From positions 1 through 35,778 of the forward strand of contig JASHPK010000020.1 in NCBI GenBank assembly GCA_030038095.1: a DNA stretch of 35,778 bases, given 5' to 3'. Both the position numbers and the translations under genes were made by a program. How positions within the stretch are numbered: the first letter of the stretch is position 1; each line of letters starts with the position of its first letter. Source of the DNA: Thermoplasmata archaeon. Its GTDB lineage: Archaea > Thermoplasmatota > Thermoplasmata > Lutacidiplasmatales > UBA184. The notes under the pieces were generated by a model, which had not been told where the DNA came from, did no database searches, and saw only the letters and a list, made by a program, of their open reading frames with translations. Shown here in pieces: positions 1 to 35,778 of the stretch.

Positions 1-74
1 CTCGTGACCCAGCGCTTCGGCAGGGAAACGAGGAACGTCGATTTCCCGGCCAGTTGAAGCTTCCGACCCTCCAT
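1..74 (-). CDS. AbrB-headed PhoU-like phosphate regulator, N-terminal fragment
   Basis: The gene runs off the left edge; only the first 24 codons are present, starting at an ATG at 74-72 with an in-frame GTG directly before it. The visible peptide contains KLQLAGKSTFLVSLPKRWV, which is the SpoVT/AbrB-like N-terminal motif of archaeal phosphate-uptake regulators that carry a PhoU domain behind it. In those proteins the AbrB part binds DNA and the PhoU part senses Pst activity. Position fits this, since a full pst-phoU operon lies 1.1 kb away. The PhoU half is outside the window, so a plain AbrB-family protein remains possible. No good Shine-Dalgarno is visible. Confidence 0.65.
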   Translation of the reverse strand, partial: MEGRKLQLAGKSTFLVSLPKRWVT

Positions 75-106
75 CACGAGGAACCGATGCGGTCATCCAT
101 TACGGA

Positions 107-170
107 GGTTTAAGCATTCAAACCATAGGCACTATACTACATTCATACCCTATATTCTGACCATAGAAGC
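107..170 (-). promoter_or_regulatory. AT-rich promoter region with a direct repeat
   Basis: This is a conspicuous AT-rich island in very GC-rich DNA. Read on the minus strand it holds two TATA-like stretches, GAATATAGG and AGTATAGTG, 50-80 nt before the start of the AbrB/PhoU fragment at 74. The heptamer ACCATAG occurs twice in direct orientation, at 122-128 and 160-166, and could be an operator. Assigning it to the minus-strand gene is inference; the plus-strand gene at 453 is far away. Confidence 0.45.
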
Positions 171-452
171 TCGCTCTTCGCCGCGCTGGGTGGTATCTAC
201 CGGCCTGACTGCCGAGCTGACGGGTTCGGACAGGGCCTATCGCGGCTGCGGGACGAGCCCGGCCCGGACCCCGCGCGGGCCGCGATCGAGACCTCGGTAG
301 ACTTCGTAAGCACTCGTAAACGCCCGGAGCGCGCCGAGTCTCGCCTGCAACCCTGATAAGCCGCGGGCTCTGCTTCCCGGCAGACCCCCCGGGTCGTGGT
401 CGAGTGACGAGGTGGCCGTTCCCTCCGCGCGTCACGGGTCGAACCTAGCACG
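171..452. other. Stretch without a supported gene
   Basis: GC-rich sequence between the promoter island and the gene at 453. Open frames here on the minus strand are rich in Arg, Gly and Pro and have no recognisable domain, and I take them as chance frames. I found no tRNA fold, no inverted-repeat array and no clear TATA box for the gene at 453. Confidence 0.4.
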
Positions 453-1001
453 ATGATCTCCTCTGCCTCCGCGTCCGAGGGTCCATCCGATGCTTCCGAC
501 GGGGCTCAGGGCACATCCGCAGCGGCCCCGAAGGTACCGAAACGTTTCCTGGGATCCTGGACGTGGGTCGTAATCGGGGTCGTGATCCTCGCCGTAGGGA
601 GCGCCGTCGCCGTCGTTTGGATCGGAGGTCTTCATCACGCGCCATCCTCCACCTCGTCCTCCGTGGTGCTGGCACCGAGCGGAACGAGCTACTCGCTCCC
701 GATCGGCCAGATCAGCGGCGTGGTGTTCAGTGCGAATGCCACATCGACGCTCCACGGCTCGGTCAACAGCAGCGAGGGGGTCCAGATGTACATCATGGAC
801 ATGGCTCAGTACGAGACCTTCGGAAAGACCGGCAACGTCACGGGCTACGAATGGACCTCGGGGGCCGTGCGCGCCACGACGATCTACGACCTGGACGTGA
901 GCGTCCCGACCGGTTCGTGGATCCTCGTCTTCTCCGATCCCAATACCGGTATTCCCACGGGCGTGTCGGTCTACTCCTCTATCCTCCTCACGACGCCCTG
1001 A
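453..1001 (+). CDS. Membrane-anchored extracellular protein, unknown function
   Basis: The 182-residue product has a Ser/Ala/Gly-rich N-terminus (about 1-30), one hydrophobic helix at about 32-56 (WTWVVIGVVILAVGSAVAVV) and a Ser/Thr-rich outer part of about 125 residues with several possible N-glycosylation sites (NAT, NSS, NVT). The layout is that of a type II-like anchored protein or an uncleaved signal anchor with a small beta-rich domain outside. I do not recognise the family. The ATG at 453 is the first in frame; no Shine-Dalgarno or TATA box is obvious. It lies alone between the pst/tRNA block and the left-edge regulator. Similar one-helix proteins with Ser/Thr-rich ectodomains occur elsewhere in the window (29751-30305). 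Confidence 0.7.
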   Translation: MISSASASEGPSDASDGAQGTSAAAPKVPKRFLGSWTWVVIGVVILAVGSAVAVVWIGGLHHAPSSTSSSVVLAPSGTSYSLPIGQISGVVFSANATSTLHGSVNSSEGVQMYIMDMAQYETFGKTGNVTGYEWTSGAVRATTIYDLDVSVPTGSWILVFSDPNTGIPTGVSVYSSILLTTP

Positions 1002-1034
1002 GGCCCGCCCCGGTGAAGGCGCGCGGCGGGGCTT

Positions 1035-1057
1035 CCCGGGGGGTCGCTCCCCCCGGG
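1035..1057. terminator. Strong GC hairpin between convergent genes
   Basis: A perfect 9-bp inverted repeat (CCCGGGGGG, 5-nt loop TCGCT, CCCCCCGGG) lies between the end of the plus-strand gene at 1001 and the 3' end of the minus-strand tRNA at 1063. Position suggests a transcript-end or RNA-stability element for one or both. There is no T tract, which archaeal termination usually uses, so the role is only suggested by location. Confidence 0.3.
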
Positions 1058-1062
1058 GGCAG

Positions 1063-1137
1063 TGCTCCCGGCGGGATTCGAACCCGCGTTACGGGGTCGA
1101 AGGCCCCGAATCCTTGACCGGACTAGACTACGGGAGC
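1063..1137 (-). tRNA. tRNA-Glu (anticodon UUC)
   Basis: On the minus strand this 75-nt segment folds as a tRNA: acceptor GCTCCCG/CGGGAGC with A as discriminator, a D arm with GTC/GAT pairing, anticodon stem CGGGG/CCCCG around the loop CCTTCGA, and T arm GCGGG-TTCGAAT-CCCGC. The centre of the seven-base loop is TTC, which reads Glu codons, and the sequence resembles archaeal tRNA-Glu. CCA is not encoded. The base before the anticodon (position 33) is C, where almost all tRNAs have U. No intron is visible. It lies just downstream of phoU but is probably transcribed separately. Confidence 0.93.
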
Positions 1138-1200
1138 ACGGGTCCGCCGGTCCGTACGGTCAGCCCGCCGCCCGGATAACTCCTTCCGTGAGCCCGAGGG

Positions 1201-1932
1201 CTACGTGTCCCGCACCGTCTCGAGCGCGTACGGGCGGTACGGATGCCGGGGCAGGTACTCGGCCCGGCGCTGGCCGGTGTTCGCGTAGATCGTCTTCTCC
1301 GCGATCTTGCAGGCGTTGTCCGCGATCCGCTCGAAGTGCCGGGCCACGAGGAGCTGGCTCGCGAGCCGGGGCGCGTTGTCCGGATGCTTCGTGAGCTCGG
1401 ACACGATCGTTCGGGTCGCCTGCCGGTGCATCCGATCGACGTCGTCGTCGCGGATGAAGAGCCCGCGGGCGAGCTCGACCTCATCGTCGGCCATGGCCTC
1501 GAGAGCTTGCTCGACCATCCCCTCGACCACGTCGTCCATCTTCTGGAGGATCTCCCGCACGCGGGGGGCCGACTGGCTCGAGGAGTCCGAGGTCTGTCGG
1601 GCCATGTCGAACCCGAGGCGCCCGATCCGATCGAGGTGGGTCGTGATCTTGAGGAGACCGGCCGCAGTGCGGAGATCGACGGCCGCGGGTTGGCGCAGGA
1701 CGAGGAACGCGATCGTGGCGTGCTCCATGTCGTCGTCCATCCGGTCCAGCTCGGTGTCCCGATCGAGCACGACCTGCGCGGCCGTGAGGTCGCACTCGTC
1801 GAAGGCCCGCCAGCCGTCGTGGACCATGTGGAGGGCCCAGTCTCCCATCGTCGAGGCGCGCTCCTTGAGGTGGCGCACCTCGAGGTCGTATCCGCGGGGT
1901 CGTACTCCGGTCGCTGGGGGATCGTCGCTCAT
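1201..1932 (-). CDS. phoU: PhoU-family phosphate transport regulator
   Basis: The 243-residue protein is a classic PhoU: two three-helix repeats with the acidic metal-binding signatures of the family, seen here as DTELDRMDDDMEH in the first repeat and RDDDVDRMHRQ in the second, and the C-terminal LVARHFERIADNACKIAE. PhoU proteins bind metals and restrain PstB or signal phosphate status in the cytoplasm. The ATG at 1932 overlaps the stop of pstB by four bases (ATGA), so it is the last gene of the pst operon and is coupled to the transporter ATPase. This PhoU lacks a DNA-binding part, unlike the AbrB-headed relative at the left edge. Confidence 0.95.
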   Translation of the reverse strand: MSDDPPATGVRPRGYDLEVRHLKERASTMGDWALHMVHDGWRAFDECDLTAAQVVLDRDTELDRMDDDMEHATIAFLVLRQPAAVDLRTAAGLLKITTHLDRIGRLGFDMARQTSDSSSQSAPRVREILQKMDDVVEGMVEQALEAMADDEVELARGLFIRDDDVDRMHRQATRTIVSELTKHPDNAPRLASQLLVARHFERIADNACKIAEKTIYANTGQRRAEYLPRHPYRPYALETVRDT

Positions 1933-2690
1933 CCGAACCTGCCCGTGATGTAGGCCTCGGTCAAGTGATCCTTCGGCCGCTCGAAGACCTCCTCGGTGGG
2001 TCCGAACTCGATGAGCTTGCCGAGGTACAGGAATGCCGAATAGTCCGAGACCCGCGCCGCCTGCTGCATGTTGTGGGTCACGATCACCACGGTGTACTCC
2101 TGCTTGAGCTCGGAGATCAGTTGTTCGATCTTCGCGGTGGCGAGAGGATCCAGCGCCGAGCACGGCTCGTCCATGAGAAGCACCTCCGGCTGGGCGGCCA
2201 GGGCCCGGGCGATGCACAGCCGCTGCTGTTGACCGCCCGAGAGCGACGTCGCGGGCGCGTCGACGCGTTCCCGGACCTCGTCCCAGAGCGCAGCCTGCTT
2301 GAGCGAACGGACGACGATCCGGTCCATCTCGTCCCTCGAGTAGTGACCGCCGAATCGGGGCGCGGCGGAGACGTTGTTGTAGATCGACATCGTCGCGAAC
2401 GGGTTCGGCTTCTGGAAGACCATGCCCACCCGCCGGCGAACCAGGGTCGCGTCGAGCGCGTAGAGATCCTCGCCGTCCAGGAGGACGGTGCCCTCGACGC
2501 GCGCCTTGGGGGCAGTTTCGTGGATCCGGTTCAGGCACCGCACCAGCGTCGACTTGCCGCATCCGGAGGGGCCCATCACCGCGACGACCTTGCGCTCGGG
2601 GATGTCGAGCTGGATGTGCTCGATGGCGCGCGACTTGCCGTAGTACGCGCTCAGGTCTTGGACCCGCATTTTGATCGAGCTCCCGTCCAT
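1929..2690 (-). CDS. pstB: Phosphate ABC transporter ATP-binding protein PstB
   Basis: The 253-residue ATPase powers the PstSCAB phosphate importer at the inner face of the membrane. Visible motifs are Walker A GPSGCGKST (about 40-48), Q-loop region VFQKPNPFATMS, signature LSGGQQQR (150-157), Walker B VLLMDEP (170-176) and switch His at 206. FQKPNPF is typical of PstB. I start it at the ATG at 2690 because AGGAGG lies eight bases upstream and this leaves a four-base gap after pstA; an ATG at 2711 would overlap pstA and add seven residues, and one at 2669 would begin right at the conserved part. The 3' end overlaps phoU. Confidence 0.96.
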   Translation of the reverse strand: MDGSSIKMRVQDLSAYYGKSRAIEHIQLDIPERKVVAVMGPSGCGKSTLVRCLNRIHETAPKARVEGTVLLDGEDLYALDATLVRRRVGMVFQKPNPFATMSIYNNVSAAPRFGGHYSRDEMDRIVVRSLKQAALWDEVRERVDAPATSLSGGQQQRLCIARALAAQPEVLLMDEPCSALDPLATAKIEQLISELKQEYTVVIVTHNMQQAARVSDYSAFLYLGKLIEFGPTEEVFERPKDHLTEAYITGRFG

Positions 2691-2694
2691 CCGT

Positions 2695-3582
2695 TCAGCC
2701 TCCTGCGGCACGGCGCGTGAGCCGGTTCAGCACGATCCGGGACACGACGCTGATGCTCAAGATGATGAGCACGAGGAAAAGAGCCGTTCCCCACGCGAGG
2801 ACCTGCCAGTTGTGGTACGGCGAGGTCGCCGCGTAGTAGATCCAGAGGGGCATCGGAGTGACCGAGTAGTTGAAACCGGTGAACCCGTGGAGGCTGAAGA
2901 GACTGGTGAGGAGGATCGGCGCGGACTCTCCCGCGGCCCGGGCGATGGAGAGGAGCGCTCCCGTGACCACTCCGGGCAGCGCGGTAATGAGCGTGATCCG
3001 GAGCGCCGACTTCCATCGAGGGATGCCGAGCGCGAGGGCGGCCTCACGAACGGATTGCGGGACCGTCCGCAACGCTTCCTCGGTCGCCCGGGTGACGACG
3101 GGGACCATGAGCACGGCCAGCGCGATGGCCTCGGAGAAGGTGCTGAAGGTGAGCGTCCGGTTGTACTGAAGGAAGAGGGAGTAGGCGAACACTCCCGCGA
3201 GGATGGAGGGAAGGCCCGAGAGCACGTCCGCCATCGTGCTGATGGCCCGGGCCCAAACGCTCTGCCCGCCGTACTCGACCGCGAACATCGCCGCGCCGAT
3301 GCCGATCGGAAGCGCGATCAACGACGACATGCCGATCAGGATGAACGTTCCTTGGATCGCCGGCGCGATGCCCCCCTGCGGACACGCGGACGGGTTAGAG
3401 CTCCCGCAAGGGACCGGAAACTGCTTCGTGAAGAACCCCACCGAGAACGCCGGCAACCCCTGCACGATCACCTCGTAGAGGATTGCGATCAGCGGAATGA
3501 GGATCACGACGATGGCGAGGCCGCTCAACACCGTCATGCCGTGGCTGAAGATCTTGCGGCGCTGGTGGCGGTCGAACTTCAT
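2695..3582 (-). CDS. pstA: Phosphate ABC transporter permease PstA
   Basis: This 295-residue polytopic protein forms half of the channel of the Pst importer. It has six predicted helices, the first at about 17-40, an outer loop with two Cys residues (about 59-67), and the permease EAA-type loop REAALALGIPRWKSALRITL before the last two helices, which docks on PstB. GESAPILLTSLF is typical of PstA. The ATG at 3582 overlaps the pstC stop by four bases (ATGA), so the two permease subunits are translationally coupled. The loop GSSNPSACPQGG, with its Cys pair, is an accessory detail that could hold a disulfide outside. Confidence 0.96.
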   Translation of the reverse strand: MKFDRHQRRKIFSHGMTVLSGLAIVVILIPLIAILYEVIVQGLPAFSVGFFTKQFPVPCGSSNPSACPQGGIAPAIQGTFILIGMSSLIALPIGIGAAMFAVEYGGQSVWARAISTMADVLSGLPSILAGVFAYSLFLQYNRTLTFSTFSEAIALAVLMVPVVTRATEEALRTVPQSVREAALALGIPRWKSALRITLITALPGVVTGALLSIARAAGESAPILLTSLFSLHGFTGFNYSVTPMPLWIYYAATSPYHNWQVLAWGTALFLVLIILSISVVSRIVLNRLTRRAAGG

Positions 3583-4562
3583 TCCTGACCCACCCCCCGC
3601 CCCGTCTGCAACCGCCCTAGGATGACGCGGGCGCCGACGTTGATGGCGAGCGCGATCACGAGCAGGACCAGGCCCGCCTCGATGAGCGCGGAGAGCTCGA
3701 GCGGGCTGCTCGCCTCCAAGAACTGGTTCGCGATCCCGCTCGCGATCGTCTGGCCTTGGGAGAACAACGACTTCGGGACATGATTGCTGTTGCCGATGAC
3801 CAGGGTCACGGCCATCGTCTCACCGAGGGCACGGCCGAGCCCTAGCACGATGCCCGCGAAGATCCCGGTACGGGCGTACGGGATGACGGAGCGGCGGGTC
3901 ACCTCCCAGTTCGTCGCCCCGAGGCTAAGGGCGGCCTCCTTCTGACTGATCGGGACGGCCGCCATCGCGTCGCGGCTGATCGCGGTGATGGTCGGGATCA
4001 CCATCACGGCGAGCACCAGGCTCGCCGTGAGCACATCGAGACCGATGGGGGTTCCGGAGAACAACCCGGTCCAACCCAGGTAAGTGTACAACTTCGGTTC
4101 GATGTCGTAGCGCATGATCGGTACGAGGACGATGAGCGCCCAGAACCCGTAGATGATCGACGGGATGGCCGCGAGGAGCTCGATCAGCTGCGCCACGGGC
4201 CCCCGCATCCAGCGCGGCGCCTGCTGGGTGAGGAAGATCGCGGCGCCCAGCGAGAGCGGGACCGCAACGAAGAGGGCGACCGAGCTCGTGATCAGCGTTC
4301 CGGCGAGGAAGGGGACGATCCCGTAGACGTTGTACGGGAAGGGATTCCAGATCGAGATGGTGAAGAATCGAAAGCCGAAGGTGTCGATACTCTGCTTCGC
4401 GCCCAGGTAAAGGAAGACGAACAGCGCAAGGACGATCCCGACGAGGATTACCGCACCGGCCCCGGTGAGGAAGGCAAAGATTCGATTTCCCCAACGCGCA
4501 GGGCGCCTCGGACGCGAGGGAGAAGAAGAGGGGAAAGGGTTCGCCCCGGAGCCCATCGGCAT
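3579..4562 (-). CDS. pstC: Phosphate ABC transporter permease PstC
   Basis: The 327-residue permease is the partner of PstA. After a Pro/Ser/Arg-rich cytoplasmic head of about 25 residues there are six helices, beginning at about 27-53. The coupling loop is KEAALSLGATNWEVTRRSVI, and GLGRALGETMAVTLVIGN is the conserved PstC segment. The start could be either ATG at 4562 or the ATG two codons later at 4556; both lie in a region able to form two competing RNA hairpins (see 4551-4582). The gene follows pstS by 31 bases and overlaps pstA by four, as expected for a single Pst operon. Confidence 0.96.
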   Translation of the reverse strand: MPMGSGANPFPSSSPSRPRRPARWGNRIFAFLTGAGAVILVGIVLALFVFLYLGAKQSIDTFGFRFFTISIWNPFPYNVYGIVPFLAGTLITSSVALFVAVPLSLGAAIFLTQQAPRWMRGPVAQLIELLAAIPSIIYGFWALIVLVPIMRYDIEPKLYTYLGWTGLFSGTPIGLDVLTASLVLAVMVIPTITAISRDAMAAVPISQKEAALSLGATNWEVTRRSVIPYARTGIFAGIVLGLGRALGETMAVTLVIGNSNHVPKSLFSQGQTIASGIANQFLEASSPLELSALIEAGLVLLVIALAINVGARVILGRLQTGRGVGQE

Positions 4563-4582
4563 CGACCTCGAAGTCGATGGGC
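4551..4582 (-). promoter_or_regulatory. Overlapping inverted repeats at the pstS-pstC junction
   Basis: Between pstS and pstC the transcript can form either an outer stem, GCCCATCG (4551-4558) with CGATGGGC (4575-4582), or an inner stem, CATCGAC (4560-4566) with GTCGATG (4573-4579). The pairs share 4575-4579, so only one can form at a time. Both enclose or contain the pstC start codons at 4562 and 4556. This could lower PstC translation relative to the binding protein or protect the pstS mRNA. The repeats are seen; the role is inferred. Confidence 0.35.
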
Positions 4583-4593
4583 GGGTCCCGTCG

Positions 4594-5844
4594 TTAGGCT
4601 GCGGTCGTCGGCACGCAGACCGGGATCGACGCTCCGTTGTACAGTAGCGCGTTGATCGTCGCGTTGTCCGACGTCACCGCGAACGCGGGCAGCGGCACGT
4701 AATACAGTCCGGCCGACGCCTGCTGGCCTATCGTAACGATCCAATGGAGGAAGTCGACCAGGTTCTCCGCTTGGGTGAGCGTGAACGACGATCCGTAGGC
4801 CACCCCGAGGTCCGTGTAGACGAACAGGTAGGTGAAGGTGGACAACGGATAGTCCTCCGAGCCGGGAGCGTTGAGCACGCTGATATTGTACCAGGCCGAG
4901 TAGTTGGTCGCGGCCGGCAAGACCACGTTCGAGTCCTTGATCGCCGACGCGATGTTCGTGATGTTGGCTAGGATGAAGTTTCCGGCAGGGTTCTCGACCG
5001 CACCGAATCCCACCGCGTTCGTCAGCGCGTAGTTGATGTCCACGTACCCGATCGAGTCCACTGTCGAAAGGACGGTCTCGGTCACGCCCGAGTTCCCCTT
5101 CGCGCCGATCCCGACCGGCCAGTTCACGCTGGTTGCATAGCCCACCGTGCTCTTCCAGGTCGCGTTCTCTTTCGAGAGGAAGCTCGTGAAGACGAACGTG
5201 GTCCCGCTCCCGTCCGACCGATGAACCACCGTGATCGCGGCGGTCGGCAGCGTGACGCCAGGATTGATGGCGGAGAGCGCCGAGTTGTTCCAGTTCGTGA
5301 TGTCACCGAGATAGATGGCCGCAAGGATCTGACCTGTGAAGTGCAGGTGCGCCGAGATGCCGGGGAGGTTGTAGATTGGGACCGCGGCCCCCGCGGACTC
5401 CGGGAATGTCACGACGCCGGGCGACGGGACGGCCGCCCACTGGCTCGGATTCAGCGGCGCGTCCGAAGCGCCGAAGTCGACCGTCTTCTGGGTAATGTCC
5501 GTGATTCCGCCTCCGCTTCCGATCGCAGAGTATGAGATGGAACTCTGCGTATACGCCGCAGCCCAAGCGAGCATCAGCGGGGCCACGAGGGTCGATCCGG
5601 CCCCGGTCAGGGGGGTCGAGGAGGGCAACGTGCACCCGGACGAGGAGGTCTTGCTGCTCGAAGGCTTGAACCAGCCCGCGCCATAGCCGACGCCCACAAT
5701 GATCACGACCACGACGATCACCGCGATGACGGCGATGAGCCCGGTTCTCGAGCTCCTTTGCCGGACCATCGTGTCGCTGGGCGGACTCGCACCCGGCGGG
5801 TTCCCACTTGGCGGATTCGTACTCGTTCCACTTCCACTGCTCAT
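4594..5844 (-). CDS. pstS: Phosphate-binding protein PstS, membrane-anchored
   Basis: This 416-residue protein captures phosphate outside the cell and delivers it to PstCA. Residues 1-33 are a Gly/Pro/Ser-rich head, 34-55 a Val/Ile-rich membrane anchor, and from about 71 the periplasmic-binding-protein fold begins with TLPSSTPLTGAGSTLVAPL. Phosphate-contact motifs are GAGSTL, GSGGGI and RSDGSGTTF. There is no lipobox cysteine; tethering is through the helix, which suits an archaeon without an outer membrane. The ATG at 5844 has AGGAG about ten bases upstream. It is the first gene of the operon. A second Met (residue 26) just before the anchor is an alternative start. Confidence 0.95.
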   Translation of the reverse strand: MSSGSGTSTNPPSGNPPGASPPSDTMVRQRSSRTGLIAVIAVIVVVVIIVGVGYGAGWFKPSSSKTSSSGCTLPSSTPLTGAGSTLVAPLMLAWAAAYTQSSISYSAIGSGGGITDITQKTVDFGASDAPLNPSQWAAVPSPGVVTFPESAGAAVPIYNLPGISAHLHFTGQILAAIYLGDITNWNNSALSAINPGVTLPTAAITVVHRSDGSGTTFVFTSFLSKENATWKSTVGYATSVNWPVGIGAKGNSGVTETVLSTVDSIGYVDINYALTNAVGFGAVENPAGNFILANITNIASAIKDSNVVLPAATNYSAWYNISVLNAPGSEDYPLSTFTYLFVYTDLGVAYGSSFTLTQAENLVDFLHWIVTIGQQASAGLYYVPLPAFAVTSDNATINALLYNGASIPVCVPTTAA

Positions 5845-6022
5845 CGTATCTCGACTCCTATGTTCTCGATCCGGTCATCCTTGCCGCTCGTCTTCCAGGG
5901 CATTGAGGCGACGAAAAACGGGGGCAACAGGAAGACGGAGCGATGGCTCGCCGACGGCAGGCCCACCCGGCACGGCTCATCGACCGGCCAACTTGGACCA
6001 CGGATTTAACGGCCCCCGATTT

Positions 6023-6042
6023 AGTCTATATAGTGATAAATA
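6023..6042 (+). promoter_or_regulatory. TATA-like promoter of truA
   Basis: The AT island includes CTATATAG at 6026-6033, centred about 23 bases before the truA ATG at 6052, which fits a leaderless archaeal transcript. On the other strand the same island reads TTTATCACTATATAG and could also serve pstS, but that would give a leader of roughly 150 bases, so the pst promoter is less certain. Confidence 0.55.
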
Positions 6043-6051
6043 CAGGTATGT

Positions 6052-6948
6052 ATGCGAGCTATAGTCACCGAAAACGGTCGGCCCGGCCACCGAGAACCCG
6101 AGGCCCCGAGCGGCCCCGGTCCCGGCACGCCTCGTTTCCTGGTGCGGTTCGGATACGATGGTTCGGAGTACGCCGGGTGGGCCCGGCAACCGGGACTCCG
6201 AACCCTCGAGGGAGAGATCCACCGTGCGCTTGCGCGGATGCGGACGTCGGACCGAGCGCGGACCGTCCTCCTCGACGTCGCGAGTCGGACGGACCGGGGG
6301 GTGAACGCCCGGGGCAACGCCGCCTTGTTCGAGTCGACCCTCGAGGCCGGCTCGCTCCTCCGGGTCCTCAACGGTATTGCGCCGGATGTGTTCTTCACGG
6401 CGGCCCGCGCGGTTCCACCCAATTTTCGGGCCCGACGGGCGGTCCGACGGACCTACCGGTATTTCGAGCCGACCCGGCCGGTCGATCTCGACGGGTGGCG
6501 AGCGGCGGCGGAGATATTCCGCGGCCCGGTCGATGTGCGGTCCTTCGGACGAGGGCTGCGCGCCTCGGGCCCGGTGTTCCGCGACGTCGAACGAGTCTCC
6601 CTCCTCTCCTCGGGCCAATCGGTCGTCGTCGAGGTTGTCGCGCCGTCGTTTGTCTGGGGGATGGTACGTAAGGTGGTTGCCGCGCTTCGGGAAGTTGGGA
6701 ACGGCCGCCTCCCCCTCGAGCGTCTCGAGCAGGCGGTGGCAGGGCAGGCGCGCCTCACCTTGCCACTCGCCGAGCCCGAGCCGCTCGTGCTCTGGGACGT
6801 GGATTTCGATCTCCCCTGGACCGATCGGTGGGAGGGGCCGAACCGTCACCAGACCCGGTGGAGGCTGGAGCAGCGCGCGGCGTGGAGGACCCGGGGCGCC
6901 GTGCTGGAGGCGCTGGCGGCCGGGCCCGGCGGCTCGCCCGAGCGCTAA
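6052..6948 (+). CDS. truA: tRNA pseudouridine synthase A
   Basis: TruA converts uridines at positions 38-40 of the tRNA anticodon arm to pseudouridine. The 298-residue protein shows the family start VRFGYDGSEYAGWARQPG (about 31-48), the catalytic loop SRTDRGVNARGN with Asp81, and the core strand RRTYRYF. The C-terminal half, with VWGMVRKVVAALREVGNG, matches the second TruA repeat. The first 27 residues are Gly/Pro-rich and not part of the fold. The ATG at 6052 fits the TATA-like box 23 bases upstream. The gene converges with the HPS-RraA gene, overlapping it by four bases. Confidence 0.93.
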   Translation: MRAIVTENGRPGHREPEAPSGPGPGTPRFLVRFGYDGSEYAGWARQPGLRTLEGEIHRALARMRTSDRARTVLLDVASRTDRGVNARGNAALFESTLEAGSLLRVLNGIAPDVFFTAARAVPPNFRARRAVRRTYRYFEPTRPVDLDGWRAAAEIFRGPVDVRSFGRGLRASGPVFRDVERVSLLSSGQSVVVEVVAPSFVWGMVRKVVAALREVGNGRLPLERLEQAVAGQARLTLPLAEPEPLVLWDVDFDLPWTDRWEGPNRHQTRWRLEQRAAWRTRGAVLEALAAGPGGSPER

Positions 6949-8249
6949 CCGACCCGCTCCCAGCGCTCCAGCTTCTGGACCGCGCTCAGGGTCGACCCTC
7001 GCTGGATCTCCGCCCGAACGCGGTTCTCGTGCTCGAGGACGTCCAGGGCACGGTTCGCGACCTCTTGGGCGCGTTCCCGGGGCACGACCACGACGCCGCT
7101 CAGGTCGCCGATGATCCAGTCGCCGGGCCGGACCCGCTGGCCCCCGACTTCGACCTCGACGCCGATCTCCCCCAGTCCCTTCGGCTCCCCGGCGTTCGAG
7201 CTCACCGAACGGCTGAACGCCGGGAAGCCGAGTTCCACGATTGCATCGAGGTCCCGCACCGCCCCGTCGATGACGACGCCCGCGACCTTTCGCCCGTGCG
7301 CGCTCCAGCTGGCGAGCTCGCCCCAGATCGCCGTGGGACCCCCGCCCGCGTCGATGACCAGGACGTCCCCGGGTCCCGCCCGATCGATCGCCTCGACGGG
7401 CTTCGCCCAGTCCCCGTCCCGCGTGACGACCGTCACCGCCGGGCCGGCGACCCGGACCTTCGGGTCGTGGAACCGGGCGATGATCCCATGCATCGCCCCT
7501 TGTCGTTGCATGGCGTCGGAAACGTTCGGGCTCGACACCTTGAGGAAGGCGGCGCGGATGTCGTCGCCCGCGTACCGTCGGAAGAGCTCGGTCGCGACCT
7601 CCCGCTGGGTCTCGATCGCCTCCCGGATCTTCCGGGTCGCCTCGACGATGTTCGGGCTCTTCGTGATCGCTCCGCCGACGATCAGGATCTGGGCGCCGGC
7701 GCGGACGGCTCCGGCGACGGTCTCGGAGTTGAGCCCCCCCGCGACCGCGACCGGGATCGGGGAGTGCTTGGCGAGGTCCCCGAGCACGGCGAACGGCGTC
7801 TTCGCCTGCATCTGCATGTCGATCCCGACGTGCCAGCACACCGCGGCGGCGCCGAGCTCGGCGACCTGCCGGCTCCGCGCGATCGGGTCGGCGACGCCGA
7901 GGAGGTCGACCATCACCTCCGCGCCGTACAGTTCGCCGCCGCGGACCCCATCGGCGATCGTGCCGTCGTCCGCCGCGCCGAGGATGGTGACGACGTCGGC
8001 CCCCGCCTTGGCCGCGATCTCCACCTCGAAGGCGCCCGTGTCCATCACCTTCATGTCGGCGACGACCCGGTGGCCCGGGAAGGCCTTCTTCAGCTCGCGC
8101 ACGACCTCGAGGCCCTCGCTCTTGATGAGGGGCGTACCGGCCTCCACCCAGTCCGCCCCTCCCTCGACGGCCTCTCGCGCCGCGAGGAGGGCGCGGGAGC
8201 CGTTCTCAAAGTCGAGGGCCACCTGAAGGACCGGCCGCTCGAGCCGCAT
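6945..8249 (-). CDS. Bifunctional 3-hexulose-6-phosphate synthase / RraA-like protein
   Basis: The 434-residue protein joins two domains. Residues 1 to about 215 are a 3-hexulose-6-phosphate synthase of the orotidine-phosphate-decarboxylase superfamily: LQVALDFENG, the catalytic DxKxxD in VADMKVMDTG, and AVAGGLNSETV. In archaea this enzyme runs in reverse with a hexulose-phosphate isomerase to supply pentose phosphates. From about 230 onward is an RraA-like/aldolase domain with GDVLVIDAGG, GVVIDGAVRDLDAI and FPAFSRSV. The same fusion is known in other archaea. A longer frame begins at 8315, but the ATG at 8249 starts right at the domain and lies 25 bases from a TATA-like island, so I use it. 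Confidence 0.9.
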   Translation of the reverse strand: MRLERPVLQVALDFENGSRALLAAREAVEGGADWVEAGTPLIKSEGLEVVRELKKAFPGHRVVADMKVMDTGAFEVEIAAKAGADVVTILGAADDGTIADGVRGGELYGAEVMVDLLGVADPIARSRQVAELGAAAVCWHVGIDMQMQAKTPFAVLGDLAKHSPIPVAVAGGLNSETVAGAVRAGAQILIVGGAITKSPNIVEATRKIREAIETQREVATELFRRYAGDDIRAAFLKVSSPNVSDAMQRQGAMHGIIARFHDPKVRVAGPAVTVVTRDGDWAKPVEAIDRAGPGDVLVIDAGGGPTAIWGELASWSAHGRKVAGVVIDGAVRDLDAIVELGFPAFSRSVSSNAGEPKGLGEIGVEVEVGGQRVRPGDWIIGDLSGVVVVPRERAQEVANRALDVLEHENRVRAEIQRGSTLSAVQKLERWERVG

Positions 8250-8267
8250 GCCCCTCGGAGGAGGGGG

Positions 8268-8280
8268 TTGGTAATAATGC
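8268..8280. promoter_or_regulatory. Shared bidirectional promoter island
   Basis: The only AT-rich run between two divergent genes is TTGGTAATAATGC, centred near 8274. The HPS-RraA start (8249) is 25 bases to one side and the methyltransferase start (8299) 25 bases to the other, both at the spacing expected between an archaeal TATA box and a leaderless start. One element therefore seems to serve both directions, and only one polymerase could use it at a time. Confidence 0.5.
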
Positions 8281-8298
8281 TCGCACCGTGCGCCCCGC

Positions 8299-9189
8299 GT
8301 GGCGAGTCGCCCCACGGTCCGTGTGGAAGTTCACCACGGGGACTCCCGGCGTCTCGTCGGGATCCCTAGCGGATCGGTCCATCTGGTGGTCACCTCGCCC
8401 CCGTACCCCAAGATCCCGCAATGGGACCGGCTGTTCCATTCGCTAGGGGCGGACGACTACGCCTCGATGCTGAAGGTGCTCGAAGGCGCCTGGCAGGAGT
8501 GCTACCGGGTCCTCGTCCCCGGGGGAATCCTCGCGATCAACATCGGGGATGCCCTCCGGACCGAGGACGGACGCTTTCGCCTTTGGCCGAATCACGCGGA
8601 GACGCTGCGCTCGGCGAGCCGAGTCGGCTTCCGTCCCCTTCCCTATCTCCTGTGGAAGAAGCCGACCAACCGACCGAACGCCTTCCTCGGCTCGGGGTTC
8701 CTTCCCCCGAACGCGTACGTGACGCTCGACTGCGAGTACATCCTGCTCTTCCGCAAGGGAGACCTTCGGCGCTTCCCTCCGAACGATCCCGAGCGCGCCG
8801 CGAGCCGGTTCTCGCGGGCGGAACGCGACCTCTGGTTCAGCCAGGTCTGGTCGGACGTCCGCGGCGCGCCGCAGCGGAACGGGAACGGACGGAGCGCCGC
8901 GTTCCCGAGCGCGATCCCCGAGCGGCTCATCCGGATGTTCTCCGTCCGCGGGGACACCGTGCTCGATCCGTTCGCCGGGACGGGGACCACGTTGTGGGCG
9001 GCCGCGCGCTGGGGCCGGAATGCGATCGGCGTCGAGTGGGACGTCGAAGTGTTCACCGCGCTCCGCGACGCGGCTCGTCGGCGAGGGTTCCTCACTCCGC
9101 GTGGTCCGGGGAAGAGTTCGCCGGGCGCGTCCGATGAGCGATCTCCTCCTCGACGGCGTGGTGGAGATAGTGGAGGCCCGAGTCGCTGA
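8299..9189 (+). CDS. Orphan DNA methyltransferase, probably N4-cytosine type
   Basis: The 296-residue enzyme transfers a methyl group from S-adenosylmethionine to a DNA base. The catalytic motif TSPPY lies at 32-36 and the SAM-binding motif DPFAGTGTT near 222-230, an order (IV before I) typical of the beta class. TSPPY is most common in N4-cytosine enzymes, though N6-adenine activity cannot be excluded. The start is GTG at 8299. No restriction enzyme or specificity subunit is nearby, so it is a solitary methylase. The last 35 residues are Arg/Gly/Ser-rich, lie beyond the fold and are read antisense to the end of the neighbouring gene, with which it overlaps by 98 bases. Confidence 0.9.
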   Translation: MASRPTVRVEVHHGDSRRLVGIPSGSVHLVVTSPPYPKIPQWDRLFHSLGADDYASMLKVLEGAWQECYRVLVPGGILAINIGDALRTEDGRFRLWPNHAETLRSASRVGFRPLPYLLWKKPTNRPNAFLGSGFLPPNAYVTLDCEYILLFRKGDLRRFPPNDPERAASRFSRAERDLWFSQVWSDVRGAPQRNGNGRSAAFPSAIPERLIRMFSVRGDTVLDPFAGTGTTLWAAARWGRNAIGVEWDVEVFTALRDAARRRGFLTPRGPGKSSPGASDERSPPRRRGGDSGGPSR

Positions 9190-9610
9190 GCCGGTCCACG
9201 TGGAGCAGGAGGTAGTGGAGGTAGAGTCGCTCGGGTCGGTGGGAAGGGCCGGGGCTCCGGTGCGGGGCACCGGGCTCGTCCACCGGAGGCCGGTGGCGCT
9301 CGAGCGTCTCCCCGTGGTGCTCGTGCTCCGGTCCGTGGTAGGCGCGCCCCGTCGCGCCGGTGAGCGGCGGGTACAGGTGGGCCACGGGATCGTACGGGGC
9401 CTCGTCCTCGGAGCGATCCCGGGAAGCCGATGCGCTCGCGCTCCGGGCCGTCGCCGGAGGATCGATCTTCCCGCGCAGGTAGGGATGGACCGGCCGCCCG
9501 GGGTCCTGCAGGTCGGCGATGGGGCAGCCGGCGACGTCCTCCACGATCGTCTTCAGGCTCCAGCTCGTCCGGCGACGAGGGGGCCCTTCGACCGTCGCCT
9601 CGGCGACCAC
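9092..9610 (-). CDS. Conserved-looking protein of unknown function, last gene of transfer cluster
   Basis: This 172-residue frame begins with GTG at 9610, 24 bases after the VirB4-like gene, and its third codon positions are almost all G or C, as in neighbouring genes. The N-terminus (SWSLKTIVEDVAGCPIADL) looks structured, the middle is charged and His/Pro-rich, and the end (LYLHYLLLHVDRL, LHYLHHAVEEEIAHR) should form amphipathic helices with several His residues. There is no signal peptide or membrane helix, so it is probably cytoplasmic. I do not recognise the family. It may be an accessory factor of the ATPase upstream. The 3' end overlaps the convergent methyltransferase. Confidence 0.6.
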   Translation of the reverse strand: MVAEATVEGPPRRRTSWSLKTIVEDVAGCPIADLQDPGRPVHPYLRGKIDPPATARSASASASRDRSEDEAPYDPVAHLYPPLTGATGRAYHGPEHEHHGETLERHRPPVDEPGAPHRSPGPSHRPERLYLHYLLLHVDRLSDSGLHYLHHAVEEEIAHRTRPANSSPDHAE

Positions 9611-9634
9611 GACTCGACTCCGGGCGGGGCGGCC

Positions 9635-11332
9635 TCATAAACTTCCGCTTGGAGCGGCAACCGCAGCCTCGTCTCGGCCGACCGCGGGCCCATCGAGGTG
9701 GTTCGCGAGGAGCTCGTACTCCGGGGTCGAGGCGATGATCGCCAGCGGGAGGTGGTACGCCCCGATCCGCCAGAGCGACTCCGCGTAACCGACCTCGCGC
9801 GGGAGCCGGGCCCGAGGGAGCCACGACGTCTCGGCGGGGGTGAGCCCAAAGAACTCCTGGGTCGCGTGGGAGACTTCGGGGAGCCGGAGGAAGACGCTCG
9901 CGTGGAGGTTCCTCAGGAGGGAGCGTCCGCTCGCGCGGGACAGGAAGTCGTCGGGGTTCTGGCTGATCACCACGACCCCGGCCTCGAAGTGCCGGACGTG
10001 CCGGACGACCCGGTCGAGGAATTCGGAGGTGATGTCGAGGGAAGCGAGGAGGTGGGCCTCGTCGACGACGAGCAGTTTCGGGCCCTTCCGTTCGCCGAGC
10101 CGGCCGTACGCCCAGTCGAGGAGATAGGTGAGATGGAACGGCAGCTGTTCGATCGGCACGCCGCGGAGATCGGCCGACACGATCTGCGCGCCGGCGCGGA
10201 CCGTCGTCGGCCCGTTGAGCGATCGCAACGAGCCCGAACGCAGCACCTCGAGCAGGGTCGGCAGCCGCTCTGACGGACCGCGGACCGCCGCAAGCTCGGC
10301 CGCGAGGTCGTCGAACGTCGGGACCGTGACGCCGCTCGCGAAGAGCCGGGTCACGGCGGCGTCGAGCGAGGCGACCTCCTCGTCGCGGAGGCTCGGGAAG
10401 AGCGCCCGAAGCATGGCCGTGGAGCGGGCGGCCTTCTCGCGCCGGTCCCCGCCCGTCGTCACGGGATCGAGCGGGTTCAACCGGCCGGCGGCGCCGTCGG
10501 CGGGGGTGATCACGTCTCCCCCGAGGGCGCGAACGAGCCGGGAGAGCTCGCCGAGCGGATCGAGCACGACCACGGAGGTCTCGGGCCGCATCCACAGGGT
10601 CCGGAGCAGGAAGAGCCCGGTCGCGAAGGTCTTCCCCGAACCCGTCGCCCCGAAGATCCCCCAAGAGTAGCTCGCGTGGCGCCAGCGGTTCAGGAAGACG
10701 GGGCTCGCATCGGCGAGGGCGACGCCGACCAGGATGCCCCCCGGCTCGACGACCGTCTCGTCCGTGAACGGATAAAGCGCGGCCAGCGCGTCGGTCGGCA
10801 GCGAGTGCCAGAAGCCCGTGGGTCGGGGCTCCGCCCCGGTCAGGTACGGCGGAGCCAGCGCTCGCCCCACCTCGTACCGGGGGATTCTCGCCCGGAACCC
10901 GAGCCCCTCGAGTCGTCGCGCGAGGCGAGTTCGCGCCCGCTCGGCGGTGAGCCGCGACGGGCCATGGGTGGTGAAGCGCAGACCGACCTTCCACAGTTCC
11001 TGGGTGCGCCGCGCGACCGACCGCGCGAGCTCCTCGGCCGTGGCGCGTTCCGCCTCGAGTTCGGCGGTCGCGCTCCCTTCGGTCCCCGAGCTCAGTTCCG
11101 CCGCCGCGACGGCGCGTGCCCCGTGAAGCATCTCGAGGGCCTCTCGGCCGGGGATGGGGTGCGCTTCGAGGAGGAGTTCGAGGGGCTCCGTCGTCGGGAG
11201 CAGCCGCCCGAGAAGGCCGAACGGAGCCTCGGGCGGGAACTGGAGGACCAGGAGGGGCGCGCGGTAGTGGGTGCCGATCCGAAGATGACCGGGCCCCTCC
11301 CATTCCGCGCGGGGCGGGGTCACACGCGTCAA
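9635..11332 (-). CDS. VirB4/CedB-like ATPase of a DNA-transfer system
   Basis: The 565-residue ATPase belongs to the HerA/VirB4/FtsK group. It has an N-terminal domain of about 200 residues with a charged helical hairpin, Walker A GIFGATGSGKTF (GATGSGKT at 228-235), LDPLGEL and GRLNPLDP after it, Walker B LLVVDEAHLL (420-429) and VVISQNPDDFL as the sensor region. NPLDP and DEAHLL are typical of VirB4/TraC/CedB motors, which drive pilus assembly or DNA movement at the membrane. The frame stays open to 11755, but upstream of about 11332 it reads as a shadow of the next gene. I start at TTG 11332 because GGAGGT is six bases upstream and TTGA overlaps the preceding stop; GTG at 11323 is an alternative. 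Confidence 0.85.
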   Translation of the reverse strand: MTRVTPPRAEWEGPGHLRIGTHYRAPLLVLQFPPEAPFGLLGRLLPTTEPLELLLEAHPIPGREALEMLHGARAVAAAELSSGTEGSATAELEAERATAEELARSVARRTQELWKVGLRFTTHGPSRLTAERARTRLARRLEGLGFRARIPRYEVGRALAPPYLTGAEPRPTGFWHSLPTDALAALYPFTDETVVEPGGILVGVALADASPVFLNRWRHASYSWGIFGATGSGKTFATGLFLLRTLWMRPETSVVVLDPLGELSRLVRALGGDVITPADGAAGRLNPLDPVTTGGDRREKAARSTAMLRALFPSLRDEEVASLDAAVTRLFASGVTVPTFDDLAAELAAVRGPSERLPTLLEVLRSGSLRSLNGPTTVRAGAQIVSADLRGVPIEQLPFHLTYLLDWAYGRLGERKGPKLLVVDEAHLLASLDITSEFLDRVVRHVRHFEAGVVVISQNPDDFLSRASGRSLLRNLHASVFLRLPEVSHATQEFFGLTPAETSWLPRARLPREVGYAESLWRIGAYHLPLAIIASTPEYELLANHLDGPAVGRDEAAVAAPSGSL

Positions 11333-11700
11333 CGGCGCACCTCCGTGGAGGCCGCACCGCCGGACCGCCGGCGCTCGACGATCCACAGCGGGACCAGCCC
11401 GAGCCCGAGAGCGAGCCCCCGCCCGGGCTCGAGCGAGACCGGGGGAGCCACGTACAGCACGATGGCGAGGACCAGCAACGCGCCAGCGCCGACCACCCGG
11501 GCCCGACGGAGCTCGCTCCGAGGGACCCCTCGGTGCCGTTGTCGGGCGATCCAGCCCGCGACCGCGAGCGCGGCGAGCGACCCGGTAAGGGCCACGAGGA
11601 ACGGCAGAGCGAGAGAGAGCGCTCCGCTGATGACGGCCGAACCGACCGCGAGGCCGAACGCTTCGAAGTCGAGCTCCGTGGGTCCGCTCCGGGTCGTCAT
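11329..11700 (-). CDS. Small four-helix membrane protein of the transfer cluster
   Basis: The 123-residue protein has four hydrophobic segments at about 14-33, 35-50, 69-86 and 94-109, separated by a basic loop (ARQRHRGVPRSELRRAR) and ending in a basic tail. The ATG at 11700 overlaps the stop of the preceding gene by four bases, and its own stop overlaps the VirB4-like start, so it is translationally coupled on both sides and very likely a subunit of the same membrane complex. No family is recognised by eye. A structural counterpart could be VirB3 or one of the small Ced membrane proteins, but only size and position support that. Confidence 0.75.
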   Translation of the reverse strand: MTTRSGPTELDFEAFGLAVGSAVISGALSLALPFLVALTGSLAALAVAGWIARQRHRGVPRSELRRARVVGAGALLVLAIVLYVAPPVSLEPGRGLALGLGLVPLWIVERRRSGGAASTEVRR

Positions 11701-12479
11701 GGTCGCTCCCCGACGGGGCCCCAGCCGTACCTTCGCCCCGCGTCTCGGAGGGCACGGCCGGTGAGCCGGGAGGGGTGGAGCTCGAGTGCCCTCAGCTGCT
11801 GCTCGAGCTGCTGCATCCGACGGTCGAGCTCGCCCATCGCCTCCGGTCGGGATTCCGTAGTCGCGAGGGCGAGGTAGACGCGGCGACGACCGCGCCGTCG
11901 GCAGAGGAGCTGAGCCAGCTCGGCATAACCGCGCTGCGCGTCCCGGCCGAGGGTCGCCGCGGAATCCGGCGCGGGCCGGACGTCCCGGTATCGAATCGGC
12001 TCGAGACCTACGAGGAAGACGACGCTCGTTTGCATGGTACGCAGCAGGGCGCGGAACAGATCGAAACGTCGGGCGAGCTCGGCCGGTGGAAGGTACGCGA
12101 ACGGCACCCCGGGCACCCGCAGCACCGCGACGAACCGCGACGGAGAGATCTGCAACCAGATCCCTTGGACCTTGGGACCCCGGCGGGGTCCGCTCATGGG
12201 ACCCTCCCGGAGGGTTCCGCGCAGGCGCCAGGCCAGATAGTCGAGGGCCCGAACGTCGATCGCGCGGCCGTCCGGCCGCCAAGCGGAGACCACGAACCCG
12301 ATCCCGACGAGCGGTAGCCACAGGTACGGGGCGGCGAATGGAGCGAGGACCGCTCCGGTCGCCGCGTAGCAGACGAACTTGAGCGCATCGCGGGCGGAAG
12401 GGAAGGGACCGAGCCGCAGACGCCGGTCGAATCGCTCCGGCAGTACGACCACCGGCGGCGCGTCGGACCCCTCGTCCAT
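11697..12479 (-). CDS. PrgI-like membrane protein of the transfer cluster
   Basis: This 260-residue protein begins with a basic segment and two closely spaced hydrophobic segments (about 32-66), then WRPDGRAIDVRALDYLAWRLR. That arrangement, two N-terminal helices followed by a short cytoplasmic stretch, is the plan of PrgI-family proteins, which stand directly before the VirB4-type ATPase in Gram-positive and archaeal type IV secretion loci. The rest is a soluble alpha/beta part (ISPSRFVAVLRVPGVPFAYL) resembling the N-terminal domain of VirB4-type proteins, ending in a Gln/Leu/Arg-rich coiled-coil-like helix (about 210-235). ATG at 12479 lies five bases after the preceding stop. The family assignment is by topology and neighbours. 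Confidence 0.7.
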   Translation of the reverse strand: MDEGSDAPPVVVLPERFDRRLRLGPFPSARDALKFVCYAATGAVLAPFAAPYLWLPLVGIGFVVSAWRPDGRAIDVRALDYLAWRLRGTLREGPMSGPRRGPKVQGIWLQISPSRFVAVLRVPGVPFAYLPPAELARRFDLFRALLRTMQTSVVFLVGLEPIRYRDVRPAPDSAATLGRDAQRGYAELAQLLCRRRGRRRVYLALATTESRPEAMGELDRRMQQLEQQLRALELHPSRLTGRALRDAGRRYGWGPVGERP

Positions 12480-12483
12480 CGCG

Positions 12484-13614
12484 TCACGGCCCCTTTCCGC
12501 GAATCGGTGGCATCGCCGAGGATCTCGGAGCTCCGCCCTTCGGCTCGGAGAAGTGTCGCACGAGGTGGAGCGCTCCGTGGCCCACCAGCTCCGCCGCCGC
12601 GAGGGGGGCCGCGGCCGGGGCGGCCGCGCTCCCGGCGACTCGCGTGCCCCCCGCGAGCGCGGCCCCTGCCGGACCCGACGAGCGGAGGCTGGACGCCGCC
12701 GGTGCGACGAAGGCCGTGGCGCCCGCCGGGGCCGTGGCGAGGCCTCGTTGCGTGCCCGCCGACAGAGTGGCGGCAGCCGCCGGGAAGCCGAACGCGGACA
12801 AGTGGGTGCCCGCGAGGGACAGCAAGAACGGCGAAGCGAGCGCGACGCCGAGGAAGGCGACGAGGAGCACCGGGGTTGGGCTCCCCACCGCGAGCTCCAG
12901 AGGCACGACGAGGACGCACGGGAGGAACGCGAGCTCGAGGAAGAGGAGCCACGCGCGTCGGGCGATCGTGGAGAAGGGCCTCACCGGCCACAGCAGCGTG
13001 AATATCGGGAGCAGCACGAGCAGGACCGCGAGCAGGGCGTCCCGGACACCGACCGCGAGGACGAGGCCCAGGACCAGGGCGAACTCCACGAGCGAGAGCA
13101 CGAAGGCCAGAGCGCCGTTGTCCCAGGAGTACGAGATCTGGCCGTACCCGGCGAGGTTGACCCAGTGCTGCCAGGTACCTCCGTCCCACCCCGCGAGGAC
13201 GGGGTACAACGATCCCGACGCCGTGAGGATGGCGCTCGCGATCGGAACGGTGAAGTTGGCGGTGACGACCGCGATCACGAGGCGCACGAGCAGGCCATCG
13301 AAGAGCGTCGCCCACCGGGCGACGAGCGCCCTCGAGAGGTAGACCACCGCCACGCCGATCGCGATGAGGCCGATCGCTGGATCGACCACGTTCGCGAGGG
13401 TGAAGATCGAGAAGCGCACGGCGGTGCCGAGGAAGCCGGCCCCCGCGTTTGGGCCGCTCAGCGGAGGGTAGAGCGCGGTCGTTTGAAGCTCGGGGACCAG
13501 CAGGTTGTCGTACGTCGGGCCGACGATCGCGGTGACGATGGCCGTGAGCGCGGCGAAGAGGGCGAAGAGCAGCGACTGGATCGAGGCGACCGGGCTCCCG
13601 GCCAGATCGAACAC
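12484..13614 (-). CDS. VirB6/CedA-like polytopic membrane protein
   Basis: The 376-residue product has about seven hydrophobic helices, beginning with SIQSLLFALFAALTAIVTAI (about 10-30), through FALVLGLVLAVGVRDALLAV, to PVLLVAFLGVALASPFLLSL (about 250-275). The last 90 residues are Ala/Pro/Gly-rich and probably cytoplasmic. Seven helices, size and position between a pilin-like gene and the PrgI/VirB4 genes match the inner-membrane channel subunit of DNA-transfer systems (VirB6/TrbL; CedA in Sulfolobales). The start is GTG at 13614, eight bases after the preceding stop; upstream in the same frame the sequence is a shadow. Sequence identity to known CedA could not be tested. Confidence 0.75.
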   Translation of the reverse strand: MFDLAGSPVASIQSLLFALFAALTAIVTAIVGPTYDNLLVPELQTTALYPPLSGPNAGAGFLGTAVRFSIFTLANVVDPAIGLIAIGVAVVYLSRALVARWATLFDGLLVRLVIAVVTANFTVPIASAILTASGSLYPVLAGWDGGTWQHWVNLAGYGQISYSWDNGALAFVLSLVEFALVLGLVLAVGVRDALLAVLLVLLPIFTLLWPVRPFSTIARRAWLLFLELAFLPCVLVVPLELAVGSPTPVLLVAFLGVALASPFLLSLAGTHLSAFGFPAAAATLSAGTQRGLATAPAGATAFVAPAASSLRSSGPAGAALAGGTRVAGSAAAPAAAPLAAAELVGHGALHLVRHFSEPKGGAPRSSAMPPIRGKGP

Positions 13615-13622
13615 GGTCGGGG

Positions 13623-14030
13623 CTAGGTCCCGGTGAGGACCCAGTGGGCGAGGCCCCAGAAGAGCCCGGTGACGGCGGCGGTGAAGAGGAGGGTCCCGAT
13701 GAGGGCGTCCCGGGCCCGGTCCTTTGCCTGGACCTTTTTCGTGATGTCGTTCGAGAACCAGCTCAGCGCCACCCGGGCCCAGACGAGGGCGAGGATCCCC
13801 CCGCCGGCCAGCCCCACCAGCTCCACGAGCCGATCGATCGATCCGGTGAAGTTGGCCACGGCCGAGGAGTTTGTGGCTGGACCCTGGGCCCATCGGGGCC
13901 CGATCCGGGTCGGCAGGGGCTCCCAGGCCGCGCCCAGGGACGGAGCGACGAGGAGCGCGAGCGCCAGGACGGGTGCGATCCTCCGCGTTCCGAGTATGGG
14001 CCGGTCTAGGTGGAAGGGCTGGGGGACCAT
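13623..14030 (-). CDS. VirB2-like conjugation-type pilin candidate
   Basis: The 135-residue product has a basic N-terminus and signal-like helix (about 17-35, ending PSLGAA), a linker with NSS and NFT, and two long hydrophobic helices (about 68-92 and 108-131) joined by a charged loop, NDITKKVQAKDRARD. Signal segment plus two helices with a short basic loop is the plan of VirB2/TrbC conjugative pilins and of the archaeal CedA1/TedC pilins, which polymerise with lipid. Position directly before the VirB6-like gene supports this. The ATG at 14030 lies within the end of the surface-protein gene, overlapping by 25 bases. No class III signal peptide of type IV pilins is present. Confidence 0.7.
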   Translation of the reverse strand: MVPQPFHLDRPILGTRRIAPVLALALLVAPSLGAAWEPLPTRIGPRWAQGPATNSSAVANFTGSIDRLVELVGLAGGGILALVWARVALSWFSNDITKKVQAKDRARDALIGTLLFTAAVTGLFWGLAHWVLTGT

Positions 14031-16171
14031 GCGAGCACCTCCTCCCCGTCGGAGGTCGTGTCGCTGCGGATTCTTCCCTCGCCGACGAGCCGGTCGATCG
14101 TCGAGCGCGCGAGATCTAGAGGGATTCCGGCCTCTTCGGCGAGGAGTTCCACGGTGGGCCGGTCCGCGCCATCGGCCGGTTCGAGAATGCGTCGAAGGAC
14201 CGCTTCCGGGTCCGGGGGCGTGGGGGGAACCGATCGGCCACGCCGGTGCCGCCGCCACCAGATTCCGCCGGCCACGATCAGGGCGATCGCCACGGATCCC
14301 GCTGCGACCTCTCCGATCGCGGAGGGGGTCGAGGGGGTTGCACGGATCCCCAGATCCACGGTCGCGTTGATTTCGAACGAGTAACCGTACCGGTCCACCA
14401 CGACCAGACTGACATTGACGGGGCCACTCGCGTCCTCGGGTACCGTCCATCGGAAGTCCCCGTCCGAGGCTTCGGAGGTCGTCCACGGCCCTCCCGTGGA
14501 AGCGTTGGCGAAGAACGTGAACGGGGGGACCCCGCCCTCGAGCTCCGCGGTCACCTCGAGGTCTCCCGGGGCGCCGGCGCTGGCTCCGAGGACGGCGGTG
14601 AACGGAGCGACCGCGAGGGAAGAAATGCTCGCATTCCCGGTGGCTCCGGACGGATCAAAGACCTCGAGGGTCACCGTGGCCGACGCCTCCGGATCGAACT
14701 CTCCCGACCATCCGAACGGATCCCCGGCGCCGGCGATTCCGGCGAAGGGGCTGTTCGACGAGGTCGGGCCGGAGGCGCCGACGCACCAGTAGAAGGGGGG
14801 CGCCCCGCTCGTGACCGAGAAGTTTCCCGTGACCGAGCTCGAGGCGGCGGTGAGCGCCCGGCCGAACCCCGCGTCGAGGATGAGCGTCGGCTCGACAGTG
14901 AGGGTCGTCGCCCCCGTCACCCCGACCCCGAGGGCATCCGTCACGTTCACGACGACAGGGAGCGAGCCCGGCTCGCTGTCCTCGAGCGGAACGAGCACGG
15001 ACCCATCCGCGGCCGCGAGGGAATCCACGGGCGTCGGGGAACCGAGCTCTTGGGCCGCGACGTGGAACGGCGCCACTCCACCGGCGATCTCTACGACGAT
15101 CTCGGAGGACTCGCCGACCTCGCCCGAAAGCACCGGAGGTTCGACGTCGATCGAGAGGGGCGCGGAGACCGGGACGACGAGCTCGCTCGAAGCGATCGGG
15201 AGATTCGGTGAGCCGAGGCCGGCGATGACCGTGGCGGGGCCGAGGCGGGCAAAGGAGCAGCTGAAGTTCTCGGTGGAGGGTCCAAGATCGATCCAGTCCG
15301 GCGGAAGTCCATCACAGAGGGAGAAGGGCGGGTATCCCTCGGGGGCCCTCGCGAAGCGGACGGAGTACAGTACCGGGGTCTCGACCTCGGCCCCGTCGAC
15401 CGCGGTCTCGATGCCGGACGCCGCCTGGTCGCTCACCTCGATCGCTTGGGGAGCGAGGGCGGTGGTGGTGGAGCCGAGCACGTCCTCGATCGAAATTTGG
15501 GGGAGGAACTGTCCTCCCGGAAAGGTGTGGGGCACCGAGAATGGGCCGGACCGGTCCAGTGCGACGGACGAGCGGCTCCCGTCCGCCCAGGCAATCTCGG
15601 CGGAGTAGGGAGCGACGCCCCCCACCACGGAGCCGGTGAGGTTCACCGTCGTCCCCGGGCGGACCGGTCCGGGTCCGACCGAGAGGTTCGTCAGGGCCAG
15701 TGCCGCCACGACCGTCACGTTCGCGGTCGCCGTGGCCAAGGCGGGAGCGGAGGATGAGCCGCAATCGAACGTCCCGGCCGAGCGGACCGAGACCGACTCC
15801 GTCCCGGTCTCGTTCGCGACCGCCGTGAAATTCACGATCGCCCCCGAGCTCGACGACAGCGAGCCCAAGGGCGGGCCTCCGACCGCCGTCCAGAGGAACC
15901 AGCTCGGCGTGACCGAACATCCCGGGGTCCCGGGGATCCATGCCGCGGTGAGGGCGGTCGAGTTCCCGACTCCGAGCCACCAGCGGGCCGGATCGACGGA
16001 GAGCGACGGTCGGTCGACTCCGAGGGCGGACCCGGCGCCGGTGGGGAGCCGTGGGTCCCGCGACCCCAAGGCCCCGCCGGCAGGCATCCCGAGAAGAACG
16101 GCCGCAACGCCGAGAGCGACCCCGACCCGGAGCGTGCCGAGCTGCCTCCGAAGCGACCCGGAACCGGCCAT
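14006..16171 (-). CDS. Large surface protein with Ig-like repeats, one membrane helix and intracellular winged helix
   Basis: The 721-residue protein has a signal peptide (about 10-36), then about 570 residues of beta-rich extracellular sequence. A recurring GGVAPY/F motif (184-189, 364-369, GGVPPF at 547-552) marks repeats of the PKD/Ig-like type found in archaeal adhesins, and there are many NxS/T sites. A single helix follows at about 618-639, a basic stop RRHRRGR, and a cytoplasmic domain of about 60 residues (EAVLRRILE, VELLAEEAGIPLDLARSTI, RLVGEGRI) that reads as a winged helix-turn-helix. It leads the transfer operon. It may be the cell-contact receptor, and may signal contact to DNA. 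Confidence 0.82.
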   Translation of the reverse strand: MAGSGSLRRQLGTLRVGVALGVAAVLLGMPAGGALGSRDPRLPTGAGSALGVDRPSLSVDPARWWLGVGNSTALTAAWIPGTPGCSVTPSWFLWTAVGGPPLGSLSSSSGAIVNFTAVANETGTESVSVRSAGTFDCGSSSAPALATATANVTVVAALALTNLSVGPGPVRPGTTVNLTGSVVGGVAPYSAEIAWADGSRSSVALDRSGPFSVPHTFPGGQFLPQISIEDVLGSTTTALAPQAIEVSDQAASGIETAVDGAEVETPVLYSVRFARAPEGYPPFSLCDGLPPDWIDLGPSTENFSCSFARLGPATVIAGLGSPNLPIASSELVVPVSAPLSIDVEPPVLSGEVGESSEIVVEIAGGVAPFHVAAQELGSPTPVDSLAAADGSVLVPLEDSEPGSLPVVVNVTDALGVGVTGATTLTVEPTLILDAGFGRALTAASSSVTGNFSVTSGAPPFYWCVGASGPTSSNSPFAGIAGAGDPFGWSGEFDPEASATVTLEVFDPSGATGNASISSLAVAPFTAVLGASAGAPGDLEVTAELEGGVPPFTFFANASTGGPWTTSEASDGDFRWTVPEDASGPVNVSLVVVDRYGYSFEINATVDLGIRATPSTPSAIGEVAAGSVAIALIVAGGIWWRRHRRGRSVPPTPPDPEAVLRRILEPADGADRPTVELLAEEAGIPLDLARSTIDRLVGEGRIRSDTTSDGEEVLAWSPSPST

Positions 16172-16193
16172 GCTCCGAAACCCTGGGTCGGGG

Positions 16194-16211
16194 ACGATAG
16201 GCCGGTATTAG
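16194..16211 (-). promoter_or_regulatory. Candidate promoter of the transfer operon
   Basis: On the minus strand CTAATACC (16204-16211) and CCTATCG (about 16195-16201) lie 24-40 bases before the surface-protein ATG at 16171, in an otherwise GC-rich 75-base gap after flpA. Either could act as the TATA element for the seven-gene operon. The assignment is by position only. Confidence 0.35.
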
Positions 16212-16246
16212 CGGCCGCATTCGCCGGCGAACGATGGGAGCTGCGG

Positions 16247-16903
16247 CTAGCGGTGCACGAGGAGGGCGACGTGTTCGCGCGAGAACGGAGCGAGCGGCAC
16301 CTCGTGGTCGACCGTGCACCCGCCCCGGCCGAGCTCCGCCCGGGCCTCCCGGACGATCGCCGCGGCCGGCCGGCGTTGGGTGATCGAACGGACCTTCAGC
16401 ATCAGGACCCCCCGTCCCGCCGGACGGAGCGTCGCCCTCGCGTTCTCGATGAAGATGGCCGCCTGGTTGCGCTGGGCCACATCCTGGTAGACGAGATCGA
16501 CCTCGCCGACGTCGGCAAGGTATCGCTCGGGCAGCTGCGCATCCGCGAGGAGCGGCAGAAGGTTGGTCCGACGCCGAGCGACCGCGAGCAAGGGGGCGAA
16601 CGCCGTCGGACTCTTCTCGACGACGAAGATCTCCCCCTCGGGCCAGAGGTCCGACAGGTGGCTCACGGTCGTGCCATGAGCTCCGCCGAGGTAGAGGACC
16701 CGGCGAACTTCGCCGAACAGGTCCCTCGGGGCCCCCTTGGCGAGCAGCGACGCGAGCTTCGAGCGCCACGGGTCCCACAAGCGGTACTCGACGGCGCCGA
16801 CCGAGCGCAGGACCTCGCCGTAGACGCGGACCCCCGGGACCCGGTTGACCGTGTAGAAGTCCCGTCCCTCCCGGAAGATCCCGGGCCACGCGGTCGGTTC
16901 CAT
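16247..16903 (-). CDS. flpA: Fibrillarin-like rRNA/tRNA 2'-O-methyltransferase
   Basis: FlpA is the catalytic subunit of archaeal box C/D small ribonucleoproteins, methylating ribose 2'-OH groups at sites chosen by guide RNAs. The 218-residue protein matches fibrillarin throughout: VRVYGEVLRS, YRLWDPWRSKLASLL, the SAM site VLYLGGAHGTTVSHLSDL, FVVEKSP, and DLVYQDVAQRNQ carrying the catalytic Asp. Length is close to other archaeal fibrillarins. Its usual partner gene nop5 is not adjacent, which is uncommon. The start at the ATG at 16903 lies nine bases after the RidA-family gene, so the two may be cotranscribed. Confidence 0.95.
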   Translation of the reverse strand: MEPTAWPGIFREGRDFYTVNRVPGVRVYGEVLRSVGAVEYRLWDPWRSKLASLLAKGAPRDLFGEVRRVLYLGGAHGTTVSHLSDLWPEGEIFVVEKSPTAFAPLLAVARRRTNLLPLLADAQLPERYLADVGEVDLVYQDVAQRNQAAIFIENARATLRPAGRGVLMLKVRSITQRRPAAAIVREARAELGRGGCTVDHEVPLAPFSREHVALLVHR

Positions 16904-16912
16904 GGCGGAACC

Positions 16913-17422
16913 TCACGGAGTGCTCGCCACGAAGTCGACCTCGACCGGTGCGCTGAGCGGAAGCCCGGCGACCCCGATGGCGCTCCGGGCGGGTCGTCCC
17001 GCCTCCCCGAAGAGCTCGACCAGAAGGTCCGTCGCGCCGTTCGCCACCTCGTGCTGACGGTCGAAGCCCGGCGCGGAGGCGACGTACACCGTGACCCGCA
17101 CGAACCGATCGATGCGGTCGATCGACCCGAGGGCCGCGTGGAGCGCGCTCAGGGCTTGGAGCGTGGCGCGCCGCGCGAGGTCGCGCGCCATCTCGGGGGT
17201 GACGTCCCGACCCACGAGCCCCGGGTGAAGGACCGCCCCGTGCTCGCGGACGATCTGTCCCGAGACCCACGCCTCCTTACCGACCTGAACGACCGGCGCG
17301 TAGCTGCCCGCGGGGACCGGCGCCTCTGGGAGCACGATCCCGAGGCTACGAAGCCGCTCCGACGGACGGGAGGCCACGGTCCCCCACTTCGCCCTGAGAG
17401 AAAACGGTGCGGGGCGGCGCAT
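16913..17422 (-). CDS. RidA/YjgF-family protein (long subfamily)
   Basis: RidA-type proteins hydrolyse reactive enamine/imine intermediates of amino-acid metabolism; the longer subfamily seen here is less well understood. Evidence is SERLRSLGIVLPEAP at the start of the domain, VSGQIVREHGAVLHPG, FVRVTVYVASAPGF, NGATDLLVELFGEAGRPARS and the C-terminal GVAGLPLSAPVEVDF. The subfamily is usually about 153 residues. The ATG at 17422 gives 169 residues; a GTG at 17377 gives 154, fits the family length better, and has an A-rich stretch about 24 bases upstream (17397-17404). I give the longer form. It precedes flpA by nine bases. Confidence 0.88.
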   Translation of the reverse strand: MRRPAPFSLRAKWGTVASRPSERLRSLGIVLPEAPVPAGSYAPVVQVGKEAWVSGQIVREHGAVLHPGLVGRDVTPEMARDLARRATLQALSALHAALGSIDRIDRFVRVTVYVASAPGFDRQHEVANGATDLLVELFGEAGRPARSAIGVAGLPLSAPVEVDFVASTP

Positions 17423-17429
17423 CGACGCT

Positions 17430-17437
17430 AGAGATAA
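17430..17437 (+). promoter_or_regulatory. TATA-like element of the zinc-ribbon gene
   Basis: AGATAAAG is the only AT-rich run before the ATG at 17463 and lies 26-33 bases upstream, the distance for a leaderless or nearly leaderless archaeal transcript. Confidence 0.4.
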
Positions 17438-17462
17438 AGCGTCCGGACCCGGTCCGGGGGGG

Positions 17463-17813
17463 ATGATGCTCTTTCGCCGCTTGCGGCGGGGCCGGGACGA
17501 GCCCACCGAGGAGACCCCGGCTCCTGAGGCGGAGACAGCACCCCCGGAGGCGCCGGCCGAGGCCGCCTCGGGGGAGATCGCCCCGGTCGAGCCGGCGGCC
17601 GTCGAGCCGATCGTGACCGAGGCCCCGCCCGCCCCGGCGCCCGAGGTGGCGGCGGCGGTCCCGTCGGCCGTTCCTCCGCCCCTCCCGCAGCGCACCTTGG
17701 TCTCCCCCTCCCATCCCAAGGCAGAGCGGGGGCCTTTCGCGTCGTGCTTTGTGTGCGGGACGCCGCTCGACGGCGGGACCTGCCCGACCTGCCGGATGAC
17801 GTGGATGGAGTGA
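17463..17813 (+). CDS. Small protein with acidic Pro/Ala/Glu linker and C-terminal zinc ribbon
   Basis: The 116-residue frame has a basic start (MMLFRRLRRGRDE), about 65 residues rich in Glu, Pro and Ala that should be disordered, and a C-terminal CFVCGTPLDGGTCPTC with two CxxC pairs, a zinc-ribbon knuckle. No enzyme domain is visible. Such proteins often bind RNA, DNA or larger machines through the zinc ribbon. The Glu/Pro-rich reading, the intact zinc knuckle at the end and the AT island at 17430-17437 support a real gene, although a longer frame is open on the opposite strand. A second ATG follows directly. Confidence 0.65.
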   Translation: MMLFRRLRRGRDEPTEETPAPEAETAPPEAPAEAASGEIAPVEPAAVEPIVTEAPPAPAPEVAAAVPSAVPPPLPQRTLVSPSHPKAERGPFASCFVCGTPLDGGTCPTCRMTWME

Positions 17814-17840
17814 CTCCCCCCGCGCCGCTCCGCGCGTCGA

Positions 17841-17849
17841 GCTTTTGAG
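17841..17849 (+). promoter_or_regulatory. TATA-like element of the DUF885 gene
   Basis: GCTTTTGAG, centred near 17845, is 26 bases before the ATG at 17871 and is the only A/T-rich run in that gap, consistent with leaderless transcription. Confidence 0.4.
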
Positions 17850-17870
17850 CCTCTCCCCCTCGCCTAACCG

Positions 17871-19526
17871 ATGGCGTCCGCGGGAACGGCGGGGGGTGAG
17901 CTCGAAGCCCTCGAACGCGAGGTGGTCGACCATCTGTTCTTGCTCCAGCCCGGCTACGCGGTCTCGCTCGGTCTCCACGAGTACGATGGAAGGGTACCGG
18001 ATCTGTCGACGGCCCACACCGACCGCTGGGCGGCTGGGGCCGACCGCCTGCTCCGTCGGCTCGAGGCGGTCGACCTCGGAGCGGTCGACGACGATCGGCG
18101 GGTCGATGCGTTCCTCCTGCGGCTGCTCCTCGAGAGCCCGCTCTTCGATCTCAGGGAGTCCCGGGACCTCGAGCGGAACCCCATGTCGTACGTGGGCACC
18201 GTCTCCCTGACCTCGTACCTCGCCCGGGACTACGCGAGCGTCGAGACGCGCGTGGCCGCCATCGTTCGGACCCTCGAGGAGGTCCCGCGCCTCCTCGAGG
18301 ACGGCCGCCGTCGTCTCGAGCCGGTCCTCCCGAAACCGTTCGTCGAGCTCGCGCTCGCGATCGGCGGGGGCCTCCCCGAACATTTCGGAGAGGCCGAGAC
18401 GTTCGCCGCCCGGGCCTCCCTCGGGGCCCGCGTGGCCGCGGTCCGCGCGCCCGCCGAGGCCGCGGTCGAGACGTTCCTCGAGTGGCTCCGCAAGGAGCGC
18501 CTTCCCTCCGCCACCCCGGACTTCGCCCTCGGAGCGACCCGGTACCAGCGGCTGCTCTTCGTTCGGGAGGGGATCGAGGGGCCGATCGAGACGATCCGAA
18601 AGGCCGGGCTCGCGGACCTCGAGCGGAACCAGGCGCGGCTCTCCGGGATCGCGAAAGCGCAGGGAGTGCCGGTGCCGGATCTGTTCGTCCGCATCAGCCA
18701 GGACCATCCGGACGCGACCGCGGTCCTGCCCACGGCCACCCGGTTCGTCGAAGAGGCCCGGGCGTTCGTCGTGGCCCAGGACCTCGTGACGATCCCGACC
18801 CCGGTCGCCGTGCGCGTCGAGGAGACGCCGGTGTGGGGCCGGGCGCTCTCGACCGCGAGCATGAACGCCCCCGGCCCGTTCGACACCGGCTCGGTCGAGG
18901 GGATCTACTACGTCACCCCCGTCGACCCCCGATGGACCCCCGTGCAGCAGGAGGAGTGGCTCCGCTCGTTCAACCGCTCGATGCTCCGCAACATCACCGT
19001 CCACGAGGTCTACCCCGGCCACTACCTGCAGTTCCTCCACTTCCGGGGCGGCTCGCGCAGCCTCGTCCGGAAGATCTACATCTCCGCCTCGTTCACGGAG
19101 GGCTGGGCGCACTACACCGAACAGCTCGCGATCGAGGCCGGCCTCGGCCGGGAGAGCGTCCTCGCGGAGGTCGCCCAGATCCACGACGCCCTGCTCCGCG
19201 ACTGCCGGCTGCTCGTGTCGGTGGGGCTGCACACCGAGGGCATGACCCTCGAGGCGGCGACCGCGCTCTTCCAACGCGAGGCGTACTTCGAGCGGCTCCC
19301 CGCCGAGCGGGAGGCGATCCGGGGGACCTTCAACCCCGAGTACTTCTGCTACACGCTCGGCAAGCTCGCGATCCTGAACGCTCGCGCGCGCTTCCTCCAG
19401 TCGCGCTTCGGCGGCGAGCTCCGCGCGTTCCACGACCGGCTGCTCTCGTTCGGCTCGCCCCCGATCGGGCTCCTCGACTCGCTGCTCGCCGGGGCGGGCC
19501 CCGGAACGGCCGGGGCTCCGGCATAG
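17871..19526 (+). CDS. DUF885-family zinc metallopeptidase
   Basis: The 551-residue protein belongs to the DUF885 group of predicted metallopeptidases. The zinc-binding HEVYPGH lies at 378-384, and SFTEGWAHYTEQL, the second conserved block with a likely third ligand, starts near 407. The C-terminus RGTFNPEYFCYTLGKLAIL is also typical of the family. There is no signal peptide, so it should act in the cytoplasm; many relatives are secreted. Substrates are not known. The ATG at 17871 agrees with the AT-rich box 26 bases upstream. It is followed after 65 bases by the MFS exporter in the same direction. Confidence 0.9.
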   Translation: MASAGTAGGELEALEREVVDHLFLLQPGYAVSLGLHEYDGRVPDLSTAHTDRWAAGADRLLRRLEAVDLGAVDDDRRVDAFLLRLLLESPLFDLRESRDLERNPMSYVGTVSLTSYLARDYASVETRVAAIVRTLEEVPRLLEDGRRRLEPVLPKPFVELALAIGGGLPEHFGEAETFAARASLGARVAAVRAPAEAAVETFLEWLRKERLPSATPDFALGATRYQRLLFVREGIEGPIETIRKAGLADLERNQARLSGIAKAQGVPVPDLFVRISQDHPDATAVLPTATRFVEEARAFVVAQDLVTIPTPVAVRVEETPVWGRALSTASMNAPGPFDTGSVEGIYYVTPVDPRWTPVQQEEWLRSFNRSMLRNITVHEVYPGHYLQFLHFRGGSRSLVRKIYISASFTEGWAHYTEQLAIEAGLGRESVLAEVAQIHDALLRDCRLLVSVGLHTEGMTLEAATALFQREAYFERLPAEREAIRGTFNPEYFCYTLGKLAILNARARFLQSRFGGELRAFHDRLLSFGSPPIGLLDSLLAGAGPGTAGAPA

Positions 19527-19591
19527 CCTCTTAACCCGCCCGAGCTGGCCTTCGGGAAGCCGCCCGAGCGGCCCCGGAGCCACGACCCACG

Positions 19592-21169
19592 ATGGAATCC
19601 CCCGCGCCCCCCGGCCCGAACGGGGCCGCCGAGCACGATGGACGGCGCCAGCGCTCGGTCCTCATCCTCCTCTCCGCGGCCGCGCTGATGGTCACGTACG
19701 TGGAGACGATGATCATCCCGGGGCTCACGAACTTCCAGTCGTTCTTCGCGAACGCCCCGCTCACCTCGGTGACGTGGATCCTCTCCGCGTACCTCCTGGT
19801 CGGAGTCGCGATCACGCCCCTCGCGGGAAAGCTCGGGGACATCTACGGCAAGAAGCGGATCCTCGTCGTCATTCTCTCGATCTACTTCGTCGCCGTGAGC
19901 GTCGCCGGCTTCACGCCCAACCTCGGCGCCGCCTTCGGCGTCTCCCGCGCGAACCAGCTCTACCTCCTCATCGCCGTGCGCGCGATCCAGGGCGTCGGGA
20001 TGGGGATGTTCCCCCTCGCGTTCGCGATGATCGGCGATGAGTTCCCGCGGGCGAAGATCGCGGGGGCCCAGGCGATCGTCTCGGCGATGTTTTCGGTCGG
20101 GGCCGCGGTCGGGCTCCTCGGCGGAGCGTGGGTCACGCAGGAGTACGGCTGGCAGCTGACCTACCACACCATGATCCCGATTGCGGGGAGCGTCCTCGTG
20201 CTCGCGATCCTGCTCCTCCACGAGTCCCGGGTCCGCCTCGCCCAGCGGATCGACATCCCCGGCGCGGCCACCCTCGCCCTCTCGCTCACCTTCTTCCTGC
20301 TCGGGCTCACCGAGGGTCCGACGTGGGGCTGGACCAACTGGTCGGCCTACACCTTCCTCGGGCTGCGCCTCGGTTCCCCCTACTTCTTCCTCCTCGCCGG
20401 GGCGTTCCTCCTCGCGTTCGTGCTGGTCGAGCTCCGGAGCTCCCGGCCGATCGTCGACTTCGCGAAGCTCGCCGAGCGGAACATCGCGCTCGCGAACTCG
20501 ACCGGGTTCTTCGCGGGGATCGCGATGTTCCTCATGTTCGTGGGCCTCGTGGCGCGCGCGGAGGCACCGAGCCCGTTCGGGCTCGGCAAGACGTACCTCG
20601 AGTTCGGCCTCTATAGCGTGCCCACCACGGTGACGAACATGATCGTCGCGCCGATCATCGGTCGCTCGATCCCGAAGTACGGGCCGAAGCCGGTGATGCT
20701 CCTCGGGAGCGTCCTCATCGTCCTGGGCGGGGTGTGGCTCGTGTTCTACAACACGACCGTCCCCGAGCTCATCCTCGGGCCGGTCCCGACGCTGACGGGC
20801 GTGATCCTGATCTACATCGCGATGACGAACCTCGTGGTCGTCTCGTCGAAGCCGCAGGAGACGGGCGTGAACACCGGGATGAACCAGACGTTCCGGAACC
20901 TCGGGACCGCCATCGGACCGATCGTCGCGTCCACCATCCTCGCGAGCCTCGTCACGACGGTCGTCGTCTACGCCCCCCCGCCGTACCCGCACCTACCGGT
21001 CGCGTCGTTCACCGGGCCGTCCACGGGGGCGTACCAGCTCATCTTCGGGCTGATCGCAGCCCTCGGGCTGTGCTGTCTCGCGCTCAGCGCGTTCATCCGG
21101 AACTTCCGGGTGGTCGCGGAGGCGCCGGCGGCCGAGGCCCGGCCGGCCCCGGAACCGACGCCGAGCTAG
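19592..21169 (+). CDS. MFS transporter, DHA2 (EmrB/QacA-like) family, about 14 helices
   Basis: A 525-residue polytopic membrane protein that should export drugs or metabolites by proton antiport. Family marks are LTSVTWILSAYLL at the end of helix 1-2, the loop GKLGDIYGKKRI (motif A of the major facilitator superfamily), RAIQGVGMGMFPLAF (motif B), and NTGMNQTFRNLGTAIGPIV in the C-terminal half, typical of 14-helix DHA2 members. A first helix at about 24-42 carries MVTYVETMIIPGL. The charged, Pro-rich ends are cytoplasmic. An AT-rich CTCTTAACC at 19528-19536 lies 57 bases before the ATG and may be its promoter. The substrate cannot be told from sequence. Confidence 0.92.
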   Translation: MESPAPPGPNGAAEHDGRRQRSVLILLSAAALMVTYVETMIIPGLTNFQSFFANAPLTSVTWILSAYLLVGVAITPLAGKLGDIYGKKRILVVILSIYFVAVSVAGFTPNLGAAFGVSRANQLYLLIAVRAIQGVGMGMFPLAFAMIGDEFPRAKIAGAQAIVSAMFSVGAAVGLLGGAWVTQEYGWQLTYHTMIPIAGSVLVLAILLLHESRVRLAQRIDIPGAATLALSLTFFLLGLTEGPTWGWTNWSAYTFLGLRLGSPYFFLLAGAFLLAFVLVELRSSRPIVDFAKLAERNIALANSTGFFAGIAMFLMFVGLVARAEAPSPFGLGKTYLEFGLYSVPTTVTNMIVAPIIGRSIPKYGPKPVMLLGSVLIVLGGVWLVFYNTTVPELILGPVPTLTGVILIYIAMTNLVVVSSKPQETGVNTGMNQTFRNLGTAIGPIVASTILASLVTTVVVYAPPPYPHLPVASFTGPSTGAYQLIFGLIAALGLCCLALSAFIRNFRVVAEAPAAEARPAPEPTPS

Positions 21170-21251
21170 CGCCGCCGAGGCGCAGCTCGCTGGAGCCGAC
21201 AAGCGTCGGTTCAAACCTCTTCTACGCCGCTCGCTTCGGACGGTCGAGTCC

Positions 21252-22412
21252 ATGCACGTCTACGGGTACGAACTCGAGGTTCCCGGTCCCCTCTATCGGC
21301 TGTCGTCCGAGCATCCCACGAGCACCTGGGCCGCCCATCCGCTCGGACGGCGGTGGGTCGTTCGGTGCACGGGGCCTTCCGAGGAGGTCGCCCGGATCGC
21401 CCCCGAGGCCGACCGGATCCGGGGGTCGGAGCCGCCGGTCGCCACCGCGTGCTTCCTCTATGCCCCCCGACGGGGAGAGCGGTCGGTCCTCGCGGAGGTC
21501 GTCGGCGCCGGGGCCTCGCTCGTCCCGCCGCTCGTCTGGTCGGACGGTCGGCTCGCGATCCGATTCGTCGTCCCGGACGGCCGACCGCCGGCGTCCTGGC
21601 ACGTCCGCCACCCCGGGGCACGGCTCGTGATGAAGCGCGCGATCGCTCCGCGGGACGTCTTCGACCTCGTGGGGGGGACCGCCGACTGGCTTTCCGCGCT
21701 CACTCCACGCCAGGCCGAGGTGCTCCTGCGGGCCGTCGACTCCGGTTATTATGAGGTCCCCCGCCGGGTCCCGGTCGGCCCAATCGCGCGGCGGCTCGGC
21801 ATCGCCCGGAGCACGGCGGAGGAGCATCTTCGGGCGGCCGAATCGACGCTCGTCCGAGGCGTGGCCCCGCTCGTCGCGGCGCGGCATGGGACCGGTGGCG
21901 CGCTCCCGGGAGAGGCCGATCTCGAGTACTACGCCCGGTTCAGCGCCGAGCTGGACCTCCATGTCCAGATGGCCCTGCGCGACGAGGAGATCACCCGCAT
22001 CCGGCTGAGCCGGGGCCCGCCGGAGCGCGGGCAAGCCCGGGACCATCCGTACCTGCGTCGCATCCTTCGGCACGTCACGACGGGGACGGACGATCTGAAC
22101 GACCTCCCGGTCGCCCTCGAAGTCGCTCCGTTCGCCCGGCGCGTGCTCGAAGAGGTGCGCCGGATCCCCTCCGGGACCACGCGCACGTACGGGGAGATCG
22201 CCATCCGACTCGGCGAGCCCCGGGCCGCACGGGCGGTCGGGAACGCGGTCGCCGCGAACCCGGTCCCCCTCGTGATCCCGTGCCATCGGGTCGTCCCCGC
22301 GTCCGGCGGGGTCGGACAGTACTCGGCCGAGGGCGGGCCGCGGACGAAGCGCCGTCTCCTCGAACGGGAACAGGCGGCCCGGAGGGTGCTAGGGCGACGC
22401 GCGTCCCACTAG
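21252..22412 (+). CDS. HTH_10 regulator fused to alkylguanine-DNA alkyltransferase (Ada-like plan)
   Basis: The 386-residue protein joins a regulator and a suicidal DNA repair enzyme. Residues 1-140 form an N-terminal domain like those of bacterio-opsin-activator (Bat) proteins; 150-203 is an HTH_10 domain (LTPRQAEVLLRAV, ARRLGIARSTAEEHLRAAE). Residues about 220-285 match the N-terminal part of Ogt/MGMT, and 291-375 the active domain: FARRVLEEVRRIPSGTTRTY, the arginine-finger helix AARAVGNAVAANP, the acceptor Cys344 in VIPCHRVV, and GGVGQYSAEGG. It should remove alkyl groups from O6-guanine, and may control genes through the HTH. Bacterial Ada has the same idea built from different domains. 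It converges on the P1 peptidase. Confidence 0.9.
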   Translation: MHVYGYELEVPGPLYRLSSEHPTSTWAAHPLGRRWVVRCTGPSEEVARIAPEADRIRGSEPPVATACFLYAPRRGERSVLAEVVGAGASLVPPLVWSDGRLAIRFVVPDGRPPASWHVRHPGARLVMKRAIAPRDVFDLVGGTADWLSALTPRQAEVLLRAVDSGYYEVPRRVPVGPIARRLGIARSTAEEHLRAAESTLVRGVAPLVAARHGTGGALPGEADLEYYARFSAELDLHVQMALRDEEITRIRLSRGPPERGQARDHPYLRRILRHVTTGTDDLNDLPVALEVAPFARRVLEEVRRIPSGTTRTYGEIAIRLGEPRAARAVGNAVAANPVPLVIPCHRVVPASGGVGQYSAEGGPRTKRRLLEREQAARRVLGRRASH

Positions 22413-22434
22413 TCGGGGGAGGGTCCGGTCGAGT

Positions 22435-23481
22435 TCAGTGCGCCGGGAGCCGCCCGAACCGACGCAGGATCTCGAGCGTCGGGTCGAGCGGGAGGGCGTC
22501 CACCGCGTGCCCGCATCCCGTCATCGAGGTCGCCCGGAACATCGAGTTGTACGCGGCTTCCTCGGTCGCCTCGATCGCCGCCCCGAACAGCGGGTCCATC
22601 GAGGCGTTCGGGAAGGGCGTCCTGGGTTCCGTCATCGAGAAGGCGATCGCATAGTCCCCGCTGCGGTTCGAGCCGTCCGCCCCGGTCCGGGCGATCCCGA
22701 ACATCGCGCGGGCCCCGAGGCGCTTCAGTTGGCGCGCCTCGAGCGGTGCGTCCGTGGCGAGCACGACGATCACCGAGCCCCCCACCGTTCGGGGGGCCGC
22801 TCGAGGGTACCGGGCGCCGAGCTCGTCCCCCACCGGTGCCCCGGCGATGGTGAGGCGGCCTCCGTAGTTCGACTGGACGAGCACGCCCAGGGTGTGGCCG
22901 CCGAGGGGGCCCGTCAGGAGTCGGGAGGCCGTTCCGATCCCGCCCTTGTACCCGAAGGCGATCGTCCCGGTGCCTGCCCCCACCGCTCCTTCCTCAGGGA
23001 GGTCGGCGCTCGAGTTCCGCAGGGCGGCGAACACTTCCTCCCGCCCCACCGGACGAGACCGCCCGTCGTTCAGGCGGCCATCGTTCGTTTCCGCGACGAG
23101 CGGGTTGACCGAGAGGACGGATTCGTGGCCGGGAGCCTCGAGGACCCAGTCGATGAGGGCATCGGCCACCCGGGGGACGTTCAGGGTGGAGGTGAGGAGG
23201 ATCGGGGTCTCGATCTCCCCGAGCTCCTCGACCTGGGTCGAACCCACCAGCTTGCCGAACGCGTTCCCCACGTGGATGGCGCCCGGAACGGGCCGCTCGA
23301 GGAGATCCCCGCCCCTCGGCACGACCGCGGTGACGCCCGTGCGCACCCGGTCGCCTCGGATCAGGGTGGTCTGCCCGACCCGCACGCCCCGGACATCGGT
23401 GATGCCGTTCGTGGGCCCGGGGTCCAGGGTCCCGAGCGGGACACCGGTCTCCCGGATGCGCGGCCGTCGGGGAGCGCCCAT
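22435..23481 (-). CDS. P1/DmpA-family aminopeptidase (S58)
   Basis: The 348-residue protein belongs to the DmpA/P1 group of self-cleaving N-terminal nucleophile aminopeptidases, which release D- or beta-amino-acid residues from short peptides. Family motifs are GTLDPGPTNGITDVRGV at the start, NPLVAETNDG, GAVGAGTGTIAFGYKGGIG and ARTGADGSNRSGDYAIAFS. The expected nucleophile is Ser274 in RSGDYAIAFS; in DmpA the cleavage site is preceded by Gly, here by Arg, so processing may differ. No signal peptide is evident. The start at the ATG at 23481 lies at the beginning of the conserved part. It ends 22 bases from the convergent alkyltransferase gene. Confidence 0.9.
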   Translation of the reverse strand: MGAPRRPRIRETGVPLGTLDPGPTNGITDVRGVRVGQTTLIRGDRVRTGVTAVVPRGGDLLERPVPGAIHVGNAFGKLVGSTQVEELGEIETPILLTSTLNVPRVADALIDWVLEAPGHESVLSVNPLVAETNDGRLNDGRSRPVGREEVFAALRNSSADLPEEGAVGAGTGTIAFGYKGGIGTASRLLTGPLGGHTLGVLVQSNYGGRLTIAGAPVGDELGARYPRAAPRTVGGSVIVVLATDAPLEARQLKRLGARAMFGIARTGADGSNRSGDYAIAFSMTEPRTPFPNASMDPLFGAAIEATEEAAYNSMFRATSMTGCGHAVDALPLDPTLEILRRFGRLPAH

Positions 23482-23655
23482 CGGAACCCTACGGAGGCAC
23501 TCGCTCGGATGAACCTTCGGCGTGGGTCGGGCGGCGTCGCGGACCCGCGGAGGACCGCGCCCGTGCGGTCGAAATCGCCCTTCGGACGTGCTGCGAGGGT
23601 AGATATCCCAAGAGTACGGTCGGTCGACTCGGAGCGACGGAGGATCTTGGCGGCC

Positions 23656-24438
23656 GTGACGTCACGGTGGGGCAAGCGGCGGCGGCGGATCCTCTCCGGT
23701 GCCGGCATCGGCGCCTCGCTCATCTTCGTGGTGGCCCTGCTGGTCCTGTCCCCGCTCGCTTCGGCGGCGCAGGTCGGGGTGGTGGACAAGAAGCCGTACT
23801 CGGGGGTCGCGTACACGGCCACCCAGACCTCCTTCAACGGGATCGGCTGTCCCGGGACGGGGAACTACACCTTCGCGCCGCCGTTCTTCAGCCTCACGAA
23901 GGGCCAAGGCGGGGGCGACGACGAGTCCACCTCCATTCCGTGCTCCTCCGGGGTCGATGAGTACCACGAGGTCGACATGTGGTTCGGGATCAACCTCTCC
24001 TCCTTCCGCGTGAGCACGACCGTGAAGCACGACCACGTGCGCTTCCACTGGTCCCTCAGTTACGATCTCCTGGTCAACACGACCTGGGCGGGAGGGAGCG
24101 ACACCTCGTACGCGTTCGCCGAGGTCATCATCGGGGCTTGGGTCTACGACATCTCGACCGGGGTCAACACCGGCTCGGGATCCGTGTACGACGACTACAC
24201 CTACCTCGACGACGCGCAGGGGACCCAACAGAACTACGTGACCCGGACGGCCGTGCTGGCGACCATGGAGGTCACGGTGAATCTGGTCGCGGGCGAGGTC
24301 TACGAGCTCCGTTCCTGGATCGAGAGCACCGCCCGGGCGGAGACGGATGGCCCGCTGGGCTCCGCGAACAACGCGCTGGCCCAAGTGACCTGGCCGGCGG
24401 GCGGCCCGGAAGGGAAGCTCCTGAGCATCACGTTCTGA
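23656..24438 (+). CDS. Secreted protein of unknown function
   Basis: From the GTG at 23656 the product is 260 residues: a basic start (TSRWGKRRRRILSG), a signal-peptide helix (about 13-34) ending PLASAAQ, and an extracellular beta-rich domain with two Cys, many Tyr, Thr and Ser, and NYT and NTT glycosylation sites. GGAGG at 23639-23643 lies 12 bases upstream; a TTG at 23647 is too near it. A TATA-like TAGATATCC at 23600-23608 is 48 bases before the start. I do not recognise the domain. The frame is open far upstream, but that part reads as a shadow of the peptidase gene. Confidence 0.75.
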   Translation: MTSRWGKRRRRILSGAGIGASLIFVVALLVLSPLASAAQVGVVDKKPYSGVAYTATQTSFNGIGCPGTGNYTFAPPFFSLTKGQGGGDDESTSIPCSSGVDEYHEVDMWFGINLSSFRVSTTVKHDHVRFHWSLSYDLLVNTTWAGGSDTSYAFAEVIIGAWVYDISTGVNTGSGSVYDDYTYLDDAQGTQQNYVTRTAVLATMEVTVNLVAGEVYELRSWIESTARAETDGPLGSANNALAQVTWPAGGPEGKLLSITF

Positions 24439-24486
24439 TCCCCCCTCGCTCACCGCCGACGCGCGGTCCGGATCGCACCCGAACGG

Positions 24487-24494
24487 CCTTTACC
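24487..24494 (+). promoter_or_regulatory. TATA-like element before the gene at 24515
   Basis: CCTTTACC, the only AT-richer run in the gap, is centred about 25 bases before the GTG at 24515, the spacing seen for other leaderless genes in this window. Confidence 0.35.
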
Positions 24495-24514
24495 GTCCCG
24501 GACCTCCGCCGGCG

Positions 24515-25324
24515 GTGAACGTCGAGCTCGACGTCCTCCTCCTCAAGCTGGCGATCGCGCCGTCGTTCATCGGCCTTCTGAGCCTCATCGCCCGTCGCTA
24601 CGGCCACCGGGCGGCCGGTTGGCTGGTCGCCCTCCCGGTCAACACGGGCTCGATCCTCTTCGTCCTCGCCATCACCGAGGGCCCCGCATTCGCCGCGACG
24701 TCCGCGCTCGGGGCCCTGCTCGGGGTGGTCTCGCTGAGCGCCTTCTCGATCGGGTATGCCCGGGCCTCGCTACGCTTCGGCTGGGCGGCCTGTCTCGGCG
24801 TCGCCGGCGCGGCGTTCGCCGCTTCCACCCTGCTCCTGACCCGGGTGCCGGCGCTCGTCTTCCTCGATGCGGCGGCCGCCGCGGGGTCGATCGGGGTCGT
24901 GCTCCTCGTGCTCCCGCGGCCGAGGGAACCGGTCCGGTCGGTCCCGGCCCCACGCTGGGAGATCCCCCTTCGGATGTTGACCGCCGCGCTCCTCGTGCTC
25001 GCCATCACGACGGCGGCCGGGAGCCTGGGTCCCCAGTTGAGCGGGCTCCTGAGCCCCATCCCGGTGTTCACGATCACGCTGGTGATCTTCACGCACTCCC
25101 GGGAAGGCCCCGCACCGATCCTGGTCTTCCTGGCCGGCCTCCAGTACGGCATGCTCAGCTTTGCCGCCTTCTGCGCGGTCGTGGCGGTCACCCTCGTTCC
25201 CTATGGGGTCGGGATCGCGCTCGCTGCCGGCCTCGGGGCGTGCCTCGCAGCATCCGCCCTGATCCGGACGGTGCTTCACCGCGCCCGACCAGCGTCCGTG
25301 ACTCCCACGGGGTCCACGCGATAG
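24515..25324 (+). CDS. Polytopic membrane protein, unknown function
   Basis: The 269-residue protein has about eight to nine hydrophobic helices, short loops and a basic C-terminus. The second half repeats the rhythm of the first (FIGLLSLIARRYGHRAAGWL near the start; SLGPQLSGLLSPIPVFTITL in the middle), which suggests two related four- or five-helix halves, as in small carriers. Residues APSFIGLLS and LPVNTGSILFVLAITEGPA near helices 1-2 are the most distinctive parts. I cannot name the family. The GTG start at 24515 fits the AT-rich element 25 bases upstream. It lies downstream of the secreted protein in the same direction. Confidence 0.75.
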   Translation: MNVELDVLLLKLAIAPSFIGLLSLIARRYGHRAAGWLVALPVNTGSILFVLAITEGPAFAATSALGALLGVVSLSAFSIGYARASLRFGWAACLGVAGAAFAASTLLLTRVPALVFLDAAAAAGSIGVVLLVLPRPREPVRSVPAPRWEIPLRMLTAALLVLAITTAAGSLGPQLSGLLSPIPVFTITLVIFTHSREGPAPILVFLAGLQYGMLSFAAFCAVVAVTLVPYGVGIALAAGLGACLAASALIRTVLHRARPASVTPTGSTR

Positions 25325-25708
25325 CCCGCTGAGTATCCCCGATGACCTCGACGGGTACGAGCGGCCCGGGCACCCGCCCGCCGGAGGGTCCCCGCCCATC
25401 AACTCCACTCGGGCGTTCGGGGCCCCGAAGGCGCGCTCGATCTGTGACGGCGTGAGCGCCCTGGTCCCCCCCGCGACCCGTCGCCACTGAGGTCAGACCC
25501 ACGGGCCACCGGCTCGAGGGCGCGCAGAGCGCCGGCCCGGCATACGATCAGGAGATCCGCGCGACCTCGATCCAAGGTCCAGGTTCCGGCCCACCGGGTT
25601 CATCTCGGATCGGCTCCCTCGCGGAGGATCGTGCCCACGTCCGCGATCCGAGGCCGGCCTCACCGTGTTCGACCGGCCAGCCCTCGTCCTGCCGGAGACC
25701 CCATCTCG
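25325..25708. other. 384-base gap without a supported gene
   Basis: GC-rich sequence between two plus-strand genes. Short frames on both strands are Arg/Gly/Pro-rich with no domain. A frame that could extend the acetyltransferase backward to GTG 25631 covers the last 78 bases but does not look like part of the fold. I found no tRNA, repeat array or clear TATA box. It may hold a decayed gene. Confidence 0.4.
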
Positions 25709-26299
25709 GTGCGGCGGGCCACGGTCCAGGATGTTCCGGGGATCGTGCGGTGCCTCCATGCCGCGTTCGCTCCCTATCGTCACCAGTACACCCGCGCCGC
25801 CTACGCGGAGACGACCCTCAACCTCTCCACCGCCCGGGCTCGCCTGCGCGGGATGCGGGTGCTCGTCGCCGTGGACCGAGCGGGCCATCTCCTCGGGACC
25901 GTGGCCTGGATGCGGAAGCCTTCGGGGATCGGCTACCTGAGGGGAATGGCGGTCGATCCCCGACGGTTCGGCACCGGGATCGCCCAGCGGCTGCTCGACC
26001 GCGCGCTCGCGGAGCAGCGCGGCGCGGGGATCCGCCGGGTCGCCCTCCACACGACCCATCCGCTCGAGCGGGCGATCCGGTTCTACCGGAGGAACGGGTT
26101 CCGACTGAGCGGGCCCCGAGGGCAGTACTTCGGGATGGAGACCCTCCGGTTCGCGCGCGACCTCGACCGCGCGTCGCCCTCCCCTAGGGGCACGAAACGC
26201 CGGTCACGGTCGCGTTCCCCTGCGGGAACCGGAAGCAGAGCGAGGAGATCGTCCAGCGGAACGTCGCGGTCCCGTAGTAGGGGGACGGGTACGGCGTGA
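25709..26299 (+). CDS. GNAT-family acetyltransferase
   Basis: The protein transfers an acetyl group from acetyl-CoA to an unknown amine. The GNAT fold starts at VRRATVQDVPGIVRCLHAAF and contains LLGTVAWM, the CoA-binding strand-loop RGMAVDPRRFGTGIAQRLL (with the RxxGxG/A pattern RRFGTG), and ERAIRFYRRNGFRLSG at the end of the fold. I start at GTG 25709, which begins at the fold; GTG 25631 would add 26 residues of doubtful sequence. The last 40 residues are Arg/Ser-rich and lie opposite the end of the neighbouring secreted-protein gene, so the true function ends before them. 196 residues in this form. Confidence 0.85.
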   Translation: MRRATVQDVPGIVRCLHAAFAPYRHQYTRAAYAETTLNLSTARARLRGMRVLVAVDRAGHLLGTVAWMRKPSGIGYLRGMAVDPRRFGTGIAQRLLDRALAEQRGAGIRRVALHTTHPLERAIRFYRRNGFRLSGPRGQYFGMETLRFARDLDRASPSPRGTKRRSRSRSPAGTGSRARRSSSGTSRSRSRGTGTA

Positions 26300-27356
26300 G
26301 GAACTCCGAGCCGACGTTGAGATCGTCTAGGTACATGCGCGAGTCGCGGTTCGCCGGGTACGACCAGCAGCCCTCGTGGGTCCGGTGGATCATCTGGTTC
26401 ACGTTGTCGAGCACGGCGCTGAAGTTCACGCCGAAGGTCCGGCTCGTGGTGTTCATCGCGTCCCCCGTGCCGTTGTAGAAGTACAGCACCGTGAGCTCGT
26501 TGTCGTGGTACCCCTGGCAGAAGTACGAGAACGACCACGGCTCCTCCGCGAGCGACGAGTTGACGAGGGTCGGAAGGTCCGTCGCGCCGTAGTCGGTGAA
26601 GTACTCCCAGGGCGAGCCCTCGAAGCCCGTCGTCATCCAGAGCATGATCTCGAGCGAGTAGTTGCCCGGACCCGAGAGGTTCGCGGGCGTCGGCTGGTAC
26701 GTGGACAGGAAGTTGTCCCACACGTAGTCGTAGGCGGCCTTCCCCACGTCGTGGATGGAGTAGGTGTTCGTGAGCCAGAGGTTCGAGCGAACGGCGGCCT
26801 CGTCGGATTCGGGCAGGGAGAATCCGTGCGCCATCGTTCCCGGGCTACCCCCCCACAGATCCTGACCGTACTCGACGTGCGGGTAGGCGAGCACCCCGCC
26901 GGCCCCGCCGACGCTGGAGAAGTGGACGCGATTCGAGATCGTTCCGGTCGCACCGCCCGTATAGCAGAGCCGGTCGGTGCCGACGCTCCCCTTCCCCAGG
27001 CCGTAGAGGTTCGGCGTGATGTAGCCGTAGGGCAGGAACGCCACGGGAAACGGATTCGACGGGGTGCCGTTCGCGCAGGTCTCGGGCGCCGACGTGGGAG
27101 GTGGGACCAGCGAGACGCTGGACGGCAGCTTCGCGCCTCCGTCGTCGCCGAGGATTTCCGACGGAGCCAGCGAATGCCAACCCCCCATCGAGACGCCGAG
27201 AGCCCCCGAGCTTGACGATCCGACCGACCCGCTGGCGACGAGGATGATCCCCACGACCAGGATGGGGATCGCGAGGCCGAGCGGCCCGGGTCGACAGGAG
27301 CCGCGGGTCCGTACCCGGCGCGAACTCGGGCTGCTCGGGAGAGGTCCCGGCAGCAT
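26184..27356 (-). CDS. Secreted GH12-like protein (possible beta-glucanase)
   Basis: The 390-residue product has a basic, Pro/Ser-rich head, a signal or anchor helix at about 24-46 (GLAIPILVVGIILVASGSVG) and a large extracellular domain with six or so Cys and many Trp, Tyr and NxS/T sites. The segment YSLEIMLWMTTGFEGSPWE resembles the nucleophile strand of family 12 glycoside hydrolases (EIMxW), and LDDLNVGSEF near the end could supply the second catalytic Glu. GH12 enzymes cut beta-glucans such as cellulose or xyloglucan. The assignment is by eye. The start at ATG 27356 fits a TATA box 31 bases upstream; a longer frame to 27416 would pass through that box. Confidence 0.6.
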   Translation of the reverse strand: MLPGPLPSSPSSRRVRTRGSCRPGPLGLAIPILVVGIILVASGSVGSSSSGALGVSMGGWHSLAPSEILGDDGGAKLPSSVSLVPPPTSAPETCANGTPSNPFPVAFLPYGYITPNLYGLGKGSVGTDRLCYTGGATGTISNRVHFSSVGGAGGVLAYPHVEYGQDLWGGSPGTMAHGFSLPESDEAAVRSNLWLTNTYSIHDVGKAAYDYVWDNFLSTYQPTPANLSGPGNYSLEIMLWMTTGFEGSPWEYFTDYGATDLPTLVNSSLAEEPWSFSYFCQGYHDNELTVLYFYNGTGDAMNTTSRTFGVNFSAVLDNVNQMIHRTHEGCWSYPANRDSRMYLDDLNVGSEFLTPYPSPYYGTATFRWTISSLCFRFPQGNATVTGVSCP

Positions 27357-27383
27357 GGGACGAAACCCTACGTTATGAGCCGA

Positions 27384-27390
27384 TTTATAG
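27384..27390 (-). promoter_or_regulatory. TATA box of the GH12-like gene
   Basis: On the minus strand CTATAAA is centred 31 bases before the ATG at 27356. It is one of the best matches to an archaeal TATA box in the window and decides the start of the gene. Confidence 0.6.
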
Positions 27391-27577
27391 CCCGAACCCA
27401 GCCGCGAACCGGGCACCGAACGGCGACCGGGGTCCCGGCGCCGGGTCGAGCCGCGCGGTTCCCTCGCGCCCGCCCTGCCCCCGAGAGCGGTCCCTCGCCG
27501 GGGCCCGAGGGTTAAGAGGCTCCTCGGGCTCGCTCGACGGCGGACCGGTCCGCGGGACAGTGCCGCAGGGAGGAACG

Positions 27578-29338
27578 ATGGACTGGCGGACCCCGGCCGA
27601 GAAGAGCGAGTATCGGACGACCCCGAGCTACGCCGAGACCGTCGCCTTCCTCGAGCGGCTTCGGGACGCCCACACCGACCGGGTGCGGATCGAACCGTTC
27701 GGCCGCTCCGGCGAAGGGCGCGAGCTGCCGATCGGGATCGCCTCGAAGGACGGGGTGTTCGACCCCGAAGCGATCCACCGCTCGGGCCGCGCCGTCGTGC
27801 TCGTGCAGAACGCGATCCACGCCGGGGAGATGGATGGGAAGGACGCTTGCCTCGCGCTCCTCCGCGACCTCCTCTCGGACTCGGGGACGGGAGGGCTCCT
27901 CGACCGGGTGGTCTTCGTCTTTATCCCGATTTACAACGCCGACGGCCACGAGCGTCGGTCACCGTACCAGCGGATCAACCAGAACGGTCCGGAGGAGATG
28001 GGCTGGCGCGCGAACGCGACGAACCTCAACCTGAACCGGGACTACATGAAGGCCGAGGCGCCCGAGACCCGGGCGTTCCTCGAGCTGTTCCATCGCTGGC
28101 TCCCGGATTTCTTCGTCGACGACCACGTGACCGACGGGGCGGACTTCCAGTACGACGTGACGTTCCGGGTCGACGCCACGCCCGACGTGGCGCCCGCGAC
28201 CGCGGCCTGGCTGCGCGGAACCGTGACCCCCGAGCTCGAGCGACGCGTGAACGCGTCGGGTCACCTCGCGTTCCCGGACACGATCTTCCTGAAGGACGAC
28301 GCGGACCCCGCGCAGGGGCTCACCTTCAGCAACAACCCGCCGCGCTTCTCGACCGGGCAGATGATCCTCGAGGGGCGCCCGGGACTGCTCGTGGAGCTCC
28401 ACATGCTCAAGGACTACGCGACCCGCGTCGGCGCGAATTACGCGATCCTCCGCGCCCTGCTCGAACTGTTGAACCGCGAAGCGGACCGACTGATCTCGCT
28501 CAACCGCGAGGCCGACCTCGCGGCCGTCCGCCTCGGTTCGGCGGCGGCGCGGGACGAGCCGTTCCCGCTCGAGATCGCGGGCACCGGAGAGACGACCCCC
28601 ATACCGTTTCGGGGCTACGCGTTCACCCGGGCCCTCTCCGAGATCTCGGGGACGATGTCGATCCGCTACGACCACCGACCGTGGGAGGCGACGCTGCCCC
28701 AGGAGACCGGGGTCCGGGTGGTCCGGTCGGTGGTCCCGCCCGCGGGATACATCGTCCCGCCGGGCTGGGCCCGGGTGGTGGAGGTCCTCGACGCCCACGG
28801 GGTCAACCTGCGGCGCACGAACGGCCCGTGGACGGGCGAGGTGGGCCGCTACCGGTGCGCCGGGATGCAGTGGCCCTCGGGACCGTTCGAGGGCCGCCAT
28901 CCGATCGTCGGGGGCGGGCCGGTGGAGCGGGCGTCCGGCCACTTCGGGTCCGTGACGCGGCGGACCGAACGGTCCGCCTTTCCCGCGGGGTCGGTGGTGG
29001 TCCCGCTCGACCAGCGCCTGGCGCGGGTGGCGGTCCACTGGCTCGAACCGGAAGCGCCCGACTCGGCCCTCCGGTGGGGGTTCTTCGACTCGATCTTCGA
29101 GCCGAAGGAGGGAGCCGAGGCGTACGTGCTTGAACGCCTGGCCCGGGAGGAGCTCGCCCGCGACCCCGGGCTCCGGACCGAGTTCGAGCGTCGGATCGCC
29201 GAGGACCCCGAATTCGCCGGCGATCCGAGGGCGCGTCTCGGCTTCTTCTTCGATCGGTCGCCGTGGGGTCGGGCGAATCGCGTCGGCGAGTACCCGGTCG
29301 GTCGGCTCTCTTCCCTCGAGGGGTTGCCGCTCGAGTGA
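27578..29338 (+). CDS. M14-family zinc carboxypeptidase-like protein
   Basis: The 586-residue protein carries the metallocarboxypeptidase fold. NAIHAGEMDGKDA holds the zinc ligands His81 and Glu84 (HxxE), NADGHERRS and NLNLNRDYMKAEAPE follow as the substrate-binding part, His183 in DDHVTDG is the likely third ligand, and Glu273 in LLVELHMLKDY the catalytic base. Long relatives of this type are common in bacteria as secreted enzymes; this one has no signal peptide. I use ATG 27578 because GGGAGG lies five bases upstream; GTG 27560 would add six residues. The C-terminal 250 residues are an unassigned domain found with this subfamily. Confidence 0.9.
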   Translation: MDWRTPAEKSEYRTTPSYAETVAFLERLRDAHTDRVRIEPFGRSGEGRELPIGIASKDGVFDPEAIHRSGRAVVLVQNAIHAGEMDGKDACLALLRDLLSDSGTGGLLDRVVFVFIPIYNADGHERRSPYQRINQNGPEEMGWRANATNLNLNRDYMKAEAPETRAFLELFHRWLPDFFVDDHVTDGADFQYDVTFRVDATPDVAPATAAWLRGTVTPELERRVNASGHLAFPDTIFLKDDADPAQGLTFSNNPPRFSTGQMILEGRPGLLVELHMLKDYATRVGANYAILRALLELLNREADRLISLNREADLAAVRLGSAAARDEPFPLEIAGTGETTPIPFRGYAFTRALSEISGTMSIRYDHRPWEATLPQETGVRVVRSVVPPAGYIVPPGWARVVEVLDAHGVNLRRTNGPWTGEVGRYRCAGMQWPSGPFEGRHPIVGGGPVERASGHFGSVTRRTERSAFPAGSVVVPLDQRLARVAVHWLEPEAPDSALRWGFFDSIFEPKEGAEAYVLERLAREELARDPGLRTEFERRIAEDPEFAGDPRARLGFFFDRSPWGRANRVGEYPVGRLSSLEGLPLE

Positions 29339-29362
29339 CCTCTCGGGCGCGCCGTCCCCCCG

Positions 29363-29638
29363 TCAGGGAGGGTCCCCGATCAGGATCTCCCACGGCTCGA
29401 TGACCTCGACGAGGGTGCCGGACCGCACCCAGGGGTCGGGGTCGAGCCGGCGGCGGGCCTCCGCGATGTCGGCGGCCTTCACCAGGAGCATCGCCCGACG
29501 GTGGCCGTCGACCGGTCCGCCGAGGAAGACAAACCCTTCCGGCAGGGCGTTCATGAAGTCCCGGTGGGCGGGCCAGCCGTCCTGCTCCTGCATCGGACGG
29601 CCCTCGATCCAGGCCGGGCCGTGATACGAATTGACCAC
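29363..29638 (-). CDS. YciI-like small protein
   Basis: A 91-residue protein of the YCII-related ferredoxin-like fold. FMNALPEGFVFLGGPVDGHRRAML and the pattern in KAADIAEARRRLDPDPWVRSG with the closing strand VEVIEPWEI match that small family, whose members have a conserved His/Asp pair and uncertain enzymatic roles. The start is GTG at 29638. It converges with the carboxypeptidase gene and stands apart from the membrane-protein gene to its right. Confidence 0.85.
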   Translation of the reverse strand: MVNSYHGPAWIEGRPMQEQDGWPAHRDFMNALPEGFVFLGGPVDGHRRAMLLVKAADIAEARRRLDPDPWVRSGTLVEVIEPWEILIGDPP

Positions 29639-29750
29639 GAAGTAGGCCGTTCGGACCCCTCCCCGTCCTCCCGTGCGCCGTCCGCACTTAAGCTCGAGTT
29701 CCGGGGACGTCCCCCTCCCGGCCGGGAGGGGGCCCGGAAGGGGTCAGGAC

Positions 29751-30305
29751 CTACTGGGTCGGCGGGGCGCCCTCGTACGGCGGCGGGGGCGCGGCGGATC
29801 CGGCCGCGGGGTAGCTCGGCGCCGCCGCGGGGGCGGCAGGCTGCTTCCTCTTCAGGACGACCCCGAGGATGAGGAGAATGATGCCGAGGATGATCAGGAT
29901 CGATCCGACCGTCGTCAGGGCGGGCGTGAACTTGAACGTCACGTTGGTGGAAGGGGCCCCTCCCGTAGCCGGGACCACGACGAAACCGATCGAGCCTCCG
30001 TTCGGCTGGTTGAGCGTGAAGCTTCCGCTGGTCCCCGTCTGGATCGTGATCCCGGAGAGCTGCGAGACGTTGCTGCAGGTGCCGGTGCACGCCACGGCCC
30101 CGATCGTGACGGCCACGGGGGACGACCAGCTGACGGCGATCGGGATGCTCCCGGTCAGCGAGAATCCCGAGACGCTTTGCACCGCTTCGGGCGTGCTCGA
30201 GTTGTTGTCGATCGTTGTCGAGCTTTGGACCCCGACCGGAACGAACAGGAGCACGGCTCCGACGACGATCAGCACGATCCCTACGACCAAGATCCCAATT
30301 CGCAT
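29751..30305 (-). CDS. Two-helix membrane protein with Ser/Thr-rich outer domain
   Basis: The 184-residue product starts with a hydrophobic helix (about 2-26, ILVVGIVLIVVGAVLLFVPV), has an outer domain of about 100 residues with a Cys pair (CTGTC) and several NxS/T sites, a second helix (about 132-154, GSILIILGIILLILGVVL), KRK as a stop signal and a cytoplasmic Pro/Ala/Tyr-rich tail (PAAAPSYPAAGSAAPPPPYE) such as is used to bind partners. I do not recognise a named family. A short hairpin (GGAGA-CTC-TCTCC at 30324-30336) lies in its leader. It is 147 bases from the heme operon in the same direction, but probably has its own promoter. Confidence 0.75.
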   Translation of the reverse strand: MRIGILVVGIVLIVVGAVLLFVPVGVQSSTTIDNNSSTPEAVQSVSGFSLTGSIPIAVSWSSPVAVTIGAVACTGTCSNVSQLSGITIQTGTSGSFTLNQPNGGSIGFVVVPATGGAPSTNVTFKFTPALTTVGSILIILGIILLILGVVLKRKQPAAPAAAPSYPAAGSAAPPPPYEGAPPTQ

Positions 30306-30452
30306 CTAGGACCACCCGGCGGAGGAGACTCTCTCCTGTTAGAAAGTCGTATCGTTCGGGCCGAGGCGGCCGATCGGCGGGTGCGGTCGCTCCGGTTCGG
30401 GCCGCGGCCTCGGGGGTGGGCGGTCCGAAGCGGCGTTCGGTCCCCGCCTTCC

Positions 30453-31403
30453 CTACGAGTTCCGCGGCCCCGTCGGAGCCGGGGAGGGCGGCGCGAGGAT
30501 CCGAGCGGCCAGGGCCTCGACGACCTCGTCCGCGTCGTTGGGCATCGGAACCCGGTGGTAGCCGAGTCCCTCGCGTTCCGCGAACTCGCGGACCACGACG
30601 TCGAGATCGTAGAGGACCTCGAGGTGATCGAAGACGAACCCGAACGAGGCGACGACCTGGCTCCGGGCACCGCGCGCCCTCCACTCGAGCATCACGTCGG
30701 TGATGTCCGGTCCGAGCCACGGCTCGGTGGTGTTGCCCGCGCTCTGGAACGTGAACGACCAGCGGGCCAGCTCTGCACGGCGCGCGATCGCCTCCGAGGT
30801 CTCCCGAAGGATCTCGGGGTACGGGTCGCCCCGGTCCCGCATCCGCTGGGGGAGGCTATGGGCGGAGAGGAGGACCGCCTCCGACGGGTCGGAGCGCCGG
30901 GCGAGCTCGGTTCGGATCGCGCGGTCCCAGTACCCGATCCAGTTCGGGTCGAGATGCCAGCCGAGACGCACGTCGACGTCCACCGGCGTCGCGGCGGCCC
31001 GGATCCCCTCCGCGACCCCCTCCTGGTACGGTTCGCTGATCCAGGTGGACGCGTAGGGCGACAGAGGCACGGCGATGAGCCGACGAACGCCGTCGCGCGC
31101 GGCGGCGGGGATGACGTCCCGCAGTGCCGGTCGACCGTGTTTGACGCCGAGGTAGACCCGGGCTCCCGGCGGCTCGCGCGCGAGCCGCCGCTCGAGCTTG
31201 TCTCGCAGCGAGGCGAGAATCCGGTTCTGGGGCGAGCCGCCGATCCGCGCGTAGCGGCGGACGTACTCGGCCACGACTTCGTCCGACGGGCGACGGCCGT
31301 GCAGGACCTCCGAGAGGTACTCCGGCAGGTCCTCCGCTCCGTTCGGGCTTCCGTATCCCATGAGGAGTACGGCCGTTCCTTCGGGGATTCGAGAGGGGCT
31401 CAT
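30453..31403 (-). CDS. hemH: Ferrochelatase (likely coproporphyrin ferrochelatase)
   Basis: The 316-residue enzyme inserts Fe2+ into a porphyrin. Evidence is VLLMGYGSP at the start, YARIGGSPQN, PLSPYAS, the catalytic His182 in LSAHSLPQRM, and the conserved Glu227 in TEPWLGPDI, with FGFVFDHLEVLYDLD near the C-terminus. Since hemQ is in the same operon, the substrate is probably coproporphyrin III (CpfC activity) and not protoporphyrin IX. The ATG at 31403 overlaps the hemE stop by four bases. The frame stays open far upstream but that part is a shadow of hemE. It is the last gene of the operon. Confidence 0.93.
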   Translation of the reverse strand: MSPSRIPEGTAVLLMGYGSPNGAEDLPEYLSEVLHGRRPSDEVVAEYVRRYARIGGSPQNRILASLRDKLERRLAREPPGARVYLGVKHGRPALRDVIPAAARDGVRRLIAVPLSPYASTWISEPYQEGVAEGIRAAATPVDVDVRLGWHLDPNWIGYWDRAIRTELARRSDPSEAVLLSAHSLPQRMRDRGDPYPEILRETSEAIARRAELARWSFTFQSAGNTTEPWLGPDITDVMLEWRARGARSQVVASFGFVFDHLEVLYDLDVVVREFAEREGLGYHRVPMPNDADEVVEALAARILAPPSPAPTGPRNS

Positions 31404-32440
31404 CGTCCAGGTTGCTCCCGGCCCACGGCGTGCACGAGCTCGACCAGCTCCCGCACCCGCTCGGGGTCCGTGGCCGGGAGCACACCGTGGCCCAAGTTGA
31501 AGACATGGGCCCGCCCGGCGGGCACCTCCTCCAGCACCCGGCGGGCCTCCCGGCCGACCGTCGCGCCGTCGCCGAGGAGGACCCCCGGGTCCAGGTTCCC
31601 CTGGAGCGCGATCGCCGGACCGACGCGGGCGCGGACCCGGCCGAGCGGCTCCCGCCAGTCGACCCCGAGGGCGTCCGCGCCGGTGCGGGCGAGCGACTCG
31701 AGGAGGTGGGAGGAGCCCGTGGAGAAGTAGATCGTCGGCCGTCCGAGCGAGCGTACCTCGCGGAGGATGGTCCGGATCGGCTCGAGCAGATGCCGCTCGA
31801 ACACGGCGCAGGAGACCGCTCCGACCCACGTGTCGAAGACCTGGAGGGCGGCGGCCCCGCTCTCCGCCTGCAGCCGAAGGTAGTCGACGGTCATCTCGGC
31901 CAACCGGTCGATCAGGCGGTCGAACGTCGCCGGGTCGGAGTAGAGGAGCCGTTTGGTCTCCGCGTACTCCCGGGAGGGTCCCCCTTCGATCAGGTAGGCC
32001 GCGAGCGTGAACGGTCCCCCGGCGAAGCCGATGATCGGCCGTTCGCCCTCGAGCTCGAGGAACCGCTCGATCGCCTTCCCGACGAACGGCACGGAGGCTC
32101 GGGCGTCGAACTCGGTCAGGGCCTCGACGTCGGCGCGGGAGCGGATCGGATGGGCCACGACCGGTCCGCGACCGGGATCGATCGAGAACGGGACCCCGAG
32201 GCCCAGGAACGGGAGCGAGATGTCCGCGAAGACGACCCCGGCGTCGACGTCGTAGCGCCGAACGGGCTCGAGGGTCACTTCGGCCGCGAGCTCGGGGGTC
32301 CGGGCGATCTCGAGGATCGGGTGGGCCGCGCGGAGGGCTCGATACCCCGGCAGATGACGACCGGCCTGGCGCATCAGCCAGATGGGCGTCGTGTCGGTCT
32401 CCTCGCCGCGAAGCGCCCGCACGAGGCGATCGCGCCTCAC
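31400..32440 (-). CDS. hemE: Uroporphyrinogen-III decarboxylase
   Basis: HemE removes four carboxyl groups from uroporphyrinogen III to give coproporphyrinogen III. The 346-residue protein is a full-length match: the signature PIWLMRQAGRHLPGYR near residue 18, VVFADISLPFLGLG, GFAGGPFTLAAYLIEG, and GNLDPGVLLG plus HVFNLGHGVLPATDPE in the C-terminal half. Its presence separates this organism from archaea that make heme only from siroheme, which do not need HemE. The start GTG at 32440 overlaps the hemL stop by four bases (GTGA), and the stop overlaps hemH, so translation is coupled. Confidence 0.96.
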   Translation of the reverse strand: MRRDRLVRALRGEETDTTPIWLMRQAGRHLPGYRALRAAHPILEIARTPELAAEVTLEPVRRYDVDAGVVFADISLPFLGLGVPFSIDPGRGPVVAHPIRSRADVEALTEFDARASVPFVGKAIERFLELEGERPIIGFAGGPFTLAAYLIEGGPSREYAETKRLLYSDPATFDRLIDRLAEMTVDYLRLQAESGAAALQVFDTWVGAVSCAVFERHLLEPIRTILREVRSLGRPTIYFSTGSSHLLESLARTGADALGVDWREPLGRVRARVGPAIALQGNLDPGVLLGDGATVGREARRVLEEVPAGRAHVFNLGHGVLPATDPERVRELVELVHAVGREQPGR

Positions 32441-33747
32441 GGCCGCACCGCCCGAGCGGCGCGCAGCCCCGCCTTGACGGCGGCCGCGGCCCGCTCAAGG
32501 TCCGAAGGACGGACCGCCGCCGAGACGAACGTCGTCTCGAGCGCGGACGGGGGAAGGTACACGCCTTCATCCAGGGCCGCGTGGAAGAAGCGCGCGTACC
32601 GGGCCCGGTTCGAGCGCTCGGCGCTCGGGAGGTCGAGGACCGGACCCGGGGCGAAGAACACCCCCAGCATGGAACCGACGCGCTGGACCGTGAACGGGGA
32701 TAGGCGCGCCTGCTCCGCCTCGAGCCGGAGCCGTTCCTCCAGCGCCGCGCCCTCCCGTTCGAGGGTGGCATAGACGCGATCGGTCAGCCGGTCGAGCATG
32801 GCGATCCCCCCGGCCATCGCGAGCGGATGACCCGAGAGCGTGCCGGCCTGGTAGACCGGACCGAGGGGGGCGACCATCTCCATCACGGCGCGGCGGCCTC
32901 CGTAGACCCCGACCGGCATCCCTCCGCCCACGACCTTCCCGAGGGTCACGAGGTCGGCGGCGAGGCCGAGCGATTCGTGGACGGTCCCCCGACGCAGACG
33001 GAATCCGGTGATCACCTCGTCCGCGATCACGAGGGCCCCGTGGCGGTGCGCGAGGGACGAGACCGACGCGAGGAAGCCGGGCCGCGGGGGGACGACCCCC
33101 ATGTTCCCCGCCACCGGTTCGATCACGACCGCCGCGATGGCGGAACCGTGCCGCTCGAACAGCTGCGCCAGATGGTCCGGATCGTTGTACCGGCCCACCA
33201 GGGTCTCGCCCACGATCGCCCGGGGCACGCCGGCGGAATCCGGCAGCGCGTGGGTCGCCACCCCCGACCCGGCGCGGGCGAGGAGGCCGTCCGAGTGGCC
33301 GTGATACCCTCCGGCAAACTTGACGATCTTCGTTCGTCCCGTGGACCCCCGCGCGACGCGGACGGCGCTCATCACCGCCTCCGTCCCCGAGCTCACGAAC
33401 CGCAGGAGCTCGAGGGAGGGCGCGGCGCGGCGGATCCGTTCGCCGAGCTCGTGCTCGAGCGGGGTGGGGGCGCCGAAGGTGAGCCCTCGGAGCGCGGCCC
33501 GTCGAACGGCGGCGACGATGCCCGGAGGCGCGTTTCCGAGGAGGTTCGCCCCCCAGGAGCCGACGAGGTCGAGGTAGCGACGCCCATCGACGTCGAACAG
33601 GTAGGCCCCTCGCCCTCGGGCGAAGAACACGGGGGCGCCGCCCACCGACCGGAACGACCGGACCGGACTATCGACGCCGCCCACGAGGACCCGGGCCGCC
33701 CGGCGCCCGAGGGCGCGGGACCGTCGTCCCGGCGAAGCCCGGTTCAC
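32437..33747 (-). CDS. hemL: Glutamate-1-semialdehyde 2,1-aminomutase
   Basis: HemL is a pyridoxal-phosphate enzyme that turns glutamate-1-semialdehyde into 5-aminolevulinate, the first tetrapyrrole precursor. The 436-residue protein has GGVDSPVRSF near the start, SSGTEAVMSAVRVAR, GGYHGHSD, ADEVITGFR, and the cofactor lysine, Lys271 in LGKVVGGGMPVG. The family uses glutamyl-tRNA, so the route is C5; glutamyl-tRNA reductase (hemA) is not in the window. The start is GTG at 33747, overlapping the hemQ stop by four bases. The frame runs further upstream, but that is antisense shadow of hemQ. Confidence 0.96.
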   Translation of the reverse strand: MNRASPGRRSRALGRRAARVLVGGVDSPVRSFRSVGGAPVFFARGRGAYLFDVDGRRYLDLVGSWGANLLGNAPPGIVAAVRRAALRGLTFGAPTPLEHELGERIRRAAPSLELLRFVSSGTEAVMSAVRVARGSTGRTKIVKFAGGYHGHSDGLLARAGSGVATHALPDSAGVPRAIVGETLVGRYNDPDHLAQLFERHGSAIAAVVIEPVAGNMGVVPPRPGFLASVSSLAHRHGALVIADEVITGFRLRRGTVHESLGLAADLVTLGKVVGGGMPVGVYGGRRAVMEMVAPLGPVYQAGTLSGHPLAMAGGIAMLDRLTDRVYATLEREGAALEERLRLEAEQARLSPFTVQRVGSMLGVFFAPGPVLDLPSAERSNRARYARFFHAALDEGVYLPPSALETTFVSAAVRPSDLERAAAAVKAGLRAARAVRP

Positions 33748-34484
33748 GGCAGGCCCTCCGCCAGGTCGAGGGCCCGACGGGCGGAGGTGAGGACGCAAGT
33801 GAAGATCGGGGTCTCGAGGGCCGTGAACCGGCTCGCCTCGCTGGGGCGCAGGTCGTTCACGAGGTCGAGGAAGTCGGCCGGACGGGAGGCTTCGAAGGCG
33901 AGGATGAACTCCATGTCGTCGAGCCCGAACGAGTAGCCGGTGTGGATGCGGACCTGCGGGTACTGGTGACCGATGCGGAAGTGCTCGCCCATGATCCGGC
34001 GGCGCTCCTCGAACGGGAGGGAGTACCATTCCCGCTTCTTCACGAACGGGTAGACGAAGAGGTACGGCAGGTCGAAGGGTCGTCGTTGGGTCTCCGAACC
34101 TTCGCCCCCATGGGCGTGGGTCCCGACGTACTCCGACCGACGGCCCATGCCGAGGTAGGAGTACGGGGTCTCGAGGTATCCGCCGAGCGGGGTCCCGAGG
34201 AGGCGGGCGTGGAGCTCCTGGAGGGGCTCGAGCTCGGGCCCGATCGACCAGACCAGGAGCTCGGCGTTCGCCTTCAACCCCGTGAGCGCGTAGGTCCGCA
34301 CCAGGACGCCCGCCGGCGGGTGCTCGAGCACGTCGACGAACCGCCGCTTCCCCTCCTGCCTCGCCTCCACCGCGAGACGTCGCCACTCCGGGAGCAGGTG
34401 GAAGAACGTGTACTTCACGAAGTCCCGAGGCTCGTCGGCCTCGGGCGCCGGTCGAGATCCGTGCGCCGGCCCCTCGTCCGTCAT
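33744..34484 (-). CDS. hemQ: Coproheme decarboxylase HemQ/ChdC (chlorite-dismutase fold)
   Basis: HemQ converts iron-coproporphyrin III into heme b by two oxidative decarboxylations. The 246-residue protein matches the chlorite-dismutase-like family: YTFFHLLPEWRRL near 25, and YLFVYPFVKKREWYSLP, with the catalytic Tyr145 and Lys149 of known ChdC enzymes, followed by RRRIMGEHFRIG, in which His168 is the likely heme ligand. LDDMEFILAFE and LRPSEASRF close the fold. The Arg of true chlorite dismutases is not required here. The ATG at 34484 overlaps the hemB stop by four bases. Its position between hemB and hemL in one operon supports a heme role. Confidence 0.93.
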   Translation of the reverse strand: MTDEGPAHGSRPAPEADEPRDFVKYTFFHLLPEWRRLAVEARQEGKRRFVDVLEHPPAGVLVRTYALTGLKANAELLVWSIGPELEPLQELHARLLGTPLGGYLETPYSYLGMGRRSEYVGTHAHGGEGSETQRRPFDLPYLFVYPFVKKREWYSLPFEERRRIMGEHFRIGHQYPQVRIHTGYSFGLDDMEFILAFEASRPADFLDLVNDLRPSEASRFTALETPIFTCVLTSARRALDLAEGLP

Positions 34485-35500
34485 CGTCCCCCCGAGGTCC
34501 AACGAGCGAAGTCCCGCGCAAAGTAGGTGATGATCAGGTCCGCTCCGGCGCGGCGGATCGCCGTCAACGTCTCCTCGACCGCCGGTCGCTCCTCCACGAT
34601 CCCGGCGGCGACGGCCGCCTTCAACGCCGCATACTCGCCGCTCACGTGGTAGGCGACGAGCGGCAGCCGGAACCGTTCGCGGGCGCGCACGAGGAGATCG
34701 AGGCTGGTGAGCGCCGGTTTCACCATCAGGAGGTCCGCCCCCTCCTCCGCGTCCCGGTCCATCTCGCGCAACGCCTCGCGCGCGTTGCGGTAATCCATCT
34801 GATACCCCCGCCGATCGCCGAACTCCGGGGCCGAACCCTCCGCCTCGCGGAACGGACCGTAGAACGCGGAGGCGTGCTTCGAGGAGTAGGCGAGGATGGC
34901 GGTCTCGGGGTGTCCGGCCCGGTCGAGCGCGGCCCGGATCCACGCCACCTGGCCGTCCATCATCGCGCTGGGGGCCACCACGTCCGCGCCGGCACGCGCG
35001 TGCGCGACGGCGACCCGGCCGAGCCGTTCGCACGTCGGGTCGTTCCGGACCTCCCCCCGTTCGACCACGCCGCAGTGGCCGTGGGAGGTGTAGGCGCACA
35101 GGCAGACGTCGGTGGCCACCACGATCTCGGGCGTCGATCGCTTGATCGCCCGCACCGCTTCGGGGACCACCCCGTCGGGGGCCCACGCGTCGCGGCCTTC
35201 GGCATCCCGGGTGCGTCCGGCCCCGAACAGGAGGACCGCGCGCACCCCCTCGGTGTCGAGCTGTCGAACGAGCGACGGCAGGTCCCGGACGGCGTACCGC
35301 TGGACGCCGGGCAGGGAGGGCACGGGCTCGGAGGGCCCCGGGCCGGCACGCACGAAGACCGGGTAGATGAGCCGCCCCGGCTCTACGCGGGTCTCCGCGA
35401 CCCACTCGCGGAGGGCCGGCGTTCGTCGAAGGCGTCGGAGCCGGACCGGCGGGCGGACGGCGGCCTCCTCCTCGGGCCCCGCTGGCCTACGCGCGGGCAT
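34481..35500 (-). CDS. hemB: Porphobilinogen synthase (5-aminolevulinate dehydratase)
   Basis: HemB joins two 5-aminolevulinates to porphobilinogen. The 339-residue protein shows the zinc triad Cys133, Cys135 and Cys143 in DVCLCAYTSHGHCG, so it is a zinc type enzyme, and the two active-site lysines, Lys208 in AYSSKHASAFYGPFR and Lys261 in LLMVKPALTSLD. LIYPVFVRAG and the GAPSAMMDGQV-like segment (VAPSAMMDGQV) are also family marks. The ATG at 35500 overlaps the end of the hemD-like gene by 14 bases; the stop overlaps hemQ. The first 22 residues are an Arg/Pro-rich addition not part of the fold. Confidence 0.96.
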   Translation of the reverse strand: MPARRPAGPEEEAAVRPPVRLRRLRRTPALREWVAETRVEPGRLIYPVFVRAGPGPSEPVPSLPGVQRYAVRDLPSLVRQLDTEGVRAVLLFGAGRTRDAEGRDAWAPDGVVPEAVRAIKRSTPEIVVATDVCLCAYTSHGHCGVVERGEVRNDPTCERLGRVAVAHARAGADVVAPSAMMDGQVAWIRAALDRAGHPETAILAYSSKHASAFYGPFREAEGSAPEFGDRRGYQMDYRNAREALREMDRDAEEGADLLMVKPALTSLDLLVRARERFRLPLVAYHVSGEYAALKAAVAAGIVEERPAVEETLTAIRRAGADLIITYFARDFARWTSGGR

Positions 35501-35778
35501 GGCGGAGCTCCCCGAGCAGGTGGCGGGTAAATCGTTGTGCAGCGGTCGAGGGGGCGATCGAGGCCCGCCGGAAGCCGTACTCCTGGGCCTTCCGAAGGGA
35601 ACGCTCCCCGAGGACGACCGTCGGGGTCACTCGCGCGAGGTGGGTAAAGCTCGGGCGATCCATTCGACGTTTGAGTTCGGTGAGGCCCGAAGGGCTGGTC
35701 ACGACCAGAAGGTCCGCGCGGGTGAGCGCGCGACGACCGCTCGCGGGGAATGACGACGGGCTCACCGCTTCGTACACG
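35487..35778 (-). CDS. hemD: Uroporphyrinogen-III synthase, C-terminal part
   Basis: The gene runs off the right edge; about 96 C-terminal residues are present. DLLVVTSPSGLTELKRRM followed by PTVVLGERSLRKAQEYG and SIAPSTAAQRF is the C-terminal half of HemD, which closes hydroxymethylbilane to uroporphyrinogen III. HemD is poorly conserved, so the call rests mainly on this pattern (a TSPSG loop, a GxxTxxxAxxxG-like strand) and on the hemB-hemQ-hemL-hemE-hemH genes behind it. The start codon is outside the window. Its stop overlaps the hemB start by 14 bases. Confidence 0.8.
   Translation of the reverse strand, partial: VYEAVSPSSFPASGRRALTRADLLVVTSPSGLTELKRRMDRPSFTHLARVTPTVVLGERSLRKAQEYGFRRASIAPSTAAQRFTRHLLGELRHARA

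What the first reader, a model, noticed from the sequence alone, without database searches (positions are those of the whole stretch)
14006..16171. Cell-surface adhesin fused through one membrane helix to an intracellular winged helix
A 570-residue ectodomain with repeated GGVAPY/F Ig-like motifs, a helix at about 618-639 and a C-terminal HTH-like domain are in one chain, and the gene heads the transfer operon. This could be a one-component contact sensor that turns on the DNA-transfer genes when cells touch, an arrangement I do not know from Ced or Ted loci.
Basis: partly seen in the sequence, partly recalled or inferred. Interest (0 to 1): 0.7.

Follow-up and report, generated by a model that had tools for sequence, protein, structure and literature searches.

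The report
Surface adhesin heading archaeal DNA-transfer operon
The first gene of a chromosomal mating-type DNA-transfer operon in uncultured Thermoplasmata archaea makes a cell-surface protein of stacked Ig-like domains joined through the membrane to a small winged-helix domain inside the cell, which by its charge looks more like a docking part for the transfer machine than a gene switch.

Summary
The architecture is real: signal peptide, about six Ig-like beta-sandwiches (residues 56-607), one membrane helix (619-641) and a confidently predicted winged helix (655-715). It is the first gene of an operon for a VirB2-like pilin, a VirB6/CedA-like protein, a VirB3-like protein and a VirB4-like ATPase. 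The tail is conserved in about 30 orthologous loci of the genus, in 14 loci of other genera of the family, and in a distant family of the class. The ectodomain is not conserved: it ranges from about 1,800 residues to none. Three genomes keep only a soluble winged helix in the same slot. Two keep the operon with no winged helix at all.

The contact-sensing transcription-factor reading is only partly supported. The domain is acidic (median net charge -6, against +3 for MarR domains of related genomes). Its wing reads DGEE where MarR proteins have DRR. No conserved palindromic operator was found, and the conserved upstream element survives in a genome without the protein.

I favour a mating-contact adhesin whose winged helix docks on the transfer machinery (0.5) over a membrane transcription regulator (0.25). 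It is a new accessory variant of a domesticated type IV secretion system; no function has been shown.

The parts
16064..16171 (-). Signal peptide and N-terminal region of the adhesin, residues 1-36
   Evidence: Hydrophobic stretch 11-29 after RRQLGTLR; low confidence before residue 50 in the model
14351..16006 (-). Ectodomain, residues 56-607: about six Ig-like beta-sandwiches with GGVxPY/F motifs
   Evidence: AlphaFold2; Foldseek matches are Ig/FN3-type chains such as contactin-2, DSCAM and GhpA
14249..14317 (-). Single membrane helix, residues 619-641, followed by a basic stretch
   Evidence: Hydropathy; helix 627-641 in the model
14027..14209 (-). Cytoplasmic winged helix, residues 655-715 (acidic; wing SDGEE)
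   Evidence: AlphaFold2 pLDDT above 90; Foldseek; conserved in 30 aligned loci; charge test
13623..14030 (-). VirB2/TedC-like pilin gene, start overlaps the adhesin stop by 25 nt
   Evidence: Signal peptide plus two hydrophobic helices; its profile finds the f15 pilins, one of which matches Pfam T4SS_pilin above the cut-off
12484..13605 (-). VirB6/CedA-like polytopic membrane protein (assignment by position and hydrophobicity)
   Evidence: Conserved in the family and in five other families of the class; no Pfam or PDB match
11697..12479 (-). VirB3-like membrane protein (tentative)
   Evidence: Conserved in the locus; no Pfam family
11329..11698 (-). Small conserved membrane protein between the VirB3-like and VirB4-like genes
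   Evidence: C-terminal part of ORF 11329-12321 conserved in relatives
9635..11332 (-). VirB4/CedB-like ATPase (conserved part of the ORF)
   Evidence: Pfam DUF87 1.8e-7; best solved relative is VirB4-like 4ag5, E=1.7e-11
16247..16903 (-). Fibrillarin gene, constant upstream neighbour (marks the slot, not part of the system)
   Evidence: Pfam E=8.7e-56; same neighbour in the relatives
16204..16210 (-). TATA-like TAATACC, conserved as aAATACC in relatives
   Evidence: Alignment of 26 upstream regions
16225..16238 (-). Conserved upstream element CCCATCGTTCGCCG (relatives: CAYCGTTCAYCGTTC)
   Evidence: not palindromic; only exact match in the own genome

Best explanation
The protein is a co-translated accessory of a domesticated, chromosomal type IV secretion system related to Ced/Ted. 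Shown by sequence and model: secretion signal, Ig-like stalk outside, one membrane helix, a 60-residue winged helix inside, strict linkage to the pilin gene. Inferred: the fast-evolving stalk touches the partner cell or the pilus base and sets partner specificity. Inferred: the acidic winged helix is a protein-docking module that ties this receptor to the cytoplasmic face of the transfer machine, most likely the VirB4-like ATPase or the VirB6-like channel, so that it positions or licenses the machine at the contact site. Where the stalk has been lost, the winged helix stays as a small soluble adaptor.
For: The winged helix is the best conserved part of the protein: 54-73% identity in most relatives, against 29-36% for the ectodomain. 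It survives loss of the stalk in G002, G071 and G029, the latter two on separate branches of the tree. Orthologues head the operon in all genera of the family examined and in a second family, f15, so the link to the machine is old. The stop overlaps the pilin start in the loci examined, by 4-25 nt. Charge: median net -6 (n=31) against +3 for 23 MarR-type domains of related genomes, Mann-Whitney p=4e-10; f15 tails -6, whereas an unlinked membrane winged helix of another family is +3. Protein-binding winged helices (cullin WHB) are among the best structural matches. One copy per genome.
Against: No interaction partner is shown. Winged helices such as MarR and Fur match equally well by fold, and net charge does not exclude DNA binding. 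G019 and G265 keep the operon with no winged-helix gene, so it is not essential to the core; in G265 the ATPase gene is split over two frames. Other families of the class have the core without it.
Confidence: 0.5

Rival explanations
1. One-component transmembrane transcription regulator: contact with another cell changes the stalk, and the membrane-tethered winged helix binds the operon promoter and switches on the transfer genes.
For: Transmembrane regulators with a DNA-binding domain are common in archaea, 1,384 in 404 species, and 56% of all are single-pass (PMC10269533); ArnR/ArnR1 control pili in Sulfolobus (PMC6396743). The fold fits. A conserved element lies about 15-20 bp upstream of the TATA-like box.
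Against: Acidic domain and DGEE wing, in contrast with basic MarR domains of the same genomes. The element is not palindromic, persists in G019 without the protein and occurs elsewhere in genomes. Stalk-less forms would have no sensor.
Confidence: 0.25
2. The tail contacts the transported DNA itself, or tethers the chromosome to the mating site, as a membrane-anchored nucleic-acid binder.
For: Winged helices often bind DNA; the gene is tied to DNA-transfer genes.
Against: Strong negative charge, without a basic surface in the recognition helix or wing.
Confidence: 0.1
3. A general surface protein of the envelope whose tail has an unrelated role (for example anchoring to another cytoplasmic protein), linked to the operon only by history.
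For: Other large surface proteins with similar Ig-like repeats occur in these genomes, and one inspected (L029, G013) ends at its membrane helix without the tail.
Against: Strict linkage to the pilin gene in two families and co-translation; the tail is found only in this slot in the family.
Confidence: 0.15

Closest known systems
Ced and Ted DNA-exchange systems (PMC9905601, PMC11868833)
   Same: Chromosomal operon with VirB2-like pilin, VirB6/CedA-like protein and VirB4-like ATPase; pilin with signal peptide as in TedC
   Different: The Nat Commun paper names conserved HerA, ParA/MinD and Rad50 genes but does not mention a winged helix or an adhesin; other lineage (Thermoplasmata)
Transmembrane transcription regulators (PMC10269533)
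   Same: Single-pass membrane protein with a domain of a DNA-binding fold
   Different: Acidic tail with no sign of DNA binding; stalk-less soluble forms exist; tied to a transfer operon
ArnR/ArnR1 of Sulfolobus (PMC6396743)
   Same: Archaeal membrane protein with an HTH domain, linked to surface appendages
   Different: ArnR has an N-terminal HTH, HAMP and sensor domains and two C-terminal membrane helices; here a large outside stalk, one helix and a C-terminal winged helix
MarR family / cullin WHB domains (folds)
   Same: Best Foldseek matches of the tail
   Different: No MarR wing motif or dimerisation helices; no cullin context

Membership tests
Domesticated T4SS of Ced/Ted type | VirB2/TedC-like pilin | tested here: met
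   the profile links the window pilin to an f15 pilin that matches Pfam T4SS_pilin (34.9 bits, cut-off 26.6)
Domesticated T4SS of Ced/Ted type | VirB4/CedB-like ATPase | tested here: met
   4ag5 VirB4-like, E=1.7e-11; DUF87
Domesticated T4SS of Ced/Ted type | VirB6/CedA-like membrane pore | tested here: inconclusive
   Conserved polytopic protein after the pilin; no PDB or Pfam match
Domesticated T4SS of Ced/Ted type | Transfers cellular DNA between cells | not testable with these tools
   Needs an experiment
Transmembrane transcription regulator | Membrane helix plus domain of a DNA-binding fold in one chain | tested here: met
Transmembrane transcription regulator | Domain able to bind DNA | tested here: inconclusive
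   Charge and wing speak against it; no binding test possible
Transmembrane transcription regulator | Recognisable operator at a target promoter | tested here: inconclusive
   No conserved palindrome; upstream element independent of the protein in G019
MarR family | Basic wing with the D-x-R motif | tested here: not met
   DGEE in place of DRR
MarR family | Pfam match above cut-off | tested here: not met
   No family above cut-off for the window protein or its tail
ArnR | N-terminal HTH, HAMP and sensor domains, two C-terminal membrane helices | tested here: not met
   Opposite order, one membrane helix before the C-terminal domain (PMC6396743)

The most novel reading that the evidence does not exclude
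A mating-contact receptor of an archaeal DNA-transfer machine: an exchangeable Ig-like stalk recognises partner cells and, through a winged helix docked on the VirB4-like ATPase, licenses the machine only at a contact, without a transcriptional step.
Probability: 0.2. Interest if true: 0.8.

Novelty: new variant of a known kind. Interest (0 to 1): 0.5.

Why it matters
How archaeal DNA-exchange systems choose partners and are set off by contact is not known. A conserved one-chain link from an outside adhesin to the inside of the machine, with natural stalk-less, stalk-swapped and gene-less variants, makes the question testable. The same layout in family f15 includes a closed 1.49-Mb genome, probably the cultivated Aciduliprofundum boonei (identified only by its length, from memory), so proteins for biochemistry are at hand.

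Tried and rejected
Palindromic operator upstream of 16171: only short GC palindromes, not conserved. A damage-type regulon read from the element CAYCGTTCAYCGTTC: some matches lie upstream of radA-like, RPA-like and TnpB-like genes, but many lie in coding sequence, so no regulon is claimed; the reversed-pattern control is weak because its CpG content differs. Pfam and PDB sequence searches gave no family for the tail. Profile comparison of the genus tail with the f15 tails alone was insignificant; with a third sequence, from G246, added it reached 82% probability, so homology of the f15 tail rests on architecture and position. No Pfam or PDB match for the VirB6-like protein.

Full report
Observation. 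The ORF at 14006-16171 (-) encodes 721 residues. AlphaFold2 with 26 orthologues (mean pLDDT 83, pTM 0.61) gives a disordered N-terminus with a signal-like helix, beta-sandwiches from 56 to 607, a membrane helix and a winged helix at 655-715. The tail modelled alone has mean pLDDT 89 and the order H-(E)-H-H-E-E. Foldseek puts it among winged helices: MarR, cullin WHB, Oskar LOTUS and Fur. No match reaches E 0.001, as expected for 60 residues. The ectodomain resembles generic Ig/FN3 chains.

Surroundings. Downstream on the same strand follow a signal-peptide pilin with two hydrophobic helices (overlapping the adhesin stop by 25 nt), a polytopic VirB6/CedA-like protein, a VirB3-like protein, a small membrane protein and a VirB4-like ATPase whose closest solved relative is 4ag5 (E=1.7e-11). 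The pilin assignment rests on its profile finding f15 pilins, one of which matches Pfam T4SS_pilin above its cut-off. Upstream are fibrillarin and a RidA-like gene. This is the set that defines Ced/Ted systems (PMC9905601), with the VirB6 step assigned by position only.

Distribution. Orthologues occur through the genus, between fibrillarin and the pilin wherever the contig allows it to be seen. All complete ones have the tail, including a diverged one in L037. In other genera of the family the ectodomain grows to about 1,800 residues while the tail stays next to the pilin gene. In family f15 the same layout is present, with a 744-residue and an 1875-residue protein. G051 is a single 1,486,778-base contig, a length that I recall for Aciduliprofundum boonei; this was not confirmed. 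Loci of families f19, f31, f27 and f11 showed no match to the adhesin or tail profiles; two of them were read in full.

Natural variants. G002 and its relative G071 carry only a 98-residue winged helix, and G029 a 113-residue one, with no signal peptide, ectodomain or membrane helix, in the same slot. G002 and G029 sit on separate branches of a tree of the linked genes; G029 groups with fusion carriers (support 0.94), G002 is placed with low support. Two independent losses is the simplest reading. G019 and G265 have the operon but no winged-helix match anywhere in the genome. The tail is therefore more constant than the stalk, and neither is essential for keeping the core.

Is the tail a DNA-binding switch? 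Its median net charge is -6 (range -10 to -1, 31 sequences), against +3 for 23 MarR-type domains found with PF12802 in related genomes; the two sets hardly overlap. The MarR wing motif DRR is replaced by DGEE. Tails of f15 are -6, and those of other genera in the family -6 to -10; a membrane winged helix of family f19 not linked to the operon is +3. Charge is not proof, and a DNA-binding role is not excluded.

Promoter. Alignment of 26 upstream regions shows a TATA-like AAATACC and, about 15-20 bp further up, CAYCGTTCAYCGTTC or a relative of it. It is a tandem of a 7-bp unit, not a palindrome. In G019 the form CACCGTTCAGCGTTC lies in front of the operon although the genome has no winged-helix gene, so the element does not need this protein. 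Matches elsewhere are mixed.

Mechanism. Shown: topology by prediction, conservation, linkage, charge. Inferred: partner or pilus contact by the stalk, and docking of the winged helix on the machine. Transmembrane transcription regulators are common in archaea (PMC10269533) and remain the main rival.

Verdict. A real and conserved accessory gene of a Thermoplasmata Ced/Ted-like system. The contact-sensor part of the reading is possible; the transcription-switch part is weakened. New variant of a known kind, interest 0.5.

Noticed in passing
L097 and L207 (G022), L116 (G033), L122 (G025), L162-L164 (G080), L096 and L103: Copies or near copies of the element CAYCGTTCAYCGTTC lie upstream of a radA-like gene, an RPA-like OB-fold gene, TnpB-like genes and a conserved family beginning IALFRW; it may be a shared promoter element.
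   Followed up: partly
L285:9826-14703 (G051): Five tandem ORFs with VirB2-like pilin C-termini, four of them with different N-terminal extensions, between the adhesin-winged-helix gene and the VirB6-like gene.
   Followed up: no
L283:12523-14618 (G265): The VirB4-like ATPase is split over two overlapping frames in a genome that has also lost the winged-helix gene; decay or an assembly error.
   Followed up: no
L308:2758-6231 (G246): A 1,157-residue surface protein of family f19 with a membrane helix and a winged-helix tail (net +3), not near a transfer operon.
   Followed up: partly
window 8299-9189: A DNA methylase gene on the opposite strand beside the VirB4-like gene, kept in this place in most relatives whose contigs reach it.
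   Followed up: no
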